64,000 nucleotides of DNA from contig CP011806.1 in assembly GCA_001664505.1 (NCBI GenBank), positions 1,641,528 through 1,705,527 on the forward strand, given 5' to 3'. This DNA comes from Acidobacteria bacterium Mor1. Its GTDB lineage: Bacteria; Acidobacteriota; Polarisedimenticolia; Polarisedimenticolales; Polarisedimenticolaceae. Each line of letters starts with the position of its first letter. Positions within the stretch are counted from its first letter, which is position 1. This document shows, in pieces, positions 1 through 64,000 of this stretch. The notes beneath the pieces are model-generated. The model had not been told where the DNA came from, did no database searches, and worked only from the letters and a program-made list of their open reading frames with translations. The position numbers were made by a program, and so were the translations under genes.

Positions 1-1
1 C

Positions 2-397
2 GCCTACCTGGTGCTGGCCATCGGCGGCGGACTGCTCGCGATGTGGTTCAAGGGGGACAGCTTCAGCTACAGCGGCGAGCACTTCATCCCGGGCAAGTGG
101 GGCTTCCTCGCCGGCAGCCTCGGCGCCCTCGGCGCGCTGTTCCTGACCACCGCGATGATGACCAGCAAGGGCAACGCGTTGCTGGTCATGCCGATCGTGT
201 TCGGCGGCGCGGTATCGGTCACGGCACTGTTCTCGGCGTGGCGGCTTGCCGGCAAGACCGAGATCAAGCCGCTGATGTGGGTCGGAATGGCGTTGGTGGC
301 GCTCGGTGTGGTGCTGGTCGCCAACAACACGCCCCACGCGCACCCTCCGGCGAAGCCGGCGGGCCAGGCGGGCTCGGCGTCAGACGGCGGGCACTAG
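2..397 (+). CDS. C-terminal part of a multi-pass membrane protein (EamA/DMT-like), 5' truncated by the window edge
   Basis: The reading frame is already open at the left edge, so only about the last 131 residues are present. They contain roughly four hydrophobic helices separated by short loops. The charged tail is rich in His, Pro, Ala and Gly and ends in DGGH. The helix pattern, with a 'TTAMMTSKGNALLVMPIVFGG' type helix followed by a final glycine-rich helix, resembles the second half of drug/metabolite transporter (EamA-like) proteins, but no diagnostic motif is visible. Substrate is unknown. The stop lies 8 bp from the stop of the convergent secreted-protein gene. Confidence 0.6.
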   Translation, partial: AYLVLAIGGGLLAMWFKGDSFSYSGEHFIPGKWGFLAGSLGALGALFLTTAMMTSKGNALLVMPIVFGGAVSVTALFSAWRLAGKTEIKPLMWVGMALVALGVVLVANNTPHAHPPAKPAGQAGSASDGGH

Positions 398-405
398 CCC
401 TCGAT

Positions 406-1182
406 TCAGCGGACCCGGTAGAGCAGCTGCCGGGTGCCGTCGCCGGTGGTCAACATCAGCTTGCCCGGCTCGGTGTAATAGCGGGCAAAGGGCACCCAGG
501 GTTGATCCGCCGTGCCGCGGATGTGGATCACCTGGCCTTCGGCCTTCCACAGCCCCCTCTCCTCGACGCCGCCACTGCCCGTGTCGCCGCCCCAGCCGGC
601 GCCCCCCCCGGCCACCCGGGAGCCTCCGAGGACAAAGCGACCGTCGGCGGTCAGCTCGAGGTAGGACTCGGTAGCCAGGGAAGCGTCGCCGCTGGTCATC
701 GAGTCGGACATACGCCACAGCCCGACCAACTGCTGCGGCACACTCCCCGCGTTCCCAGCGGTGCCGGTGGCGCCGCCGCCGGACCCCGGCGCACCGGCTC
801 GGAAGACCAACGGGATGTAGTTCTTCTCTCCACTCATCGGGTTGGTTCCGACCAACACCAACCGCAGCCCTTCCTTGTTGCGGGATACCTCGAAGGGGAT
901 CTGACCGCCGGCCTGGGGATCGACCAGCACACCGGCGGCACGGCCGTCGGTCACGCTGCCGGTGACCATGTAGCGATAGCCCTGGGCGTCGATTTCCCCG
1001 GAAAGGAAGCCGTCGGCGGAATGCTCGAGGGTCAGGGTCGCGGGCACTCCCTGGAGCTCACCGTGCCAGGTTCCCGAGAGGTTGCCTGCCGCCGCCGCGG
1101 ACGTCGCCGCGAGCGCAACGATGACGACGAGGGCAGCCCGGATCGCCGAGTGGTGAGACATCGAGGGTCGTCGTTCGGTCAT
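406..1182 (-). CDS. Secreted two-domain beta-rich protein of unknown function
   Basis: The protein has 258 residues. The ATG at 1182 was chosen over an upstream in-frame Met because it carries a perfect GGAGG five bases upstream. The N-terminus has a signal peptide, with a hydrophobic ALVVIVALAATSAAAA stretch. Residues of about 35-130 begin SGTWHGEL and look like a lipocalin-like beta domain. A Gly/Ala-rich linker follows, then a second beta domain that begins LVGLWR and ends in alternating hydrophobic strands. I do not recognise a named family, and I see no catalytic motif. It is divergent from the VWFA-related gene, with a 129 bp shared upstream region. Confidence 0.75.
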   Translation of the reverse strand: MTERRPSMSHHSAIRAALVVIVALAATSAAAAGNLSGTWHGELQGVPATLTLEHSADGFLSGEIDAQGYRYMVTGSVTDGRAAGVLVDPQAGGQIPFEVSRNKEGLRLVLVGTNPMSGEKNYIPLVFRAGAPGSGGGATGTAGNAGSVPQQLVGLWRMSDSMTSGDASLATESYLELTADGRFVLGGSRVAGGGAGWGGDTGSGGVEERGLWKAEGQVIHIRGTADQPWVPFARYYTEPGKLMLTTGDGTRQLLYRVR

Positions 1183-1311
1183 GGTTCCTCCGCGCCGCTT
1201 GCCTGCGGTGACACAGGAGGGACGCCGCCGACCAGCATAGGTCCTCACCGGTAGCCGGTCCAACCGGGATTTCGATGCTAGGCTCAGGCCAATCAATCCC
1301 GGAGGAGTTCG

Positions 1312-3324
1312 ATGCGCAAACTGCTCATGAGCCTGCTGTTGGCCCTGCTGGCGACCCCGGGAATCCCGGCCCAGAGCGATGCCGACGCCTCACCCGGCGA
1401 CCGTCCCCCGCGGGATTCGGAGATCGTCGAGGAAACCGGGAGCTCCCTGCTGCAGCTTGACGTCACCGTCGACGGGCCGGAGGAGTTGATCAAGGGGCTG
1501 ACCAGCGGCGACTTCATCCTGAGCATCGCCGGCCGGCCGATTCATGAGTTCACCGTGGACCGCTTTTGCGCCGACCCCGCCGCCGCGCGGCGGGCGGCGG
1601 CCGCGACACAGGATCCGGAAGCATCGACGCCGAACGCCGAAATACCCGTCGCCAAACCGAGCTACGTCTTTTTCTTCGAGCAGGGATTGACCACCATGCG
1701 CGGCCGGCAGCAGGGGTACCACGTCGCCTCGGACATGATCGACGCCCTGATCGGTGACGGCGCCCGGGTCTCCATCGTCTCCAGCGGAAAGCGCTTCAAG
1801 AAGTTCGGCGAGTTCACCGACGACCCGATCAAAGCAAGGCAGGCGCTGGAGGCGATGATGGATGACCATCGCCACTGGGATCCCTACCTGGCCGAGGAGC
1901 GCGCGCGGCAGGGCCGGGTCAAGAGCACCCCCTGCCCGATGAAGCTCAGCCTGGCCAGCATGTACGCCCGGGAAGAGCAGGCGCGGGTCGAGCGGGGAGC
2001 ATTTCGTCTGGCGGCGACCATCGAAAGCCTCACCTCCGTCGACCCTCCCAAGGCGGTGTTCGTATTTTCCGACGCGCTGCGGGAGAAGGCCGGCTGGCAC
2101 TATCTGTCGGTCGCCGAATCGGCGTGCGGCCTGCCCGTCGACACCGTCTACTCGGAATTCGCCTTCGAGCGGCTGGTCGCCGCGGCGGCCGCACGTTCTA
2201 CCCGGCTCTACCCGGTCTACGCCCAGGGACTGACGGTTCAGTTCAACGACCCCGACGACCCCGGGATCTCCACGCTCCTGACCAGCCCGCAGAACACCGT
2301 GGCCCAGACCGAAGACACGCTGATCTCCATGGCGTTGGAAACCGGCGGCCAGGCCTTCGTCGGCGGCTTCAAGACCGACTACGCCATCGAACAGGTACAG
2401 AAAGACCTGGGCTGCATGTACCTGCTGAGCCTCGATCCACGGGGCCTGCCGTTGGACCGGCCGTTGCCGGTAACGCTCAATAGCGCCCTACCCGGAGTCG
2501 ACGTGCGCACCCGGGGGCAAGTCGTGGTCCAGAGCCGCAAGGCACGCCGGGAGGCGGAACTCACCGCCGAGTTCCTGGCCGCTCCCGACCTCAACGATTC
2601 GGCCCTCGGCCTCAGCGTCGTGCCGATCGAGTCGACCAAACGCGGGATCCAACATCTCGTCCAGGTCGTAGCTCCCGAGCGTGGCCGGTCGGGGGTCTGG
2701 GACTTCGGCATCACCATCAGCTCCGACAACGAGATCGTGCATCAGGTATCGGGCCGGTTGGAGAAGGTGCCGTCCCGCCGTCCGATCGTGATCGAGACCC
2801 TGGTAGACCTCGGGCCCGGCGAGTACGACTTCACCGTCCTGCTCACCGGGGTCGACACTCGGGAGCACCTCTCCGCCAAGTACCGGGAGGCCATCGAGCT
2901 GGATCCGCGCGACGCACTCATCCTCCCGAAGATCGTCGCCCAGCAATCGATCCGCGGAGTTTTCTGGCGTGATGGAGAGGTGCGAAACTCGGGCAGTCTG
3001 TTCTACGACCAGCTGGTCAAACTCAACTCAACCCAGCCGGTCACGCTGACGGCGCTGGTCTGCCGGCCGCTCAAGGACAAGGACGGTCCGGTTCTGCGAG
3101 CCGACCGGACCCTGCGGGGCTTCTCGATGGAGAAGGCCCCCCGCAGCGTCGAGGTCGATCTGACCCGGGACCACTGCGTCGCCTTCCGCGACATGGTGCC
3201 CAACTCCTGGATGAGCGAGGGGCCCTTCGAGATGTCGCTGTCCCTGCACGACGCGACGGGCGAACAGGTGCTCTCCCGCAGCAAGACCTTCATGATCGAG
3301 GACCGGCGCCCCAGCGCACCGTAG
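1312..3324 (+). CDS. VWFA-related secreted protein, copy 1 of a tandem pair
   Basis: The protein has 670 residues with a short signal peptide ending near PGIPAQS. A GGAGGAG ribosome site precedes the ATG. After a conserved beta region with LQLDVTVDGPEELI and GDFILSI blocks, a Rossmann-like domain (about residues 110-330) corresponds to the 'VWFA-related' domain common in Acidobacteriota. The usual metal-site DxSxS segment is altered here to an FEQGLTT sequence, so metal binding is doubtful. The second half is beta-rich with conserved Cys residues. It is strongly similar along its whole length to the next gene and is probably its tandem duplicate. It is likely exported to the periplasm or cell surface; its ligand is unknown. 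Confidence 0.8.
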   Translation: MRKLLMSLLLALLATPGIPAQSDADASPGDRPPRDSEIVEETGSSLLQLDVTVDGPEELIKGLTSGDFILSIAGRPIHEFTVDRFCADPAAARRAAAATQDPEASTPNAEIPVAKPSYVFFFEQGLTTMRGRQQGYHVASDMIDALIGDGARVSIVSSGKRFKKFGEFTDDPIKARQALEAMMDDHRHWDPYLAEERARQGRVKSTPCPMKLSLASMYAREEQARVERGAFRLAATIESLTSVDPPKAVFVFSDALREKAGWHYLSVAESACGLPVDTVYSEFAFERLVAAAAARSTRLYPVYAQGLTVQFNDPDDPGISTLLTSPQNTVAQTEDTLISMALETGGQAFVGGFKTDYAIEQVQKDLGCMYLLSLDPRGLPLDRPLPVTLNSALPGVDVRTRGQVVVQSRKARREAELTAEFLAAPDLNDSALGLSVVPIESTKRGIQHLVQVVAPERGRSGVWDFGITISSDNEIVHQVSGRLEKVPSRRPIVIETLVDLGPGEYDFTVLLTGVDTREHLSAKYREAIELDPRDALILPKIVAQQSIRGVFWRDGEVRNSGSLFYDQLVKLNSTQPVTLTALVCRPLKDKDGPVLRADRTLRGFSMEKAPRSVEVDLTRDHCVAFRDMVPNSWMSEGPFEMSLSLHDATGEQVLSRSKTFMIEDRRPSAP

Positions 3325-3396
3325 CGCCCGGTCGGTGGCAGGTGGCGCGGACGCTGCGAATCGATTGCCGCAACGTTTGGCTGTAACGCTCCGGGC

Positions 3397-3427
3397 CTTG
3401 CGAGGACCTTGATAGTGTCCTCGCAAG
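3397..3427. promoter_or_regulatory. Perfect 11-bp inverted repeat between the tandem VWFA genes
   Basis: CTTGCGAGGAC and its exact reverse complement GTCCTCGCAAG flank a 9-base loop. The structure ends four bases before the GGAGGG ribosome site of the second VWFA-related gene. There is no following T tract, so it is not a standard intrinsic terminator for copy 1. It could be a 5'-UTR hairpin, an operator, or a stem that limits read-through. Confidence 0.6.
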
Positions 3428-3442
3428 AAACGGAGGGATCTC

Positions 3443-5458
3443 ATGAGACTGCGCCACCTGCTCGTCGTCTTCGCCTTTCTGCCCCTCGCCGCCTTCGGGC
3501 GCCCTGACGAAAAAGCGGTCCCCCAGCCGGTGGACAGCAAGCTTGTCGAGGAGGTCCAGCGCAAGTTGCTCCAGCTCGACGTCTCCGTCGACGGTCCGCC
3601 GGAGTTGATCGGCTCGCTGAGCGACGACGACTTCATCCTCAGCATCGCGGGCCGCCCGATCCACCGCTTCGAGGTGGACTCCATGTGCGCCCAGCCTCCG
3701 ACCTCCGCCACTGCGTCTTCGGATGCGGCCACGGACAGCGCTGCCGAGCAGGCGCCGCCGCTACCTTCGGCCTCTGCTACGGCTCTGCGACCCACCTACA
3801 TCTTCTACTTCGATCAATCGCTACTGACCATGCACGGACGGCAGCGTTCGCTGCATCTGGCTCAGGATCTGCTCGATTCCCTGTTGGTCCCCGGCGCCGG
3901 AGTATCGATCGCCTCCAGCGGCAAGCGGCTGAAGTTCTACGCCCGGGACACCGACGATCCCGACACTTTGCGTCAGGCCCTGATCACGATGATGGACGAT
4001 CATCAAAACTGGGACCCCTACCTCGTGGGGCAGTCGGCCGGCGCCGGGGATGTGAGTCAGACCACCGGAACCATGCGCCCAGAGGCAGCCTGTTGGGCGG
4101 CCTACGTCAACGCGCGCTACCTGGCCTGGGAAGAGGCCGAGGTCGTGGAGCGCTCCAGCTTCCGACTGTCTGCTGCCATCGAGGCCCTGGCGACCACCGA
4201 CCCGCCGAAGGCGGTGTTCTATTTTGCCGACGGTCTCCGCAAGCGAGCCGGGAGGCACTTCGTTCAACCTCTGGCCGACAAGTGCGGGATTCCCCTTTCG
4301 CAGGTGTGGTCCGAGTTCGCCTTGGAGCAACTCACGGCGACCGCGGCGACGTACTCCACCCGGCTTTACACCTTCCTTCCCGACGGCCTGCGCCGTGACG
4401 GCCTGCCCCTACTGGATCCGGCCAACAAACGAGCCGAGGCGGAAGACACCATCACCTCGCTGGCCCTGGAAACAGGAGGCCGTGCGTTCATCCAGGGCTA
4501 CAGCAACGCGTACGCCGTGGAACAGGTGAAGCAGCACCTGAGCTGCTTCTACCTGTTCAGCCTCGACGCCCGAGGCCTGCCCGTCGATCGTCCGTTGGGG
4601 GTCACCCTCAACACCACGATTCCCGGGGTCAAGGCGACCACCCGCGGGCTCGTGGTCATCCAGAGCGAATCGCAGCGGCGCCGTTCGGAGATCACCGCCC
4701 AATTCCTCAACCCACCCTCGGCCGAAGACTCGCCCCTGGATATCAGCGTCGTGCCGATCGAGACCGGGCGCAAGTCGTTCCAACATCTGATTCAGCTACG
4801 TTCGCTCTCTCGTCAGCGCGCCCGGGCCTGGGATTTCGGCGTCACGGTGATCCATCAAGAAAAAGTGGTCCATGAGGTTTCGGGACGGATCGAAGGAGCC
4901 CCCAGCGACGAACCGATGGTGATCGAATCGATGCTCCCGATGGAGACCGGCGAGTACGAGATCATCGCAGTGCTGGCGGAAGTCGATGGGCCGCAACGTC
5001 TCGGAGCGCGTCATCGGGAAACCGTCGAGGTCGATCCCCGGGACGCGTTGATGGTGCCGAAGATCGTGGCTCAGCAGCGGGTACGCGGCACCTTCTGGCG
5101 CGACGGCGAACTACGAGCCGGCGGCAGCCTGTTCTACGACCGCTGGGTCGAACTGCAGTCCCGGGCACCGGTGACCCTGACCGCTCTCGTCTGCAGGCCG
5201 GCGAAACAGGAAAGCGGCCCGGTGTTGAGGGCGGAGCGCACGCTGCGCGGCTTCTCGATGTCCAAACCGGCGCGGAGCATCGACGTGGACCTCCGCCGGA
5301 ACACCTGCGTCGCGTTCCGGGACATGGTGCCCAGTTCGTGGCTCAGCGAGGGCACCTTCGAGCTGGAGCTGGCGCTGTTCAGTGAAGATAACGAGCCGGT
5401 CGCGGCCGCTCGGCGCACGTTCCTGATCGAGGACCAGCGGCGGAGCGGGACACCCTGA
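3443..5458 (+). CDS. VWFA-related secreted protein, copy 2 of a tandem pair
   Basis: The protein has 671 residues, with a signal peptide of about 19 residues and a GGAGGG ribosome site six bases upstream. It has the same architecture as copy 1: an LQLDVSVDGPPELI and DDFILSIAGRPI block, an Ala/Ser/Pro-rich variable linker, a Rossmann-like VWFA-related domain and a long beta-rich C-terminal half. Long blocks such as LRGFSM and CVAFRDMVP are nearly identical between the copies. Unlike copy 1, the metal-site segment reads FDQSLLT, close to DxSxx(S/T), so metal coordination is more plausible. The gene ends 10 bp from the convergent membrane-protein gene. Confidence 0.8.
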   Translation: MRLRHLLVVFAFLPLAAFGRPDEKAVPQPVDSKLVEEVQRKLLQLDVSVDGPPELIGSLSDDDFILSIAGRPIHRFEVDSMCAQPPTSATASSDAATDSAAEQAPPLPSASATALRPTYIFYFDQSLLTMHGRQRSLHLAQDLLDSLLVPGAGVSIASSGKRLKFYARDTDDPDTLRQALITMMDDHQNWDPYLVGQSAGAGDVSQTTGTMRPEAACWAAYVNARYLAWEEAEVVERSSFRLSAAIEALATTDPPKAVFYFADGLRKRAGRHFVQPLADKCGIPLSQVWSEFALEQLTATAATYSTRLYTFLPDGLRRDGLPLLDPANKRAEAEDTITSLALETGGRAFIQGYSNAYAVEQVKQHLSCFYLFSLDARGLPVDRPLGVTLNTTIPGVKATTRGLVVIQSESQRRRSEITAQFLNPPSAEDSPLDISVVPIETGRKSFQHLIQLRSLSRQRARAWDFGVTVIHQEKVVHEVSGRIEGAPSDEPMVIESMLPMETGEYEIIAVLAEVDGPQRLGARHRETVEVDPRDALMVPKIVAQQRVRGTFWRDGELRAGGSLFYDRWVELQSRAPVTLTALVCRPAKQESGPVLRAERTLRGFSMSKPARSIDVDLRRNTCVAFRDMVPSSWLSEGTFELELALFSEDNEPVAAARRTFLIEDQRRSGTP

Positions 5459-5468
5459 CACGACGCTC

Positions 5469-5837
5469 CTACGCCTGAGCCTTGCGCGCCGCGATGAAGC
5501 TGCGGATGCCGCCGACCAGCAGCAGGATGCAAAGCACCGCGGTAACCGACTGGGCGACCACCGCCATCGGACGCTCGGGGGTGGTTCCCCCCAACCATGA
5601 GACGGCGCCCAGCAACCCCTTGAAGGTGCCGCCGATGGCCAGGAGCGCGATCAGCATGGCCACGTGCATCACGTGCTTGCGCAGGCTCTCCTTGCGGCCG
5701 AGCAGGCCCAGGAGCGCCAGCACCGCACCGATGAAGGCGGGAATCAGCGCCGTGACGCTGGCCTGCCCCGAGGCGACGTAACCGCCTACGCCCAGGGCGA
5801 TCAGGACGAGACCGGTGAAGAGGGTCTGTGCAACCAT
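5469..5837 (-). CDS. Small four-helix membrane protein
   Basis: The protein has 122 residues and four predicted transmembrane helices: about 5-25, 30-47, 57-78 and 92-113. They are joined by short loops, and the third loop carries the only charged stretch, GRKESLRKH. The ATG has AGGAGA seven bases upstream. Small proteins of this build with a GLVLIALGVGGYVASG-type first helix occur widely as uncharacterised conserved membrane proteins. No function can be assigned. It is divergent from the EamA transporter across a 111 bp region. Confidence 0.75.
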   Translation of the reverse strand: MVAQTLFTGLVLIALGVGGYVASGQASVTALIPAFIGAVLALLGLLGRKESLRKHVMHVAMLIALLAIGGTFKGLLGAVSWLGGTTPERPMAVVAQSVTAVLCILLLVGGIRSFIAARKAQA

Positions 5838-5948
5838 CGTGCGTTCTCCTGAAAGGATGGGTCGGACAGTCTTCTAAAACCCCGCCCCACTGTCAACCGC
5901 GGGCTCCCGCGGCCGTGACGCACTACACTGCGCCGCGGAGGAGAGAGC

Positions 5949-6806
5949 TTGAGTCCGACGACCGGGGTTTGGATCGCGTTCATCTCTGGCCTGGCCTGGG
6001 CCGGGCTGGATATCAGCCGCAAGTCACTGACTCGCGACACCAGCGCTTTCGTCATCGCCACGGCGTTGACCCTGGGCGCCTCGTTCCTCTTTGCCGGCTG
6101 GATGCTGTTCGAGGCGCCGCGAATCGATCTCGAGGCCTATCTGCTACCGGGGCTGCTCTCGATCCTGTTCGCCACGGCGACCCAGGTGCTGATCGTCGAG
6201 TCGGTGCGGCACACCGAACTGAGCCGGGCTATCCCGATGCTCTCGCTGACCCCGGTGGCCACTTCGGTCTTCGGCGTGCTGATTCTCGGTGAGCACCCGG
6301 AGCTGCTGGAATGGGTCGGTATCGGCCTGGTCTTTGCCGGCGCCTTTGCCCTGGGGGTCACCCGGGACGAGGGGCATCGCTTCAAGATCGACCGGGGTGT
6401 GGCGCTGATGCTGTTGGCGGCGCTGAGCATCTCGGCCGCGGCGCCCTTCGACAAGCTGGCGGTGCAGGCCAGCAACACCTCGGTTCACGGGATGGTGCAG
6501 AACGCGGGGGGCACGTTGCTGCTGCTGGGGCTCCTGGCATGGCGACGGGAACTGCCCCAGCTCCCCGGCATCTTCCGGCGCCGCCCGGCGATGACCCTTG
6601 CGGTGCTGCTGGGCTTCGCCGCCATTGCGCTCCAGTTCACCGCCTACCAGGTGACCATGGTCGGGCACGTGGAGACGATCAAGCGGGTCGTCGGCCTGGT
6701 CGCGTCGCTGCTCGCCGGCGCCACGATCTTCGGTGAGCGGATCACCCTGAAGAAGATCCTGACCGTCGCGGCGATGGGCGCCGGAGTGGCGCTGCTACTG
6801 GCCTGA
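5949..6806 (+). CDS. EamA-family (DMT) transporter
   Basis: The protein has 285 residues with about ten hydrophobic helices arranged as two EamA repeats. It starts at a TTG preceded by GGAGGAGAG, the only well-placed ribosome site. Each repeat ends with the family's typical small-residue helix: FGVLILGEHPELLEW in the first half and FGERITLKKILTVAAM in the second. DMT proteins export small metabolites or drugs across the inner membrane; the substrate cannot be read from the sequence. Its 3' end overlaps the convergent hydrolase gene by 12 bp. Confidence 0.85.
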   Translation: MSPTTGVWIAFISGLAWAGLDISRKSLTRDTSAFVIATALTLGASFLFAGWMLFEAPRIDLEAYLLPGLLSILFATATQVLIVESVRHTELSRAIPMLSLTPVATSVFGVLILGEHPELLEWVGIGLVFAGAFALGVTRDEGHRFKIDRGVALMLLAALSISAAAPFDKLAVQASNTSVHGMVQNAGGTLLLLGLLAWRRELPQLPGIFRRRPAMTLAVLLGFAAIALQFTAYQVTMVGHVETIKRVVGLVASLLAGATIFGERITLKKILTVAAMGAGVALLLA

Positions 6807-7808
6807 TCGCTCGTCGGCATCGACGCCCAGGGCGTCGAGAGCGATCTCGTCGGGGTCCAGGTCGTCACGGTTCAGCAGCACGATCGCGGCATCACCGCTC
6901 TCACGGCGCCAGTAGAAAGCGGAACGAAACCCGCGCCAACCGCCGTTGTGCCAGACGACCCGGCGCCTCCCCTCTCCGAAGACGCCCCATCCAAGCCCGT
7001 AGGGTGCGGGAGCGCCCTCGGCGAAGGTGGTCGGCTTCCACGCCTCTTCGAGCAGTGCCTCGGAAACGCCGGTACGACCCTCGATCAGGACACGCAGGAA
7101 ATGCAGCATGTCCTCGAGGGTCGAAACGATGCCTCCCGAGCCGTGGACGTAGTCCAGCGGGAACGGCGGATAGTCACTGAAGCGGCGGCGAAAGCGGGCG
7201 AAACCGGCCGTCGGCATCGGCCCGGACTGGAGATAGCTCGAATCCATCCCCCATTGGTGGAACAGCTCCCCGAGGTAGTCCGAGGCCGGCCGGGCCAGCA
7301 CCCGTTCGAGGATCTGGGACAGCATGTCGAATGCGCTGTTGTTGTAGATCATCGGCCGGCCGGGGACCCGGCGGGTGGGACGCGTCCGGGCCAGGCGCGC
7401 CAACAGGTCGCTGCTCTCGAAGCGCTCGGGGCCCCGTTTGATCAGCCGCAGGAGCTCGAACTTGAACATCATGCGCATGTAGGGGTCGGGCAGCGTGCTG
7501 GTGTGATTGAGCAGGTGACGCAGCCGGTTGTCCCCGTGTGCCGACAGCTCCGGCAGGTACCGCGCCACCGGATCCTCGAGGCTCAGTCTGCCCTCGGAAC
7601 ACAGCCGCAGGATCGCCAGGGAGAAGATCGGCTTGGCGATGGAACCCAGGCCCATGGGAGATTCCGCCGTGAGCGGCGCCGCGGGGTTCAGACGGGCCAG
7701 GCCGCGGGCCTGACGGACCTCGACATCACCGGCCCGCACGAGAGCGAAGCAGCCTCCGGGGGTCGAGTCGGCGATGTCCGGATGAAAAGGTTCGGCGTCG
7801 GGTTCCAT
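6795..7808 (-). CDS. Serine hydrolase of the class C beta-lactamase / penicillin-binding fold
   Basis: The protein has 337 residues. The catalytic triad motifs of the serine beta-lactamase superfamily are all visible. The SxxK is S56-I-A-K59, the YxN is Y155-N156-N157, and the late H-x-G is in a WHNGGW segment near residue 300. There is no signal peptide with this start, so it may be cytoplasmic or mis-started. Relatives include esterases, D-aminopeptidases and carboxypeptidases, and beta-lactamase activity should not be assumed. The gene lies 39 bp downstream of the helicase gene on the same strand, so the two may be cotranscribed. Confidence 0.85.
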   Translation of the reverse strand: MEPDAEPFHPDIADSTPGGCFALVRAGDVEVRQARGLARLNPAAPLTAESPMGLGSIAKPIFSLAILRLCSEGRLSLEDPVARYLPELSAHGDNRLRHLLNHTSTLPDPYMRMMFKFELLRLIKRGPERFESSDLLARLARTRPTRRVPGRPMIYNNSAFDMLSQILERVLARPASDYLGELFHQWGMDSSYLQSGPMPTAGFARFRRRFSDYPPFPLDYVHGSGGIVSTLEDMLHFLRVLIEGRTGVSEALLEEAWKPTTFAEGAPAPYGLGWGVFGEGRRRVVWHNGGWRGFRSAFYWRRESGDAAIVLLNRDDLDPDEIALDALGVDADERSGQ

Positions 7809-7847
7809 CGACGGGGTGTACGAGCTCCCCGCCGGCCGGTTTCGCGC

Positions 7848-9893
7848 CTAGGGCTGGGCCTCGGTGTTTCGAGCCCGGGTCTTGCGCAGCAGATCCCGCA
7901 CCATCGAACCCAGCTCCTCGTGGGAGTAGTCCTTCTGGTCCTCCCGCTCGTAGGGCTTGATGTGCTCGGCCGGCAGGTCGTCCATGTAGCGGGACGGGGT
8001 GACCTCGACCTCCTTGCCCCGCAGCACCCGTTTCTTGGCCGCGGTGAGGTACAGCCGATCCTGGGCCCGGGTGATCCCCACGTAGAACAGCCGCCGTTCC
8101 TCTTCCAGATCGGCGGGGGCCGCCTCGCTGGCCTTGGGATCGGTGGTGCGGCTGTGGGGGATCTGCCCCTCGATGCAGCCGATCAGGAACACCACCTTGA
8201 ACTCCAGCCCCTTGGCCGCATGGAGGGTCGTCAGGGTCACCCCCGAGGTCTTCTCCTCCCGGTCGTCGTCGCCGTTGAGGGTCACCCGCTGGAGGAAATC
8301 CTGGAGCGACTTTCGGTCCCGCTGGGCCTTGGCCTCGTAGCGCTCCAGCCACTTGAGCAGGTGCAGCACGTTCTGGTAGCGCTTGTCCCCTTCGGCGCCC
8401 CCCTCGGCGGACTCATCCAACGCGCGGCGTAGTTTGATCGTCTCGACCAGGTCGACCGCCGCCCCGTGGAGGGAGCCGGTCTGCTCCAAGCGCTGGCGGG
8501 CACCCGAGAGCAGCGTGTTCAGGTTGCGGATCGCCGCCTTGGCCGCGTCGGGAATGCCTTCGATCCGCTCGGCGAGGAAGCAGGCCTTGGCGAAAGGCAT
8601 GTGGTGCTGCCGGGCATAGCCCTCGATGTGCTGCACCGACCGGGCGCCGACTCCACGGGCCGGGTAGTTGAGGATCCGGCGCAGGGAGATCTCGTCCCAG
8701 GGGTTGACCACCACCCGCAGGTAGGCGGCGACATCCTTGACCTCCTTGCGGTCGAAGAACTGCTGTCCGCCGAACAGCCGGTAGGGCACGTTGGAGGCGG
8801 TGAGCTCTTCTTCGATCAGCCGGGCCTGGAGGTTCGAGCGGTAGAGCACCGCGACCTCCTTCATCGGCAGGTCCGAGCGGAGTTCGTTGATCTCCCGGGC
8901 GACGAACTGGGCCTCGTGGCGCGGGCTCTCGCAGGTCACGACCCGCACCGCATCCCCGCCGTCCCGGGCGGCCCGCAGGGACTTGGCGTGGCGCCTCCCC
9001 TGCCCGGCGGCGATCACGGCGTTGGCCACCTCGAGGATCGGCGAACGGCTGCGATAGTTGGTCTCCAGCTTGATCAGCGTGGTACCGGGGAAGTGCTGCT
9101 CGAATTCGAGAATGTTGCCGACGTTGGCCCCTCGCCAGCTGTAGATCGACTGATCGTCGTCACCGACCACACAGACGTTGCGCTTCTCGTTGGCCAGCAG
9201 CTTGACCAGCTCCAGCTGCACTTCACTGGTGTCCTGGAACTCGTCGACCAGCAGGTGCCGGATCCGCTGCTGCCAGCGGGCCCGCACCTCGGGCTCCTCC
9301 CGCAGCACCCGCACCGGGCGGCAGACCAGGTCGTCGAAGTCCAGGGCGCGCATGACCTTGAGCCGCTCTTCGTACTCGGGATAGACCTCCCGGGCGACCC
9401 CGTCGTACTCGTCGTTGCTCGAGCCGACATCTTCCGGCGCCTTCATCGCGCTCTTCCAGTTGGAGATCCGCGCCAGAATCGACATGGTGTCGAAGCGGCG
9501 CTTGCCCGCGGTGGCCTTGTAGGTCTCCCGCAGGATCTCCTTGACCACACCCATGGAATCCGCCTGGTCGAAGATCGTGAACTTGCCGTCGAGCCCCGAT
9601 ACCTTGGCCTCGTCCCGCATGAAACCCAGCCCGAAGCGGTGGAACGTCGACATGCGCAACGCCTTGGCCTTCTTGCCGCCGACCAGGGGAACCATCCGTT
9701 CGGCCATCTCCCCTGCCGCCTTGTTGGTGAAGCTGACGGCGACGATCGACTCGGGATCGGCGCCGCGCTTCACCAGCCGCGCGATGCGGTGGGTGATGAC
9801 GCGGGTCTTGCCGCTACCGGCGCCGGCGAGAATCAGAAGCGGTCCGTCGCCGTGTTCGACTGCAGCCTGCTGGGCGGGGTTGAGTTTGACCAT
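7848..9893 (-). CDS. UvrD/Rep/PcrA-type ATP-dependent DNA helicase (SF1)
   Basis: The protein has 681 residues, close to Rep (673) and UvrD (720). All SF1A motifs are present. Walker A is GAGSGKT at residues 24-30, and the DEFQDT box and the GDDDQSIYSWRGA motif III follow. Motif IV is the NYRSRSPI segment, then TTLHAAKGLEF and the C-terminal YVGITRAQ motif. The frame stays open far upstream, but MVKLNPAQQ is the family's natural N-terminus. The ribosome site is weak, with a GGAGG 13 bases away. It unwinds DNA 3'-5' in repair and replication restart. Length and the short C-terminus fit Rep or PcrA, so I give no symbol. Confidence 0.93.
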   Translation of the reverse strand: MVKLNPAQQAAVEHGDGPLLILAGAGSGKTRVITHRIARLVKRGADPESIVAVSFTNKAAGEMAERMVPLVGGKKAKALRMSTFHRFGLGFMRDEAKVSGLDGKFTIFDQADSMGVVKEILRETYKATAGKRRFDTMSILARISNWKSAMKAPEDVGSSNDEYDGVAREVYPEYEERLKVMRALDFDDLVCRPVRVLREEPEVRARWQQRIRHLLVDEFQDTSEVQLELVKLLANEKRNVCVVGDDDQSIYSWRGANVGNILEFEQHFPGTTLIKLETNYRSRSPILEVANAVIAAGQGRRHAKSLRAARDGGDAVRVVTCESPRHEAQFVAREINELRSDLPMKEVAVLYRSNLQARLIEEELTASNVPYRLFGGQQFFDRKEVKDVAAYLRVVVNPWDEISLRRILNYPARGVGARSVQHIEGYARQHHMPFAKACFLAERIEGIPDAAKAAIRNLNTLLSGARQRLEQTGSLHGAAVDLVETIKLRRALDESAEGGAEGDKRYQNVLHLLKWLERYEAKAQRDRKSLQDFLQRVTLNGDDDREEKTSGVTLTTLHAAKGLEFKVVFLIGCIEGQIPHSRTTDPKASEAAPADLEEERRLFYVGITRAQDRLYLTAAKKRVLRGKEVEVTPSRYMDDLPAEHIKPYEREDQKDYSHEELGSMVRDLLRKTRARNTEAQP

Positions 9894-10127
9894 GGGGTGC
9901 GCGTCGGGCCTCCGGGTTCGCGATGTGGATGACGAACGAGCGGATAGTAGCGGGAGTCGAGCGCAGTTTCCCCGTTGAAAGTCTCCACGGAATCTGGCAG
10001 AGCGACTAAACGCTTCACCCTCCGGCTCCGTACCAGTAGCCGAACGTTCCAACAGACAACACGCGGCCTGCGGCCGAACGGGACCCACCGGCCGAGCCGC
10101 CCGAACACCTACAAGGAGGCTCGACCC
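9894..10127. other. 234-bp divergent intergenic region between helicase and pseudopilin
   Basis: This region carries the 5' signals for both flanking genes. The minus strand has a possible -10 TACTAT about 60 bp upstream of the helicase start, with no convincing -35. The plus strand has only the strong ribosome site AAGGAGG before the pilin gene. A CGGCCTGCGGCCG inverted repeat sits about 60 bp before the pilin start. I see no further gene here. Confidence 0.4.
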
Positions 10128-10592
10128 ATGGGGATCAGTGCGCGAAGTGCGCGTGCGCGAGGCTTCACCCTGATTGAACTGTTGATCGTGGTGGCGATCA
10201 TCGGCATCATCGCCGCCATCGCGATCCCGAACCTGCTCAACTCCATCGACCGTAGCAAGCAAAAGGCGAGCATGGCGGATATCCGCGCCCTTGGTGCCGC
10301 CGTCCAGCACTACGCCATCGACAACAACGTCTACCCTTCTGTGACCAGCATGGCCGGCCTGGAGTCGGTGCTGGAACCGACCTACATCGTAGCGGCGCCG
10401 ACGACTGACGGCTGGAAGAACACCTTCAACGTCCAGTCCGCTCCCCTGGGCTTCACCATTTGCTCCGGCGGGAAAGACGGCGGGCCCTGCACCGTCGTCG
10501 GCGGAGGGGGCGCCACCCACAGCTTCGACGACGCCATCATCCTGATCGACGGCCAGTTCGCCCAGTGGCCCGAGGGACAGCAGCGCGAATAG
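10128..10592 (+). CDS. Type IV pilin / type II pseudopilin (GspG-like)
   Basis: The protein has 154 residues. The prepilin signature follows a short basic leader: G/FTLIELLIVVAIIGIIAAIAIPNLL, with cleavage after Gly and the conserved Glu at mature position 5. AAGGAGG lies eight bases before the ATG, which decides the start inside a longer open frame. The C-terminal domain has the GspG-like pattern of an alpha-helix with DIRALGAAVQHYAIDNNVYP. It ends in a Gly-rich loop with two Cys (SGGKDGGPC) that may form a disulphide. It should be an inner-membrane-anchored subunit of a pilus or pseudopilus. No other secretion or pilus gene is nearby, so it must work with a machine encoded elsewhere. Confidence 0.88.
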   Translation: MGISARSARARGFTLIELLIVVAIIGIIAAIAIPNLLNSIDRSKQKASMADIRALGAAVQHYAIDNNVYPSVTSMAGLESVLEPTYIVAAPTTDGWKNTFNVQSAPLGFTICSGGKDGGPCTVVGGGGATHSFDDAIILIDGQFAQWPEGQQRE

Positions 10593-10606
10593 ACAGGCTC
10601 CCACCC

Positions 10607-10673
10607 GGTCTCGCGATCGCGATCCGGCCCAGCCTCCAGCGAACCGGGCATCCGGATCGTCGATCGCGAGACC
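10607..10673. terminator. Long stem-loop between convergent genes, probable bidirectional terminator
   Basis: GGTCTCGCGATCG and CGATCGCGAGACC form the outer stem. Inner arms CGATCCGG and CCGGATCG extend it, giving about 21 paired bases with one bulged base and a 24-base loop. It lies 15 bp after the pilin stop and 37 bp from the stop of the convergent YceI-like gene. There is no clear T run, so termination strength is uncertain. Confidence 0.55.
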
Positions 10674-10709
10674 ACCTTTGACCCTCCCTGAGGCGCACCG
10701 TCCCGGTTG

Positions 10710-11720
10710 CTAGCGCTTCTGGGTCGCCAGCCACTGCTTGTTGGACTTGTCCAGCGACGCGGCCGTCAGGTACTCCCCGGCCAGCACCTTGCGCAACTCG
10801 ATCAGATGGGGATGGGTCGGCATGATGTCCCACATCAACCGGTAGGTTCCCACGGCCATGCCGTACTGTTCGTTGAAGGCGTAGGCGTCCCCGCGGCGCA
10901 TGTAGGCGCTGACGAAGCGAGGGTTCTTGGCAATCGCCTTGTCGAAGGCGGCGATGGCGTCGTCGAAACGCCTCTCGTACATCAGGTACCAGCCGGCGTT
11001 GGAGAGCCCTTCCGGATCGCTGGGGAGCCGCGGCGGCGAATGCTCGAGGGCCGAGACGTTGACGCCGGTCTTACGGGCGGACTCCTGAGTGTAGTTGAAC
11101 AGGAACAGGTCGAGTTCGAATTGCAGAGTCTGGCCGAACTCCTCGAGCCCCACCGCGGCGGCGGCGACCTCCATGTCCGCCTGCACCTGGAGCCAGCGTT
11201 CATCCTTGCTGTTGACGGCGACTTCACCGGGCGCCCGCAGATGCAGCACGGCCTCGGTCTCCCGGTCCTTGACGATCAGTTTGCCTTCGAGGGCCACGTC
11301 TTTGCCCTCGACCCGGCTGCGGTGACTCTGGAAGGCGAAGAACGGGTGACTGCGGAAGTCCAATGCCTTGGCCAGAGGCTTGGCCAGCTTGCCTTCGTCG
11401 TTTTCGAACCGCTCGGTGTGGAACATCAGCGTCGCCGAAGTGGCTTCAGGCCGGGTGTGGCGATAGAAGAAGGTCCCGTTGAACTTGGGCACCGCGACCT
11501 TGCCCGCACCGGGAACGGTCAACCAGACCTTCATCCGCTTACCCGAGGTCATCAGGCGGGACCCCATCTCGAAGCCCTCGGCGGGGCCGGAGACCTTCAC
11601 GTCCTGCACGACCGGGGCCTGGGCCACCGCAGCGGGTAGCGTCAAGGCGATCGCCGACAGCAAGAGGAGCAGCCCCGTGAGTGGGGCGGCGGTCGGGCGG
11701 ATACGGACAGGCAACTGCAT
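10710..11720 (-). CDS. Secreted YceI-like domain fused to TPR repeats
   Basis: The protein has 336 residues. The ATG is preceded by CGGAGGAA and followed by a signal peptide ending in AVAQAP. Residues of about 40-200 resemble a YceI-like lipid-binding beta barrel. There is an FRSHPFFAFQSH segment, then 'GKDVALEGKLIVKD' and 'EAVLHL', which match the FDVxxYPxxxF/LTIxGVTxPV pattern. Residues of about 245-320 form two TPR units (YERRFDDAIAAFDKAIAKNP and AYAFNEQYGMAVGTY). The YceI assignment is by eye and moderate, while the TPRs are clear. It likely acts in the periplasm. It is divergent from the sialidase-like gene. Confidence 0.65.
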   Translation of the reverse strand: MQLPVRIRPTAAPLTGLLLLLSAIALTLPAAVAQAPVVQDVKVSGPAEGFEMGSRLMTSGKRMKVWLTVPGAGKVAVPKFNGTFFYRHTRPEATSATLMFHTERFENDEGKLAKPLAKALDFRSHPFFAFQSHRSRVEGKDVALEGKLIVKDRETEAVLHLRAPGEVAVNSKDERWLQVQADMEVAAAAVGLEEFGQTLQFELDLFLFNYTQESARKTGVNVSALEHSPPRLPSDPEGLSNAGWYLMYERRFDDAIAAFDKAIAKNPRFVSAYMRRGDAYAFNEQYGMAVGTYRLMWDIMPTHPHLIELRKVLAGEYLTAASLDKSNKQWLATQKR

Positions 11721-11895
11721 GTTTTTCCTCCGTGGGCCGTGAAGGGCCGAAGCGGCGCCTCGATTCGAGACCCGGCGGGTTCGGTGCCGGAATCGCGCCG
11801 TTTTCGAGGCTACGGAGGCCGCGCAGTTTTCACCTGACCGGCCCATGACCCTCCCATGACGGCTGTGTGACCGGCCTGACCGCGGCCGAAACGCC

Positions 11896-11924
11896 TTGAC
11901 CCGAGCGAAAAACGCGTGGTACCT
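11896..11924 (+). promoter_or_regulatory. Candidate sigma-70 promoter for the sialidase-like gene
   Basis: A TTGACC -35 is followed after 17 bases by a weak -10, GTACCT. The AAGGAGG ribosome site begins seven bases after the -10, giving a 5'-UTR of only about 15-20 bases. The -35 is good, but the -10 matches the consensus poorly. Confidence 0.4.
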
Positions 11925-11945
11925 GAACTCAAGGAGGGGTCGACC

Positions 11946-13547
11946 ATGGGTCTCGTTCGCCACCTGCTCCCGGCACTGATACTCGTTGCCCTGGCACCGG
12001 CTGCCTCGGCTGCGGAGCTGGCTTCCGCCGACATCGCGGCCATGGATGCGACCCTGGCCGCAGGCAACGAGACCGACCGCCGCGGCACCATCGCCACCGG
12101 CGGCAACGGCCGCTGGATCGCCATCTGGCCGGTGGATTCGGACCTGGTGATCTCCCGCAGCGACGACCGGGGCAAGAGCTGGACGACTCCCCAGGCCGGC
12201 TTGCTCGGCCCCGGCTTTCGGCCGGCCCTGGCTTCCGACGGAAACGGCGCCTGGGTCGCTGTCTGGCAGGCGATCCCCGGAAACCTCGGCAGCGACATCG
12301 ACCTGTTCTCCTCGCGGAGCCTGGACAACGGCCTGACCTGGAGCGATCCGGTGGTGGTCAACCAGGGTGCCGAGACCGACGACGCCACCGACGACCCGCC
12401 ATCCCTGGCCACGGACGGCCGCGGCCGCTGGATCGCGATCTGGGCCTCGACCAACCCGATGGGGGGCACGGCGGGCAGCGACTTCGACATCTTCATCAGC
12501 CGCAGCGACAACTTCGGCGCAACCTGGGGACCGATGACGCCGCTGCGGGATACCAGCGACCCCGGCGGGTTCGCCGGTTTCGACCTGCGGCCCACCATCG
12601 TCGCCGATTCTTCAGGCACCTGGGGCGCCGTCTGGATCACCAACAACGACATCGACGGCACCATCGGCAGCGACCAGGACGTCGTCGGCACCTTCAGCCC
12701 CGACGGCATCAACTGGGAACCGGTGCGGGCGCTCAACCCCGACGCCCAGACCGATTCGGTCAGCCAGGCAGAGGCGAGCCTCGCCGGCGACGGCCGCGGC
12801 AACTGGACGGTGATCTGGAACGCCCCGGAGATCGTCTTCTGGTCGGTCTATGCGGCGACCAGTTCGGACAACGGCGCCACCTGGAGCGGAGGCAACGCGA
12901 TCCACCCCTCCTACTCCAACGGCGGCGTTTCCGAACCGCTGTTGATGCGGGACGCCCGGGGCAACTGGATCGCGCTCTGGAGCGCCTTCTCTGCAACGGT
13001 AGACTCGATCAACCTGGGCCAGGATTCCGACCTGCTGCTGTCCTACAGCCAGGATGCGGGGCAGACCTGGAGCCCGGTCGAGGTCTTCAACAGCAACGCG
13101 CGCTCCGATGACGGCGGCGACTTCGGTGCCGCCCTCGCCACCGACGGCGACGGCCAGTGGGTCGCTCACTGGATCTCACCGAGTACCTTCGGCGGAACCA
13201 TGGGCATCGACCAGGACGCGTTCTACGCGCCCTTCGGTTTCTGCGGCGGGATCGTCATCAGCCCGGACGCACCGACGGAGATTCGAGTGGTCCCGGACCT
13301 CGACGGCGGCAGCTTCGACCTGGTCGCGGGAGACCTGTCGGATCTCGTGGCCGATTCCGGCTTCGATTCCGCCGAGTGCCTCGGTTCCTTCGCCGTCAGC
13401 CCGGCCCAGGACCCGTCACCGGCTCCCACTCCGGGGAACGGGCGCTACTACCTGACCCGCGGCACGAGCGTGTGCGTCGACGGAGGCTACGGAGACTCGA
13501 GCCTGGATCCGGACGCACGAGACGATCTGGACACGATCTGCCCCTGA
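11946..13547 (+). CDS. Secreted sialidase-like protein with Asp-box repeats
   Basis: The protein has 533 residues. The start has AAGGAGGGG eight bases upstream and is followed by a clear signal peptide ending PAASAAE. At least five Asp-box (BNR) motifs of the S-x-D-x-G-x-x-W type are visible, for example SDDRGKSW, SLDNGLTW, SDNFGATW, SSDNGATW and SQDAGQTW. They are spaced by 'GNGRWIAIW' strands, as in a six-bladed sialidase-type propeller. The arginine triad of true sialidases is not obvious, so enzymatic activity is unproven. Residues 436-533 form a separate module ending in Cys that recurs in two other secreted proteins of this window. Confidence 0.8.
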   Translation: MGLVRHLLPALILVALAPAASAAELASADIAAMDATLAAGNETDRRGTIATGGNGRWIAIWPVDSDLVISRSDDRGKSWTTPQAGLLGPGFRPALASDGNGAWVAVWQAIPGNLGSDIDLFSSRSLDNGLTWSDPVVVNQGAETDDATDDPPSLATDGRGRWIAIWASTNPMGGTAGSDFDIFISRSDNFGATWGPMTPLRDTSDPGGFAGFDLRPTIVADSSGTWGAVWITNNDIDGTIGSDQDVVGTFSPDGINWEPVRALNPDAQTDSVSQAEASLAGDGRGNWTVIWNAPEIVFWSVYAATSSDNGATWSGGNAIHPSYSNGGVSEPLLMRDARGNWIALWSAFSATVDSINLGQDSDLLLSYSQDAGQTWSPVEVFNSNARSDDGGDFGAALATDGDGQWVAHWISPSTFGGTMGIDQDAFYAPFGFCGGIVISPDAPTEIRVVPDLDGGSFDLVAGDLSDLVADSGFDSAECLGSFAVSPAQDPSPAPTPGNGRYYLTRGTSVCVDGGYGDSSLDPDARDDLDTICP

Positions 13548-13569
13548 GTCTCATTCGGCGGGCAACGCC

Positions 13570-14139
13570 CTACCCGTGCCCCTGGATCAACCGGCGTGCC
13601 GCCCGGCGGGCAGCCTGGGCCGCAGACGTATCCCCCTCGACGTACGCCTGGACGATGGCTCCCTCGAACAACAGAGCGAGACCGGCCGCCAGTTCCCGGG
13701 GCCGGGACAGACCGGCTTCGCGGGCCAACCGCTCGAGCCGCTCCCGGTTCAGCTGCTTGTTCCTGCGGGCGACCTCTCGTCCGGGGTGGCCGGGCCCCTG
13801 AAGTTCGATGGACGCGTTGACCAGAGCACAACCGCGGAAACCGTGGGCGCCGAGGAACTCGTCGAGAAAGTCGAAGACCGCCATCAGGCGCCGGGATGGA
13901 GAGCGGGAGGCTTCGATGCGCTGCTCGATCGCCTCCTCCCAGTTGGCGCTGCGCAGTTCCATGACCGCCGTCACCAACTCATCCTTGGAGCGGAAGTAGC
14001 GATAGAGGGTCGGCTTGGTCAGCCCCGCTTCGGCGACGACCTCATCCAGGTTTGTGCGTTGAATGCCGCGCTCGTAGAACAGGCGGGCCGCCGTTTCGAC
14101 CAGTTTGCGGCGGCTCTGGGCGGGGTTTCTCGGGCTCAC
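13570..14139 (-). CDS. TetR-family transcriptional regulator
   Basis: The protein has 189 residues and starts at GTG. The N-terminal helix-turn-helix of TetR proteins is textbook: 'AARLFYERGIQRTNLDEVV' then 'GLTKPTLYRYFRSKDEL' (about residues 17-56). The C-terminal helical domain should bind an unknown small ligand. The gene follows the NIPSNAP gene by 23 bp on the same strand, so both are probably transcribed from the promoter upstream of the NIPSNAP gene. That promoter contains a 22-bp palindrome, which suggests autoregulation. Confidence 0.92.
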   Translation of the reverse strand: MSPRNPAQSRRKLVETAARLFYERGIQRTNLDEVVAEAGLTKPTLYRYFRSKDELVTAVMELRSANWEEAIEQRIEASRSPSRRLMAVFDFLDEFLGAHGFRGCALVNASIELQGPGHPGREVARRNKQLNRERLERLAREAGLSRPRELAAGLALLFEGAIVQAYVEGDTSAAQAARRAARRLIQGHG

Positions 14140-14162
14140 ACCCTAGAGAATACACCCGCCGC

Positions 14163-15620
14163 TCAGCGCCTGGCCCGATGACGCAACCTGGATCGGGCTC
14201 CGGGAGCCAGCACGTAGGTCTCGGACACCTCCAGCGCCCCCGCGCGCTCTAACCCGGCGCGGGCCCTCTCGAAGTGCTCCCGGTTCTCGAAACTCGCGAA
14301 CCAGGCGACCGAGGGCCGGTCTTCGATGAAGCGCAGCAGCGGGAAGTTGTTCGGCTCGTCACTGCTTCGGAACAATCCCAGCGAGACCGCACCCGCCGCG
14401 ACATAGGCCGGGATCACCTCCTGCCGAAGGGAGGCGACCAGAGGGCCGCTCTGCTCATCGAAGCGAAAGAGCTGGGCGACCACGATACCTGCGCTCTTCC
14501 CGGCGGATCCACGCTCGAACCGATCCTCGAAGGCTCCGTCGGAACCCACCGGTTCGAGAAAGTGAACATGGGCGGCACTGGCAAGCATGCCCCGTAGCGG
14601 AGGACTGGTTCGCTGCCAGTGCTCTCCCATGTAGAAGCGACCCAGCCCCGCGCCCCGTTCCTCCATGCTGCGGTAGCCCCTCAGCCAGACGAAATTGAGT
14701 GGATCACCCAGGTCGCGGAACTGGCCCCAGATGCGCATCCCCTCAGCTTCCTGGGACTCCAGATAGTGCTGCTCGAAGTAATCGAGAAGCCGGTCCCGCT
14801 GCTGCTCCTGGGCCCGATAGACCCGGAGCTCCAGATACCTCGACCAGCCTGCGGCGCCGGACCGGGCCACCGGCTCCTGCTCCCAGGAGACCGTCGAACC
14901 GCCGGGGACCTGCTTGAGCACCCGGAGCACGTAGGGCGCTTCCTCGGAGATCCAGAAGGTCAGCCCCTCGTCCCCCTCGATCTTCCAGCATGGCGTCGGA
15001 TAGCCGCCGGGCCCGGGAACCGTCTCCTTGCCGAGCACGGCCAGGTGGCGGGTGACCGGGCTCAGCACCGTCGACAACGCCGGGAACCGGGCCTGATACC
15101 CCTCCTCCAGGGGAAAGGTCGCGACCAGCAGGCCGTAGAGGAACCAGTCGAAGACCGGGGCGGCCAGAGGAACGACCTGGGGCTCCTTCTGCCCTGCCGC
15201 GAAAACCCGAAGCGCCTTGTCCTCGAACTCCACCCTGGTCATGGGTTGCCCGTCGCTGGACTGCAGCTCGAAACTGAGCGGCTTCATGTCCTGCGCCCGG
15301 AACCGGTTGATCAGGACCCGCTCGCCCCCCGGGTCCTGAATCTCCTGGCGACGGGTGAGGACCCGCCCGGACCCGGTGCCCTCGGCGGTGAGGCGGTCGG
15401 TCCAGCGGCCTTGAAAGGTCACCTGGCCGTCGGGCCCCCGGCGGGTGTAGCTCCAGGCGTTCTCGTAGGGCTCGAGAAAGGCGCCGGTGACCGCACCATC
15501 TCCCGGCTGGACCCACGGAGATTCGGTCGGCTCTGCCGCAATGGACACTCCCGCCGAGAGCCCTCCGGCGAGAAAGATGAGGATCTGAAAGATCTGAGTC
15601 GCGCCTGTCGTCGCTCGCAT
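14163..15620 (-). CDS. Exported two-part protein: N-terminal beta domain plus NIPSNAP domains
   Basis: The protein has 485 residues, starts after GGAGG and has an N-terminal signal or anchor helix (about 9-28). Residues of about 40-240 are beta-rich and resemble DUF3108-like exported proteins. From residue 262 the sequence changes to a NIPSNAP domain. It has the YLELRVYRA start, a long helix ending EQHYLESQEAEGMRIWGQF, then the 'FVWLRGYRSMEERGAGLGRFY' block. A second, weaker NIPSNAP-like unit fills the C-terminus and ends in WFASFENREHFERA. NIPSNAP proteins form ferredoxin-like dimers with no single known reaction. It is first in an operon with a TetR regulator. Confidence 0.75.
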   Translation of the reverse strand: MRATTGATQIFQILIFLAGGLSAGVSIAAEPTESPWVQPGDGAVTGAFLEPYENAWSYTRRGPDGQVTFQGRWTDRLTAEGTGSGRVLTRRQEIQDPGGERVLINRFRAQDMKPLSFELQSSDGQPMTRVEFEDKALRVFAAGQKEPQVVPLAAPVFDWFLYGLLVATFPLEEGYQARFPALSTVLSPVTRHLAVLGKETVPGPGGYPTPCWKIEGDEGLTFWISEEAPYVLRVLKQVPGGSTVSWEQEPVARSGAAGWSRYLELRVYRAQEQQRDRLLDYFEQHYLESQEAEGMRIWGQFRDLGDPLNFVWLRGYRSMEERGAGLGRFYMGEHWQRTSPPLRGMLASAAHVHFLEPVGSDGAFEDRFERGSAGKSAGIVVAQLFRFDEQSGPLVASLRQEVIPAYVAAGAVSLGLFRSSDEPNNFPLLRFIEDRPSVAWFASFENREHFERARAGLERAGALEVSETYVLAPGARSRLRHRARR

Positions 15621-15631
15621 TCGAACCTCCT

Positions 15632-15653
15632 TAGTTTACTGACTAGTAAGTTA
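15632..15653. promoter_or_regulatory. Palindromic operator for the NIPSNAP-TetR operon
   Basis: The 22-bp element has the form TA-n2-TTACT-n4-AGTAA-n2-TA, centred on GACT. It sits directly upstream of the ribosome site of the NIPSNAP gene. On the minus strand it overlaps a possible -10 (TAACTT) that lies 19 bases after a TTGAAA hexamer. Size, symmetry and position are those of a TetR-family operator. The TetR gene two genes downstream is the natural ligand. Confidence 0.7.
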
Positions 15654-15708
15654 CGCCAGCGACAGAGCGAGGTTTCAACCAGGGAGGATTCTCGGCATCC
15701 GGAGGAAA

Positions 15709-16719
15709 TCAGCGATCCGCGATCACGGGGCGGGAGTCATCGGACATCAGCATGCCGATCAGCAGGATGGCGAAGGGATAGGCGGTCCAGAGCGGCCGTC
15801 CGTCAACCACCGCCACACCGAAGGCAACCAGCACCAGGGTCGCGCTGGCGGCGAGCCCGGCGAGCAACGGCAGCGCCAGCGGCTGACTCGCCAGGCGCTC
15901 ACGACGGGCGCGCCCCGCCACCAGCCAGATCAACAGCAGCCCTGGGAGACCGAAGGTCAACGCCAGGCTCAACCAGCTACGCAACTGCGACAGGCCGGCA
16001 ACGAACCACTCGGTGGTCAGCCCGTGGCTCCTGTCCTGCTCGAAGGGAATTACCCCCCAGGCAACGTAGGTCGCCAGGAGGCAGGCCCCGATGCCTGCGA
16101 CGCTCCAGGCGATACCTTGCCCCCGAGCTCGCAGCTGGGCCACCACGAAAGGCAGCAGTGCGATCAACATCGATTCCCGCACGAGGCAACCGGCGATGAG
16201 CGCGGAGAGCATCACGCCGTTGCTGCCGGCGGCAAGGCCGTACGCGAACAGGCTCAGGAACAGCAACAGCACCGGATCCACGTAGCCGATGGTGCCGTAG
16301 TAGAAGGTGGGAAAGGAGAACACGAACAGCGCGCCGCCCAGGAGCGCGATCCTGGGCTCACCGGTCAAGCGCAGCAAGGAGGCGTAGAGCAGCAGGGCCG
16401 CGCCGCAGAGCGACAGGAAATTGACCACGTTCAACGCGGTCAACGGCTCCAACGGCAAGTGGCTGGCCAGCCAGGGAGCCAACGGCCGGCGGGTATAGGG
16501 CGCGGCCAGCGGCTCCCCGGGAGCCTCGCCTCGCAGAAAGCGGACGACATCCACGTAGTAGGCGGCGTCCGCCTGGGCCACCCGGGCGTCGGCGCCGCCG
16601 GCGGTCACACCGCCGATCAGATGATCGACGCGGTTGAACCGCAGACCGGTCACCAGGGCCATCGCGATCATGAGCAGCACCCCGCTCGCGATCGTCCGCT
16701 GTGTCCCGCTCAGCGCCAT
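15709..16719 (-). CDS. Multi-pass membrane protein, GT-C glycosyltransferase-like
   Basis: The protein has 336 residues with about nine transmembrane helices. After the first helix, the periplasmic loop contains an acidic segment QADAAYYVDVVRFLRG followed by YTRRPLAPWLAS, the arrangement typical of GT-C-type transferases that use lipid-linked sugars. The enzyme would act on the outer face of the inner membrane. Length is short for the family and no exact family can be named. It is followed by the S9 peptidase gene after 94 bp, and preceded by an 88 bp region holding the TetR operator of the next operon. Confidence 0.6.
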   Translation of the reverse strand: MALSGTQRTIASGVLLMIAMALVTGLRFNRVDHLIGGVTAGGADARVAQADAAYYVDVVRFLRGEAPGEPLAAPYTRRPLAPWLASHLPLEPLTALNVVNFLSLCGAALLLYASLLRLTGEPRIALLGGALFVFSFPTFYYGTIGYVDPVLLLFLSLFAYGLAAGSNGVMLSALIAGCLVRESMLIALLPFVVAQLRARGQGIAWSVAGIGACLLATYVAWGVIPFEQDRSHGLTTEWFVAGLSQLRSWLSLALTFGLPGLLLIWLVAGRARRERLASQPLALPLLAGLAASATLVLVAFGVAVVDGRPLWTAYPFAILLIGMLMSDDSRPVIADR

Positions 16720-16813
16720 CGAGACCTACTCACGTCCGGTTTCCCGCAGCGACCGTCGCCGCGGCTGAACTGAACATGCCCCGGGCGTCACGAAAGGGCG
16801 ACGACATTTTGCG

Positions 16814-19249
16814 CTAGGGGGTCGCTCCTGCGGACGCACCGGCCCCAGCGGTTCCCACTCCCTTGAGGTAGCGGTCGAACCACTCGATCATCTCCGCCTG
16901 GGTATGCAGCACCGATTCCCTGGCCCGGTAGCCGTGGCTCTCGTGGGGCAGCATCACCAAGCGGGCGGTTCCGCCGTTGCCCTTGATCGCCTGGTACATC
17001 CGCCGGGACTGCATGGGGAAGGTGCCCGAGTTGTTGTCCGCCTCACCGTGGATCATCAGCATCGGCTCGTTGATCTTGTCGGCATGGAGGAACGGCGAGA
17101 TGCCGTAGTAGACGCTCTTGGCTTCCCACAGGGTGCGCCGTTCGGACTGGAAGCCGAACGGGGTCAGGGTCCGGTTGTAGGCGCCGCTACGGGCGACCCC
17201 GGCCTTGAACAGATCGCAGTGGGCCAACAGGTTGGCCGTCATGAACGCCCCGTAGCTGTGGCCGCCGACCCCGACCCGCTCCGGGTCGGCAACGCCCATC
17301 TCCACCGCCTTGTCGATGGCCGCCTTGGCCGAAGACACGATCTGATCGATGAACGTGTCGTTCATCGTCTCGGCGTCGCCGATCACCGGCATGGTGGCGT
17401 TGTTCATGATGGCGTAGCCCTGGGTCACCAGGGTCAGATGGGTGATCCCACGCATGCGGGTGAAGCGATTGGGTGAGGCACTCACCTGCCCCGCGGTCTT
17501 GGCGTCGTTGAATTCCCGGGGATAGGCCCAGACGATCAAAGGCAGCCGGGTCCCTTCCTTGTAGTCCGCGGGCAGATACAGTTCGGCGGAGAGCGGCACG
17601 CCGTCTTCCCGGGTGTACTTGACCAGCTGGCGCTTGATCCCGCGAATCTCGGGTGTCGGATCAGGGAAGCCGGTCAACGCGCGGGTCGATCCCTGCTCCA
17701 GATCCCGCAGCCGGTAGTTGAGGGGGGTCTCGGGAGTCTCGTAGGAGGTGATCACCATCGGCTTGCGGCCGGCGGCACCGGAGACCACCGCCACCGCCCG
17801 CTCGTAGCTGCCCTTCTCGCAACGCCACAGCCGCTCGGTCTCGAGGGTTTCGATGTTCTGACGGTCGATGAAGGGTAGGTTGCCCTCGGGGGTCGCCCCC
17901 GAACCGGCACGGTAGATCCAGGGTCCGTGCTGCAGCGGAACCGACATGCCGGTTTCGTCGACGGTGGTGACGACACTGCCCGGGTCGCCGTACCGATCGC
18001 GCAGGCTGCGGTCCTCCAGCACCTTGGGCTCGCCCCCCGAAAGATCGTGGAGCACGGTGCGAATCCAGCGGCGGTCACGGTCGTACTCGGTGGTCGCCAT
18101 GCGGTTGCCGGCCAGGAAGCCGGCGCCGAAGACACGGTGTTCGATGTCGGCCAGTTTCGCCGGCGTACCGGTGAACGGTGCGGCGAGCTCCAGCACGCGG
18201 TCCCGGTGCGGCACCTTCTTCTTGGGGTCGCCGCCATCCAGCGCCTCGGCCCAGACCAGGGTGGCCGGCTCGCCGGCGCGCCACTCCACATCCCGGCGCC
18301 CGGTGCGCACACCGCCGATGGGAATGCCCTCGGCCAGCGGGACGTCGGCGACCCGGTAGACCTCTTCGCCGGCCAGGTTCCAGACGGCGATCTCCTGGGG
18401 GAAAGATCCCATGGTCTGCAGGTAGGAATACGGACGACGGATGGTGGTGACGAGCAGATGCTTGCCGTCAGGCGCCGGATCGGCGGCGCGAATCGCCGGC
18501 GCACCGAGCTTTCGACTCGAACCGTCGAGCCCCACGATCGCCAGCTGCACGGTGGTGTAGTGCTCGAACATCGCCTCGTCGTGAGGGTTGGCCAGCAGGT
18601 CCTGATAGGTGCGGGTCGGCGACGCGTTGCCGGCGGTCTCCTGGATGTTCGGTCCGCCGGGAGCCGAGGGAGCCGACGGTTCCGCCCCGGCTTCCTCGGG
18701 CACCTGGGCGACCAGCAGGTGCTTGCCGTCGGGCATGAACCGCGGACCGCCCAGAACGGTATTGATTCCGCGCCCATGGCCGCGCACCTCGCCGGGGTCG
18801 GCCATACGCAGGGTGTGAAGATGGGTGCCTGTCTGGGAGGTCACGGTGAAGGCCATCGCCTCGCCGTCGTGGGACCAGTAGGTACCGGCCAACCCCTGCC
18901 CCGGGGCGAGCGGGTAGTCCAGCAGCACCTCGCCGCTCTCCACCGCCACCACCGAGAACCCGTGGGGGTAGCTGGTGCGGAAGCGTCCATGGACCGTCGG
19001 GTCGATACGCATCCCCGCGAGCCGCAGCATGCGCCGAGACAGATCGGCGATCGACGGCATTGCCGAGCTACGAGTCAACACCATGTAGCGCCGGTCCGGG
19101 CTGAAGCTGACCGAGGGCGCCGGTTCGGCATCGAGAATGTCGACGACGTTCCGGGGCGGCAGGTCGTAACCGGCGGCCGCCTGGGTCGCCGTGGCGGGCA
19201 GGACGAGAGCGGCGCTCAGCAGGGTGAGCGCGAGAGCGAAGCGAAGCAT
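16814..19249 (-). CDS. Secreted S9-family prolyl oligopeptidase-like serine peptidase
   Basis: The protein has 811 residues. The ATG at 19249 has AGGGGGAA before it and opens a signal peptide ending ATQAAA; an upstream in-frame ATG lacks both. The first 550 residues are a beta-propeller with FSPDRRYM and 'PDGKHLL' strands. The C-terminal alpha/beta-hydrolase domain has nucleophile Ser665 in GGHSYGAF, Asp738 in HGEADNNSG and His772 in SHGY. This fits the S9 group that includes dipeptidyl and glutamyl peptidases. It should cleave short peptides in the periplasm, probably for amino acid uptake. Confidence 0.92.
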   Translation of the reverse strand: MLRFALALTLLSAALVLPATATQAAAGYDLPPRNVVDILDAEPAPSVSFSPDRRYMVLTRSSAMPSIADLSRRMLRLAGMRIDPTVHGRFRTSYPHGFSVVAVESGEVLLDYPLAPGQGLAGTYWSHDGEAMAFTVTSQTGTHLHTLRMADPGEVRGHGRGINTVLGGPRFMPDGKHLLVAQVPEEAGAEPSAPSAPGGPNIQETAGNASPTRTYQDLLANPHDEAMFEHYTTVQLAIVGLDGSSRKLGAPAIRAADPAPDGKHLLVTTIRRPYSYLQTMGSFPQEIAVWNLAGEEVYRVADVPLAEGIPIGGVRTGRRDVEWRAGEPATLVWAEALDGGDPKKKVPHRDRVLELAAPFTGTPAKLADIEHRVFGAGFLAGNRMATTEYDRDRRWIRTVLHDLSGGEPKVLEDRSLRDRYGDPGSVVTTVDETGMSVPLQHGPWIYRAGSGATPEGNLPFIDRQNIETLETERLWRCEKGSYERAVAVVSGAAGRKPMVITSYETPETPLNYRLRDLEQGSTRALTGFPDPTPEIRGIKRQLVKYTREDGVPLSAELYLPADYKEGTRLPLIVWAYPREFNDAKTAGQVSASPNRFTRMRGITHLTLVTQGYAIMNNATMPVIGDAETMNDTFIDQIVSSAKAAIDKAVEMGVADPERVGVGGHSYGAFMTANLLAHCDLFKAGVARSGAYNRTLTPFGFQSERRTLWEAKSVYYGISPFLHADKINEPMLMIHGEADNNSGTFPMQSRRMYQAIKGNGGTARLVMLPHESHGYRARESVLHTQAEMIEWFDRYLKGVGTAGAGASAGATP

Positions 19250-19348
19250 GGTTCCCCCTGGTCCGGTGGAGGTACGAGCCGGCTTCATGGAAGCCGGACT
19301 CCGGACCGTCAGGCAGTATACGCCGATGGGCTCGGGGGGTTCGCCCGC

Positions 19349-20164
19349 TCAGGATCCCCTGAGGCGCGAGCCGCGCACCGGCGCCACGGCGCCGCTCCCG
19401 GGCTCCGGCCTGGCCGGAGCGACCGGGGCCAGTGAGGGCCTGATCGACTCCTCCGGCGGACTCCCGGCGGGCAGCGTGTACTCGATGATCAGCTGCGGAC
19501 GGCGCTCCGGATCCGGGTGTTCCCGGGAGTCGAAGCGCTTGGCGGTGGCGTTGCTGCTCTCGTCGCCGATCAGGATCCAGCCGAAGTTGCGACCGGGACG
19601 AAGCATCGCCTCCATGATCTCCCTGCGCATGCCCGGGAGCTCCTCGAAGGTGTAGAAGCCGGGCTCACCCACCAACGCCCAGGCGATGGGGAAGAACTCG
19701 TAGTCCCCGCCCGGACGGTCCCAGGTCGAGATCTCGAAGAAGGTGTCCCTCCAGGTGGCGTCACCGGGCATCGCCTGGGCCCCGGCGCCCTCCGCCCCGG
19801 GGGCATCCGAGCCGGCCTCACCCCAGTGCCGGTGCAACGGGTGCACGGTCACGAAGACCTGCGGAGCGATGGTCTTGGACATCGCCAGCCGCAGACGCAC
19901 GTCGGTGACCTGCGCCCCGGCGGGAAACAGCGCCGGCGACGGCAGCCTGAACTGCAGGAGCGCGCGGCGCCTGGGACCGAAAGCAATCTTTCCGGCGAAG
20001 AGGTGCTGTCCGCTTCCGTTGCTCAGCGCCGGGTCTTCCTCGAACAGCGTGTTGTCCTTGACCGGATTGAGCACCAGGGTCTCCGCCAAGGCCGGCGCCG
20101 CGACGATGGCGCAGGCAAGGGTGAAGACCGCGAGACCGCGGCCACTCAAAAGATGGCGAATCAT
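19349..20164 (-). CDS. Secreted DNRLRE-type beta-sandwich protein
   Basis: The protein has 271 residues. AAGGAGA precedes the ATG, and a signal peptide ends in PALAE. The body begins with the DNRLRE pattern VLNPVKDNTLFEE, then GSGQHLFAGKI and RRALLQFRLP, and later a 'WGEAGSDAPG...ATWRDTFFE' block typical of that carbohydrate-binding-like domain. The protein ends 'RRPQLIIEYTLPAG' plus a Pro/Ala/Gly-rich tail. DNRLRE domains are non-catalytic surface modules. It lies 137 bp downstream of the DUF1501 gene on the same strand, beyond a terminator-like hairpin, so it is probably a separate unit. Confidence 0.75.
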   Translation of the reverse strand: MIRHLLSGRGLAVFTLACAIVAAPALAETLVLNPVKDNTLFEEDPALSNGSGQHLFAGKIAFGPRRRALLQFRLPSPALFPAGAQVTDVRLRLAMSKTIAPQVFVTVHPLHRHWGEAGSDAPGAEGAGAQAMPGDATWRDTFFEISTWDRPGGDYEFFPIAWALVGEPGFYTFEELPGMRREIMEAMLRPGRNFGWILIGDESSNATAKRFDSREHPDPERRPQLIIEYTLPAGSPPEESIRPSLAPVAPARPEPGSGAVAPVRGSRLRGS

Positions 20165-20265
20165 CGGTGGTTCTCCTTGAGGGGGGTGAACGCGGTGAAC
20201 TTACGGGGAATCGTCCTCGGCCACCAGGAATCCGCGACGGGCGCAGCCTGCGGAACCGGCGAGGC

Positions 20266-20292
20266 GGGGGTACGGCCGGCGGCCGTACCCCC
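20266..20292 (-). terminator. Strong hairpin after the DUF1800-DUF1501 operon
   Basis: GGGGGTACGGCC and its perfect complement enclose a three-base loop, starting 10 bp after the DUF1501 stop codon. No T run follows on the minus strand, so it may act as a Rho-assisted terminator or as a 3'-end stabiliser. Its place just after the last gene supports a transcript end. Confidence 0.6.
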
Positions 20293-20301
20293 TGTTGCCG
20301 A

Positions 20302-21711
20302 TCAGGTGCCGATCAGACCGAGCTCGGACAGACTCAGCGAGGAGTAACTGGGGAACACGGTGTCCGCGTTGGCCGGCAGCGCTCCCATGTGGTCCCTGAG
20401 AATCTCCCAGAACACTGCGCGGTAATCGGTGATCGTCTCGAGGTCGCGGTTGTCGTGGGCGAAGATGTCGCCGTTGGCCCAGTTGGAGCCGTCGGCGTTG
20501 TAGACCCCGCCGTTGACCGGGCCGCCGGCGGCGAACACGCAGGTCGAACCGCCGTGGTCCGTACCGAAGCTACCGTTCTCCCGCGAGGTGCGGCCGAACT
20601 CGCTCATGGTCACGGCCATGGTGTTTTCCCAGATGCTGGAGTAGCCCCGGGGCTCGTTGGTCGCGACCCCGCTGAGCGCGATCTGCACCGAACGAATGCC
20701 GTAGCCCAACACGTTGAGCCGATCCCGGTGCACTCCGGCAAGCTGGCCCTGGTTCTCGTGGTTGTCGAAGCCGGTGAGCTCGGTGCCGGCGATGCGGGTG
20801 CCGTTCAGCCCGTCCCCTTCGAGCAGCGAGAGCACGCAGACCTTCAGGGCGTTGAAGAACGGATAGAACGCGGCAGCGAACTTGCGCCCCCCGGGCCCCG
20901 ACGGATCCGCCGGGTTCGTCGCCGCAGACACCGGGAACAGGTACTCCCCGGTGTTGGGGTCGGTCGGATTCCAGTTGGTGTGATCCCAGGCAGCGTACTC
21001 GTCCAGCGTGTCCAGCAACTGGATCTCGGACGCCTGCAGGGCATCCCGGTACTTGGTGCCGTGAGGCAGCTGGGAATAGACGTCCCGCCAGCTCTGCTTG
21101 AACTTGTCGGAACGGGGCGGCTCGTAGGTGTAGTCGAACTGGTCCGGGTTGCGCACGTTGACGTGGTAGGGAGGCACGCCCCGCATCAGCACCCCGCCGT
21201 TGGGCGCGGTGAGCGCAGGCAGGCTCGCGTTGAGGTCGAGCCCTTCTTCGCGCATGTAGCGGTAGAGCCAGCCCTCGAACAGGAACGTGGGCTGGGTCGG
21301 ATCGCCGTTTTCCCAGATGCGCTGCCCGCTGAAGTGGGAGCGGCTCATGTTCTGGTAGCCGACCCGGTGAATCGCCGCCAGATCGCCGTCGTCGAACACC
21401 TTCTTCAGGTCGTCGAGGGCCGGATGGAGCGAGGCGAAGCCGTTCCCCAGGTCGATGGCATCTCCCGGAGGAACGTAGAGCGTGGGCCGGTTCACGGCGT
21501 TGTACGCGGAATCGCCGTGGGGAATCAGCGTGTTGACCGCGTCATTCCCGCCACGGAGGAAGATGAACAGCAGGCGCTTGTCTTCATTGGCCGCCATCGC
21601 CTGGCGCACCAGCGGAGTCGGAATCAGCGACGCCGCTCCCAGGCCGGCCAGGGTCAGGCCGGACTTGTGCAAGAACGCACGTCTCGAACAATCGGCACAG
21701 TGGTCTTTCAT
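20302..21711 (-). CDS. DUF1501 protein with Tat signal
   Basis: The protein has 469 residues. The N-terminus has a twin-arginine motif SRRAFLHKSG followed by a hydrophobic stretch ending AMAANE, so it is exported folded by the Tat system. The body has the DUF1501 pattern: LLFIFLRGGNDAVNTLIPHGD, a HRVGYQNMSRSHFSGQRIWE block, and a late SEFGRTSRENGSFGTDHGG motif. That motif resembles the metal-binding site of sulphatase/alkaline phosphatase relatives. It starts 10 bp after the DUF1800 stop with an AGGGGG ribosome site. DUF1800 and DUF1501 genes are a common conserved pair of unknown function. Confidence 0.9.
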   Translation of the reverse strand: MKDHCADCSRRAFLHKSGLTLAGLGAASLIPTPLVRQAMAANEDKRLLFIFLRGGNDAVNTLIPHGDSAYNAVNRPTLYVPPGDAIDLGNGFASLHPALDDLKKVFDDGDLAAIHRVGYQNMSRSHFSGQRIWENGDPTQPTFLFEGWLYRYMREEGLDLNASLPALTAPNGGVLMRGVPPYHVNVRNPDQFDYTYEPPRSDKFKQSWRDVYSQLPHGTKYRDALQASEIQLLDTLDEYAAWDHTNWNPTDPNTGEYLFPVSAATNPADPSGPGGRKFAAAFYPFFNALKVCVLSLLEGDGLNGTRIAGTELTGFDNHENQGQLAGVHRDRLNVLGYGIRSVQIALSGVATNEPRGYSSIWENTMAVTMSEFGRTSRENGSFGTDHGGSTCVFAAGGPVNGGVYNADGSNWANGDIFAHDNRDLETITDYRAVFWEILRDHMGALPANADTVFPSYSSLSLSELGLIGT

Positions 21712-21721
21712 CGGTGGCCCC

Positions 21722-23560
21722 CTACTGTTCCAGGAACTGTTTGAATCCCATCATGAAACCGACGGTCTCGCGGACGCGCTCGTCGGTATACGGAGAAGGG
21801 ACACCCGAATCATCGGTATTGAGGTAATCGAGCGCGACCTGGCGCTCGAACGGCGTCATCTGCCCTCCGAACAGAACGTCGGCAAAGAAGTCGACGATCT
21901 CCTCGTCCGTGGTGAGGCTGTATTCGGAGACCATCAGGTTGATCTCCTGGGCGTAGCTGGCGTTGAGCACGATGTCCATGCCGTAGTCCTGGCGATCCAG
22001 CTGGGCGTTGGTGCCGAGCCAGTCCCCACCGGACTCGGAGTAGCCGGTGGGAATCGGGTTGCGGAACGGTAGCTGCCCCATGCGGTTGATCCAGTTGCGC
22101 AGGAACGGCGCGATGAACGATTGCAACAGCCCTCGCGTGGCCCGGTACCCGGTCACGCCCTGCTCCCAGGGTGTCTTCAGCTTCTGACCGACGAAGTCCG
22201 GGTTCAGCACGTTCGCTTCCGAGAGCACGGCGCGCAGGATCTCCCGGTTGTCGCCGTTGTGCAGCGTCCAGGCGTCGACGACCCCTTGCACCATCTGCGG
22301 CGTCGGATCCTCGACGATGAAGCGCCGGAGCAGCTTCGTCGCGATGAACTCCTTGGTCGCCGGATGATCGGCGATCGTATCGAGCGCCAGCTGGATGTCG
22401 TTGATCCCGTCGGCCGGATTGCCCGACGTATCCGGGATGATCGTCTCGTAGGCCGTACCGGCAAACAGAATCTTCTGCCCGGTGTCGTGCTCGTTGGAGC
22501 GGAAGTTCGTCGCGCGCTGTCCCGCGGCGTCGTTGGCGATGCAGGGAGCCGTCGGGTTGTCGATGTCGGCCAGCGCCTTGTTGCACACGTTCCAACCGGT
22601 CAACACCCGGGACAGTTCCTGAACGTCCGCCTCGGTGTAGCCGTTGTCCACGCCCATCGAGTGCAGTTCCATCAACTCCCGAGCGTGGTTCTCGTTGGGC
22701 CGGTCCTTGGTGTTGATGTTGGTATCGAGGTACAGGATCATCGCGGCGCTGAGCGCACTGGCCTCGAGTATCTCGCGGAAACTGCCGTAGAAGGCCAGAT
22801 CACGGAAAGCGTCCATCTCACGCTGCTGCATCTGGGCCGTGCGCAGGTTGCGGTCCGCCGCCGCTCCCGGGGTGTTGTCGTAGACCTTGCGGAACTCGGT
22901 GTTGAAGTGGTTGAACCAGAACTCGGTGGTGTGGTGCTGCAGTTGCCGCAGCGAGTAGATGCTCTCGTCCAGCAGGCGGTACTGCAGATACCCCTCGTTG
23001 ACCGGCGGATCCCAGCGAGTCCAGAGCTGTGCCCGGGAATCGCCACTCTCGTCGATCGTCAGCGGGTCGAGCTGTTCGTCGCGGTACGCCGTGAAGCCCA
23101 GGGTCTGCAGGCGGTCCCGTCCCCACTCGCTCCAACCGTATCCCAGCCGTTGCAGCACGTGGTGGAACATCACCGCGTCGCACTTGCCCAGGGACTCCCG
23201 CTCGACCGCGTCGGAATCGGTGCCGAGGGTCCCCTCCTCGTCGGTCGCGTTCTCCGCCGACAGCAGGTAGACGTAGACCTCTCCGACTTCGGGGGCCGCT
23301 GATGAGACGACGCTGGTGCCGACCACCTCGTCGACGTGGCAGCGAGGCGGGTTGCCCACCTGCAGGTCGCGCAGCAGCCCACGGTAGACGTTGTAGTCCT
23401 GGGCAGTGACCGTGGCGTCCCAGCTCAGGGTCGAGCTGTCGCTGAACTGAACGTTCAGCACCTCCGCCGGCGGAGCGGCAGCGGCGCTGCCTGCCCATAC
23501 CGCGCACCACAAGACGGACGTGACCAGGAGCGCGGCTCCCGGCCGTGACAGAGTTTTCAT
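21722..23560 (-). CDS. DUF1800 protein with an extra N-terminal secreted module
   Basis: The protein has 612 residues. The ATG is preceded by AGGGGGACCC and starts a signal peptide ending GSAAAAP. Residues 34-127 form a Cys-bracketed module absent from ordinary DUF1800 proteins but similar to the C-termini of the sialidase-like and PD40 proteins here. The DUF1800 part follows, with HHVLQRLGYG, FWFNHFNTEF, and the hallmark block NENHARELMELHSMGV and GYTEADVQELSRVLTGW. Its function is unknown. It is paired with the Tat-exported DUF1501 gene and transcribed from the promoter at 23701-23730. Confidence 0.88.
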   Translation of the reverse strand: MKTLSRPGAALLVTSVLWCAVWAGSAAAAPPAEVLNVQFSDSSTLSWDATVTAQDYNVYRGLLRDLQVGNPPRCHVDEVVGTSVVSSAAPEVGEVYVYLLSAENATDEEGTLGTDSDAVERESLGKCDAVMFHHVLQRLGYGWSEWGRDRLQTLGFTAYRDEQLDPLTIDESGDSRAQLWTRWDPPVNEGYLQYRLLDESIYSLRQLQHHTTEFWFNHFNTEFRKVYDNTPGAAADRNLRTAQMQQREMDAFRDLAFYGSFREILEASALSAAMILYLDTNINTKDRPNENHARELMELHSMGVDNGYTEADVQELSRVLTGWNVCNKALADIDNPTAPCIANDAAGQRATNFRSNEHDTGQKILFAGTAYETIIPDTSGNPADGINDIQLALDTIADHPATKEFIATKLLRRFIVEDPTPQMVQGVVDAWTLHNGDNREILRAVLSEANVLNPDFVGQKLKTPWEQGVTGYRATRGLLQSFIAPFLRNWINRMGQLPFRNPIPTGYSESGGDWLGTNAQLDRQDYGMDIVLNASYAQEINLMVSEYSLTTDEEIVDFFADVLFGGQMTPFERQVALDYLNTDDSGVPSPYTDERVRETVGFMMGFKQFLEQ

Positions 23561-23700
23561 GGGTCCCCCTGCTCGCCGCCACGCGGATCGCGGCCCGGCA
23601 ATCGGCAGGCACATGCCCGATGCGGCATGAGCCGACTCGGCAGAGCGGGACAGATGGATCCGCCGCGATGGCCCCCCCATGCGCTGGCGGCTACCTGCCG

Positions 23701-23747
23701 ACTCTACCCGGGCCCGGGAGCGAGGGTCAAGAATTTACATTATTGGG
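23701..23747 (-). promoter_or_regulatory. Sigma-70 promoter with AT-rich upstream element for the DUF1800 operon
   Basis: Read on the minus strand, a TTGACC -35 (23725-23730) is followed after 18 bases by a TAGAGT -10 (23701-23706). Immediately upstream of the -35 is an AT-rich stretch AATAATGTAAATTC, like an UP element, in otherwise very GC-rich DNA. The predicted start leaves a 5'-UTR of about 130 bases before the DUF1800 ATG. The 204-bp gap holds no other gene that I can see. Confidence 0.6.
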
Positions 23748-23764
23748 CGCCGTTCGGACCAAAC

Positions 23765-25093
23765 TCAGACTTCGTCCAGGGACGCGCCGCCGGCCCACCC
23801 GGACCGGGCCACCCCCTGAATGATCCGCTTGCTGCGGTGCCCCTGGAGCGGGTGGTGCTCCATGGAACGCTCCTCGGCCAGCTCCAGCGCGATCCGGTGA
23901 GGGGTGGCGCCGGACCGCTCGGCCTCGGCCAGCACCTGGAGCGACAGGTTGTAGATGCTGTTTTCCCAGTCGTCGCCGAGATGACGCTCGAACACCGGAT
24001 CGGGCTCGATACGGCCGGACTGTTCGTCGGCGCAGTTGACGATGCCCATGCGGTTCACCAGGAAGTCGGGCATGTAGAGAATGCCGCGCTCCTGTAGCCG
24101 GCGATCGTCGGACTCGGGATCCTCGAGCTGGTTGTTGGCCGCGCCGCAGACGATCTTCGCCGCGATGTGCGGAATGGTCTTCTCTCCGAGCACGGCGCCG
24201 GTGGCGTTGGGCGAGAGGATGTCCACCGGTTCGGCGAAGAGGGAGCAATCACCCCGCTCGACGATCCGCACCTCGAGGTCCAGACCGGGGTAGGCCGCGC
24301 GAAGCCGCTCAGCGCAAGCGGGCTCGATGTCGCTGCCGACGATCCGCCCGACTCCCCGCTCGCACAGAAACCCGACCAGCGGCTCGCCGACATGCCCCAG
24401 CCCCTGGATCGCCACGCTCTTTCCGGCCAGACTGCCCAGGCCCAGATGGGCCAGCGCCGCCTCCATCCCGCGGACCACGCCGCGAGCGGTGGGCACCGAC
24501 GGGTTGCCGCTGCCGCCGAGACTCGCCGGGATACAGGTCGTGAACCGGGTGCGCGAGAAGATCGCCGCCATGTCCTCGACCGAGGTGCCGACATCTTCGG
24601 CGGTGACGTAGCAGCCGTTGAGCCCGGTCATCAGCTCGCCGTACTCCTCGTAGATCCGGCGCCGCACGCCGGGATCGGAGGCGTCGGCGCCGGTTCCCCG
24701 GGCCATCACTCCCTTGCCGCCACCCCACCACAGGCCGGCCAGGGCGTTCTTCAGCGTCATGCCCCGGGCCAGCCGCAGGCCGTCCCGCAGGTAGTCCTCG
24801 ACGGTGTCATAGGTCCAGAAACGCACCCCGCCGGCGGCCTGGCCGCGGCAGGTGCGGTGCACGAACGCCCCCTGCAGCGTGCCGGTCTCGGGGCCGAGCT
24901 GAACGAACACCCCCTCGTGCCTGTCGAAGTCCCGTGCATCCTCCTGGAGCAGCGCCGCCAGGGGCTGGAGCTCGGGATGCGACGGCACGACCTGTTGCCG
25001 CTCGTCGTTCCAGATCAGATAGAAGCGGGTGATGTTCCGCTCGCGCAGGAAGCCGCAGAACGCTTCGGGGGTCATTCGGGTGATGTCGCTCAT
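23765..25093 (-). CDS. Glu/Leu/Phe/Val-type amino acid dehydrogenase
   Basis: The protein has 442 residues. The substrate-binding lysine and catalytic lysine are K115 (MTLKNALAG) and K127 (GGGKG), 12 residues apart as in leucine dehydrogenase (K68/K80). The YVTAEDVGTS motif, the NAD site GLGHVGEPL, a LSPNATGAVL segment and the PDFLVNRMGIVNCADE block also fit leucine/phenylalanine/valine dehydrogenases. It would oxidatively deaminate an amino acid to a 2-oxo acid plus ammonium, with NAD(P)+. An extra 60 N-terminal residues make it longer than leucine dehydrogenases (about 365). Its exact substrate is not decided. The ribosome site is poor. Confidence 0.85.
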   Translation of the reverse strand: MSDITRMTPEAFCGFLRERNITRFYLIWNDERQQVVPSHPELQPLAALLQEDARDFDRHEGVFVQLGPETGTLQGAFVHRTCRGQAAGGVRFWTYDTVEDYLRDGLRLARGMTLKNALAGLWWGGGKGVMARGTGADASDPGVRRRIYEEYGELMTGLNGCYVTAEDVGTSVEDMAAIFSRTRFTTCIPASLGGSGNPSVPTARGVVRGMEAALAHLGLGSLAGKSVAIQGLGHVGEPLVGFLCERGVGRIVGSDIEPACAERLRAAYPGLDLEVRIVERGDCSLFAEPVDILSPNATGAVLGEKTIPHIAAKIVCGAANNQLEDPESDDRRLQERGILYMPDFLVNRMGIVNCADEQSGRIEPDPVFERHLGDDWENSIYNLSLQVLAEAERSGATPHRIALELAEERSMEHHPLQGHRSKRIIQGVARSGWAGGASLDEV

Positions 25094-25168
25094 GATGGGC
25101 TGGATTCTACGACTCGCAGAACGTTTCCGCCGCTGGATCCGGCGGGCGATCTCTGCTTGACTGGGCCG

Positions 25169-25987
25169 ATGTCCGCGACCTTCGAAAAGGCCTCGCCTCC
25201 CTTCGCCCGCTACGTGGCGATCGGGGACAGTTCGACCGAGGGGGTCGACGATCGAGACGCCGCCGGACGGTTCATCGGCTGGTCCCGCCGGCTCGCGGCC
25301 CACATCGAGGCATCCCGCCGGACCCGCGGGCTCGAGCCCCTGGAGTACGCCAACCTTGGTGTGCGCGGACGATCCACCCGGGAAATCCTCGAGAGTCAGC
25401 TCGAACCGGCCCGGGCGATGAAGCCCGATCTGGTGACGGTGTTCTCGGGCACCAACGACGTGCTGGCGCGGCGCTTCGACCCGGACCGCCTGCGGCGGGA
25501 CCTACTGGCGCTCCAGCAGCCCTTCCGTCGGGAAGGTGTGGCGGTGATCAGCTTCACCCTCCCGGTGCTCACGCCGCTGATGCCGGCGGCTCGGCTGGTG
25601 GAAGGACGCATCCGCACCCTCAACGCCCTGCTCCATCAGGTCTGCGCGGAAACCGGTACGCTGTTGATCGACTTCGACGCCTACGCCTTCGCCGTCGATG
25701 ACCGGTTTTGGAGCGAGGACCGGCTCCACGCCAACGGCGCAGGACACGCCCGCATCGCCCAGGCTCTGGCGGAAACCCTCGGAGTCGAAGGGGTAGACGG
25801 CAGCTGGAAGGAACCACCCGACGCTCGGCCGGAGGCCGGATTCGGAAGCCGGCTCGCCGCCGAGGGACGCTGGATCCGGCGCTACCTCTTGCCCTGGCTC
25901 TGGGACAAGGCCACCGGCCGCACCCCCGAACCGCCGGGTCCCGGGCAACCGGAGCTGGCCCCCTTCCGGGTTCCCGAAGCCGGCTAA
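25169..25987 (+). CDS. SGNH/GDSL-family hydrolase
   Basis: The protein has 272 residues. The SGNH blocks are clear: nucleophile Ser21 in IGDSSTEG, Gly in NLGVRGRST, Asn in FSGTNDV, and the Asp184-x-x-His187 pair in DRLHANG. Such enzymes are esterases or lipases acting on small acyl or acetyl substrates. There is no signal peptide, so it is probably cytoplasmic. A Pro-rich tail of 40 residues follows the hydrolase domain. It is divergent from the amino acid dehydrogenase across only 75 bp, and has no good ribosome site. Confidence 0.88.
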   Translation: MSATFEKASPPFARYVAIGDSSTEGVDDRDAAGRFIGWSRRLAAHIEASRRTRGLEPLEYANLGVRGRSTREILESQLEPARAMKPDLVTVFSGTNDVLARRFDPDRLRRDLLALQQPFRREGVAVISFTLPVLTPLMPAARLVEGRIRTLNALLHQVCAETGTLLIDFDAYAFAVDDRFWSEDRLHANGAGHARIAQALAETLGVEGVDGSWKEPPDARPEAGFGSRLAAEGRWIRRYLLPWLWDKATGRTPEPPGPGQPELAPFRVPEAG

Positions 25988-26085
25988 ATCCCCCCGGTTC
26001 CCGCCAAACCGCGGCTCGACCCCACAGCCCTGCTAATCAAATCGGGTTTGGACCGTCTGTGTTCGGGGCAGCCGGAGGGGATGCC

Positions 26086-26640
26086 ATGGGAAGAAGACGA
26101 CTGGACCACATCGAGCGTCTCGATGCGCGTCTGCAGTCCCTGGCGGACGAGACCATCGAGGACGTGCTGGAGCTCGGCTGCGGCGACGGCCGGGTGTCCG
26201 GCTATCTGTCCCAGGCCCACGGGTTCAACGTGGTCGCTGCCGACGTCGACCCGGCGCAGATCGAATGGGCCCGCCGCCAGAACCCGATCCACAGCCGGCT
26301 GCGCTTCTCGGTGGAGGACGCCACCGAACTCTCCTTCGGCGACGACTCCTTCGATCTCGTCGTGGCGCAGAACCTGTTTCAACATCTACCCCGCTGGCGC
26401 CGGGCCGTCGGCGAGATCTCCCGGGTGCTGAGACCGGGCGGGCATTTGATCTGGTTCGACCAGGCGACCCCGGGAGCTTTCCGCCGATTGATGGCGCGCC
26501 TCTCGCCCCGTTCCGGGGTCTACACACTGGACGAGGTTGCCGAGTGCTTCGCCGCGGTCCGTTTCCGGGAGACCTTCCGCGAGCGGGTCCGCCAGGGACC
26601 GATCGCACGCTACCAGTTGGTGCTGCGCAAGGCGACCTGA
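26086..26640 (+). CDS. Class I SAM-dependent methyltransferase
   Basis: The protein has 184 residues. GGAGGGG precedes the second of two overlapping ATGs and fixes the start. Motif I is ELGCGDG (residues 29-35), the acidic SAM-ribose residue lies in VVAADVDPAQI, and motif II is the FDLVVAQNLFQHL segment, all as in Methyltransf_11 proteins. The LRPGGHLIWFD block is post-motif III. The methyl acceptor is unknown. It follows the SGNH hydrolase by 98 bp and precedes the DUF1566-type lipoprotein by 32 bp. Confidence 0.88.
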   Translation: MGRRRLDHIERLDARLQSLADETIEDVLELGCGDGRVSGYLSQAHGFNVVAADVDPAQIEWARRQNPIHSRLRFSVEDATELSFGDDSFDLVVAQNLFQHLPRWRRAVGEISRVLRPGGHLIWFDQATPGAFRRLMARLSPRSGVYTLDEVAECFAAVRFRETFRERVRQGPIARYQLVLRKAT

Positions 26641-26672
26641 GATGTAGACTGCGCTCCCATGAGAGCGCAACG

Positions 26673-27209
26673 ATGAGCCGGACTACCTGCAGTAAACGCC
26701 CGCTCTACCCGGGCCGGCGACTGCTCGCTCTTTCCGGTTTGGCGACCACGCTCCTGCTCACATCCGGTTGCCCGATCTGCCGAGTCCCACCCCGTCCCGC
26801 ACCCTACGTGGCGGAGTCCGGTCCCCGGCTGATGACCGACCGGGAGACCGGCCTGAGCTGGAACCGGCAGGTCGGCGACGAGCGTTCCTGGGAAGATGCA
26901 AGGGCCTGGTGCGAAGCGCTGGAATTCGCCGAGCGGGACGACTGGCGGCTGCCGAGCCTCGAAGAGCTGCGCCGTCTATACGACACCCGCTTCGAGCAAC
27001 CCTGCGAGGACGAGAAGAACCCCTGCCACGTCGACCCGGCCCTGGAACTGGGAGGGGCCTGGTTCTGGAGCGGCACCTCGGGTGGAGCGGGCCGGCGCTA
27101 CTACATCGACTTCCGCTTCGGGACCGAGTTCTCGCCGATGCTCAAACCGGGATTGAAACGCCGGGTGCTCTGCGTGGCCGACGCGAAGACGGGCAGCCCG
27201 GAGCGTTAG
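26673..27209 (+). CDS. DUF1566-type (Lcl-like) lipoprotein
   Basis: The protein has 178 residues. The N-terminus has a basic region, a hydrophobic core and a TSGC lipobox, so it is probably a lipoprotein. The rest is a DUF1566/Lcl C-terminal-like domain: DRETGLSWNRQV, 'WEDARAWCEALEFA', DDWRLPSLEELRRLYD, 'WFWSGTS' and a final VLCVAD strand. It has several paired Cys. Domains of this type occur in surface and adhesion proteins. A small hairpin (TGCGCTC/GAGCGCA) lies between the methyltransferase stop and its ATG. The 3' end overlaps the convergent NFACT-R gene by four bases. Confidence 0.8.
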   Translation: MSRTTCSKRPLYPGRRLLALSGLATTLLLTSGCPICRVPPRPAPYVAESGPRLMTDRETGLSWNRQVGDERSWEDARAWCEALEFAERDDWRLPSLEELRRLYDTRFEQPCEDEKNPCHVDPALELGGAWFWSGTSGGAGRRYYIDFRFGTEFSPMLKPGLKRRVLCVADAKTGSPER

Positions 27210-27607
27210 CCCGGAATCCCCGGCCGAACCTTGACGGTCTTCTCCTTGCGGATCTGCACCGTCCCCGGCTTCGCACCACGGGGCTTGGTCACGTACTGGG
27301 CCAGGGTCATGCTCACCGGCGTGGTGCCGCCCCCGCGCGCCTTGGAGTGATAGGCCGCAATCGCCGCCGCCGCTTCGAGGGTCTGCTTGTCGGGATCGCC
27401 GCCGTCGACGAACAGCACCACGTGACTGCCGGGCATGCCCTTGACGTGAAACCAGTAGTCGTTGGCGCCGGCCAGCTTGATGCTGAGGCGATCGTTATCG
27501 GCGTCGGTCTTGCCGGCGAGCACCTTGAAGCCGCCGGGGAGTTCGTACTCCCAGGCTTTGATCTCCGGCCTCACCGCCGTGCGCACCGCAAAATCGCCAT
27601 GCTCCAT
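27206..27607 (-). CDS. Stand-alone NFACT-R (DUF814) RNA-binding domain protein
   Basis: The protein has 133 residues from the Met at 27607; an earlier Met at 27658 with AAGGGG upstream is possible. The NFACT-R signature is complete: GGFKVLAGKTDADNDRLS, 'DYWFHVKGMPGSHVVL', AAAIAAYHSKARG and 'YVTKPRGAKPGTVQI'. In RqcH/Rqc2 proteins this domain follows NFACT-N and coiled-coil parts and binds stalled 50S-tRNA complexes. Here it stands alone, as a small group of bacterial proteins does. A role in translation or ribosome quality control is an inference from the domain. Confidence 0.88.
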   Translation of the reverse strand: MEHGDFAVRTAVRPEIKAWEYELPGGFKVLAGKTDADNDRLSIKLAGANDYWFHVKGMPGSHVVLFVDGGDPDKQTLEAAAAIAAYHSKARGGGTTPVSMTLAQYVTKPRGAKPGTVQIRKEKTVKVRPGIPG

Positions 27608-27688
27608 GATGGAACGCCGCTCTGCATCTGGCAAGGGCAGGGCGGCACCGGATAGCATGCCCCTTACGCGCGCGAAGGGAGCACACAG

Positions 27689-29242
27689 ATGGACGTCGTC
27701 CTGCTATCCCGCCTACAGTTCGCCCTCACCATCATGTTTCACTACCTGTTCCCGCCGCTGACCATCGGCCTCGGCGTGGTGCTGGTCTATCTCGAGGGCA
27801 TGCACCTCAAAACTCGCGACCCGCTCTACCACAGCGCGGCGCGCTTCTGGACCAAGATCTTCGCGCTGAACTTCGGCATCGGAGTCGCCACCGGCATCGT
27901 GATGGAGTTCGAGTTCGGCACCAACTGGGCCGTCTACTCCCGCTTCGTCGGAGACGTGTTCGGCTCGGCGCTGGCCGCCGAAGGGATCTTCGCCTTCTTC
28001 CTCGAATCGGGCTTCCTTGCGGTGCTGGTCTTCGGCTGGGATCGCGTCGGCCCCAGGATGCATTTCTTCGCCACCACCATGGTCGCCCTGGGCGGGATCT
28101 TCTCCTCGGTCTGGATCGTCATCGCCAACAGCTGGCAGCAAACACCGGCCGGGCATCACATCGTGCCGATCATGCGGGACGGCGAGCCCTGGATCGTCGG
28201 CGGAGAGCCGATGATGCGGGCGGAGATCGTCGACTTCTGGGCGCTGGTGTTCAACCCCTCGACGGTGCAGCGGCTGGTCCACACCTGGATCGGTTGCTTC
28301 ATCATGGGCTCGTTCTTCGTGATGAGCATCTGCGCCTGGTACATCCTGAAGGGCAGGCACCTGGAGTTCGCCCGGCGCTCGTTCAAGGGCGCGCTGGTGC
28401 TGGCGACGATCTCGAGTCTCGCAGCGCTGGTCAGCGGCCACTCCCAGGCGCAGAACGTCTACCGCACCCAACCGGCCAAGCTCGCCGCCTTCGAGGGACA
28501 CCTCGAAAGCGGCCCGGGGGACCTGAGCCTGTTCGGCATTCCCGACGCCGAGGAAGGGACGATCCACCTCAACCTCGCCGTGCCCGGCGGGCTGAGCTTT
28601 CTGGTTCACAGCGACTTCGATGAGCCGCTGATCGGGCTGGACAAGTTCCGTCCCGAAGACCGGCCCCAGGTCACCATTCCCTTCTTCACCTACCACGTGA
28701 TGATCAGCCTCGGCATGTTCTTCATCGCCGTGACCCTGTTGGCCTGCTTCCTCTGGTGGCGCGGCACGCTCTTCGACACCCGCTGGCTGATGTGGGTCTT
28801 CGTCGCCTCGGTGCTGGCCGCGGTCGCCGCCAACCAGGCCGGCTGGGTCGCCGCAGAAACCGGACGGCAGCCGTGGATCGTCTACCCCCCGATGGTGGTC
28901 GACGCCCAGGGGCAGCCGATCCTGGATGCCGAGGGATTCGTCCAGTTCGAGAGCAGCGAGGTGCGCCACGCCGACGGCCGGATCGAGATCCGGCCCGACG
29001 GCCTGCGCACCACCGACGGCGTCAGCGAGGCGGTGACCGGCGAGCAGGTCGCAGGCTCCATCGCCATGTTCGGCTTCATCTACCTGCTCCTCGGCGCCCT
29101 GTGGCTGTTCGTGCTCAACCACAAGATCCAGGCGGGCCCCGAAGAACCGGAGCCCGCCGAGCCGGACCTGCTGCGAGCCGCCGGCGCGCTGGCATCCCAC
29201 GAGGGCTCGCTGACCGGCGACCGCGAGACGGCGAGGGGTTGA
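27689..29242 (+). CDS. cydA: Cytochrome bd ubiquinol oxidase subunit I
   Basis: The protein has 517 residues. The haem b595 ligand is His18 in [14 protein letters not shown]. The two glutamates near haems b595/d are in [10 protein letters not shown], the haem b558 ligands are His in LVHTWIGC and Met338 in YHVMISLG, and GRQPWIVY is present. The position of the E. coli Arg391 is His336 here. A 38-residue insertion (nucleotides 28886-28999) lies between GRQPWIVY and the [12 protein letters not shown] segment, in the loop before the last helix. The enzyme is an inner-membrane quinol oxidase that reduces O2 to water. cydB follows after two bases. Confidence 0.95.
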
Positions 29243-29244
29243 GC

Positions 29245-30261
29245 ATGGACTACAACCTGATGTGGTACGGCCTGCTCGGCGTCCTGCTCGCCGGCTACGC
29301 GGTGCTGGACGGCTTCGACTTCGGCGTCGGCATCCTGCACCCCCTGGCCCGCACCGACCACGAACGCCGGCTGTTCGTCAACGCCATCGGCCCGATGTGG
29401 GACGGCAACGAGGTCTGGCTGGTGACCTTCGGCGGGGCGCTGTTCGCGATGTTCCCCGAGGCCTACGCCACGATCTTCTCCGGGTTCTACCTGGCGTTCA
29501 TGCTGCTGCTCTGCGCGTTGATCTTCCGGGCGGTCAGCCTGGAGTTCCGCAGCAAGATGCAGTCGCCGGCCTGGCGCAAGATCTGGGACTTCGGCTTCTT
29601 CGCTTCCAGCCTGCTGGCGCCGCTCCTGTTCGGCGTGGCCGTGGGCAACGCGATCCTCGGCGTGCCCCTCGACGAGCGCGGTGTCTACACCGGCGGGTTC
29701 TTCGACCTCCTCGGGGCGTATCCGCTGCTGGTCGGCGTCATGACCGCGGCGCTGTTCGCCATGCACGGAGCGATCTATCTGTTCCTCAAGACCGAGGGAG
29801 AGGTCCAGGAACGGTTGGGGCGCTGGATGTGGCACACCTGGGGTGTGTTCCTGGTGCTGTACCTGCTGACCACGATGTACACCCTGGCCCGGGTACCCAC
29901 CGCCCTGGCCAACTTCGAGCGCTTCCCCTGGGCCGCCGGCTTCGCGGTCTTGAGCGTGCTCTGTATCGCCAACATTCCGCGCACGGTCTTCCGCGGACGC
30001 TACGGCCAGGCCTTCGCCTCATCGAGCCTGACCATCGTGGCGCTGGTGTGCCTGTTCGGCTTCGCCCTCTTCCCCAACCTGGTGACCGCGAGCAACGACC
30101 CGGCGCGTAGCTGGACGCTCTACACCGCGGCCTCCAGCCAGAAGACTCTCGGAATAGGGCTCTGGTTCGCGCTGATCGGAATGCCCTTCGTGTTGACCTA
30201 CACCGGGGTGGTCTACTGGACTTTCCGCGGCAAGGTTCAGATCGGCAAGGAAAGCTACTGA
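29245..30261 (+). CDS. cydB: Cytochrome bd ubiquinol oxidase subunit II
   Basis: The protein has 338 residues and eight to nine transmembrane helices. The start is an ATG two bases after the cydA stop, with GAGGGGTTGAG covering the ribosome site. Family landmarks are present: the first helix ends in YAVLDGFDFGVGIL, then GPMWDGNEVWLVTFGGALFA, and a late FALFPNLVTASND segment. It forms the heterodimer with CydA and carries no haem ligands itself. No cydX or cydDC gene follows. Its stop is four bases from the convergent ankyrin gene. Confidence 0.95.
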   Translation: MDYNLMWYGLLGVLLAGYAVLDGFDFGVGILHPLARTDHERRLFVNAIGPMWDGNEVWLVTFGGALFAMFPEAYATIFSGFYLAFMLLLCALIFRAVSLEFRSKMQSPAWRKIWDFGFFASSLLAPLLFGVAVGNAILGVPLDERGVYTGGFFDLLGAYPLLVGVMTAALFAMHGAIYLFLKTEGEVQERLGRWMWHTWGVFLVLYLLTTMYTLARVPTALANFERFPWAAGFAVLSVLCIANIPRTVFRGRYGQAFASSSLTIVALVCLFGFALFPNLVTASNDPARSWTLYTAASSQKTLGIGLWFALIGMPFVLTYTGVVYWTFRGKVQIGKESY

Positions 30262-30264
30262 GCG

Positions 30265-31788
30265 TCACGCGCCCTGGGCGTCGATCCAGTCGGCGAGGGC
30301 TTCGTGGCCACGAACACGGGCCAGGTCGGCGGGGCCGTGGCCTTGTTCGTTGCGCAGGCCCGGGTCGGCCCCGGCGGCGATCAACGCCTCGGCGACATCC
30401 TGTAGCCCATGGGCCGCCGCCAACCGAAGCAGGACCCCCGGCCGGGTGCCGCGCAGGGCGGCGTTCACGTCGATCGTCGGAAGAAGTTCGATCGCCCGCT
30501 CGCCGAGGCCGAGTTCAATGGCGTCCCATACATCGAGCCGCCCGGGCAACGTGCGCAGGTAGTCGATCACCGCTCGCTTCTCACCATGCTGCGCCCAGGC
30601 GAGCGGCGTGCAGCGGTAGCTTCGATCCAGCAGCGTAAGGTCGGCGCCCTGCTCGGCCAGCAGCCGCACCACGTCGAGATGGCCATCCATGGCAGCCCGG
30701 TGAGCCGGCGTCTCTGCCCAGACCTTGCCTCGGGTATTCACATCCCAACCCAGCGCCAGCATGGTGCGCACCCCGGCGACGTTTCCCGAGGCGGCCGCTT
30801 CGCAGATCTCGCTGCGGTCACGATCGTCGAACCCGTCGAAGAGCCCGGGGTCAGCCGCGAGCCGCTTTCGTGCTTCGTCGGCATCCCCCGCGGCACAGGC
30901 GGCGATGAACCCGTCGACCGGCTTCATCGCGTCGGATGCGCCCCGGCTCCGCAGCCAATCCATGATCGATCGCTTGCCCGAGCGCGCCGCCAGGGTGTAC
31001 GCCGTGCGGCCCTCGCGATTGGGTCGATCCAGATCGGCCCCGAACTCCTCCAGCAGCTCGAAGTACTCGAGCCCCCGATCCCGCCAGACCGCCTGGTGAA
31101 TCGGGTCGTTGGCAAAAGGGGTCGGGCCGTTGGGATCGCCGCCGAGTTCCAGCATCGAACGCAGGCCGGCGAGGTCCTCGTAGTCCAACTTGTGGCCCAG
31201 GGCGATTCCCTGCTGCTTCGGCTCGAGCTTCGGGAAGATTGCCGGCGCCGACGGCACGCCGTCATGCTCGACCATGTGGTACGCCGTCTCGCCGTCGTTG
31301 GGGTCGGCCCCGGCGTCCATCAGCAGTTCAGCCAGGTCGGGCCGGTTGGCGATCCCCGCGGCACCGTAGAGCGGAGTCTCCCGATTGCCTTCGGCCTCGT
31401 TTCCGTCGATCCAGTAGTCATCGGGGTCGGCGCCGGCATCGAGCAGAAGCCGGGCGATCTCGACCATGCGATCGGCGCGCTCATCGCCCGCCCGCAGCAG
31501 ACGGGAGAAACAGAGATAGAGCAGCGGACTCCAGTTGCGGGTCCCTCCCGAGGCCCGGGCCAGCGCCGGATCGGCGGCGAGGAGCCGCCGCGCCGCCTCC
31601 AACTCCCCGGTAGCCGAGGCGACCCAGATGTCGGCACCCGCCGCAGCCGGGTCTGCGGCCACCGCGGCGGCCACCCCCTCGGCCGATCCCGCACGGTGCG
31701 CCTCGGGAGTCGGAAGGGTGGCCTCCAACAACTCCTGGCTCGGACCCTCGGCGGCCACCGTTGTCTTCAGATCCAATCGTCTACTCAT
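30265..31788 (-). CDS. Ankyrin-repeat protein
   Basis: The protein has 507 residues. The start has AAGGAG six bases upstream, chosen over a longer open frame. There is no signal peptide or membrane helix, so it is cytoplasmic. At least seven ankyrin units are visible, for example 'ETPLYGAAGIANRPDLAELL', 'GRTAYTLAARSGKRSIMDWL', 'ETPAHRAAMDGHLDVVRLLA' and the final 'GHGPADLARVRGHEALADWI', many ending in AGADP. It presumably mediates protein-protein contacts; no partner can be inferred. It is divergent from the CPBP protease gene across 97 bp. Confidence 0.88.
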   Translation of the reverse strand: MSRRLDLKTTVAAEGPSQELLEATLPTPEAHRAGSAEGVAAAVAADPAAAGADIWVASATGELEAARRLLAADPALARASGGTRNWSPLLYLCFSRLLRAGDERADRMVEIARLLLDAGADPDDYWIDGNEAEGNRETPLYGAAGIANRPDLAELLMDAGADPNDGETAYHMVEHDGVPSAPAIFPKLEPKQQGIALGHKLDYEDLAGLRSMLELGGDPNGPTPFANDPIHQAVWRDRGLEYFELLEEFGADLDRPNREGRTAYTLAARSGKRSIMDWLRSRGASDAMKPVDGFIAACAAGDADEARKRLAADPGLFDGFDDRDRSEICEAAASGNVAGVRTMLALGWDVNTRGKVWAETPAHRAAMDGHLDVVRLLAEQGADLTLLDRSYRCTPLAWAQHGEKRAVIDYLRTLPGRLDVWDAIELGLGERAIELLPTIDVNAALRGTRPGVLLRLAAAHGLQDVAEALIAAGADPGLRNEQGHGPADLARVRGHEALADWIDAQGA

Positions 31789-31847
31789 TGCACGCTCCTT
31801 ACGGACAAAACCGTAACGAGTTGCATCCCGGAAGAGAACCCCGGGAG

Positions 31848-31876
31848 TTGACATCCGAGCCGGAAGAGGCGACTTT
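31848..31876 (+). promoter_or_regulatory. Candidate promoter for the CPBP protease gene, possible leaderless start
   Basis: A consensus TTGACA -35 is followed after 17 bases by GACTTT, a weak -10. The -10 ends nine bases before the ATG, and no Shine-Dalgarno sequence is present. The transcript would therefore begin within a few bases of the ATG. Confidence 0.4.
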
Positions 31877-31885
31877 TGCCTGCCG

Positions 31886-33241
31886 ATGAACATCCCGCGC
31901 CCCAACGTCCTGATCTCCTGGCTGATGATCGCCGTATCGGCCCTGGCGCTGTTCAGCGCGGCGTTTTTCCGGGTCGAGGCGCCCGCCGAAGGCCCGGTCG
32001 ATGACCGGGGCGGTCTGGCGGTGCTGACCTTTCAATCCAAGGTGATCGTCGCCGGCGACTCCCTCGGCTCGCCGATGGAGCATCAGTTGCCGGCGCTGGA
32101 CCAGTACGCCGCGACTCCACGCCTCGCCCGGGCGCTGGCCTCGGTTCACGCCTTCGTGACCGATCCCGAGGAAGAACCCCACGGGGCCTGGAACCTGCTC
32201 GAGCGGAACTTCCCGATCCTCGACGAAGACCCCGCGGAGATGGATGCCCACCTTCGCGTCCGCCGCGCCATCGAAGATCCCGCGAGCGTCGACGACGAGA
32301 CCTTCGCCGCCCTGGAACAGGATCTGGGCTGGTTCGCCGAACTCCTGCGGGCCCGCGGTCTCGACGAGGACGATCCGGTCCGGACACAGCTGGTCACTTC
32401 CGCCGGGCTGGTCTTCGCGGTGATGGTCGGGCTCCTGCTGACTGCCGGCGCCGCCCTGGTCGTCGGCATCGGGCTCCTGATCGTCGCCGTCGTGCTGGGA
32501 AGCCGGGGTGAGGTCAAGGTCCGCTTCGAGCCGGACCTGGAGCTCGCGCCGCTCTACCTGCGGGCCTTCGCCATCTATCTGGCCGCGATGCTGGCCGTCC
32601 AGGTCGTGCTGCCCTTGACCGGCATCGAGTCAAGGGTGATGGCCTTCGGCGGTCTGGCTGCCGCGTCGATTCTCGGGGTTGCCGCGCCGGTGCTGCTCGG
32701 CCGCCCCTGGAACCTCGCCTGCCGGGAGATGGGCCTCCACACCGGGGAAGGGCTGCTCAAGGAGGCAGGGGCCGGAATCGTCGGCTACGTGACCTTCTTG
32801 CCGTTGGTTGCGGTGGGCTTCGGGATAACCGTTCTGTTCGCGGTGCTGCCCGACCTGATCGGCTCTCCCGGCGGTGAGGAAGCCTCGGTTCCGTTGCACC
32901 ACCCGGTCGCCGCCTGGATGGCCGAGGGCTCCCTGGCCGCCCGGCTGGGCGTGCTCTTTCTGGCCGCGGTCTTTGCGCCGGTCTTCGAGGAACTGACCTT
33001 CCGGGGCCAGTTCCTGCGGGGATTACGCGGCCGGCTGGGCTGGCTGGCGGCGCCGCTGGTCATCGGCGTGATCTTCGCCATGATCCATCCCCAGGGATGG
33101 GTCGCGATCCCCGCACTCTCGGGTTTGGGCCTCTCCTTCTGCCTGATTCGCCAGTGGCGGGACTCCATCGTGGGGCCGATGGTCGCCCATGGGTTGCACA
33201 ACGGCACATTAGTGGCTTTGATGTGGGTGGCCCTGAGCTGA
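31886..33241 (+). CDS. CPBP-family (CAAX protease-like) intramembrane metalloprotease
   Basis: The protein has 451 residues. An N-terminal anchor helix and a soluble acidic helical stretch (about 35-170) precede six to seven transmembrane helices. The CPBP/Abi motifs are complete: E368-E369-x-x-x-R in EELTFRG, His401 in FAMIHPQG, and the last motif AHGLHNGT. In this family the Glu and His residues activate water for peptide cleavage inside the membrane. Substrate is unknown. The N-terminal soluble domain is unusual compared with minimal CPBP proteins of 200-250 residues. The S41 peptidase gene follows after 29 bp. Confidence 0.88.
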   Translation: MNIPRPNVLISWLMIAVSALALFSAAFFRVEAPAEGPVDDRGGLAVLTFQSKVIVAGDSLGSPMEHQLPALDQYAATPRLARALASVHAFVTDPEEEPHGAWNLLERNFPILDEDPAEMDAHLRVRRAIEDPASVDDETFAALEQDLGWFAELLRARGLDEDDPVRTQLVTSAGLVFAVMVGLLLTAGAALVVGIGLLIVAVVLGSRGEVKVRFEPDLELAPLYLRAFAIYLAAMLAVQVVLPLTGIESRVMAFGGLAAASILGVAAPVLLGRPWNLACREMGLHTGEGLLKEAGAGIVGYVTFLPLVAVGFGITVLFAVLPDLIGSPGGEEASVPLHHPVAAWMAEGSLAARLGVLFLAAVFAPVFEELTFRGQFLRGLRGRLGWLAAPLVIGVIFAMIHPQGWVAIPALSGLGLSFCLIRQWRDSIVGPMVAHGLHNGTLVALMWVALS

Positions 33242-33270
33242 TCCCGGCTCCCGGCCGGGAGACGACCCTG

Positions 33271-34680
33271 ATGCCTGATTCGACCCTGCTTTTGCCCTCC
33301 GGGGCACCCCGTTCCCTCCGCCTGCGCCGTCTGGCCTACGCCGTGCTCCTGCTCGGCCTGGGTTGGCTCACCGCCGTGCCCGCCGTCGCCAAGGAGAAGG
33401 CTCAGCCGGCCCTGGACGAGCAGGGACGCGCCCTGGCCCTCGAGTCCTTCGACTACGTCTGGCAGACGATCCACGACAAGCACTGGGACCTGTCGAGCAT
33501 CGACTGGGACGGCGCTCGCAGCGAACTGCGCGCCGAGATGGAGCAGGCCAAGAGCTCCGCCCAGGTGACCCGGGTGCTCAACGAGCTGATCTCGCGGCTG
33601 GGCATGTCCCACTTCGTGATCATCGACTCCGAGGCCTACCAAGAGATGTCCGGGCTCTCCGGCGAAGGGGACGACGGCGACCGGCCCTCGAGCGGCGGTG
33701 ACGCCGGCTTCGATCTGCGGGTCCACGACGGCAAGGCGCTGGTGACCCGGGTGCGTCCCGGCTCCCCCGCTTTCGAGGCGGGCGTGCGGCCCGGCTTCGA
33801 GTTGATCAAGGCGGACGACCGAACCATCGACGACCTGCTCGAACGGATTGACCGCGGCTACGCCGGCACACCGATGTACGAGTGCGCTGCGTCCTCCGCC
33901 GCCCAGGCCACCGTGGCCCGGGCCGCCGGCGATACCGCCAGGGCGGTCTTTCGCGACGCGCGAGGCAAGAAGCGCAAGATCGAGATCCAGTCGACCCGCC
34001 CGACCGGCACGCCGGCGAAGTTCGGCTACCTGCCGACGATGTACACCGAGTTCGACTCCCGGGAGCTGGGAGACGCCGGGTACATCCGCTTCAACGTGTT
34101 CATGGATCCGCCCAAGGTGATGAAGGCCTACGGCGACGCGATCAAGGAGTTTTCCGGCAAGGACGGCATCGTGATCGACCTGCGCGGCAATCCCGGCGGC
34201 ATCGCCGGCATGGCCATGGGCATGGGCGGCTGGCTGGTCCAGGAAAAGGGACTGCACCTCGGCACGATGATCACCAAGGACACCACCCTGCGCCTGGTGC
34301 TGAATCCCCGGCTCGGATCCTATGAAGGTCCGGTGGCGGTGCTCGTCGACGGTTGCTCGATGTCCTCGTCGGAGTTCATGGCCGGCGGGCTGCAGAGCCT
34401 GGGCCGCGCCCGGGTCTTCGGCACCCCGACCCCCGGCGCCGCGCTCCCCTCGGTCATCGAGAAGCTCCCGACGGGCCAGGGGTTCCAGTACGCCATCGCC
34501 AACTACGTTGCCGCCGACGGCAACCCCCTGGAGGGGGTGGGCGTCCAACCTGACGAAACCGTGATCCCCGATCGCGAGCGCCTTCTCGACGGAGGTGACC
34601 CGATCCTCGAAGCCGCGCTAGACTGGATCGAGTCCGAGGCCCGCCGGAAAGGGTCGGTCGAGGATGACTCGACCCCGTAA
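33271..34680 (+). CDS. Secreted PDZ-containing S41-family peptidase
   Basis: The protein has 469 residues with a signal peptide ending PAVAKE. The order is an N-terminal helical region, then His114 in RLGMSHFVI, a PDZ-like domain (about 150-195) with VTRVRPGSPAFEAGVRPG, and the protease core. The probable nucleophile is Ser365 in GCSMSSSE. The usual S41A lysine (TxGKG) is replaced by PTPGAAL, so it fits the tricorn/IRBP-like S41B subgroup that uses Ser and His. It probably degrades periplasmic proteins or peptides. The preceding GGGAG lies in a CTCCCGGCCGGGAG palindrome. It is cotranscribed with the CPBP gene by spacing. Confidence 0.85.
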   Translation: MPDSTLLLPSGAPRSLRLRRLAYAVLLLGLGWLTAVPAVAKEKAQPALDEQGRALALESFDYVWQTIHDKHWDLSSIDWDGARSELRAEMEQAKSSAQVTRVLNELISRLGMSHFVIIDSEAYQEMSGLSGEGDDGDRPSSGGDAGFDLRVHDGKALVTRVRPGSPAFEAGVRPGFELIKADDRTIDDLLERIDRGYAGTPMYECAASSAAQATVARAAGDTARAVFRDARGKKRKIEIQSTRPTGTPAKFGYLPTMYTEFDSRELGDAGYIRFNVFMDPPKVMKAYGDAIKEFSGKDGIVIDLRGNPGGIAGMAMGMGGWLVQEKGLHLGTMITKDTTLRLVLNPRLGSYEGPVAVLVDGCSMSSSEFMAGGLQSLGRARVFGTPTPGAALPSVIEKLPTGQGFQYAIANYVAADGNPLEGVGVQPDETVIPDRERLLDGGDPILEAALDWIESEARRKGSVEDDSTP

Positions 34681-34736
34681 TCCCCGGTAGCACCCGGATT
34701 CCCCGAACCAAGCCCCCTAATCGATTGGAGAACAAG

Positions 34737-35513
34737 ATGTCCCAAAGAACGCTCCGCTCCGCCCTGGTGCTGCTCGCCCTCGGCGTCGCGTTCCTGCCGG
34801 CGTTGGCCGAAGAGATGCCGACCGCCGAGCAAATCATCGACCGCTCGGTCGAGGCCACCGGCGGCAAGGCCGCCTACGAGAAGCTCAAGAACCGGATGAT
34901 CAAGGCGACTTTCTCGCTGCCCGCTCAGGGCATCACCGGCGCCGCGACCATTTACGAGACCGACGACAACCGTAACTACACGGTCATCGAGATCCCCCAG
35001 CTCGGGAAGATCGAGCAAGGGAGCGACGGCGACGTGATGTGGGAGAACACCCCGTTCAGCGGGCCGTCCATCGTGGAGGGTTCGATGCTCGAGCAGCGCA
35101 AGCGTGAGAGCATGTTCAACTGGGAGCTCAACTGGAAGGAGCACTACCCCTCGGCCGAGACCGTCGGCAAGGTCGACGTCAAGGGCAAGCCCGCCTGGGA
35201 GGTCAAACTGACTCCCGAGTCCGGCTCCCCGGTCAGCCGCTTCTACGACGTGGAGAGCGGCATGCTGGTCAAGAGCTCGGCGGTAATGGAAACCCCGATG
35301 GGTGAGATGCCGTCGATCAGCTACTTCGAAGACGTTCGCGAACTGAACGGCCGCAAGGTCCCGTTCAAGGTGGTCCAGGAAGCCGCGGGGATGCAGCAGG
35401 TGCTGGTCCTCGAAGAGGTTCAGGAAAACATCGAGATCGACGAGGCGACCTTCAAGCTCCCTGAAGCGATCAAGAGCCTGGTCGAAGCCTCGGCGGCTGC
35501 TCCGACCGAGTAG
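34737..35513 (+). CDS. Exported LolA/LppX-fold lipoprotein-sorting-like protein
   Basis: The protein has 258 residues. GGAG eight bases before the ATG fixes the start, and a signal peptide ends PALAEE. The body begins with the family pattern TAEQIIDRSVEATGG, then antiparallel strands ('GAATIYETDDNRNY', 'GDVMWENTPFSG', 'KPAWEVKLTPESG'). It ends with FKVVQEA and 'IEIDEATFKLP', typical of outer-membrane lipoprotein-sorting-like proteins. It would carry a hydrophobic ligand in the periplasm. It lies 56 bp after the S41 gene and is closed by a rho-independent terminator. Confidence 0.8.
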   Translation: MSQRTLRSALVLLALGVAFLPALAEEMPTAEQIIDRSVEATGGKAAYEKLKNRMIKATFSLPAQGITGAATIYETDDNRNYTVIEIPQLGKIEQGSDGDVMWENTPFSGPSIVEGSMLEQRKRESMFNWELNWKEHYPSAETVGKVDVKGKPAWEVKLTPESGSPVSRFYDVESGMLVKSSAVMETPMGEMPSISYFEDVRELNGRKVPFKVVQEAAGMQQVLVLEEVQENIEIDEATFKLPEAIKSLVEASAAAPTE

Positions 35514-35560
35514 GCGCAGGTAGCCTGCCCGACTCGGCCCCGGCCGGGTTTTGAGCATCC

Positions 35561-35595
35561 AAAAGGCCGGTCCCGACCCGGGGCCGGCCTTTTTC
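35561..35595 (+). terminator. Rho-independent terminator after the LolA-like gene
   Basis: AAAAGGCCGG and CCGGCCTTTTT pair around a 13-base loop, 47 bp after the stop codon. The symmetrical A and T runs mean it could also work on the other strand. It separates the protease/LolA-like unit from the sigma-factor operon. Confidence 0.9.
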
Positions 35596-35703
35596 CTTGT
35601 TTCGGCCCTTTTTCCTGCCCCCGGCGGCCCCTCCCGCCTAACCGATCCATCCCCGGCGCGTTGATACCCTCCTATGGACGCTATCGGAGCAAGCTTGAGG
35701 GGC

Positions 35704-36255
35704 ATGACGATCCGCGACGAACGAGAGGATTTCGGGCGGCTGGTCGAGGAGCATTCGCGCTCCCTCTACCGCACGGCCTACCGGATGACCGGGAATTCAG
35801 CCGACGCCGACGACGTGGTCCAGGAGACCTTCCTCCGGGCCTACCGCTACCGGGATCGCTTCGACTCCTACGACGCGGCGACCCCGTGGCTGTTCCGCAT
35901 CGCGTCCAACTACGCCGTCGACCTGCTGCGGCGCCGGGGCCGCTGGAAGCAGAGCGAGATCGACGAGGCCACCTCGCCGCTATCCTCCGCCGAGCCCGGC
36001 CCCGACCGCATGCTGCGCAGCGACGAGATCTCCCGCAAGGTACAGGAGCGGATGGCGGTGCTGACGCCCAACGAACGGGTCGCCTTCACCCTGCGCCACC
36101 ACGAGGGCATGCCGCTCAAGGAGATCGCCGAGATCATGGAGATTCGCGTCAACGCCGTAAAGAACCACGTGTTCCGCGCGGTGCGCAAGATGCGCGCCGG
36201 CCTGGAACCCCTGGTCGAAGCGCCGAAGAAAAACGACGGGGAGCAAGCCCGATGA
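35704..36255 (+). CDS. ECF-type RNA polymerase sigma factor
   Basis: The protein has 183 residues from the ATG at 35704, which has GAGG three bases before it; an in-frame ATG 30 bases upstream is possible. Region 2 is 'LVEEHSRSLYRTAYRMTG' then DADDVVQETFLRAYRY and 'TPWLFRIASNYAVDLLRR'. Region 4 is 'LTPNERVAFTLRHHEGMPL' followed by the helix-turn-helix KEIAEIMEIRVNAVKNHVFRA. It directs RNA polymerase to its own regulon. Its last bases overlap the start of the anti-sigma gene (ATGA), which implies translational coupling. I saw no clear copy of an ECF-type promoter upstream. Confidence 0.93.
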   Translation: MTIRDEREDFGRLVEEHSRSLYRTAYRMTGNSADADDVVQETFLRAYRYRDRFDSYDAATPWLFRIASNYAVDLLRRRGRWKQSEIDEATSPLSSAEPGPDRMLRSDEISRKVQERMAVLTPNERVAFTLRHHEGMPLKEIAEIMEIRVNAVKNHVFRAVRKMRAGLEPLVEAPKKNDGEQAR

Positions 36256-36989
36256 AACATCTCAACGAAGAACAGCTGATCCTCGCCTACTACGGCGAAC
36301 TCGAAGAGGCCGAGCGCCGGGAATCGGAGGCTCACCTCGAGAGCTGCGAGACCTGCCGCGAGGCGCTGGCCGCCCTGGAGCGCGACCTGGGAAACCTCGA
36401 GCTCGAGATTCCCGAGCCGGCGCCGGACTACGGCGCGGAGATGCGCCGCCGGGTCGAAGCCGGCGCCCGCTTCCGCGGAGGCAGTCGCGTCTGGACCGCA
36501 CCGAGGCTGACCGCCGTCGCCGCCGTCGCCGCGGCGCTGATCGCCGCCTTCCTGCTGGGCCGCGTCACCGGACCTGACTCGTCCTCCCCTGCGGTGAACA
36601 CCCCCGAGGCCCGGGAGCAGCTGATGCTGACCGCCGTCGGGGACCACCTGGAACGCTCCCAGCGCCTACTGCTGGAGTGGAGCAACACCGATGACCCCGG
36701 TGAGCTGGGCGGGTCCCGGGACCTCGCCGCCGAACTCGCCGACTTCAACCGGCTCTACCGCCGCACCGCCGACGCGGCCGGACGGGAGCCGATCGCCGAC
36801 CTGCTCAACGAACTCGAGCGCATCCTCGTCGAGGTGGCCAACTCGCCGAGTGAGCTCGACCCCGAAAGCTGGAACCGTCTGCGGCAACGGATCAACGACC
36901 GCGGTCTGATCTTCAAGATCCGCGTGCTGGAAGAGACCGTTCGCCGCGAACCGGGCGCCCCCGAGAGCGCCCCTGGAGACGAAGTATGA
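36252..36989 (+). CDS. Membrane-bound anti-sigma factor with zinc-finger (ZAS-like) motif
   Basis: The protein has 245 residues. The N-terminal domain carries the anti-sigma zinc motif His28-x3-Cys32-x2-Cys35 (AHLESCETC). A single transmembrane helix (about 80-102, AAVAAALIAAFLLG) follows a basic segment. The outer domain of about 140 residues is helical, with many Leu/Arg/Glu and a RLYRRTADAAGREPIADLLNELERI stretch split over two helices. The cytoplasmic part should hold the cognate sigma factor inactive. The gene overlaps the sigma gene by four bases and the next gene by four bases. Confidence 0.88.
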   Translation: MKHLNEEQLILAYYGELEEAERRESEAHLESCETCREALAALERDLGNLELEIPEPAPDYGAEMRRRVEAGARFRGGSRVWTAPRLTAVAAVAAALIAAFLLGRVTGPDSSSPAVNTPEAREQLMLTAVGDHLERSQRLLLEWSNTDDPGELGGSRDLAAELADFNRLYRRTADAAGREPIADLLNELERILVEVANSPSELDPESWNRLRQRINDRGLIFKIRVLEETVRREPGAPESAPGDEV

Positions 36990-38356
36990 ACCCGTGGAAG
37001 CTGATTCTCTCTCGCCGGCCCCTGGCCGCTCTGCTTGTCGTGCTCCTGTTGGCGGGCACCCTGGCGGTGGCCAAGGACGGCCGCGACGCCTACGACCAGG
37101 GCACCAGGTACATGGACCGCGGCCGCTACCCCGAGGCGGTCGACGCATTCGACAGCGCCATCGAGGACGGCTACCGAAAGGACGCCTCGATGTACTGGAA
37201 GGCGTACTGCCTCCATCGTTCCGGCCGCACCGATCAGGCCCTCGACGTCCTCAACTCCCTACGCAGCAAGTATCCCGACAGCCGCTGGGCCGACGAGGCC
37301 AAAGAGCAGGAGACCGAGATCCGCAGCGAGTACAACAGCGGAACGGCCGGCACGGTGCGTGACGACTCGCTCAAGCTGATCGCGCTGCAGTCGCTCCTGA
37401 TGTCGAATCCGGACCAGGGAATCCCGATCCTCAAGAAGTACCTGAGAAGCGACCGGACCAGCGAAGAGAAGGTCAAGGCGCTCTACCTCCTGGTCCAGAG
37501 CGGATCCGAGGAAGCGGTCGCGATGTCCGCGGAGATCGCGATGGAAAGTGACGACCCGGAGCTGCAGCTCGCCGCGATTCGCAACCTGGGGATCTTCGGC
37601 GGCCCGCAAAGCGAACGGCAGCTGGAGGATCTCTACTGGAACAGCCCCAATCGCGACGTGAAGCGCCGGATTCTTCAGTCCTTCCAGATCAGTGGAGCGG
37701 TCGAGCCGGTGGTCCGGGTACTCGAGGAGGAACCTTCCGCCGAACTCCGCGCCGACGCGATCCAGACCCTGGGCGTGATGGGCGCCACCGGCATCCTCGA
37801 TCGCTACTACGTCAAGGAGACCTCCGAAGAAAACAAGGCGCGCATCCTCAACGCATACATGATCGCCGGCGCCCACAAGCAGGTGCTGCAGGCGGCCCAA
37901 TCGGAACCCTCCGCCGACCTGCGGGCCCGGGCAGTCAACCTGCTGGGGGTGCTGGGTGCGACCGACGACCTCTGGACCCTCTTCCAGCAGGAAAAGGACA
38001 TCGAGATCAAGAAGCGCATCCTCAACGCCTTCGGTATCGCCGGCGACGGCAAACATCTTCGCGAGATCGCCAGCCGGGACAGTGAGCCGCTGGAGCTTCG
38101 CCGGGCCGCCGTGCAGGGCCTGGGCATCGCCGGCCAGTGCCCCGCCCTGGCAGACCTCTACGGCAAATCCAAGGAGTACGAACTGCGCCGGGGCATCCTC
38201 CAGGCAATCATGATCTGCGGGGACGCCAAGGCGTTGATCCGCATCGCCCGCGAGGAAGACGACCCGGAACTGAAAGCCGCCGCCGTGCGAAACCTGGGCA
38301 ACATCGGATCCCCCGAAGCCACCCAATTCCTGATGGAGCTGCTCAATGAGAAGTAA
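36986..38356 (+). CDS. Exported TPR-HEAT repeat protein in the sigma/anti-sigma operon
   Basis: The protein has 456 residues. The N-terminus has a signal or anchor helix ending GTLAVAKDG. Residues of about 32-110 form TPR units ('GTRYMDRGRYPEAVDAFDSA' and 'HRSGRTDQALDVLNSLRSKYP'). From residue 120 on the protein is built of HEAT units, for example 'ELQLAAIRNLGIFGG', 'ELRADAIQTLGVMGAT' and 'ELKAAAVRNLGNIGSP'. It overlaps the anti-sigma gene at the start and the next HEAT gene at the end. Placement suggests that it senses or scaffolds something in the periplasm relevant to the sigma pathway; this is inference. Confidence 0.85.
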   Translation: MNPWKLILSRRPLAALLVVLLLAGTLAVAKDGRDAYDQGTRYMDRGRYPEAVDAFDSAIEDGYRKDASMYWKAYCLHRSGRTDQALDVLNSLRSKYPDSRWADEAKEQETEIRSEYNSGTAGTVRDDSLKLIALQSLLMSNPDQGIPILKKYLRSDRTSEEKVKALYLLVQSGSEEAVAMSAEIAMESDDPELQLAAIRNLGIFGGPQSERQLEDLYWNSPNRDVKRRILQSFQISGAVEPVVRVLEEEPSAELRADAIQTLGVMGATGILDRYYVKETSEENKARILNAYMIAGAHKQVLQAAQSEPSADLRARAVNLLGVLGATDDLWTLFQQEKDIEIKKRILNAFGIAGDGKHLREIASRDSEPLELRRAAVQGLGIAGQCPALADLYGKSKEYELRRGILQAIMICGDAKALIRIAREEDDPELKAAAVRNLGNIGSPEATQFLMELLNEK

Positions 38357-39410
38357 TGCGCGTTTCTTCTGGATCCTGCTGCTGCTGGCCGCTCCTCTCC
38401 TGGGCGCGAACAACGCCGCGGCTCTCGAGACCATCGACGCCGCGATGCAAAAGCACAGCGCAAGCGGCGCCCTGGGTGACCAGATCGAGCGTTTCGGCGG
38501 CAGCGCCCGCAACGGCGTCTGGATCGGCTGGCTGGTCGACAGCGTCGAAAGCGGCGGCGCGATCTGCAGCTACCGCAACTCCAAGGGCTGTCACTGCGTG
38601 CTGGAAGGCAACCAGGAAGGCTGGACCATGCACGGTGGCGACCACGACGGCGTCGTGCCGGTACCCTCGGGCCAGGTGGCGGTGCTCGTCCGCGCCAACT
38701 CCCGGGGAATCGACCGGATCCGCACCTACGATGCCGCCTGCAAGCTCGACTTCGGCGGAGCCACACTGCACGTCATCGAAGGGGTCGACGACCGAGACAG
38801 CCTCGGCTGGCTCGAGACCCAGGTCGACACTCCGGCGCGCAAACTGCGGGAGGATGTCGTCGCCGCCATCGCCCAGCACGAGGACAGCAAGGCCGACCGC
38901 CTGTTGCGCGGCTTCCTGGAGGGTGACGGCCCGCGCAAGCTGCGGGAGAACGCCGCCTTCTGGTTGGGAGCCGCCCGGGGAACGGCGGGCTACGACGCCC
39001 TGGTCGCGACCTACCGCAAGGAGAGCGACTCCAAGTTCCGCAAGGAATTGATCTTCCCGATTCACCTCTGCAAGGACGAACGTGCCACCGACTTCCTGGT
39101 GGACAAGGCCCGCAAGGATGACGACCGGGAAGTCCGCAAACAGGCGCTGTTCTGGCTGGCCCAGCGGGCCGGTGAACGGGCCGAACAATCGTTGATCGAT
39201 GCCATCGACGACGACCCGATGATGGAAGTGCGGCAACAGGCGGTCTTCGCCCTGAGCCAACTCCCCGAAGACCGGGCGGTGCCGGCGCTGATGGAGATCG
39301 CCCGGGGCGAGGACCGCCATCCGGAGATCCGCAAGAAGGCGCTGTTCTGGCTCGGCCAGATCGACGACCCGCGGGTCCTGGACTTCTTCGAGGAGATCCT
39401 CGAGGAATAG
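38346..39410 (+). CDS. Exported HEAT-repeat protein, last gene of the sigma/anti-sigma operon
   Basis: The protein has 354 residues with a signal peptide ending NNAAALE. Residues of about 30-160 form a beta-rich domain with Cys-bracketed SYRNSKGCHCVLEG and 'GQVAVLVRANSRGIDRIR'. After that come HEAT repeats with a strongly conserved helix: ENAAFWLGAARG, 'KQALFWLAQRAGERAEQ', 'QQAVFALSQLPEDRAVP' and 'KKALFWLGQIDDPRVLD'. Its start overlaps the previous gene by 11 bases, which shows cotranslation. A strong terminator follows. Confidence 0.85.
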   Translation: MRSNARFFWILLLLAAPLLGANNAAALETIDAAMQKHSASGALGDQIERFGGSARNGVWIGWLVDSVESGGAICSYRNSKGCHCVLEGNQEGWTMHGGDHDGVVPVPSGQVAVLVRANSRGIDRIRTYDAACKLDFGGATLHVIEGVDDRDSLGWLETQVDTPARKLREDVVAAIAQHEDSKADRLLRGFLEGDGPRKLRENAAFWLGAARGTAGYDALVATYRKESDSKFRKELIFPIHLCKDERATDFLVDKARKDDDREVRKQALFWLAQRAGERAEQSLIDAIDDDPMMEVRQQAVFALSQLPEDRAVPALMEIARGEDRHPEIRKKALFWLGQIDDPRVLDFFEEILEE

Positions 39411-39451
39411 CCTCGGCGGCCCGCATCGGATCACGAAGCTAACCCCGCGAC

Positions 39452-39499
39452 GGCCGGGTTCCGGAAAAGAGCAACAATCCGGAATCCGGCCTCTTTTTT
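39452..39499 (+). terminator. Rho-independent terminator after the sigma/HEAT operon
   Basis: GGCCGGGTTCCGGA and TCCGGAATCCGGCC pair over 14 bases, with one G-U pair, around a 12-base A-rich loop. A CTCTTTTTT tract follows. It lies 41 bp after the last HEAT-protein stop. Confidence 0.92.
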
Positions 39500-39542
39500 C
39501 GGTTTCGCAGAATCACGCCCGGTCCAGCCGTACCTTTCCCGG

Positions 39543-40358
39543 GTGAGCGTTGAAGCCCATTCGCTACGGTCCGCGCTGTCCCCCGCGCAGGTAGACCAGT
39601 TCTACCGGGTGGGATTCGTGACCCTGCGCCGGGTCTTCGGCCCGAACGAGCTCGGGCCGATCCGCCGGGCCTTCGACCGGCTTCGCGGCGACGCCGAACG
39701 GCTCGCCCTCGACACCGAGCACTCCCCTGCCGAAGCCGGCGCCCCCGCGATGGTGATGCACCGGGGCTCCCAGTTCGTGATGGACGCCGCCCCCCATCGG
39801 ATCCGCCGGGTGGTCTGGTGCGGCGCCTCCGAACCGGTGCTGGCGCTGATCGGCGCGGATCCGCGGTTGCTGGGCCCGGTCTCCCAATTGCTCGGCTCCC
39901 GCAAGATGGACCACCTGATCAACCAGGCTCATTTCAAGAGCCCCGGCGACGGGGTCGCCTTCCCCTGGCACCAGGACAGCACCCACCGGCGCTACGGCAC
40001 TCCCCAGTGGCGAGATCTCAACGGCCGCGGCAGCTACGTCCAGACGGTGATCGCCGTCGACGAGGTGACCCGGGACAACGGCCCGCTGAGCTTCATCCCG
40101 GGGAGTTGCACCCGCGGGCACCTGGACCTGCCGGGAGACGGCAGCCTGCCTCCGGAGTACGACCCGGCCACCGCGGTCCGGCCGGAACTGCAGCCCGGAG
40201 ACGTGGTCCTGTTCGGCCCGTACACCATCCACGGCAGCGAGCCCAACGAGTCCACCCGGCCCCGCAGGGCGCTGATCAACGGCTACGCCTACCCCGGCGC
40301 AAACTCCCGGACCTATCCCGGCGAGGGTTCCGGCCGCTCCCTGTCCGTCGGCATCTGA
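39543..40358 (+). CDS. Phytanoyl-CoA dioxygenase-family Fe(II)/2-oxoglutarate oxygenase
   Basis: The protein has 271 residues from a GTG start. The iron triad is visible as His143-x-Asp145 (WHQDS) and His230 (YTIHGSEPN). The 2-oxoglutarate arginine lies in the following RPRRALINGYA segment. The N-terminal 'LSPAQVDQFYRVGFVTLRRVF' and 'DNGPLSFIPGSCTRGH' blocks are typical of PhyH. It should hydroxylate a small substrate, using O2 and 2-oxoglutarate and releasing succinate and CO2; the substrate is unknown. It precedes the octaheme cytochrome by only 24 bp, but a functional link is not evident. Confidence 0.88.
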   Translation: MSVEAHSLRSALSPAQVDQFYRVGFVTLRRVFGPNELGPIRRAFDRLRGDAERLALDTEHSPAEAGAPAMVMHRGSQFVMDAAPHRIRRVVWCGASEPVLALIGADPRLLGPVSQLLGSRKMDHLINQAHFKSPGDGVAFPWHQDSTHRRYGTPQWRDLNGRGSYVQTVIAVDEVTRDNGPLSFIPGSCTRGHLDLPGDGSLPPEYDPATAVRPELQPGDVVLFGPYTIHGSEPNESTRPRRALINGYAYPGANSRTYPGEGSGRSLSVGI

Positions 40359-40382
40359 TCCTTACTGGTATTCTGTAGGGCC

Positions 40383-42200
40383 ATGTCTACCGGCCGGGCC
40401 CAACGCGTTTTCCTGCTGCTGGCGCTGTTTCTGACGGCGCCGCTGACCGTCGGGCTGTGCCTGTCCTTCGCCCCCGACCCCGAGGCCATCGCCGCGGCGA
40501 AGCCGCTGATCCACCGGGAGGAGGGCAACGTCGGCTCGGAGACCTGCCGCCCCTGCCATCTGGAGCAGCACGCCAGCTGGAAGAAGACCTACCACCGCAC
40601 CATGACCCAGCGGGCCCATCCGGAAACCGTGGTCGGCGCCTTCGACGGGCAGACCGTGCGCTACATGGGCAAGGAAGCGCGCCCCTTCCAGCGGGACGGC
40701 CGCTTCTACATGACCATCCCCGCCGAGGAGGGCTCCCGGGAGGCGGAGGTCGTGCTCGCCGTCGGCTCCCGGCGCTACCAGCAGTACTTCGAACAGGTAG
40801 CGGTGGCCGACGGTCACATCTACCGGCGGCTGCCGGTCCTCTGGCACATCGGCTGGGAGCGGTGGCTGCACATGAACACCGTGTTCCTCGGCCCCGACGA
40901 CGCCGACTGGGACGCCCACGCCACCCGCTGGAACGACAACTGCATCTTCTGCCACAACACCGCGCCGCGGCCGGGCATCGAGCAGGGCTACGCCTTCGAC
41001 TCCCACGTGGCGGAACTCGGGATCGCCTGTGAGTCCTGCCACGGCCCCGGCGAGGCGCACGTAGCGGCTCAACGCAATCCGGGCACCCGCTACGGCTACC
41101 ACCTGAGCGGCGAGGTGGCCGACGACATCGTCAACCCCGAACGCCAGGATCAGGCCGAGGCTGTCTCGGCCTGCGGCCAGTGCCATGGGCAGCGGGTGCC
41201 GATCGAGGACGAACTGATCGTCGACTGGATGCACACCGGCCCGACCTACCGCAGCGGGGATGATCTGCTCGATCACGTCAGGCCGGTGACCCGCGACCTG
41301 CCGCCGCCGAAGACTGCGCGGCAGGATCTGTTCAGCCAGCGTTTCTGGTCCGACGGCACACCGCGCCTCTCCGCCTACGAGTTCCAGGGAGTCATCGAAT
41401 CACCCTGCTACAAACAGGGGCCGATGACCTGCGGCTGGTGCCACTCGATGCACGGCGGCGATCCCAAGGGCATGATCTACGAGTCGATGCGAGGCAACCG
41501 GGCCTGCGTCCAGTGCCACCAGGACATCGGCGCCGACGTGGCGGGACACACCATGCACGCCGCAGACTCCAGCGGCTCCCAGTGCCTCGACTGCCACATG
41601 CCCAAGATCGTCTACGGCATCCTGGAAACCCACCGCAGCCATCTGATCGAGGTTCCCGATCCCGCCCGCGACGCCGAACAGGGACGGCCCAACGCCTGCA
41701 CCATGTGCCACCTCAATCGCAGCCCGCTGTGGGCCGCCGAGGAGATGCAGCGCCTGTGGGGAGATGCCTATCGCCGCCCCGGATACCGCCAGGACAAGGC
41801 ACCGCTGGAAATGTCCGACGCTGTGGCCTCGCTTCTGACCGGAGACCCGGTGCAGCGGGCGGTCTACGCCTCGGCGGCTGGACGCGCCGGACGCAAGCTG
41901 GAGGACCCGGGTCAGATCCACGCCACCCTGGCGGTAACCCTCGGCGACGGCTGGCCCAGCGTGCGTAGCTTCGCCCAGCGCAGCCTGGCGACCTACGACG
42001 ACCTGCCTACCGAGTTGCGGGAGACCGTGGCCGAGTGGGACCACACCCTGGCGGAAGAGCGGGGCGCCATGGCCCGTGCGATCCTCGACTACCTGAACCG
42101 CCAGGGAGTTTCCGAAGTGCCGACCTACCTGACCGACGACCAACGCCTGCTCGCGCTCCTTGAGCTGCAAGAGGGGCGCATCATCTCCATCGGTGAGTGA
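40383..42200 (+). CDS. Octaheme c-type cytochrome with C-terminal helical repeats
   Basis: The protein has 605 residues. An N-terminal anchor helix (about 9-30) is followed by eight CxxCH haem sites at residues 55, 187, 216, 264, 350, 375, 401 and 439. The blocks 'VGSRRYQQYFEQVA', 'WERWLHMNTVF', 'NCIFCHNTAP' and 'IACESCHGPGEAH' are those of the cytochrome c554-like 'multiheme c-type cytochrome' family. All sites are CxxCH, so it is not a NrfA-type enzyme with a CxxCK site. The last 130 residues look like HEAT-type helical repeats. It should carry electrons at the outer face of the membrane; acceptor and donor are unknown. The next gene starts two bases after its stop. Confidence 0.88.
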   Translation: MSTGRAQRVFLLLALFLTAPLTVGLCLSFAPDPEAIAAAKPLIHREEGNVGSETCRPCHLEQHASWKKTYHRTMTQRAHPETVVGAFDGQTVRYMGKEARPFQRDGRFYMTIPAEEGSREAEVVLAVGSRRYQQYFEQVAVADGHIYRRLPVLWHIGWERWLHMNTVFLGPDDADWDAHATRWNDNCIFCHNTAPRPGIEQGYAFDSHVAELGIACESCHGPGEAHVAAQRNPGTRYGYHLSGEVADDIVNPERQDQAEAVSACGQCHGQRVPIEDELIVDWMHTGPTYRSGDDLLDHVRPVTRDLPPPKTARQDLFSQRFWSDGTPRLSAYEFQGVIESPCYKQGPMTCGWCHSMHGGDPKGMIYESMRGNRACVQCHQDIGADVAGHTMHAADSSGSQCLDCHMPKIVYGILETHRSHLIEVPDPARDAEQGRPNACTMCHLNRSPLWAAEEMQRLWGDAYRRPGYRQDKAPLEMSDAVASLLTGDPVQRAVYASAAGRAGRKLEDPGQIHATLAVTLGDGWPSVRSFAQRSLATYDDLPTELRETVAEWDHTLAEERGAMARAILDYLNRQGVSEVPTYLTDDQRLLALLELQEGRIISIGE

Positions 42201-42201
42201 C

Positions 42202-42639
42202 ATGAGCGAGAAGGAAACCCGCGACCCGGCAACCGGCAAGGCCCTGGCCTGGGGTTGGGGGCTGCTGGCGGTGTCGCTGCCGCTGGGGTTGACCCTCGAG
42301 GCACTCCACGCGTTGAAGGTCTCGAGCTACCTGTCGAGCCCGATGCGCCGGGAGCTCTGGACCCTGGCCCATGCCCACGGCAACCTGCTTGGGATCCTCT
42401 GCCTCGCCTTCGCCGCCGTGGGGCTGCGCACCCTGCCCGACGCCGCGTCCCGCGGCTCGGTTTCCCTCTGGCTGCGGCTGGGCGCGGTGATCATGCCCCT
42501 CGGCTTCTTCGCCGGAGGCATCCTCAACTACGAGGGGGATCCCTCGCTGGGGATCCTGCTGGTCCCGGCGGGTGCGATCTGCCTGCTCTACGCCCTGGGC
42601 CGGGCGGGACTTTCGGCCTGGAGGGTCGCCGGTTCTTGA
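42202..42639 (+). CDS. Four-helix membrane protein next to the octaheme cytochrome
   Basis: The protein has 145 residues. Four hydrophobic helices lie at about 17-37, 53-71, 85-107 and 112-132. The second helix starts with a His-bearing WTLAHAHGNLLG segment, which could bind haem or metal, though no pair is proven. The start is an ATG two bases after the cytochrome stop, and the end overlaps the following gene (TTGA). Tight spacing suggests it is the membrane partner of the cytochrome. I recognise no named family. Confidence 0.75.
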   Translation: MSEKETRDPATGKALAWGWGLLAVSLPLGLTLEALHALKVSSYLSSPMRRELWTLAHAHGNLLGILCLAFAAVGLRTLPDAASRGSVSLWLRLGAVIMPLGFFAGGILNYEGDPSLGILLVPAGAICLLYALGRAGLSAWRVAGS

Positions 42640-44285
42640 GCACTCCGGTTCAGGCCGGCCTCTACGGCTTGCTGGTCCTCGTGCTGATCGGCTTCGTCTG
42701 GGCGGCGCCCTACGTGCCGACCCAGGACGGACCACAGCATGTCTACAACCTGGTGCTGCTCGAGGGGCTCGGCCGGGAGGCACCCGAGGTCACCGAGCAC
42801 TACACCCTGGGAACGCTGGCGAACCCCAACCTCGGCTTCCAGCTCGTGGGCTTTCCGCTGCTCGATTTGTTCTCGCCGCTGACGGTGGAGCGCATCTTCC
42901 TGACCCTCTACCTCGGGCTGTTCGCGGCGGGGGTGGTGGTGCTGCTTGCGGCGCTCGGCCGGCCGCCGTTCCCCACGGCGCTCCTGGCTCTGCCGGCGGC
43001 GTTGAATTTCACCCTGCTGATGGGTTTCTACAGCTACGTGCTGGCGGTACCCCTGCTGCTCTTCGCCCTGGCCACCGTGTGGCACCTGCGTGGCAGTGGT
43101 CCGGTGTTGCGATTCGCGGCGTGGAATGCCTGGGGCCTCGTGCTGTTCTGGACCCACCTGGTGCCCTTCGCCGCCTTCGGGCTCGCCCTTCTGATCTGGC
43201 CGTTTGCCTGGCGCGGCCTGCTCGCGCCCAACGAGGAACAGCTCGCCGGCGGCGAGATGCCGGAACCCGAGGAACTGCTGAAGCTGGCGCCATCCCTGGG
43301 CCGCCGGCTGCGTGAGACCGTACTGCTCTGCTTGCCCATGGCGGGACTGCTCGGTTGGTTCCTGCTGCGGGGCGGCGGTGGCGACATCGCGTTCTGGCGC
43401 CTGCCCCATCAGTTGATGGGCGACCTGATGTTCTTCTCGACGGTGGCGATCTCGTCGCTGCAGACGGTACCCGGCGTGGTGTTGCTGGCGCTGGTGCTGT
43501 GGGGCCTGTGGAACCGCTCCCGCGGCAGCGAGCCCCGGCTCGACGACGTGAACGCCCGCAACGCGCGCCTGCTCGGCGACACGCCGACCCGCTGGCTGGC
43601 GATGCTGGCGCTGGGGTTGGTTTTCGTCTACTTCGCATCGCCCCGGCGCTTCGGCGGTGGCGGCATCTTCAACGAGCGTTTCCCCTGGCTGATCCTGCTG
43701 GTGTTGTTGCCGCTGTTGCGGCTGCCCTCGCCGGGGTTGTTGCGCCAGGCGTTCGGCGTGGCGGCGTCGATCATGGCCGCGGTAAGCGTAGGCCTCAGCC
43801 TGTGGTTGTTGTGGCCCATGGCCGGAAGTGTCGAGGCTTTCGTCGCAGGACGCGATCTGGTGCCGGCGGGAGCCACGGTGGTGACCAGCCGCTTCGATCC
43901 GGCGATGGTCTGCCGCACGCCCGGCTCGTCACCCTGGCCACGCTTCGACCCCCTGCTTAACGCAGGCGCCCACTACGGCCTGGACGGTGCCGTCAATCTG
44001 GGGAACTACTCGGCTTTGCTGCCCCACTTCCCGATTCGCTTCCGCGCGGACGCCTCGACGATTCCCCATCCGCTCGACGCGTACTGCCGGGCGGGCTCGA
44101 TGGATTGGGGCACCTGGCCGGTGGTCGACTACATGCTCGCCTGGGGCGTCGACGCCGACGATGCGGCGGTGCTGCGCCGCAGCTTCGATCCGCTGGAGGT
44201 GCGCATCGGCAGCGAGGCGTCGAGTCCACCGCTTTCGGTCTGGAAGCGGCGAACCGCAGCCGGCCGGTCCGAGGTGCGGCGATGA
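42636..44285 (+). CDS. Multi-pass membrane protein, probable GT-C glycosyltransferase
   Basis: The protein has 549 residues and about ten transmembrane helices. It starts at a TTG that overlaps the preceding stop (TTGA), with GGAGGG ten bases upstream. After the first helix comes VPTQDGPQHVYNLVLLEGL, a DGPQH motif in the position of the GT-C acidic motif. A large C-terminal outer domain (about 390-549) contains 'VVTSRFDPAMVC' and 'WGTWPVVDYMLAWG'. It should transfer sugars from a lipid carrier outside the membrane. Donor and acceptor cannot be told. It overlaps the next GT-C gene by four bases. Confidence 0.7.
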   Translation: MSTPVQAGLYGLLVLVLIGFVWAAPYVPTQDGPQHVYNLVLLEGLGREAPEVTEHYTLGTLANPNLGFQLVGFPLLDLFSPLTVERIFLTLYLGLFAAGVVVLLAALGRPPFPTALLALPAALNFTLLMGFYSYVLAVPLLLFALATVWHLRGSGPVLRFAAWNAWGLVLFWTHLVPFAAFGLALLIWPFAWRGLLAPNEEQLAGGEMPEPEELLKLAPSLGRRLRETVLLCLPMAGLLGWFLLRGGGGDIAFWRLPHQLMGDLMFFSTVAISSLQTVPGVVLLALVLWGLWNRSRGSEPRLDDVNARNARLLGDTPTRWLAMLALGLVFVYFASPRRFGGGGIFNERFPWLILLVLLPLLRLPSPGLLRQAFGVAASIMAAVSVGLSLWLLWPMAGSVEAFVAGRDLVPAGATVVTSRFDPAMVCRTPGSSPWPRFDPLLNAGAHYGLDGAVNLGNYSALLPHFPIRFRADASTIPHPLDAYCRAGSMDWGTWPVVDYMLAWGVDADDAAVLRRSFDPLEVRIGSEASSPPLSVWKRRTAAGRSEVRR

Positions 44286-46114
44286 CCCGCTACGCTCCCC
44301 GGATCGTGCTGCTGTTCATCCTGGCGCTGGCGGCCTTCGTGCGCTTCCAGGGCATCGGTTTCGGCCTGCCCTACCTGGAAGCGCGGCCCGACGAGACGAC
44401 CATCGTCGAACATGCCATGGGCTTCTGGAGCGGTGATTTCAACCCGCACTTCTTCGCCTACCCCACCTTCTTCATGTACATGGTCTCGGGGTTGGGGGCG
44501 CTCAAGGCAGGGATCGCGGGAAGCTACCCCGCTTCCTACTTCTCCGAGAACACCCCCGAAGTCTATCGGCTCGCTCGGTCGCTCTCGGCGTTGCTCGGGG
44601 TGTGGACCGTCGGCCTGACCTATCTGGTGGGCCGCCGGCTGTTCGACCGGCGGGTCGGGCTGGTCGCGGCGCTGTTCCTGGCGCTCTGCTTCCTGCACGC
44701 ACGAGATTCCCACTTCGGCGTGACCGATGTACCGATGACCGCCTTCATCATGGGCGGAATGGTGTTCGTCTCGCGGATGGTCGGCCGACTGGATGGCAGG
44801 CAAGGCGGCGATGGGCAAGGACGTGCTTCTTTCCTGAGCTACGCCGGCGCTGCGATTCTCGGCGGGCTGGCAACCTCGATCAAATACAGCGCCGCGCCTT
44901 TCTGTTTCGCCATCCTCGCCGGGCACCTCCTCGGCAGTGCCGGACCGAGTGTCGACGGCGGCTCAAAGCAGGAGGGCGGTCTCTTAAAGGCGCTGCTCTC
45001 ACCGAAGCTGGGGGGCGCCGCGGCGCTCATGGTGGCGGCGTTCTTTGCCGGGTCGCCCTATCTGCTGCTGGACTTCAAGAACTTCGTCGCGGAGTTCAGC
45101 GGCGAGATCCGCCACCTGGGGGTCGGACACCGGGTTGTTTCGATGCGCGGCTGGTTCTACCACCCGATCTTCTCGCTGCCCTTCGGTATGGGGCTGCCCC
45201 TGTACCTCGGTTCGCTGCTGGGTGTCGGCTACGTCGTCTGGCGCTACCGGCTGCGCGCGCTGGGACTGCTGGCCTTCCCGCTGGCGTTCTACCTGATCTC
45301 GGGGAAGGGCTACACGGTCTTCGTGCGGTACATGATTCCGCTGCTGCCCTTCCTGTGCATCACCGCGGCGGTGCTGGTGTGCGTCGTGGCCGCCTGGCTG
45401 ATCTCCAAGTTCTCGCCGCGGGGCTCGACCATCGAGGCGGTGAACCGGATGCGATTCGCGGGGATTGCGGCTGCGCTGGCGATACCGCTGATCCTCCCGT
45501 CGGAGATGGCCATCAGCGGTTTCAACCGGCTGAGCGGCATGGATGACAGCCGCTTCCTGGCGGAGCAGGCGCTCGACGAGCACTCGACCAAGAACCATGA
45601 AGCTCTCTTCGAGAACGATGACGACGACCAGCACTGGAGCGTGGCCCAGACAGGCTCGGACTGGAGTCTGCTCGGAGTGAACTCCGCCTACGGATGCGAT
45701 GGCGTCGTGCAGCGGTTCGTCGCTCCGCTCGGTTTCTCCAACCTGGCCTGGGACTCGGCTGCGAAGCGCTTCCGACTCAACGACCCGCTCATCGAGGAGG
45801 ACCCGCGGTATTCCGCTGAGGCACTGGACGCCATCGGACTCGGCATCGTGCCCCATCACTTCGTGGTGCACCGTTCCCCGCTGATTCCCTACGACCAGGT
45901 ACCGGAAGAGATTCCGGCAATGCTGGAGCGCTGCTACGAGCGATTCGCGGTGATCGAGGGCAACGGCCCCGATGTTGAGGGGTTGCCCTACGATCAGCAG
46001 GATGCGTTCTACCTGCCGCTGCGCGGCTTCGACCGTGTCGTACGCCCGGGACCGGATATCGAGCTATGGGCGCGAAAACCCGGAGTGACGGCGGAAGACT
46101 GCCTGCCTCGATAG
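44282..46114 (+). CDS. GT-C (PMT/ArnT-like) glycosyltransferase
   Basis: The protein has 610 residues, with about eleven helices and a C-terminal outer domain. The first outer loop has the catalytic acidic pair Asp37-Glu38 in ARPDETT, and the second loop has the ARDSHFGVTDVPMT motif. Both are classic for family 39/83-type GT-C enzymes. It probably moves a sugar from a polyprenyl phosphate to protein or lipid in the periplasm. Its ATG overlaps the stop of the previous gene (ATGA). The octaheme cytochrome, four-helix protein and two GT-C genes are therefore one translational chain. Confidence 0.82.
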   Translation: MTRYAPRIVLLFILALAAFVRFQGIGFGLPYLEARPDETTIVEHAMGFWSGDFNPHFFAYPTFFMYMVSGLGALKAGIAGSYPASYFSENTPEVYRLARSLSALLGVWTVGLTYLVGRRLFDRRVGLVAALFLALCFLHARDSHFGVTDVPMTAFIMGGMVFVSRMVGRLDGRQGGDGQGRASFLSYAGAAILGGLATSIKYSAAPFCFAILAGHLLGSAGPSVDGGSKQEGGLLKALLSPKLGGAAALMVAAFFAGSPYLLLDFKNFVAEFSGEIRHLGVGHRVVSMRGWFYHPIFSLPFGMGLPLYLGSLLGVGYVVWRYRLRALGLLAFPLAFYLISGKGYTVFVRYMIPLLPFLCITAAVLVCVVAAWLISKFSPRGSTIEAVNRMRFAGIAAALAIPLILPSEMAISGFNRLSGMDDSRFLAEQALDEHSTKNHEALFENDDDDQHWSVAQTGSDWSLLGVNSAYGCDGVVQRFVAPLGFSNLAWDSAAKRFRLNDPLIEEDPRYSAEALDAIGLGIVPHHFVVHRSPLIPYDQVPEEIPAMLERCYERFAVIEGNGPDVEGLPYDQQDAFYLPLRGFDRVVRPGPDIELWARKPGVTAEDCLPR

Positions 46115-46285
46115 TCCGCGAACCCGGACTCCGTCCCGGGGACCCGGCTTGGCAATCGCCGGCCCGGGAACCCAACTTGACCTCTGCATGGTCACGCAAT
46201 CCCGAACCGACAAGAGCCGCCCCGGGCCAGGCCACCCTAGAGCGCCTGCTGGCCAACTCACCCGGCTCCATGGGACAATTCCTTC

Positions 46286-47359
46286 ATGAGCGAAGCCCCC
46301 TCGAAACGAAGTCCACGGCTGCCGATCATTGGCCTGGCCGCTGTTCTCGGCCTCGTGGCCCTGGGCACCGCCGGCAAGCTCTCCGCCCGGCCGAAGACCC
46401 AGAGTTCCCCGACCGTGCGCGGGATCGTGGTCTCGACCCACACCAGCGGCCACGAGTGGGGCCTCGACGTGATGGGACCGACCCTCGACGACCTCCGGAC
46501 GGTCGGCGCCGACTGGGTCGCGACCCATCCCTACGCCGGCATCCGCAAGGACGGCTCGGTGCGCTATCAAGACTTCGATCCCGAGAATCCGCCGGAGTGG
46601 CTGGTGCGGCCGATCCGCGAGGCCAAGGCCCGGGGCATGCGGGTTCTGATCAAGCCCCACCTGGCCTACTGGGGTTCCGGCTTCAAATGGCGGGGTGAGA
46701 TCGAGTTCGAGAGCGCGACCCAGTGGGACCGCTTTTTCAACGCCTACGAGGAATGGATCGTCAAGATCGCCCGGGCCTGCCGCGAGGCCGACGGTCTGGT
46801 GGTCGCCACCGAGTTGGACAAGACCCTGCACTTCGAGAAGCGCTGGCGGGGAATCATCGAGAGCGTGCGCAAGGAAACCGGGGCCAAGCTGACCTACGGC
46901 GCCAACTGGGCGGACTACGAACGGGTGACCTTCTGGGACGCCCTGGACATCATCGGCGTCCACGCCTACTTCCCGTTGACCGACAGCGAGGAGCGCCCCA
47001 CCCGCAAGCAGCTCGAGGCCGCCTGGAGCAGGCGCATGGGCATGCTGCGCACCTTCGCCAAGAAGCATGACCGGCAGATCGTGTTCACCGAACTGGGCTA
47101 CAACCGCTCCTTCGACGCAGCCCGGCAGCCCTGGGCCTACCCGACCGACGGCGAAGAAGCGGAGCCGTTCCAGGCCGAGTGTCTCGAAGTCGCCCTGGAG
47201 GCAGTGGAGAACGAGCCCGTGGTGGTCGGCTCCTTCCTCTGGAAGTGGTTCCCCCGCCCACGGCCGGTGGGACGCAACTTCCAGTTGGCCACTCCGCGGA
47301 TGATGGATGCCATCCGCTCGGTCTGGCAACCGGGCGAAGGAGCGGATCGGGCACGCTAG
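46286..47359 (+). CDS. Membrane-anchored GH113-like TIM-barrel glycosidase
   Basis: The protein has 357 residues. An N-terminal anchor helix (about 13-33) precedes the TIM barrel. GH113 landmarks are 'DDLRTVGADWVATHPYAGI', 'GMRVLIKPHLAYWG' and two glutamates at strand ends: Glu176 in VATELD and Glu269 in FTELGYN. These are the expected acid/base and nucleophile of clan GH-A. Known GH113 enzymes are beta-mannanases, so mannan or an exopolysaccharide is possible, not proven. It follows the GT-C chain after 171 bp of DNA without another gene and precedes glcD by nine bases. Confidence 0.78.
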   Translation: MSEAPSKRSPRLPIIGLAAVLGLVALGTAGKLSARPKTQSSPTVRGIVVSTHTSGHEWGLDVMGPTLDDLRTVGADWVATHPYAGIRKDGSVRYQDFDPENPPEWLVRPIREAKARGMRVLIKPHLAYWGSGFKWRGEIEFESATQWDRFFNAYEEWIVKIARACREADGLVVATELDKTLHFEKRWRGIIESVRKETGAKLTYGANWADYERVTFWDALDIIGVHAYFPLTDSEERPTRKQLEAAWSRRMGMLRTFAKKHDRQIVFTELGYNRSFDAARQPWAYPTDGEEAEPFQAECLEVALEAVENEPVVVGSFLWKWFPRPRPVGRNFQLATPRMMDAIRSVWQPGEGADRAR

Positions 47360-47368
47360 AATGCGTGC
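47351..47368 (+). promoter_or_regulatory. Hairpin directly before the glcD start codon
   Basis: GCACGC and GCGTGC form a perfect 6-bp stem with a TAGAAT loop that holds the stop codon of the previous gene. The stem ends exactly at the ATG of glcD, where no Shine-Dalgarno sequence is present. Confidence 0.4.
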
Positions 47369-48853
47369 ATGACCCCGGCCAGGCCCGATTCGATCACGGC
47401 GACGACTGCGGACACTCCTGACCGCAGCGCCTTCCTTGCAGATCTCCGGCGAGTGTTCGACGGCGAGCGGCTGATCACCGGCTACGCTCAGCGTCTGACC
47501 TACGAGGCCGACGGCCACCTGTTGCAGAAGGCGATGCCCGAGGCGGTGGTCTACCCCGAGACGACCGCCGAGGTGGTCCATGCGGTCCGCTGCTGTCACG
47601 GACACGGGGTGCCCTTCCTGGCCCGGGGCGCGGGCACCGGCCTGAGCGGCGGCGCCGTGGCCGCGGCCGGCGGGCTCCTGATCGAGATGGCCCGGATGAA
47701 CCGGATCCTCGACGTCGACCCGCGCAATCGCACCGCACGGGTGCAGCCCGGCCTGGTCAACCTCAAGCTCTCTCAGCAGGTCGCCCGCCACGGGCTGCGC
47801 TACGCCCCAGACCCTTCGAGCCAGGCCGCCTGCACCATCGGCGGCAACATTGCGGAGAACAGCGGCGGCCCCCACACCCTCAAGCACGGCGTGACCACCA
47901 ACCACGTACTGGCCCTCGAGGTGGTGCTGCCCGACGGCGAGGTGCTCGAGATCGGCCACGCCTCGGGGCCGGCCCCCGGCTTCGACCTGACCGGGCTCTT
48001 CGTCGGCTCCGAGGGCACCTTCGGTATCGTCACCGAGGCCACCGTGAGGCTGATCCCGCAGGCGGCGGGAGTGCGCACCTTCCTCGCCGTCTACGACTCG
48101 ATCGACGACGCTTCGGAGACGGTCAGCGCCACCCTGCGCGCGGGCATCGTGCCGGCGGCGATGGAGCTGATGGACCAGCTCTCGATCGAAGCGGTGGAGT
48201 CGCATCTCAAGGTCGGCTTTCCACGGGACGCCGCAGCAGTGCTCCTGATCGAGATCGAAGGCACCCCGGCCGAACTCGACGCCCTCGCCCGGCGGGTCGT
48301 GGGCATCTGTCGCGAAAACCGTTGCCGCGATGTACAGCAGGCCCGGGACGAAGCGACCCGCAAGCGGCTGTGGAAGGGGCGCAAGCAGGCGTTGGGCGCC
48401 ATCGGCCGCATCGCCCGCTCGTTCTACACCCATGACGGCGTCGTCCCCCGCTCGAAGCTGCCGGAGATGCTGCGCCGCATCGCTGCGATCGGCGAGAAAC
48501 ACGGCGTGCGGATCGCCAACGTCTGCCATGCCGGCGACGGCAACCTGCACCCGATGATCCTGTTCGATCCCGACGATGCCGAGCAGTGCGCCCGGGTCGA
48601 GGCGGCCGGGCATGACGTGCTGCAGACCTGCGTCGACCTGGGCGGCGTGCTCTCGGGCGAACACGGCATCGGCCAGGAAAAACGGAACTGCATGCACTGG
48701 ATGTTCGATGAGGCGGACCTGGACCAAATGCGGCGGGTCCGCCAGGTGTTCGACCCGGCCAACCTCTGCAATCCCGGCAAGGTCTTTCCCACCGGCGCCC
48801 GCTGCGGCGAGATGCTCGAGCACCAGGCGCGGCGCACGGGGGGCTGGCTATGA
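47369..48853 (+). CDS. glcD: Glycolate oxidase-type FAD subunit
   Basis: The protein has 494 residues. The FAD-binding PCMH domain shows ARGAGTGLSGGA, 'ACTIGGNIAENSGGPHTLKHG' and 'GSEGTFGIVTEATVRL'. The C-terminal FAD-linked oxidase domain has CHAGDGNLHP and 'GVLSGEHGIGQEKR'. It oxidises a 2-hydroxy acid (glycolate or D-lactate) and passes electrons through GlcE/GlcF to the quinone pool. Neighbouring glcE and glcF follow with four-base overlaps. Substrate choice between glycolate and D-lactate cannot be made by eye. Confidence 0.92.
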   Translation: MTPARPDSITATTADTPDRSAFLADLRRVFDGERLITGYAQRLTYEADGHLLQKAMPEAVVYPETTAEVVHAVRCCHGHGVPFLARGAGTGLSGGAVAAAGGLLIEMARMNRILDVDPRNRTARVQPGLVNLKLSQQVARHGLRYAPDPSSQAACTIGGNIAENSGGPHTLKHGVTTNHVLALEVVLPDGEVLEIGHASGPAPGFDLTGLFVGSEGTFGIVTEATVRLIPQAAGVRTFLAVYDSIDDASETVSATLRAGIVPAAMELMDQLSIEAVESHLKVGFPRDAAAVLLIEIEGTPAELDALARRVVGICRENRCRDVQQARDEATRKRLWKGRKQALGAIGRIARSFYTHDGVVPRSKLPEMLRRIAAIGEKHGVRIANVCHAGDGNLHPMILFDPDDAEQCARVEAAGHDVLQTCVDLGGVLSGEHGIGQEKRNCMHWMFDEADLDQMRRVRQVFDPANLCNPGKVFPTGARCGEMLEHQARRTGGWL

Positions 48854-50172
48854 GCCGAATCGCCGCGGAACTGGAGCGGATCTGCGGCGCCGACGCCGTG
48901 AAGGCTCCGCAAACCGGCGCGGCGGATAGCTCATCAGCCGCCCAGGCGAATGCCTCCGACGCGCCGACGGTGCATCCGGCCGATCTCGAACAGCTCCGAG
49001 AGATCGTGCGCCTCGCCGGAGAACAAGGCTGGCGTATCCAGGCTCGCGGCAGCGGCACCCGCCACTTCCCCTGGGAGCGAAGATCGCAGGCCGATCTCGC
49101 TCTCAGCGTCGATCGTCTGAACAGCGTGCGGGATCACCGCCCCGAGGATCTGGTGCTCTCGGTCGATGCCGGAGCCACGCTGACCGACATCGAGGCCCAC
49201 CTGGCGTCCCACGGCCAACGCCTTCCGCTGGACCCGTTCGCGGGAGACCGCGCGACCCTGGGAGGTAGCCTGGCCTCGGATGCCTTCGGGCCCCGCCGCT
49301 TCAGGCTCGGCACCGCACGGGACTGGGTCATCGGCACCCGGCTGGTGCGGCCCGACGGCGAGGCGGTGCGTTCCGGCGGCATGGTGGTCAAGAACGTCAC
49401 CGGCTACGACCTGACCAAACTCTATATCGGCTCTTACGGCAGCCTGGGCGTCCTGGTCGAGGCCAACCTCAAGCTCGCGCCGAAGCCTCAGGCCGATGCG
49501 GTGCTGCAGGTTCCGGTCAACGACCGCGCCGAGGCGGAACTCGCCGTGCAGGCGGTCTACGAGCAGGCGCTGCCGCTGGCCTACGGCATCTTCCTGGACG
49601 GCGGCGAAGCTACCGGCGGCGTCTCCCGCTCCGACGGGCCGCGGCTGTGGCTCCACTTCGAGGGGGTCGCCGAGGTGTTGGCGGAGCAGGTCGATCACGG
49701 CGCCCGCACCCTGGCCGGCGAACTGTCGCTGGAGCCCCATCGGGATGCCGAGGGGTTCGCGGCGGTGATCGGCGAGGTGCGGGAACTCCTGGCCGGCGGC
49801 TCGGCCGAGGGTGCTCCGGCCGCTGCGGAGACTCGACTTCGAGCGCACACACCACCCGCCGCCCATGCCGAGCTCCTGCGGGATCTGGACCTACCCCCGG
49901 AGCTTTCCGTCGTCGGCCTCCCCGGTTCGGGCATCAGCTGGATCCTCTCCTGCGACGACCGGCTGGTCGGCGAGTTGGAACGGATCCGCCTGGGGACCCG
50001 CAGCCACGGGGGTTTCGTCGTCGTCGAGCAGTGGCCCGACGAAGCGCCGGAGGTAGTCTGGATCGAGGTGCCACCTCCCGCCCGGGCGATGATGCAGAAA
50101 CTCAAGGCGGCCCTGGACCCCCAGGGCGTTTTCTGCTGCGGCCCCTTCGACTTCCTCGAAGCCACGGGATGA
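48850..50172 (+). CDS. glcE: Glycolate oxidase-type second FAD-binding subunit
   Basis: The protein has 440 residues. A shorter PCMH FAD domain is present: 'GWRIQARGSGTRHFP', 'LSVDAGATLTDIEAHL', 'RATLGGSLASDAFGPRR' and 'VVKNVTGYDLTKLYIGSYG'. The last is the GlcE-specific block. The C-terminus ends FCCGPFDFLEATG, as in GlcE. It is longer than E. coli GlcE (350) because of extra sequence around residues 250-340. It overlaps glcD and glcF by four bases at both ends (ATGA), so the three subunits are translationally coupled. Confidence 0.88.
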   Translation: MSRIAAELERICGADAVKAPQTGAADSSSAAQANASDAPTVHPADLEQLREIVRLAGEQGWRIQARGSGTRHFPWERRSQADLALSVDRLNSVRDHRPEDLVLSVDAGATLTDIEAHLASHGQRLPLDPFAGDRATLGGSLASDAFGPRRFRLGTARDWVIGTRLVRPDGEAVRSGGMVVKNVTGYDLTKLYIGSYGSLGVLVEANLKLAPKPQADAVLQVPVNDRAEAELAVQAVYEQALPLAYGIFLDGGEATGGVSRSDGPRLWLHFEGVAEVLAEQVDHGARTLAGELSLEPHRDAEGFAAVIGEVRELLAGGSAEGAPAAAETRLRAHTPPAAHAELLRDLDLPPELSVVGLPGSGISWILSCDDRLVGELERIRLGTRSHGGFVVVEQWPDEAPEVVWIEVPPPARAMMQKLKAALDPQGVFCCGPFDFLEATG

Positions 50173-51470
50173 AACCGACCGAGCCGCTTTCCGCCGATGC
50201 CGCCGCGGCGCTTCGCGCCGAGGTCGGCGAACGGGTCGACGAGTGTGTGCACTGCGGGTTCTGTCTTCCCGACTGTCCGACCTACGTGCAGTTGGGAAGC
50301 GAGATGGACTCTCCCCGGGGGCGGATCTACCTGGTCAAGGCGTTGACCGATCGCCGCATCGCGCCCGACGAAACCGTGCTGCGGCATCTCGACCGCTGCC
50401 TCGACTGCCGGGCCTGCGAAACCGCCTGCCCCAGCGGCGTACGCTACGGCGAGATCATCGAGGGGGCCCGGGCCCACCTCGAGCCGCTGCGAGAACGCGG
50501 ATGGTTCGCCCGGCGGCTGCGCAGTTTTGCCCTCAACACCCTGCTTCCCAACCACCGGCTGCTGAAGCTGGCCACCCTGCCCCTGAGGATCGCCGAATTG
50601 ACCGGCACCCGCCCCCTACTGGAGCGGCTGCCGGGAGCTCCGGGACGTTTGTTGCGCATGGCGCCCCGGCCGAAGCAAGGGCCGTTCTTGGAATCCGCGG
50701 AGCGCCACGAAGCCCAGGGTGAGCGCCGAGGGACGGTGGCGCTGTTCGCCGGCTGCGTGATGAACCAGACCATGGGGGAAGTTCACCAGGCCACCGCCCG
50801 GGTGCTGGCCCGCCACGGCTTTGACGTGGTCACTCCCAGGGCCCAGACCTGCTGCGGGGCGCTCCACGTACACAACGGCGAACGGGACACGGCGCGGGAG
50901 CTGGCGCGGCGCAACCTGGATGCCCTGCTCGACCCCGGGATCGACCACGTCGTGGTCAACTCCGCGGGTTGCGGCGCACAGCTACGGGAGTACGGCCACC
51001 TGCTTGCCGGTGACCCCCGCGCCGAGGCACTGGCGTCACGCACCCTCGACGCCGCGGAGCTGCTGGGCTCGCTGGACGAGGCCGAGTGGCCGACAGCCCG
51101 CGCCGAGGCAGAAGAGGCCGGTTCGCTGAAGGTGGCCTACGACGAGCCCTGCCATCTGCTTCACGCCCAGGGGGTTTCGTCGGCGCCGCGCAGGCTGCTG
51201 GCGTCGATTCCCGGTGTGGAGCTCGTCCCGCTGGAAGAGGCCGAGATGTGCTGCGGCAGCGCCGGGGTCTACAACCTGGTGCAGCCGGAACTGTCCCACA
51301 AGATCCTCGAGCGCAAGCTGGAGCATGTGGCCGAGAGCGGCGCCGAGGTGATCGTGACCGCCAACCCCGGGTGCCACCTGCAGCTGACCGCCGGACTGCG
51401 CCGCTCGGGATCATCGGTGCGGGTCATGCACCTGATGGAACTGCTGGACGAAACGGCCGGGCACTCCTAG
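50169..51470 (+). CDS. glcF: Glycolate oxidase-type iron-sulfur subunit
   Basis: The protein has 433 residues. Two [4Fe-4S] motifs are at Cys26-29-32-36 (CVHCGFCLPDCP) and Cys77-80-83-87 (CLDCRACETACP). Two CCG domains follow (TCCGALHVHNGE and MCCGSAGVYNL). It carries electrons from GlcD/GlcE towards quinones. Glycolate salvage from oxygenation or ethylene glycol-type substrates is the known role of GlcDEF. The operon ends here, 46 bp from the convergent NTF2-like gene. Confidence 0.92.
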   Translation: MKPTEPLSADAAAALRAEVGERVDECVHCGFCLPDCPTYVQLGSEMDSPRGRIYLVKALTDRRIAPDETVLRHLDRCLDCRACETACPSGVRYGEIIEGARAHLEPLRERGWFARRLRSFALNTLLPNHRLLKLATLPLRIAELTGTRPLLERLPGAPGRLLRMAPRPKQGPFLESAERHEAQGERRGTVALFAGCVMNQTMGEVHQATARVLARHGFDVVTPRAQTCCGALHVHNGERDTARELARRNLDALLDPGIDHVVVNSAGCGAQLREYGHLLAGDPRAEALASRTLDAAELLGSLDEAEWPTARAEAEEAGSLKVAYDEPCHLLHAQGVSSAPRRLLASIPGVELVPLEEAEMCCGSAGVYNLVQPELSHKILERKLEHVAESGAEVIVTANPGCHLQLTAGLRRSGSSVRVMHLMELLDETAGHS

Positions 51471-51516
51471 CCGAACATCGCGCTCGACTTGCTCTCGTGG
51501 ACCGGTCCGGCCCGGA

Positions 51517-51969
51517 CTACTCGCAGGGCTGTGCCGGGCCGTACCAGACCGTCGCGACCCTCCCGTCGACGATCTCGTAGCTGGCCACGCTGCACTGGCT
51601 CCTGCGCTCTCCGTCGCGCTCCCAGCTCGCCTCCTCGATGGCGAACACCGTCCGCTCTCCGGCGCTCATGAAGCGCAACGTCGAACGGGCCGACGGGATC
51701 GCCTTGAAGTAACCGGTCATTCCCTTGCGCATCTCGTCATGACCGACGGTCTCGAAGGAGGTCCCGGCGGCGACGTTGTCGACCTGGACCCAACGGACGT
51801 CGGGCGCCAGGAAGGTCAGCATGGCGTCGACATCGTGCCGGTTGAACGCCTCGAGCAACCCCTGGACCACCCTCTCGGGACCAGACTCTCCCGCAGCCGG
51901 GGCGGTCTCCCCTGCCGGGACCGAAACCGCTGCGAGCAGGCACACCAGACTCGTCCAGACCCACCTCAT
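51517..51969 (-). CDS. Secreted SnoaL/NTF2-like protein
   Basis: The protein has 150 residues. GGAGGAG precedes the ATG, and a signal peptide ends AVSVPAGE. The rest is an NTF2-like fold: VVQGLLEAFNRHDVDAMLTFLAPDV split over the first helices, then 'VGHDEMRKGMTGYFKAIPSA' and strands ending RVATVWYG. Members range from isomerases to scaffolds, so no reaction is assigned. A Cys pair (Cys near 'RRSQCSVAS' and the C-terminal 'QPCE') could form a disulphide. It is divergent from the PD40 gene across 177 bp. Confidence 0.82.
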   Translation of the reverse strand: MRWVWTSLVCLLAAVSVPAGETAPAAGESGPERVVQGLLEAFNRHDVDAMLTFLAPDVRWVQVDNVAAGTSFETVGHDEMRKGMTGYFKAIPSARSTLRFMSAGERTVFAIEEASWERDGERRSQCSVASYEIVDGRVATVWYGPAQPCE

Positions 51970-52146
51970 CTGCACTCCTCCCGTCGGATCGGCGTCCCTC
52001 GCCGGAGTTGGACCGTGAGTATAGGCTGAGGAGTGTGCAAATCCCGGCAGAACAGGCTTGATGGCCGTATGCTCTAGGCGGCTCCATGCGGGCCGCCGGC
52101 CGGGCCGGAAACACTTGAAATCGAACCATCCGGGGGGACTCACTCG

Positions 52147-54753
52147 ATGCGACGCTACCTCGTAGCCCTTGCTGCCGCTCTGCTTCTGACCGGCACCGCC
52201 ACGGCCCAGACCGTGCGCCAGATCACCGACTTCAAGAACGACCTGGCGGGCCCTCCGGTGCTCGACGACGCCGGCGCCTTCGTCTACTGCGGCGCATCTC
52301 CGGACCTGCTCGGCCAGAACGGCGACCACGCCTACCAGATCTTCCGCTTCAACGCGGCGGACGGCAGCGCCGAGCAGCTGACCGACGTCGAAGGGGGCGT
52401 TTCTCCGGTGGTCAGCGTCAGCGACGACGGCGTGTGGCTGGCGTTCGCCTCCCCCGCCGACCTGACCGGCGGCAACCCGGACCGCAGCATCGAGGCCTTT
52501 GCCCGCCGGGCCGACGGCAGCGAAACCGTACAGCTGACCGCGAACGACGCCGTCAACGCCGGCAACGTGAGCCAGGTGGTCCTCTCCGGCGATGCCGGCA
52601 AAGTGCTGATGCTCGGCCGTATCGATCCCCTGGGCACCAACGCCGGCCTCGAACCCCAGCTGTTTCTCGTCGACCGGGACGGTTCGAACCTTGTGCAGCT
52701 CACCACGATCACCACCGGCTCCTTCGGCGCCATCAGCATCAGCGATGACGGCACCCGGATCGTCTTCGGCCACAACGCCGACCTGACCGGCGGAAACGCG
52801 GACCTGGGGAGTGAGGTCTTCGCCATCGACCCAGACGGTACCAACCTGCGGCAGCTGACCAACGTGCCGGTGGACTTCGGCGCGACCGCTCCGGTGCTCT
52901 CGGGGAACGGCGTGCGCATCGCCTTCCAGACCTCGGCAAACCTGACCGGCGGCAACGGGAACAACCAGACCGAGATCCACGTCGTGGACTGGGACGGCAC
53001 CAACCTGCGCCAGGTGACCAACACCGTTGCGGTGTTCGGATTCGCCGGCGACCCGTCGTCCCAGCTGCCCTCGATCACCGACGACGGCAACAAGGTCTTC
53101 TACTTCTCCAACTACAACTCGATCTTCATCAACCTCGACGGTAACTTCGAGATCTTCAGCGAGAACGTCGACGGTTCCGGCCTCGATCAGGTCACCTCCA
53201 ACTTCCTCTCGGCGGGAAGCCTGCTCCCCATCGTTTCCGGTAACGGCAACAGGGTGACCTACTACTCGGTGGGGGACAGCATCACCCTGGACGTGGCCAC
53301 CGGCACCGGCGGCTCCGACCAGAGCCTGTTCCCCTTCGTGCTGCAGCTGACCGGCGACCCCGCCCTGGCTCCCGACGGCAGCCGGGCGCTGTTCACCCAG
53401 ACCCCCGACCCGCTGTTCGGCAGTTCTGCGCTGTGGAAGGTCGAGGCGGACGGCAGCGGCGTCAGCCTGGTCACCGCCACAGACCTGGGCTCGGTCTCCT
53501 CGCCGGAGTTCGCCGGCGACGCGGAAACGATCGTTTTCTCGGCCAACGGCGATCCGTTGGGGCTGAATCCGGACACGGTCAGTCAGATCTTCCGCATCCA
53601 GCAAGACGGCACCGGCCTGCAGCAGCTGACCAGCGGCGGCGCCGACAGCTCCTCGAGCAACCCGGCGATCTCCGATGACGCTTCGCGGATCGTGTTCGAC
53701 TCCAACGCCGACCTGACCGGCGGCAACGCGGACCTCTCCCGGGAGGTCTTCGCCATGGACGCCGACGGCATGAACCTGGTGCAGCTCACCGCCGGCATTG
53801 TCGATACCAGCAGCCGCCGGCCGCGGATCGACGCCACGGGCACCTGGGTCGTGTTCGAATCCAACGCCGACCTCGACGGCGGCAACCCCGACGGCAGCTT
53901 CGAGGTCTGGCGGGTACAAAGCAACGGCACCGGCCTCGAGCGGTTGACCAGCGACCCGGCGGCGGGCTCCGGCGGACCGGATATTTCCGACGACGCCACG
54001 GTGATCAGCTACCAGAGTTCCGCCGACCCGACCGGCGGCAACGCCGACGGCAACAGCGAGATCTTCGCCTACCGTCCGGCCACCCTGAGCACCCTGCAGC
54101 TCACCAGCACCAGCGAGGGGAACAGCGGCGGCGCCCGGCTCAGCGGCAACGGCGCCTGGGTCTGGTTCTCCTCGGATGCCCCGATCGCCGAATCGGACGC
54201 AGACACTCCCACCGACCTGTACCGGGTCCCTGCGGCCGGAGGCACCATCGAACGGGTCGGCGCGCTGCGGGCCGGCGTCCTGGGCGGGGTGCTGCCCATC
54301 GACCTGGGCGGCGGCACGGCGGTCTCCGCCGACGCGGCGGGCGAACGTGCGCTCTTCAGCGGCATCGGGGACTTCACCCAGGCAAACCGGGACCTGCTGG
54401 CGGAACTGTGGCTGATCGACCGGGCCGACACGCCGGTGTTCACCGTGGGCAAAGCGGACCCGACGGTCCTATCCTGGACCCACGGTTCAGGACCGATCCG
54501 CTACGACGTGATCCGCGGAGACGTGGCCAACCTGGCCGCCGGCGGCGACCTGGGCGCGGTGACCTGCCTCGAGGAGGACTCCCCCGAGGCCTCCACCGAG
54601 GGCTTCGGCGACACCCTGCAGCCGACGCCGGGACAGGTGTTGTTCTTCCTCTACCGCGGCAGCGAGGGGTTGAACGCGGGACCGGGTTCCTACGGCCAGG
54701 CCAGCGACGGCTCGACGCGCACTCCGGCGTCCGGCGGCTGCGTCGACAACTAG
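52147..54753 (+). CDS. Secreted PD40/TolB-like beta-propeller protein with C-terminal module
   Basis: The protein has 868 residues. GGGGGGA precedes the ATG, and the signal peptide ends GTATAQT. Residues of about 25-760 contain at least nine PD40-like units, each with 'SDDGTRIVFGHNADLTGGN' type strands and a following S/E-V/I-F. Six units carry the loop A-x-x-x-G-G-N, for example ADLTGGNADL and ADLDGGNPDG. A domain with two propellers is likely. Residues 765-868 are a different module (VLSW, YDVIRG, Cys, YRGSEG, GSYGQASDG, final Cys) shared with two other proteins here. It should be cell-surface or periplasmic; its ligand is unknown. Confidence 0.85.
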   Translation: MRRYLVALAAALLLTGTATAQTVRQITDFKNDLAGPPVLDDAGAFVYCGASPDLLGQNGDHAYQIFRFNAADGSAEQLTDVEGGVSPVVSVSDDGVWLAFASPADLTGGNPDRSIEAFARRADGSETVQLTANDAVNAGNVSQVVLSGDAGKVLMLGRIDPLGTNAGLEPQLFLVDRDGSNLVQLTTITTGSFGAISISDDGTRIVFGHNADLTGGNADLGSEVFAIDPDGTNLRQLTNVPVDFGATAPVLSGNGVRIAFQTSANLTGGNGNNQTEIHVVDWDGTNLRQVTNTVAVFGFAGDPSSQLPSITDDGNKVFYFSNYNSIFINLDGNFEIFSENVDGSGLDQVTSNFLSAGSLLPIVSGNGNRVTYYSVGDSITLDVATGTGGSDQSLFPFVLQLTGDPALAPDGSRALFTQTPDPLFGSSALWKVEADGSGVSLVTATDLGSVSSPEFAGDAETIVFSANGDPLGLNPDTVSQIFRIQQDGTGLQQLTSGGADSSSSNPAISDDASRIVFDSNADLTGGNADLSREVFAMDADGMNLVQLTAGIVDTSSRRPRIDATGTWVVFESNADLDGGNPDGSFEVWRVQSNGTGLERLTSDPAAGSGGPDISDDATVISYQSSADPTGGNADGNSEIFAYRPATLSTLQLTSTSEGNSGGARLSGNGAWVWFSSDAPIAESDADTPTDLYRVPAAGGTIERVGALRAGVLGGVLPIDLGGGTAVSADAAGERALFSGIGDFTQANRDLLAELWLIDRADTPVFTVGKADPTVLSWTHGSGPIRYDVIRGDVANLAAGGDLGAVTCLEEDSPEASTEGFGDTLQPTPGQVLFFLYRGSEGLNAGPGSYGQASDGSTRTPASGGCVDN

Positions 54754-54874
54754 ACGTCGAGGCGAAGCAAACTGTCAGCCTGGCGGGCGGTCCGGCTGTG
54801 CTAGGGTTCGGCCCTGGCGGCCGTCATACCCGCTTTCACGGAACGGTGACCGGCCGACGACCAGGGGGAATCCC

Positions 54875-55924
54875 GTGCTTCGCTCGATCAAGATCGCACT
54901 GCTCGTTCTGTGCCTGCTCTCGCTGCTCGCCTGCAGGTTCGAGCTGAGGTCCGACAAGATTCGTATCGGCGATGAGATCGATCCCGGCGAGCGCGAGAGG
55001 ATCGAACAGCTGACCCGGACACTCCTCGACACACTCCGCAACGGAACGACCGAGGAAGTGGTGGCCCTCTTTCATCCGGCTGTCCGTGAGAAGCCCGGCT
55101 TCCACCAGAACACCCGACGGTTCCACCTGGTGGTCCAGGACTACATGTCCAAGGGCAAGCTCGGGCAGGGTTTCGAGGATTTGCAGACGTATCAATTCAA
55201 CCGCATAGGCGGCGGAATGCTTCCGATGGTCGCACGGCCGAAAGAACCTCTCCCCCACACGATGACCACGGATCCCGGCCCCTACTCCGGGGCGGGGCAT
55301 CTGGTCACGATCCCATCGGATGTGTCGGCGGCGGAGCACGCCCTTGTCGTGCTCTCGATTCTGGATGATGATCGCTATCACGTCATGATCGGCCATCTCG
55401 GACTCCACTCGCTCGGGGGCAAGAACGGCCCGGAGTGGTACGCCGCCGCGCTTCGCGGCGAAGACACCGACCCCATCGCGGCGACCTGGTGGCGCTGCTT
55501 CGCGGCAGCCCAGACCTTCCAGCCGATCCCGCAGATGCGCTACGACGCGATCCTCGACTTCGAGAAGTTCTACATCGAGAAAAAGCAAGAACTGGAAAGC
55601 CGCTGGACCTTCCCGATCGAGGTCGACGAACTACCGAACAACATCTCGGTAGTCGGGTTCGAAATGCTTCAGGGAGACGATGGCCTGGTCCCCGCCGTCA
55701 GCTACGCTTCGGACCTGCTCCTGACCGACGACGCGGCCCTGGAAGCCCAGGCCGCGGAACTCCTGGTGTGGGCCGAAAACGAGTTCGGCGGCTTCTGCTC
55801 CGCAGACACCGAGGCGATCATGTTCCTCGCCTTCGAGGAGATGCCGTTGGATCAGTCCCGCGGTTACGACCGCCACGGTACCCGGGTGGATTGCCCGAAC
55901 TACGTGCCCCGCGATCAGCGCTGA
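54875..55924 (+). CDS. Lipoprotein of unknown function
   Basis: The protein has 349 residues from a GTG start with AGGGGGAA upstream. A type II signal with LLAC lipobox gives a lipoprotein after Cys20. The body has no motif I can name: an N-terminal helix with 'EQLTRTLLDTLRNGTTEEVV', a central segment with 'HTMTTDPGPYSGAGHL', and a C-terminal part containing 'WTFPIEVDELPNNISVVGFEML'. Codon use and length are normal for a real gene. It lies 121 bp downstream of the PD40 gene and 29 bp from the convergent histidine kinase gene. Confidence 0.7.
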   Translation: MLRSIKIALLVLCLLSLLACRFELRSDKIRIGDEIDPGERERIEQLTRTLLDTLRNGTTEEVVALFHPAVREKPGFHQNTRRFHLVVQDYMSKGKLGQGFEDLQTYQFNRIGGGMLPMVARPKEPLPHTMTTDPGPYSGAGHLVTIPSDVSAAEHALVVLSILDDDRYHVMIGHLGLHSLGGKNGPEWYAAALRGEDTDPIAATWWRCFAAAQTFQPIPQMRYDAILDFEKFYIEKKQELESRWTFPIEVDELPNNISVVGFEMLQGDDGLVPAVSYASDLLLTDDAALEAQAAELLVWAENEFGGFCSADTEAIMFLAFEEMPLDQSRGYDRHGTRVDCPNYVPRDQR

Positions 55925-55953
55925 CAGGGGCTAGCGGAGCACCCCGCGGGCCC

Positions 55954-58092
55954 TCAGGACGTTGCCGGTTGGGCAGCGCTCAGCTGCGCCAGCGCGCGGC
56001 CCAGTTCGTCCATGGTGAACGGTTTGGACATGTAGGCCACGCGAGCATCGCCGAAGGACGTTTCACGGATGATCTGCTCGGTGTAGCCCGAGACGAACAG
56101 GGCACTCAGGCCGGGTTGGATCAGCCGGGCAGCGCGGAACAGGTCCGGGCCTCGCATGTCGGGCATCACCACATCGCTGAGCAGGATATCGACCGGCTTC
56201 CCGGCCAGGACGTCGATGGCGTGCTCGGCGCTCCGCGCCACCACCGTCTCGTAGCCGAGCACGGCCAGCATCCGGCCGACCACGTCCCGCACCCCCGCTT
56301 CGTCCTCGACCAGCAGGATGCGGGTGTTGGCCGGCGCCTTGAGCGACATCGGAACGTTGGCCTTCTTCTCCGCGGCATCGGCGCCCGGCTTGACCGACGG
56401 CAGGGTGATCTCGAAGCAGCTCCCCACCCCGGGCTTGCTGCGGCAGGTCAGCGTGCCGCCGTGCTGGGTCACGATCCCCTGGCAAATCGACAAACCGAGA
56501 CCGCTGCCGAAGTCCCCTTTGGTCGTGAAGAAGGGATCGAAGATCTTCTGCTGTAGCTCTTCGTCCATGCCGCCGCCGTTGTCCTCGACCTGGATCCGCA
56601 CGGCGCCGCTCTCGTCGAGGCCGAAGCTGAGGTGGACATCGCCCCCCTCGGGCATGGCGTCCACGGCGTTGATGATCAGGTTGAGCAGCATCTGCTCCAT
56701 CAGCCCCGGGTCTCCCTCGACCCAGATCGGCTCTTCCGCCAGGGAGATGGTCAACTTCGTATCTTCCCGAATGATCGAGGTGGTCAGGTGCTCGACGCTC
56801 TCGGCGAGGTCCGACACGCTGATGTGCTCGAGGGCCAGCCGCTGCTTGCCGCCGAAGGTCATCAGGTTGCGGGTCAGCTTGCGCGCGCGGTCGGCGGCGT
56901 CTGCGATCAACCGATGCAGGCTGGCTTCCTTCCCCTGGCCCCGCGACGTGATCTGCAGCGTCTCCACTGCCCCGCCGATAACGGTCAACAGGTTGTTGAA
57001 GTCGTGGGCCAGCCCGCCGGCGAGACGCCCTAGAGACTCCATCTTCTGGGACTGCACCAACGCCCGCTCGGCCTCGGCTTTCTGCTCGCTGAGCAGCGCG
57101 ATGGTCGCCAGATCGGACAGGGTGCCGACGAAGTTCGCCTCCTCGGCCCGCCAATCCCGGGTGTTGCCGGTGTGCTCGATACAGATCACGCCGGCAGGTT
57201 TGCCGTTGACCAGGATCGGCGCGTCGAGCAACGAGTGCACGTCGTTGGCCCGTAGATACTCGGCCAACTCCGATGTCCGCTCGTCGGTCAGCGCGGCATT
57301 GACCATGACGGTGCGCTCGTTCTCCAGCGCACGGAAGTACGCGGGAGCCGTGTCGCGCGCCAGGCTGGCCCCGCTGCTGTGCTCGTTGGAGCGCAGGTCG
57401 TAGTGGTCGACGCAGTCGATCCGCGTGCCGGCCGCATCGAAGAGCCAGATATTCGCCCGGGCCGCCCGCAAGGTCTTGGCCGCCCGCTCGGTCAGGTTCG
57501 TGAACACCCGCTGCAGGTTGCCGGGAACACTGAGCTGCATGTGGGCCAGATCCGCGATGACCTCGGCGTAGTCCTGGTCGGCGCTCCCCTCCCGGGCGAT
57601 CAACGCCGCGACGTGAGGGGCGCTCAGAATGGCGATCGAGGCCATCATCTGGCGCTGGGTCAGCGAGATTCCGTCGACCTCGGAGTGCTCCGAGTCCAGC
57701 ACGCCGATCACCTCGCCACGATGCACGATCGGCGTCGCGAACTCCGAGCGGCCGGGATAGTCGTCGGCGACGTAGCGGCCGTCCTTGCGGACATCGGCGA
57801 CGTATTCCTCGACCCCGGTCTGGGCCACCGACCCGACGATGCCCACCCCGATGGGCAACCCGATCCGGTTGAGAATCACCCCTTCCGGTCCGGTCTTGGG
57901 GCCGATCGCCGCGGTCTGGGTCAAGACGTTCCCCAGCCGCACGTACACCACGCAGTCTTCAAGCTCGGCCAGCTCCTCGACCGCCGCCGCGATGGCCCAG
58001 CAGACATCGTCGAGGCTGGTGTAGGCGTTCAGCTCGGAGTTGATGACCTGCAGCCGGTCCAGCTGGGTCGCATTGAGCGGGGTATTGGACAT
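55954..58092 (-). CDS. Soluble hybrid histidine kinase: GAF-GAF-HisKA-HATPase-REC
   Basis: The protein has 712 residues and no transmembrane helix. Two GAF domains span about 20-165 and 190-340. The phospho-acceptor is His363 in GLAHDFNNLL. The ATPase has an N box at Asn475, EDNGGGMD at about 503-510, FFTTK and GSGLGLSIC. The C-terminal receiver has acidic pocket Glu596/Asp597, phospho-acceptor Asp640 in LLSDVVMPD, a Ser in FVSGYTE and Lys690 in MSKPF. Such HisKA/REC kinases of the GLAHDFNN type often pass phosphate to a separate response regulator. No partner gene lies next to it. Confidence 0.93.
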   Translation of the reverse strand: MSNTPLNATQLDRLQVINSELNAYTSLDDVCWAIAAAVEELAELEDCVVYVRLGNVLTQTAAIGPKTGPEGVILNRIGLPIGVGIVGSVAQTGVEEYVADVRKDGRYVADDYPGRSEFATPIVHRGEVIGVLDSEHSEVDGISLTQRQMMASIAILSAPHVAALIAREGSADQDYAEVIADLAHMQLSVPGNLQRVFTNLTERAAKTLRAARANIWLFDAAGTRIDCVDHYDLRSNEHSSGASLARDTAPAYFRALENERTVMVNAALTDERTSELAEYLRANDVHSLLDAPILVNGKPAGVICIEHTGNTRDWRAEEANFVGTLSDLATIALLSEQKAEAERALVQSQKMESLGRLAGGLAHDFNNLLTVIGGAVETLQITSRGQGKEASLHRLIADAADRARKLTRNLMTFGGKQRLALEHISVSDLAESVEHLTTSIIREDTKLTISLAEEPIWVEGDPGLMEQMLLNLIINAVDAMPEGGDVHLSFGLDESGAVRIQVEDNGGGMDEELQQKIFDPFFTTKGDFGSGLGLSICQGIVTQHGGTLTCRSKPGVGSCFEITLPSVKPGADAAEKKANVPMSLKAPANTRILLVEDEAGVRDVVGRMLAVLGYETVVARSAEHAIDVLAGKPVDILLSDVVMPDMRGPDLFRAARLIQPGLSALFVSGYTEQIIRETSFGDARVAYMSKPFTMDELGRALAQLSAAQPATS

Positions 58093-58202
58093 TGGGACTT
58101 AAATCGTACCAGCGAGGCAGTGACTGTAGAAAAAGTTCCAGCTTTCCCGATCTCGACGGACAAATCCGAACAAGTTCGATGGATGGTCCGGTTTCAGAGC
58201 CC
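58093..58202. other. 110-bp gap between the methyltransferase and kinase genes
   Basis: Both neighbours lie on the minus strand, so this holds the kinase promoter and the end of the stop region of the methyltransferase gene's upstream neighbour. I find only a weak TACGAT -10-like hexamer about 20 bp before the kinase ATG and no -35. A T/A-rich stretch (GTAGAAAAAGTTC on the plus strand) is the only base-composition change. Confidence 0.3.
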
Positions 58203-59114
58203 TCAGGGCCTGTAGGGTCCGAGGCGAGGTATCCAGCAGCGGACCTGGCGGCAATAGCGGCGGTACGGCTCACCGAAACGACGCTCCAGATCCTGCTCTT
58301 CCAGCGGGCGGAAGATCAGCTGCCAGATCAGGGAGCCCATCAGGGCGTAGAGCGCGACCAGCGACGAGCCCCACAGGAGCGCCACCATCAAACCCTGACC
58401 GATGCCCGAGACCGCCATCGGATTGCGGACGTAGGCGTACGGCCCCTCGATCACCAGGTCGGTGGCGTGATCCATCGGTAGCGGCGTGCCCCGGCCCAGC
58501 CGGGACATGATCCAGGCACCCCAGACTCCCAGGCAACTGATCGCGACGAACAGCGAAGCCGAGAGCGGGAGCTGTCCGGGGAAGGACAGACGCGGGATGC
58601 CGAGCCGGTCCTCGATCCAGACGATGACCCAGGGAATGACTCCGAGGATCAGCGTCCAGACCACGACGATCTGCACCAGGGTCTTGCTCCAGATGTAACC
58701 GGTCGACCCGGCCGCACTGGGACGGAACATCTCGGCGCCGAAACGAGAGACCCCGATGGCGAAGACCCCGCTCCAGATCGTGGCCGGCGCCATCAGCACC
58801 ACAGAAAGCCAGGCCTCATCGGTCCGGAGGGCGAAGGCCAGACAGTAGAAGGTCGGATAGGTGACGAGCCCGGTGGCAAACCAGGCCGCCAGCGCCCTGT
58901 CCCGGTGGCCGACCCGGCAGAGAAACGCAGCGAGCAGCGAGCCCACGGCAAGGAACAGCACGTCGGGCATCCAGAACGACAGCAGCACCGCCGGGTCCTC
59001 TCCCATGCGGAACCATTCGCGGCTCTCGGGCCACGCGATCAGCAGGCCCCACCAGGCCAGCACACCGCAGCCCTGGACGGCGTAGTAGGTCGCGGCGAAA
59101 CGCTGAACCGTCAC
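58203..59114 (-). CDS. Integral membrane methyltransferase of the ICMT/PEMT-like fold
   Basis: The protein has 303 residues from a GTG start with GAGGT upstream, and seven to eight helices. The C-terminal third carries the family landmarks: 'VIEGPYAYVRNPMAVSGIGQ', a hydrophobic helix, and 'RRFGEPYRRYCRQVRCWIP'. In this family these form the SAM-binding cap and the substrate path of isoprenylcysteine or phospholipid N-methyltransferases. The N-terminal helices are extra compared with minimal members. Acceptor is unknown. It sits in divergent orientation to the phn operon. Confidence 0.82.
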   Translation of the reverse strand: MTVQRFAATYYAVQGCGVLAWWGLLIAWPESREWFRMGEDPAVLLSFWMPDVLFLAVGSLLAAFLCRVGHRDRALAAWFATGLVTYPTFYCLAFALRTDEAWLSVVLMAPATIWSGVFAIGVSRFGAEMFRPSAAGSTGYIWSKTLVQIVVVWTLILGVIPWVIVWIEDRLGIPRLSFPGQLPLSASLFVAISCLGVWGAWIMSRLGRGTPLPMDHATDLVIEGPYAYVRNPMAVSGIGQGLMVALLWGSSLVALYALMGSLIWQLIFRPLEEQDLERRFGEPYRRYCRQVRCWIPRLGPYRP

Positions 59115-59204
59115 GGGGACCTCAGGGGCGAAGCCGACGCCGGGGGTGGCATCGGCCGGTTCGCGCCCAGTCTAGTCGTCTGCTCCCAATCCCGGAAAAG
59201 AAGT

Positions 59205-59235
59205 GCCGGAGGTCCTGGGGTAGAGGACCTCCGGC
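59205..59235 (-). terminator. Perfect 12-bp hairpin with minus-strand T tract
   Basis: GCCGGAGGTCCT and its perfect complement enclose a seven-base loop. On the minus strand the sequence CACTTCTTTTCC follows, as in an intrinsic terminator. No annotated gene on that strand ends here. The hairpin lies 90 bp upstream of the methyltransferase start and just after a 15-codon open frame (59257-59304, minus). It could end a small transcript or attenuate the methyltransferase gene. Confidence 0.6.
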
Positions 59236-59256
59236 GCGCAGAAAGGAGGGGTCGAA

Positions 59257-59304
59257 TCAAGTGCGAGCACGGTAGGAGACCTCGTTAAACCGGCGGTTAT
59301 CCAT
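59257..59304 (-). CDS. Possible 15-codon leader peptide before the hairpin
   Basis: The frame reads MDNRRFNEVSYRART and stops 21 bases before the left arm of the minus-strand hairpin. A TTGACC hexamer lies just upstream, but no Shine-Dalgarno sequence precedes the ATG, so translation is doubtful. It is reported only because of its position between a promoter-like hexamer and a terminator-like hairpin. Confidence 0.2.
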   Translation of the reverse strand: MDNRRFNEVSYRART

Positions 59305-59332
59305 GGGTAAAGACGGGGTCAAGTTCGTGGCG

Positions 59333-59360
59333 TTGCCTCTGGCGGCCCGGCGTGTACACT
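59333..59360 (+). promoter_or_regulatory. Candidate promoter for the phn operon
   Basis: TTGCCT and TACACT are separated by 16 bases. The -10 ends seven bases before the phnD ATG, which has no Shine-Dalgarno sequence, so the message would be nearly leaderless. I see no Pho-box repeat (CTGTCAT type) in the 253-bp region. Confidence 0.4.
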
Positions 59361-59367
59361 CCCGCCC

Positions 59368-60363
59368 ATGGTCAGAAGAAACCCTATTCCGGGAGTACTG
59401 CTGCTGCTGCTGGTCGCCGCCCTCACCGGCTGCGGTGGAGAAAGAAGCGACACGCCGGTCGTGGACTGCGACCGCGGCACCCTGGATACCCGCTACTGCG
59501 ACGCAGACGGCGATCTGCTGGCCGACCCGCCGGCGGAACCTGCCGACCTGCTGGACCCGAGAATCCTCAACTTCTCCTACACACCGGTTGAAGACCCGGC
59601 CCAGTACAAGGAAACCTGGCAGGAGTTCCTCGACCACCTGTCGGAGGTGACCGGGAAGCGGGTGGTCTATTTCCAGGTGCAGTCCAACGCGGCCCAGATC
59701 GAGGCGATGCGCGCCGGACGGCTGCATGTGGCAGGGTTCAATACCGGCAGCGTTCCGTTCGCGGTCAACGTCGCCGGCTTCCAACCCTTCGCCATGATGG
59801 CCCACGACGACGGCAGCTACGGCTACCACATGGAGATCATCACCCGGGCGGACTCGGGTATCGCCGACGTGCCCGGACTGCGGGGGAAGACCCTGGCCTT
59901 CACCTCACCGACCTCCAACTCCGGATTCAAGGCGCCCTCGGCGCTGCTGAAGAGCGAGTTCGACCTGATCGCCGACCGGGACTTCGAATCGGCGTTCTCC
60001 GGCAAGCACGACAACTCGATACTCGGCGTGGCCAACGGGGACTACGACGCCGCCGCAATCGCCGACGAGATCCTGATCCGCATGATCGGTGCCGGCCTGG
60101 TGCAGCGGGAAGAACTGCGCACGCTGTTCCGTTCGGATCCGTTCCCCACCACCGCCTACGGACATGCCCATGGTCTCGATCCGGCCCTGGCCGAGAACAT
60201 CCGCGAAGCCTTCTTCACCTTCGATTGGGAGGGCTCGAAGATGGCCGCCGCTTTCGGCGACAACGCCGGCGACCAGTTCATCCCGATCACCTACCAGGAA
60301 CACTGGGAGGTGATTCGCACCATCGATCGGCAAAACGGTGTCGAGTACACCTCCGAGCGCTGA
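59368..60363 (+). CDS. phnD: Phosphate/phosphite/phosphonate ABC transporter binding lipoprotein
   Basis: The protein has 331 residues. A lipobox LTGC anchors it. A Cys-bracketed acidic segment ([19 protein letters not shown]) precedes the PhnD domain. The domain has '[15 protein letters not shown]', '[20 protein letters not shown]', the anion-site segment [13 protein letters not shown], and '[20 protein letters not shown]'. The protein captures an oxyanion such as phosphonate, phosphite or phosphate in the periplasm and delivers it to the permeases encoded downstream. It overlaps phnC by 26 bases. Confidence 0.9.
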
Positions 60364-61183
60364 TCCCGCGGTCAAGCTCGAGCTTCGCGGGCTTTCCAAG
60401 CGTTATCCCGGCGGCGCCGAGGCACTGCGCGACGTGGACATGCGCCTGGCCCCCGGCGACGTGCTGGGGCTGATCGGCCCCTCGGGCGCGGGCAAGAGCA
60501 CCCTGATCCGCTGCATCAACCGGTTGGTCGAACCCAGTCAGGGCTCGGTGCGGCTCGACGGCGAGGAGTTGACCTCCCTGGGCGCGGGAGCGCTACGCCG
60601 TGCCCGCCGCCGGATCGGCATGATCTTCCAGGAGTTCGCCCTGGTCGAACGGCTGACGGTCATGGAGAACGTGCTCTCGGGACGGTTGGGCTACACCGGG
60701 CTCTGGCGCAGCCTGGCCCGGCGCTTCCCCCCGGAAGATGTCGAGGCCGCGCTGAGCCTGCTCTCACGGGTCGGCCTCGAAGGGTTCACCGACCAACGGG
60801 CGGATCGGCTTTCCGGCGGACAACGCCAGCGCGTGGGGATCGCCCGGGCGCTGATCCAGCAGCCCGAGTTGCTGTTGGTCGACGAACCGACGGCAAGTCT
60901 CGACCCCAAAACCGCCCGGCAGATCATGCGCCTGATCTGCGAGCTGGCAGCGGAACGTTCGCTGACCGCCGTGGTCAACATTCACGACGTTCCCCTGGCG
61001 ACCCGCTTCCTGCCGCGGATCGTCGGCCTGCGCGACGGACGGGTGGTCTTCGACGGTCCCGCGTCGGAACTGACGGCAGAGGCGCTGACCGCGATCTACG
61101 GCGAAGAGGACTGGCGGGACACGGCCGCCGACGGCGACGAAGATCGACACTCCGGCGCACCTCACACGGACCGGGAGGCATGA
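60338..61183 (+). CDS. phnC: Phosphonate-type ABC transporter ATP-binding protein
   Basis: The protein has 281 residues from a GTG start inside the phnD end. Walker A is GPSGAGKST (47-55). The Q-loop is in [18 protein letters not shown], the signature is LSGGQRQRV, Walker B is [12 protein letters not shown], and the switch His is in NIHDVPLA. '[20 protein letters not shown]' is a PhnC-type segment. It powers import together with the two PhnE-like permeases. The end overlaps phnE by four bases. Confidence 0.92.
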
Positions 61184-61932
61184 GCCGGCGCACCGGCCTG
61201 ATCCTGCTGCTGTTCGCCGGCTACCTGGTGGCGGCCCTGGCCAGCCTGGAGATCGACGTCGAGCGGGTCGCCGAAGGGGTTGCCCGGGGTGGCAAGTTCC
61301 TCGGCGGTTTCCTGCAGCCGGACTTCGCCAGCCGCTGGAGCGATGTCTCCTCCGGGATGCTCGAGAGCCTGACCATGACGGTGGTCGCAACCCTCGCGGG
61401 GCTGCTGCTTTCGCTCCCCGTGGCCCTGGGCGCCGCGCGCAACATGGCTCCGACCCCGATCTACCTGGCCTGCCGGGCCATCGTTGCCACCTCCCGCAGC
61501 CTGCACGAGTTGGTGATCGCGATCCTGTTCGTCGTCGCCGTCGGCTTCGGACCGCTGGCCGGTGTGTTGACCCTGGCCTTCGCCAGCGTCGGCTTTCTGG
61601 GAAAACTGCTGGCCGAGGAGATCGAAGAGATCGACCCGGCTCAGCTCGAGGCGATCCGGGCCACCGGCGCCCGGGGGCCCCAGCGCCTGTGGTACGCGGT
61701 GGTGCCTCAGGTCACTCCCCGGTTGGTGGGACTGACCCTCTATCGCCTCGATATCAACTTCCGCGAGTCCGCCATCATCGGCGTGGTCGGCGCCGGCGGC
61801 ATCGGCGCCACCCTCAACACCGCCTTTCAGCGCTACGAGTACGACGTCGCCGCGGCGATCCTGATCTTGATCATCGCTGTGGTGTTGCTTGCCGAATACG
61901 CCTCGGGTCACGTGCGCCGGAGGGTGATGTAG
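61180..61932 (+). CDS. phnE: Phosphonate-type ABC transporter permease, first copy
   Basis: The protein has 250 residues and five to six helices. An N-terminal helix precedes the '[22 protein letters not shown]' BPD-type start. The EAA loop is '[30 protein letters not shown]', followed by [23 protein letters not shown], the PhnE hallmark (both shown in part here). The ATG overlaps the phnC stop (ATGA). It would pair with the second permease as a heterodimer. Confidence 0.9.
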
Positions 61933-62744
61933 TGCCGGTGGTCGATCAGGCCGGACGCAAGATCTGGCAACGGCGCACCCGCGGCGAGAGCCTGGCCCGC
62001 TGGGCGGGTTGGTTCGGCCTGGTGCTGTTGATCGCGGCCTGCTGGCGCTTCATCCACGGCCAGACCGTCTGGGAATTCGTCTACGACGCGCCGTATCAGA
62101 CCATGGACCTGATGCAACGCTCCTGGCCGCCGGACGTGGCCTACCTCGGCGCCCTGGCCCGACCGGTCTGGGACACCCTGAACATAGCGACTCTCGGCAC
62201 CCTGCTCGCGGTGGTGCTCGCGGCGCCGGTCGCGTTCCTCGCGGCCCGCAACACGGCCCCCTCCCGGATACTGCGGGGGGCCGCATTGCTCACCATCGTC
62301 TCTTCGCGCTCGATCAACTCCCTGGTCTGGGGACTGGTGCTGGTCGCGGTCTTCGGCCCGGGTGTCCTGGCCGGGATCCTGGCCATCGCCCTACGCTCGA
62401 TCGGATTCGTGGCCAAGTTGCTCTACGAGGCGATCGAAGAGATCGATCCGGCACCGGTCGAGGCGATCGAATCCACCGGTGCCCGGCGCCTCCAGGTGCT
62501 CGGCTTCGGCATCGTGCCCCAGGTGCTGCCCGCCTTCGCCGGAATCTCGGTCTTTCGCTGGGACATCAACATCCGGGAGGCGACGGTACTCGGACTGGTC
62601 GGGGCCGGCGGCATCGGCATTCAGCTCGAAGCGGCCAAGGATTCACTGGACTGGCAGCGGGTCGCTATCATCCTGCTGTTGATCCTGGGGCTCGTGGTGA
62701 TCAGCGAGGCGGTTTCGGCGCGGCTGAGAAAAGCCGCGTCCTAG
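61932..62744 (+). CDS. phnE: Phosphonate-type ABC transporter permease, second copy
   Basis: The protein has 270 residues from a GTG that overlaps the preceding TAG by one base, with GGAGGGTG upstream. The segment 'WDTLNIATLGTLLAVVLAAP' opens the permease domain. The EAA loop is 'EEIDPAPVEAIESTGARRLQ', and the final block is FRWDINIREATVLGLVGAGGIG (given in part). Two different PhnE-like proteins in one operon imply a heterodimeric channel. No phosphonate catabolic gene follows. Confidence 0.9.
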   Translation: MPVVDQAGRKIWQRRTRGESLARWAGWFGLVLLIAACWRFIHGQTVWEFVYDAPYQTMDLMQRSWPPDVAYLGALARPVWDTLNIATLGTLLAVVLAAPVAFLAARNTAPSRILRGAALLTIVSSRSINSLVWGLVLVAVFGPGVLAGILAIALRSIGFVAKLLYEAIEEIDPAPVEAIESTGARRLQVLGFGIVPQVLPAFAGISVFRWDINIREATVLGLVGAGGIGIQLEAAKDSLDWQRVAIILLLILGLVVISEAVSARLRKAAS

Positions 62745-62769
62745 GCCGCTCTAACCGATCGAGGTGTCC

Positions 62770-64000
62770 TTGCCCGCCAAGCCGCGCAGAGTTCGCCATC
62801 TCATCCTCGTCTTCGGCGACCAGCTGAACGACGACTCCACCGCCTTCGACGGATTCGACGACGCGCAGGACGCCATCGCCATGCACGAGGTTCGCGAAGA
62901 GGCGAGCTACGTGCCCCAGCACAAACAGCGCATCGCCCTGTTCTTCGCCGCGATGCGCCACTTCCGGGACGGCCAGCGGGCCGCGGGACGCACCGTCCAC
63001 TACCGGGAGCTGACCGATCCGGACAATCGAGGCAACTTCGCCGACGAGATCGCGGAGCGCATCCGCAGCCTGCAGCCGGCACGGTTGATCGCCGTCGAGC
63101 CCGGGGACTGGCGGGTCCGGGAGGTCCTGCGGGAGACCGCCAAGCAGCATGGCGTCGAGCTGGAACTCCGGGAGGACGAACACTTCCTTTGCTCCCGGGA
63201 ACAGTTCGAGAGCTTCGCCGAAGGCCGCAAGAACCTGCTGCTGGAGTTCTTCTACCGCGCCGAACGCAAGCGCCTCGACCTGATGATGAACGGGAAGGAG
63301 CCTCGCGGCGGCGCCTGGAACTTCGACAAGGAAAATCGCGAGAACTTCGGCGCCGAGGGCCCGGGCAAGATCCGGCCTCTGCGTTCGTTCCCACCCGACG
63401 CGCTCACCCGGGAGGTCCTGGGGATGGTGGCCCGGGAGTTCCCGGACTCCCCCGGCAAGCTGGAAGGCTTCGACTACCCGGTCACTCCCGCCGACGCCCG
63501 AAAGGCGCTCACCGACTTCATCGAGCACCGCCTGGAGAACTTCGGCAGCTACCAGGATGCGATGGTCACCGGCGAACCCTTCCTCTACCACTCGCGGCTT
63601 TCGAGTTCATTGAACCTGCACCTCCTGGATCCCCGCGAGGCGGTCACCCAGGCGATTCGGGCACTGGACGACGAGCGGGCGCCGATCAACGCCGTGGAAG
63701 GATTCGTGCGCCAGATCGTCGGTTGGCGGGAGTATGTCCGGGGCATCTACTGCCTCAAGATGCCCGGGTACGCCGACATGAACGCGCTGAACGCAGACCT
63801 CGAGGTACCCGGGTTCATGTGGACCGCCGAGACCGAGATGCGCTGCATGGGCGACGCGGTGGGCCAGCTGGTCGACCACGCCTACGCCCATCACATCCAG
63901 CGCCTGATGGTCCTGGGGCTCTACACCATGATGCTCGGCGTACGTCCGTTCGCGGTCCACGAGTGGCACATGTCGATGTACGCCGACGCCATCGACTGGG
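62770..64000 (+). CDS. FeS-type (PhrB-like) cryptochrome/photolyase, 3' truncated by the window edge
   Basis: About 410 residues of some 510 are present; the frame is open to the last base. The start is a TTG with GAGGTG four bases upstream. The N-terminal antenna domain begins HLILVFGDQLN, and 'HEVREEASYVPQHKQRI' is diagnostic for deoxyribodipyrimidine photolyase-related (FeS-BCP) proteins. The FAD domain has 'EGFVRQIVGWREYVRGIY', the first cluster Cys candidate Cys359 in MRCMGDAVGQL, and 'HAYAHHIQRLMVLG'. The usual GIYW is GIYC here (Cys328). It should repair (6-4) photoproducts with FAD and light. The remaining cluster Cys lie outside the window. It follows the phn operon by 25 bp. Confidence 0.88.
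   Translation, partial: MPAKPRRVRHLILVFGDQLNDDSTAFDGFDDAQDAIAMHEVREEASYVPQHKQRIALFFAAMRHFRDGQRAAGRTVHYRELTDPDNRGNFADEIAERIRSLQPARLIAVEPGDWRVREVLRETAKQHGVELELREDEHFLCSREQFESFAEGRKNLLLEFFYRAERKRLDLMMNGKEPRGGAWNFDKENRENFGAEGPGKIRPLRSFPPDALTREVLGMVAREFPDSPGKLEGFDYPVTPADARKALTDFIEHRLENFGSYQDAMVTGEPFLYHSRLSSSLNLHLLDPREAVTQAIRALDDERAPINAVEGFVRQIVGWREYVRGIYCLKMPGYADMNALNADLEVPGFMWTAETEMRCMGDAVGQLVDHAYAHHIQRLMVLGLYTMMLGVRPFAVHEWHMSMYADAIDW

Follow-up and report, generated by a model that had tools for sequence, protein, structure and literature searches.

An octaheme c-type cytochrome and a small four-helix membrane protein (here, 4TM) form a conserved two-gene module, co-inherited across bacterial phyla and present in at least three of them. 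The pair lies in the window, the whole stretch of 64,000 nucleotides of Acidobacteria bacterium Mor1 DNA that was analyzed, where it is followed by two genes for GT-C-like proteins (GTC1 and GTC2). We lean toward reading the pair as a minimal membrane-bound oxidoreductase, in which 4TM would be the membrane subunit, probably heme-b binding and quinone linked, of an octaheme enzyme resembling OcwA and MccA. Among open-licence papers, we found no report of a cytochrome-4TM pair and no direct precedent for it.

Gene layout and the GT-C-like neighbors

Reading of the sequence places four open reading frames on the forward strand. The first, at positions 40383 to 42200, encodes the cytochrome (605 amino acids, with an N-terminal hydrophobic helix at residues 3 to 29), and the second, at positions 42202 to 42639, encodes its conserved partner 4TM, as delineated by alignment and an AlphaFold2 model. 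Outside the module lie GTC1 (positions 42636 to 44285, with a TTG start), a large multi-helix membrane protein, and GTC2 (positions 44282 to 46114), a PMT-type GT-C glycosyltransferase. The cytochrome stop codon ends at 42200 and the 4TM ATG begins at 42202, leaving a gap of 1 base where the sequence-only reading had counted 2; the two 4-base overlaps that it gave are correct, with TTGA shared by 4TM and GTC1 and ATGA by GTC1 and GTC2. By crude picking of open reading frames, 8 of the 28 co-directional neighbors in the window overlap or lie no more than 10 bases apart, so that tight spacing is weak evidence for a functional link. In a consensus scan at the locus, no promoter or terminator signal exceeded the chance level.

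Both downstream products had been called GT-C-type proteins. For GTC2 this is borne out by Pfam profiles of GT-C glycosyltransferases, as it passes the cut-offs for PMT_2 and PMT. GTC1 has no match in Pfam or NCBIfam, and two of its homologs have no Pfam match; by motif only, it may be of GT-C type, as suggested by numerous hydrophobic segments and by a D-x-x-x-H that it and its relatives carry in their N-terminal part.

One interpretation of this arrangement, put forward in the sequence-only reading, is that the cytochrome, 4TM, and the two GT-C enzymes build a glycosylated extracellular electron-transfer apparatus. The gene overlap speaks for such an apparatus, and does so in this genome only. 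The same reading had proposed a comparison of gene neighborhoods and had named relatives with the pair but no GT-C genes as a refutation; this arrangement was seen at 21 further loci. Furthermore, no homolog of GTC1, GTC2, PhyH, or the other neighbors tested was found in 36 other cytochrome loci, which leaves the suggested functional link between cytochrome and GT-C proteins without a basis. GTC1 homologs are weak and occur in 8 of 99 other genomes, and GTC2 homologs are located elsewhere: one genome (G014) has a GTC2 homolog on contig 13, a GTC1-like gene on contig 16, and the cytochrome-4TM pair on contig 12, and in another (G022) the GTC2 homologs sit in a run of similar membrane proteins. 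Because 21 loci pair the cytochrome with 4TM alone of these genes and the GT-C homologs lie elsewhere, the glycosylated apparatus is unsupported, and we regard it as extremely improbable. GTC1 and GTC2 turned out to be local neighbors, unrelated to the cytochrome-4TM system. The other option raised, a chance adjacency in which the cytochrome and the four-helix protein form a quinol-linked complex, fared better; the pairing holds, and the quinol linkage is what we infer.

Co-inheritance of the cytochrome and 4TM

Counting the window, there are 22 pairs of cytochrome and 4TM, distributed over Acidobacteriota (the phylum of the window), Planctomycetota, and Myxococcota, and every cytochrome in these pairs has exactly eight CXXCH motifs. 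Five 4TM sequences from a divergent sister group were kept out of the pair counts and trees, and loci with the cytochrome only were kept out of the trees. Among 396 genomes of the phylum, the cytochrome is present in 29 (E ≤ 1e-55), and all 16 genomes with a strong 4TM match (at least 69 bits) fall within these 29 carriers (hypergeometric probability of 5e-21, for genomes that are not independent of one another). 4TM is the next gene downstream in 13 of these 16 genomes and is divergent, within about 6 kb, in 3; in six named loci of Planctomycetota and Myxococcota it also lies directly downstream of the cytochrome. The distance matrices of the two proteins correlate (r = 0.764, a value reached by 0 of 5,000 shuffles), and in both trees the window clusters with the planctomycete locus L030 and then with L078 and L020, a cluster that spans two phyla.

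Twelve genomes of the phylum carry the cytochrome and no strong 4TM match, a count that excludes one genome (G343) with a sister-group 4TM. No 4TM was detectable in 10 of the 12, and 2 have weak or partial matches; in three named genomes (L023, L024, and L029) the cytochrome is present and 4TM was not detected. Thus, 4TM is not obligatory. This bears on the possibility that 4TM serves in the assembly or maturation of the cytochrome and is no subunit at all. The many cytochrome genomes that do without 4TM would fit such a role, as would the sister group (L091 to L093), which adjoins an ABC exporter of the MacB/FtsX type and has no cytochrome beside it. However, 4TM lies directly downstream of the cytochrome and is co-inherited with it across phyla, and the 4TM-less cytochromes examined retain all eight motifs, which indicates that 4TM is not generally needed for maturation. 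We consider a maturation factor quite unlikely. The sister group also keeps the H-x-H motif described below, so this motif alone is no proof of a role in electron transfer.

An OcwA-like octaheme cytochrome

The cytochrome had been described as octaheme, which its CXXCH motifs confirm; there are exactly eight, at residues 55, 187, 216, 264, 350, 375, 401, and 439. It scores above the Pfam cut-offs for Cytochrome_C7, Cytochrome_C554, and Paired_CXXCH_1, and the order of its heme motifs can be aligned to those of OcwA, MccA, NrfA, and c554. The protein is a member of the NrfA/c554/octaheme superfamily. Its nearest counterpart is OcwA of Thermincola potens (PDB 6i5b), a nonaheme reductase of the cell surface; the two are alike in fold and heme-motif order. 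A profile match to OcwA reached an E value of 2.7e-23, with the heme motifs aligning one to one except for OcwA heme 5. In a VIA comparison, the predicted structure matched OcwA with a Z score of 13.7 and an rmsd of 3.8 over 341 residues (next row, 7.4), spanning cytochrome residues 44 to 462 and OcwA residues 42 to 466; Foldseek returned nothing for the cytochrome model at E ≤ 0.001 (best E, 1.6). OcwA has a beta-sheet domain after heme 1, at amino acids 75 to 156, and the cytochrome has a beta-strand domain in the same place, between hemes 1 and 2 (about residues 80 to 165, with modeled strands at 92 to 163; positions 40620 to 40877, forward strand).

The two proteins also differ. The cytochrome has eight hemes versus nine in OcwA, and none of the 22 paired cytochromes has nine; it is OcwA heme 5 that has no counterpart, and a remnant of its motif, Cys342, persists in 23 of 25 sequences. 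The C terminus of the cytochrome (about residues 463 to 605; positions 41769 to 42197, forward strand) consists of short, HEAT-like helices in the model, in contrast to the three long helices of OcwA and NrfA, and no three-helix bundle was found there; profile matches at residues 461 to 594 include a HEAT domain and alphaRep chains, which are designed HEAT-repeat proteins. Unlike OcwA, the cytochrome has an N-terminal hydrophobic helix and a dedicated four-helix partner gene.

The octaheme sulfite reductase MccA (PDB 4rkm and 4rkn) is like the cytochrome in having eight hemes, a lost OcwA heme 5 position, and a beta domain. The profile match to MccA has an E value of 4e-9, and the structural score is weak (VIA Z, 5.4). 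The known partners of MccA are iron-sulfur and NrfD-like proteins, and these are not adjacent to this cytochrome gene.

In the cytochrome alignment, from which the partial sequence L022 was omitted for residue counts, the distal ligands for eight hemes comprise six conserved histidines and the invariant Met74, and the last heme has no conserved distal ligand. This set fits one open catalytic heme, and the pattern is as predicted from the OcwA ligand set. In OcwA numbering, hemes 1, 3, 4, and 6 to 8 would be bis-histidine and one heme probably His-Met, and the open, catalytic heme is probably heme 2.

4TM and structurally similar proteins

The claim of a four-helix membrane protein agrees with the AlphaFold2 model of 4TM, computed as a monomer without heme (mean pLDDT, 94.9; helices at residues 9 to 37, 47 to 77, 81 to 108, and 117 to 144). 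The alignment locates an H-x-H motif, H57-A58-H59 (codons at 42370 to 42378, forward strand), at the predicted periplasmic end of helix 2, and all 27 aligned sequences have both histidines. The charge distribution of 4TM is consistent with H57 and H59 lying on the periplasmic side, toward the cytochrome. On the same side are the protonatable residues E33 and D113 and a K/R at position 39, and none of the three is missing from any of the 22 core sequences.

Scanned against Pfam and NCBIfam, the 27 aligned 4TM sequences yielded no convincing family (one of them matched Pfam COX1 with an E value of 0.019), a 4TM profile found no credible match in the PDB (best E, 0.9), and Foldseek found nothing at E ≤ 0.001. 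Plasmid searches left the planctomycete 4TM unmatched and gave two uninformative matches for the exporter-linked form. Foldseek rank 1 was styrene oxide isomerase (PDB 8pnu; TM, 0.70/0.66), which has a four-helix fold like that predicted for 4TM. VIA gave a Z score of 12.2 and an rmsd of 2.9 for this comparison and Z scores of 12.3 to 12.7 for helices IX to XII of heme-copper oxidases, values that among helical bundles may reflect a common arrangement and can be reached by chance.

Styrene oxide isomerase is a heme-b homotrimer with H58 as heme ligand (H57 in the Rhodococcus enzyme) and with D95, N99, and Y103 of helix 3 positioning the substrate, the N99A and Y103A variants being inactive. 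Both proteins have a histidine close to where helix 2 begins and both termini inside, and the aligned ranges make 4TM H57 compatible with the heme ligand position. The two differ in genomic setting and in that 4TM has H-x-H where the isomerase has a single histidine, and no sequence similarity between them was detectable. Could 4TM be an enzyme of the same type, with heme serving as Lewis acid for an epoxide of a lipid or quinone and the cytochrome setting the heme redox state? The first Foldseek rank would agree with this, but helix 3 of the 27 4TM sequences has no invariant D, N, or Y as counterpart of these three residues, and we think such an enzyme very improbable.

A further possibility is that heme-copper oxidase subunit I has a living single-repeat relative in 4TM, which would be a homotrimer wired directly to the octaheme enzyme and binding heme b at its H-x-H interfaces; three four-helix units would then rebuild the pseudo-threefold core of the oxidase. 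Subunit I has a threefold build, and its H-x-H lies on the second helix of a repeat, as in 4TM (AHVHGGALG in cbb3 of relatives, AHAHGNLLG in 4TM). Using a core 4TM profile that excludes the five sister-group rows, hhalign against heme-copper oxidases gave a best P value of 0.0053 and a probability of 6.8%, not significant, with H-x-H in register; unrelated controls gave P values of 0.068 and 0.63. For full-length A-type oxidases, the top-scoring alignment fell on helices I to IV and not on IX to XII, which argues against a simple "repeat three" reading. 4TM is one four-helix unit, whereas the oxidase has twelve helices, and no copper ligands, CuB ligands included, were identified in 4TM. We hold a single-repeat oxidase relative to be improbable.

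A proposed membrane-bound oxidoreductase

In the membrane-subunit reading, toward which we lean, the functional unit would be the cytochrome plus 4TM, with the two GT-C-like genes added locally. The cytochrome would face the periplasm as a membrane-anchored protein of OcwA-like build minus heme 5. 4TM, with both termini inside, would hold a putative heme b through H57-x-H59, probably at the interfaces within a small oligomer, as styrene oxide isomerase does, and would connect the quinone pool with the octaheme chain by electron transfer. The heme b, the oligomer, quinone use, the direction of electron flow, and the substrate of the pair are all points that we infer.

Alternatively, the pair could be an electron-transfer complex in which 4TM carries no heme and is only an anchor or quinone-site subunit, like the three-helix RdhB/PceB for PceA. 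The menaquinol:organohalide oxidoreductase PceA2B2 is a minimal, quinol-linked periplasmic reductase of two subunits, in which a small helical protein is the anchor and the quinone sits at the interface, a precedent whose two-gene layout, periplasmic redox enzyme plus small helical membrane protein, is like that of cytochrome and 4TM. The proteins of PceA2B2 are unrelated to those of the pair, its anchor has three helices, and it contains no multiheme cytochrome. E33, D113, and K/R39 of 4TM would suit quinol oxidation, yet the two invariant H-x-H histidines and the likeness to heme-binding folds exceed the needs of an anchor. A heme-free 4TM appears rather unlikely to us.

Implications

The quinol-side partners usually considered for octaheme and OcwA-like enzymes are NrfH, NrfD-like, and CymA-like proteins. 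If the membrane-subunit reading is true, the pair would give these enzymes a membrane link of a new type, in the form of a portable two-gene unit present in three phyla. The locus also advises caution in deducing function solely from overlapping genes; the GT-C-like genes that overlap here proved unrelated. 4TM itself is a small unnamed protein whose fold matches those of heme-b and heme-copper proteins, and it offers a short target of 145 amino acids with two histidines. Should the single-repeat oxidase reading be true instead, the pair would constitute a minimal respiratory complex of a new kind and could serve as a model of the oxidase gene as it was before triplication.

The gene run in the window

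The run under study comprises four plus-strand genes, encoding an octaheme cytochrome c (40383-42200; eight CXXCH motifs by motif count), a 145-residue four-helix membrane protein (here 4TM; 42202-42639), and two large membrane proteins, GTC1 (42636-44285) and GTC2 (44282-46114). The window sequence confirms these positions, as well as the 4-base overlaps of 4TM with GTC1 and of GTC1 with GTC2; the gap between the cytochrome and 4TM genes is 1 base rather than the 2 bases of the sequence-only reading. That reading described both large proteins as GT-C-type, which holds for GTC2, a PMT-type GT-C enzyme above Pfam cut-offs; GTC1 matched no family in Pfam and NCBIfam scans. The source genome is a single contig of 5.985 Mb and, to judge by its relatives, probably belongs to the Acidobacteriota.

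Upstream lies a PhyH-type dioxygenase gene (39543-40358), separated from the cytochrome gene by 24 bases and not kept beside the cytochrome-4TM pair elsewhere. Two HEAT-repeat proteins, one with TPR, follow a sigma factor (36986-39410); the cytochrome C-terminus is likewise HEAT-like by profile matches.

The GT-C genes are local neighbors

The proposed link between the cytochrome and the GT-C genes was not borne out when gene neighborhoods were compared. Searching 36 other cytochrome loci (21 with the pair) by tblastn with nine window proteins gave matches only for the cytochrome and 4TM, and no homologs of GTC1, GTC2, PhyH, HEAT, GH113, or GlcD were found there; locus L078 covers just 252 bases past 4TM, with the downstream gene beyond its end. 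Among 100 genomes, the window's own counted, GTC1 has matches in 9, mostly within its first 180 residues, and GTC2 in 17 (E ≤ 1e-10). One genome of the window's class, G014, carries the pair, a GTC2 homolog, and a GTC1-like gene on three separate contigs, and the GTC2 homolog of G022 is one of several large, similar membrane proteins encoded in a row. The adjacency in the window is a local coincidence.

At four loci from three phyla, the octaheme cytochrome has nearby a large membrane protein that contains a spermidine-synthase domain (L020:5189-7690, L021:11031-14333, L192:5493-7730, and L200:2085-5282). Redoxin/thioredoxin-fold genes recur near the pair (L083:8179-8826 and L084:3403-4290, both Pfam checked; L087:13555-14271; L089:5423-5986).

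The cytochrome and 4TM form a conserved pair

4TM is present in 5 of 60 genomes drawn as relatives, including the window's own. When 396 genomes from the phylum were searched with a single sequence, 4TM was matched in 20 (16 strongly, at 69 bits or more, and 4 weakly); the cytochrome occurs in 29 at E ≤ 1e-55. All 16 strong-4TM genomes fall within these 29, with about 1.2 expected by chance (P = 5e-21, overstated because the genomes are related). In 13 of the 16, the cytochrome gene is followed directly by 4TM on the same strand; in the other three, 4TM diverges from an apparent operon of a c-type cytochrome, an unnamed protein, and the octaheme cytochrome. At these divergent loci (L081:6256-8818, L084:6336-8714, and L086:9507-11893), one of the two proteins preceding the octaheme cytochrome weakly matches cbb3-III and has a single CXXCH, and the other lacks a Pfam match.

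Among 11 named cytochrome loci from public genomes (L020 to L030; at least 33% identity), 4TM lies immediately downstream in six (L020, L021, L026, L027, L028, and L030). Two further genomes have 4TM not adjoining the cytochrome in the locus examined (the L022 locus stops within the cytochrome gene; the L025 4TM is on another contig), and no 4TM was found in the genomes of L023, L024, and L029. Of the four weak-4TM genomes in the phylum, G343 has its cytochrome on a different contig, and G027, G196, and G210 are outside the 29. Strong 4TM is missing from 12 of the 29 cytochrome genomes (G343 not counted), 10 of which had no 4TM at all in a profile search, and inspected cytochrome loci without 4TM had no obvious substitute gene beside the cytochrome. 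This absence from many cytochrome genomes counts against an obligatory link.

The distance matrices of the two proteins correlate (r = 0.764 over 22 pairs; 0 of 5,000 shuffles reached this value). The cytochrome tree groups the window with planctomycete locus L030 (100/99), joined by L078 and L020 (97/97); the 4TM tree unites the same four with weaker support (90/94 and 83/90), and G014 and G016, of the window's own class, are placed elsewhere in both. Because of the correlated distances and matching cross-phylum groupings, with same-class genomes apart, the pair seems from sequence comparison to have been transferred between phyla as a unit. The fallback in the sequence-only reading, in which the cytochrome and the four-helix protein form a complex, is well supported as a conserved pair.

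The cytochrome resembles OcwA

The top PDB match of the cytochrome profile is OcwA, a nonaheme cell-surface reductase (E = 2.7e-23). A second structural comparison (VIA-align) of the cytochrome model also favored OcwA (Z 13.7; 3.8 Å over 341 residues); undecaheme 6qvm came next (Z 7.4), and the octaheme sulfite reductase MccA scored Z 5.4. By residue alignment, hemes 1 to 4 fall on OcwA hemes 1 to 4 and hemes 5 to 8 on OcwA hemes 6 to 9; unlike OcwA, the cytochrome lacks a heme 5, and a leftover cysteine (C342) marks its position in 23 of 25 sequences. In OcwA as described, hemes 1, 3, 4, 6, 7, and 8 are bis-His, heme 9 is His-Met, and hemes 2 and 5 have open sites; its beta-sheet domain is common to MccA and not other NrfA-family proteins, and the authors suggest that octaheme enzymes arose when either heme 2 or heme 5 was lost (PMC6703420).

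Exactly six distal histidines are conserved in the cytochrome family (H71, H226, H357, H389 [24 of 25], H392, and H420), and across the 25 aligned sequences Met74 is invariant and Met406 near-invariant. If one Met is a ligand, one of the eight hemes, most simply heme 2, would be left without a conserved distal ligand.

The final Glu, mostly within Gly-Glu, is strictly conserved in each of the 24 sequences whose C-terminus is complete (window 42192-42197), even without a 4TM gene overlap. A second, distant cytochrome in the window's genome (L002:634-2688; G000:C1:3239701-3240720; 31% identity) has seven CXXCH motifs and a TPR end and is without 4TM.

4TM, a probable heme-b membrane subunit

Pfam and NCBIfam scans of 27 4TM members gave no convincing model for any. 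The 22 cytochrome-linked members all share G29, L32, E33, H57, H59, G60, F102, D113, and P114 and have either K or R at position 39; five divergent members, which have no cytochrome as neighbor, retain G29, H57, H59, F102, and P114, but not E33 or D113. A sister group shares this H-x-H (GHAHAG); its genes are flanked by those for a MacB/FtsX-type permease and an ABC ATPase, with a membrane-fusion-like protein encoded next (L091:7336-10765, L092:7509-10961, and L093:7384-10896). Deinococcus and Nonomuraea records also yield related sequences.

The predicted 4TM model has four helices (mean pLDDT 94.9). Foldseek ranked styrene oxide isomerase first (E = 0.035; TM 0.70/0.66), and VIA-align gave this enzyme Z 12.2 (2.9 Å over 136 residues, the smallest rmsd of the leading matches), heme-copper oxidase helices IX to XII Z 12.3 to 12.7, and MAPEG proteins Z near 10, values of a size that, by the tool's own warning, occur for helical bundles. 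Styrene oxide isomerase is reported to have both termini in the cytosol and to bind heme b where the subunits of the trimer meet, through H58 (H57 in the enzyme from Rhodococcus) (PMC11374702, PMC12502698). K and R are scarce in 4TM loops 1 and 3 and abundant in loop 2 and the C-terminus, and the predicted topology is therefore styrene oxide isomerase-like, with H57 and H59 near the periplasm. The 4TM motif AHAHGNLLG is like, though not identical to, AHVHGGALG in the relatives' cbb3 oxidases, but the profile comparison with heme-copper oxidases did not reach significance (best P = 0.0053; controls, 0.068 and 0.63). We therefore describe 4TM as resembling a membrane subunit that carries heme b and claim it neither as a heme-copper oxidase nor as an isomerase.

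A proposed electron route

In the favored reading, quinol or another membrane donor would reduce a putative heme b of 4TM near the periplasmic face, from which electrons would enter the eight-heme chain of the cytochrome and be used at a presumed open heme 2 on a small oxidized substrate; the flow could also run in reverse. A precedent for such an arrangement is PceA2B2, in which a minimal helical membrane protein partners a periplasmic reductase (PMC10624902). 4TM, the membrane half of the pair, appears to represent a type of partner not yet described for enzymes of this class.

Follow-up and report, generated by a model that had tools for sequence, protein, structure and literature searches.

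An uncatalogued FN3-like domain ending exported proteins of Acidobacteria bacterium Mor1, a possible class-wide address tag

Host proteins and shared segments in the window

The window analysed here, a stretch of 64,000 nucleotides from the genome of Acidobacteria bacterium Mor1, encodes three exported proteins whose main parts belong to the Pfam families PD40, BNR_2 and DUF1800 (Table 1). The PD40 protein starts with the signal peptide MRRYLVALAAALLLTGTATAQ, and the DUF1800 protein has its likely start at position 23560 (MKTLSRPGAALLVTSVLWC...). Each of the three carries a segment (the "module") that is covered by no Pfam or NCBIfam model. A preliminary description of this DNA had proposed that the three segments share one pattern; this is confirmed, and all three segments lie in the window where they had been placed. 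In the PD40 protein the mid cysteine and the final cysteine of the module are followed by VDN and the stop codon, and the sialidase-like protein (SIA) terminates with ...TICP-stop. The opening of the pattern had been described as LSW or a variant; in SIA, IRV replaces LSW and the conserved tryptophan is missing. Of the two placements described, C-terminal and N-terminal, the former is the rule, and the position in the DUF1800 protein is an exception representing a minority variant.

Table 1. Module-bearing proteins and their modules in the window
Feature	Position	Strand	Details
PD40/TolB-type beta-propeller protein, exported (host 1)	52147..54753	+	868 aa; PF07676 E 4.8e-10
FN3-like module, C-terminus of PD40 protein	54427..54750	+	residues 761-868; profile E 2.7e-30
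BNR-repeat sialidase-like protein (SIA), exported (host 2)	11946..13547	+	533 aa; PF13088 (BNR_2) E 1.2e-10
SIA module, C-terminal	about 13254..13544	+	E 8.2e-9, profile built without SIA segment
DUF1800 protein, exported (host 3)	21722..23680	-	PF08811 E 5.5e-86
DUF1800 module, N-terminal, immediately past signal peptide	23180..23470	-	E 9.3e-17, profile built without DUF1800 segment

Two other sites in the window deserve mention. The DUF1800 gene with the module is followed immediately downstream by an ORF at 20302-21711 (minus strand), encoding a protein with a Tat-like signal that we take to resemble DUF1501; a DUF1800/DUF1501 gene pair is the usual arrangement. At 1312-3324 and 3443-5458 (plus strand), two adjacent genes encode paralogous exported proteins of about 670 aa each, with the common pattern IAGRPIHEF and ETGGQAF/ETGGRAF, which resemble the VWFA-related proteins common in Acidobacteria.

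Size, anatomy and kinship of the family

Pairwise comparison of the three segments gives an uneven picture. The similarity between the PD40 and SIA segments is clear (none of 5000 shuffles scored as well), that between the PD40 and DUF1800 segments is suggestive (p = 0.007 in the shuffle test), and that between SIA and DUF1800, aligned alone, is not significant against shuffles. The genome, a single contig of 5.985 Mb with 99.98% completeness, provides many more sequences. Used as a single query, the PD40 module returned 61 matches, namely itself (E-value = 1.4e-70) and 60 further places. A profile (A1) built from an alignment of 23 genome copies, from which the SIA and DUF1800 segments had been left out, recovered both held-out segments genome-wide (E-value = 8.2e-9 and 9.3e-17, respectively). 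The DUF1800 segment was likewise matched by hhalign with a probability of 98.4 (pairwise E-value = 5.9e-15). The mutual profile similarity, whose absence would have spoken against a common module, is thus present. The A1 profile finds 126 places in the genome at E<1e-3, a lower bound as 150 of the 281 candidate places were scored. The sharing by three proteins is therefore real, but its scale had been greatly underestimated: the shared segment is one uncatalogued FN3-like domain with at least 126 copies in this genome.

The non-significant alignment between the SIA and DUF1800 segments might suggest that acidic, glycine-rich secreted proteins have merely converged, by chance or shared composition, on a loose pattern without common descent. 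We consider this practically negligible in view of the held-out E-values, the near-invariant Cys, Trp, Pro and Arg columns across 68 copies (see below), and the lack of any match to the module in 148 genomes of another phylum, that of a Kapaibacterium metagenome-assembled genome (MAG). Chance similarity is ruled out by the held-out profile search.

The module is about 95-105 residues long. An alignment of 68 copies yields the consensus LSW...YDVxRGxLxxL...C...D...P.xG.gFFYLVR...G.G..G..S.G..R....CP, in which the mid cysteine is conserved in 67/68 copies and the final cysteine in 67/67. The tryptophan of the B-strand is found in 63 of 66 copies, and further columns are dominated by a proline (65/68), a leucine (62/68) and an arginine near the end (60/67). 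The mid cysteine stands just past an insert that follows the C-strand, and its probable partner is found where the domain ends. Since two equally conserved cysteines bracket the second half of the module, they probably form a disulphide.

The suggested resemblance to fibronectin type III (FN3) domains is supported by profile comparisons and not by the standard models. Scanned singly against Pfam and NCBIfam at E<=1, the 23 copies gave nothing but single insignificant hits, and none of them matched PF00041 (fn3). The fn3 model itself hits 26 places in the genome, including a run of ten domains in one 2935-residue frame, and none of these places coincides with a module. In hhalign comparisons with a set of eight FN3-like domains taken from other phyla (PF00041 matches six of them, five above the cut-off, and misses two), the module scored a probability of 96.5 with the A1 alignment and 97.5 with the A6 alignment. 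A sequence profile search of the PDB returned four hits at E<=10, the best being an "Fn3-like protein" (3mpc, E-value = 0.0063), followed by chitinase A1 (1k85, 0.037), 5g56 (0.18) and 4k4k (1.7). AF2 models of the module, computed from nine sequences, are of low confidence (pLDDT 58.8 and 54.7), with some strands in a compatible order. With these models, Foldseek found nothing significant, and the best neighbours in VIA, residues 20-96 of PelI and an Fn3 domain of Tie1, reached non-significant Z values of 3-4. The assignment of the fold therefore rests on the sequence profiles, the predicted models being too weak to prove it. The LSW of the B-strand, the Y-x-V of the C-strand, the Y-x-V-R-A-x-N of the F-strand and the following G-x-S of the module all align with PF00041. 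In contrast to that family, the module has an extra segment past strand C and a conserved pair of cysteines, is strictly terminal and usually present in a single copy, and escapes recognition by the model. These profiles place the module, by descent, among the divergent members of the FN3 superfamily and outside the curated PF00041 family.

Placement, hosts and distribution

In 106 of the 126 copies no more than 25 residues separate the module from the stop codon, and in 112 no more than 60. As controls for placement we used 104 coding-like ORFs. A cysteine occurs among the last four residues in 95 of the 106 C-terminal copies against 2 of the 104 controls, and the protein ends exactly in Cys-Pro in 62/106 against 1/104. 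A signal-peptide-like start is found in 108 of the 126 hosts and 56 of the 104 controls, by a crude and permissive rule for which the difference alone counts. The same was seen for 40 copies drawn from 18 other genomes, of which two lie outside the class: in 39 the protein stops no more than three residues past the module, and 38 have a cysteine in the last four positions. The idea that the module invariably closes exported proteins thus stands for about 84-89% of the copies in this genome and for 39/40 elsewhere. A handful of proteins have internal copies, and in three DUF1800 paralogues and a few other proteins the module immediately follows the signal peptide. Several of these N-terminal modules are the nearest relatives of each other, so they may possibly serve a distinct use. 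There is nearly always one copy per protein, a single protein having two.

Three hosts, at genome positions 3534687, 3531848 and 3720349, continue past the module with a further C-terminal part of about 140 residues. These parts have a common pattern (D-Y...G-T/V-V-x-G-T...D-D-x-x-Q...L-E-H-x-W) and perhaps represent another uncatalogued end domain.

The remaining parts of the hosts match 67 Pfam families, and those listed are nearly all extracellular repeat or beta types, with TSP3, MopE metal-binding, beta-helix, Kelch, BNR, PD40, FG-GAP and PKD in the lead. Of 2604 pairs of modules aligning over 70 residues, 253 have hosts that are detectably similar outside the module as well, and several pairs are 44-56% identical on hosts without detectable similarity elsewhere. 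Since similar modules sit on hosts with no detectable mutual similarity, the module has the character of a domain shuffled between proteins, and the description of it as mobile is borne out. Two related hosts, at genome positions 4503464 and 5706607, have 101-aa modules that are 100% identical, which suggests a recent duplication or gene conversion.

The module is present in all 21 genomes of a closest-relatives set (the present one included), with 6 to 138 copies each. A survey of 297 genomes of the phylum (E<1e-5) found it in 34/34 genomes of the class and in 13 of the 263 others. When the consensus was used as a probe, clear members among the named relatives came only from Acidobacteria MAGs, the relatives elsewhere being fn3 domains; no clear member was found in viral contigs and plasmids. 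A contig of 3.7 kb that had been assigned to a Euryarchaeota MAG has a module-like fragment at positions 3045-3194; this contig is probably acidobacterial and mis-binned. Searches of the open-access literature returned no description of the module. A class-wide domain of more than 120 copies that has no Pfam or NCBIfam model conceals the way in which these bacteria assemble their surface and secretome.

Possible roles of the module

An address tag would be expected to look like this: a single folded domain at the end of over 100 exported proteins that are not related. We give an even chance to the reading that the module is a folded, disulphide-closed C-terminal tag for export or surface display, and the data suggest a tag of this kind throughout the class, previously undescribed. 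The earlier suggestion of an anchoring or sorting signal is thus still the leading reading, as a proposal. Within this genome and across the whole class, the module has spread to well over 100 exported proteins that are otherwise unrelated. According to the tag scheme, each host would cross the inner membrane by Sec, and the tag would then fold and be closed by a putative disulphide in the periplasm. A periplasmic or outer-membrane partner, presumably part of an export machine, might recognise the folded tag and bring the host protein to the cell surface or release it from the cell. A candidate for this machine is a type II-like secretin system.

By analogy, the logic of such a tag would be that of the C-terminal domain (CTD) of type IX secretion, without the type IX system. 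The type IX CTD is processed by PorU after export. It is a C-terminal Ig-like beta-sandwich acting as an outer-membrane export signal (PMC4804311). Like the module, it is a C-terminal domain of beta-sandwich type with about 80-100 residues, attached to many unrelated Sec-exported proteins in one lineage. In contrast, the module has two conserved cysteines and some N-terminal copies, and matches no NCBIfam tag model: the sorting-domain models of the type IX CTD kind gave no hit among the 23 copies at E<=1. Across nine genomes of the class, the present one among them, nothing exceeded the cut-off of the SprA model (TIGR04189), with a positive control at 911.6 bits. The absence of SprA from these nine genomes and the lack of a model match rule out that the module is a type IX CTD.

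The MYXO-CTERM tag is TM-tailed and thus other in kind than the module (PMC11980579). The MYXO-, PEP- and GlyGly-CTERM tags are, like the module, C-terminal tags on dozens of unrelated exported proteins, and MYXO-CTERM has an invariant cysteine as well. However, those tags consist of a short motif, a transmembrane helix and a basic tail, whereas the module is a whole folded domain. No hydrophobic tail or basic residues were found past the module, the protein ending 0-25 aa later in 106 of the 126 copies. A TM-tailed sorting tag is ruled out by the lack of a hydrophobic tail.

Several observations count against an address tag. N-terminal copies (DUF1800 and a few others) and internal copies occur, and FN3 domains often serve as spacers or binding domains. 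The module could be an accessory domain with no role in export, which caps and stabilises the C-terminal end of its host or binds polysaccharide, matrix or substrate. The same N-terminal and internal copies would be natural for such a domain, multimodular carbohydrate-active enzymes are a source of some of its PDB relatives (1k85 of chitinase A1, 5g56), and most of its hosts are of the beta-propeller, beta-helix and TSP3 types, for which a cap may be necessary. Accessory FN3 domains are, however, usually arranged in tandem or inside proteins, while the module is single and terminal in most hosts; on balance we see an accessory role as a serious possibility, but one to which the smaller part of our expectation goes. 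It is improbable that the module is an anchoring or processing tag, removed or covalently linked after export, with the terminal Cys(-Pro) in the recognition site. The near-invariant terminal cysteine and the 62 of 106 C-terminal copies ending exactly in Cys-Pro would suit such a site, but the equally conserved mid cysteine (67/68) fits a simple disulphide, the missing hydrophobic tail and basic residues set the module apart from the MYXO-, PEP- and GlyGly-CTERM tags, and a module ahead of DUF1800 cannot be cleaved as a C-terminal tail.

Returning to the address tag, a stronger proposal would be a route of export or display of the lineage's own, in which an FN3-derived, disulphide-closed C-terminal address is read by an undescribed outer-membrane machine serving more than 100 proteins per genome. 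We put this forward tentatively and regard it as rather unlikely. Were it real, the route would be a functional counterpart of type IX secretion made from a different domain. As an address tag, the module would define much of the lineage's exported proteome from sequence alone, and would offer a ready localisation label leading to the secretion machine. If it is no more than an accessory domain, it would still name a part of dozens to more than 100 poorly annotated proteins per genome.

A precedent for an FN3 domain in secretion is provided by the pectate lyases PelI/Pel3, in which the loop joining Fn3 strands C and C' is a key signal for type II secretion; export takes place in the folded state, disulphides included (PMC7949064). 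The extra segment of the module follows the same strand C. In both cases an Fn3 domain ends an exported enzyme, and in PelI/Pel3 the loop past that strand is the secretion signal. The PelI/Pel3 domain differs in being N-terminal, restricted to a single protein family and devoid of a terminal cysteine.

GspD-like secretins occur in each of the 20 genomes tested, module-free ones included, and none scores over the GspD cut-off. The secretins whose neighbourhood was read belong to a type IV pilus, a Tad-type system and two further GspE/secretin clusters. Being present in module-free relatives too, the secretins single out no machinery. One secretin, encoded at about 491210-493768 of the genome (plus strand), has an N-terminal TPR and a C-terminal cohesin domain (PF00963, E-value = 3.7e-6), and adjoins GspF-, GspE- and PilM-like genes. 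This cohesin-bearing secretin is a possible candidate for the gate of exported surface proteins.
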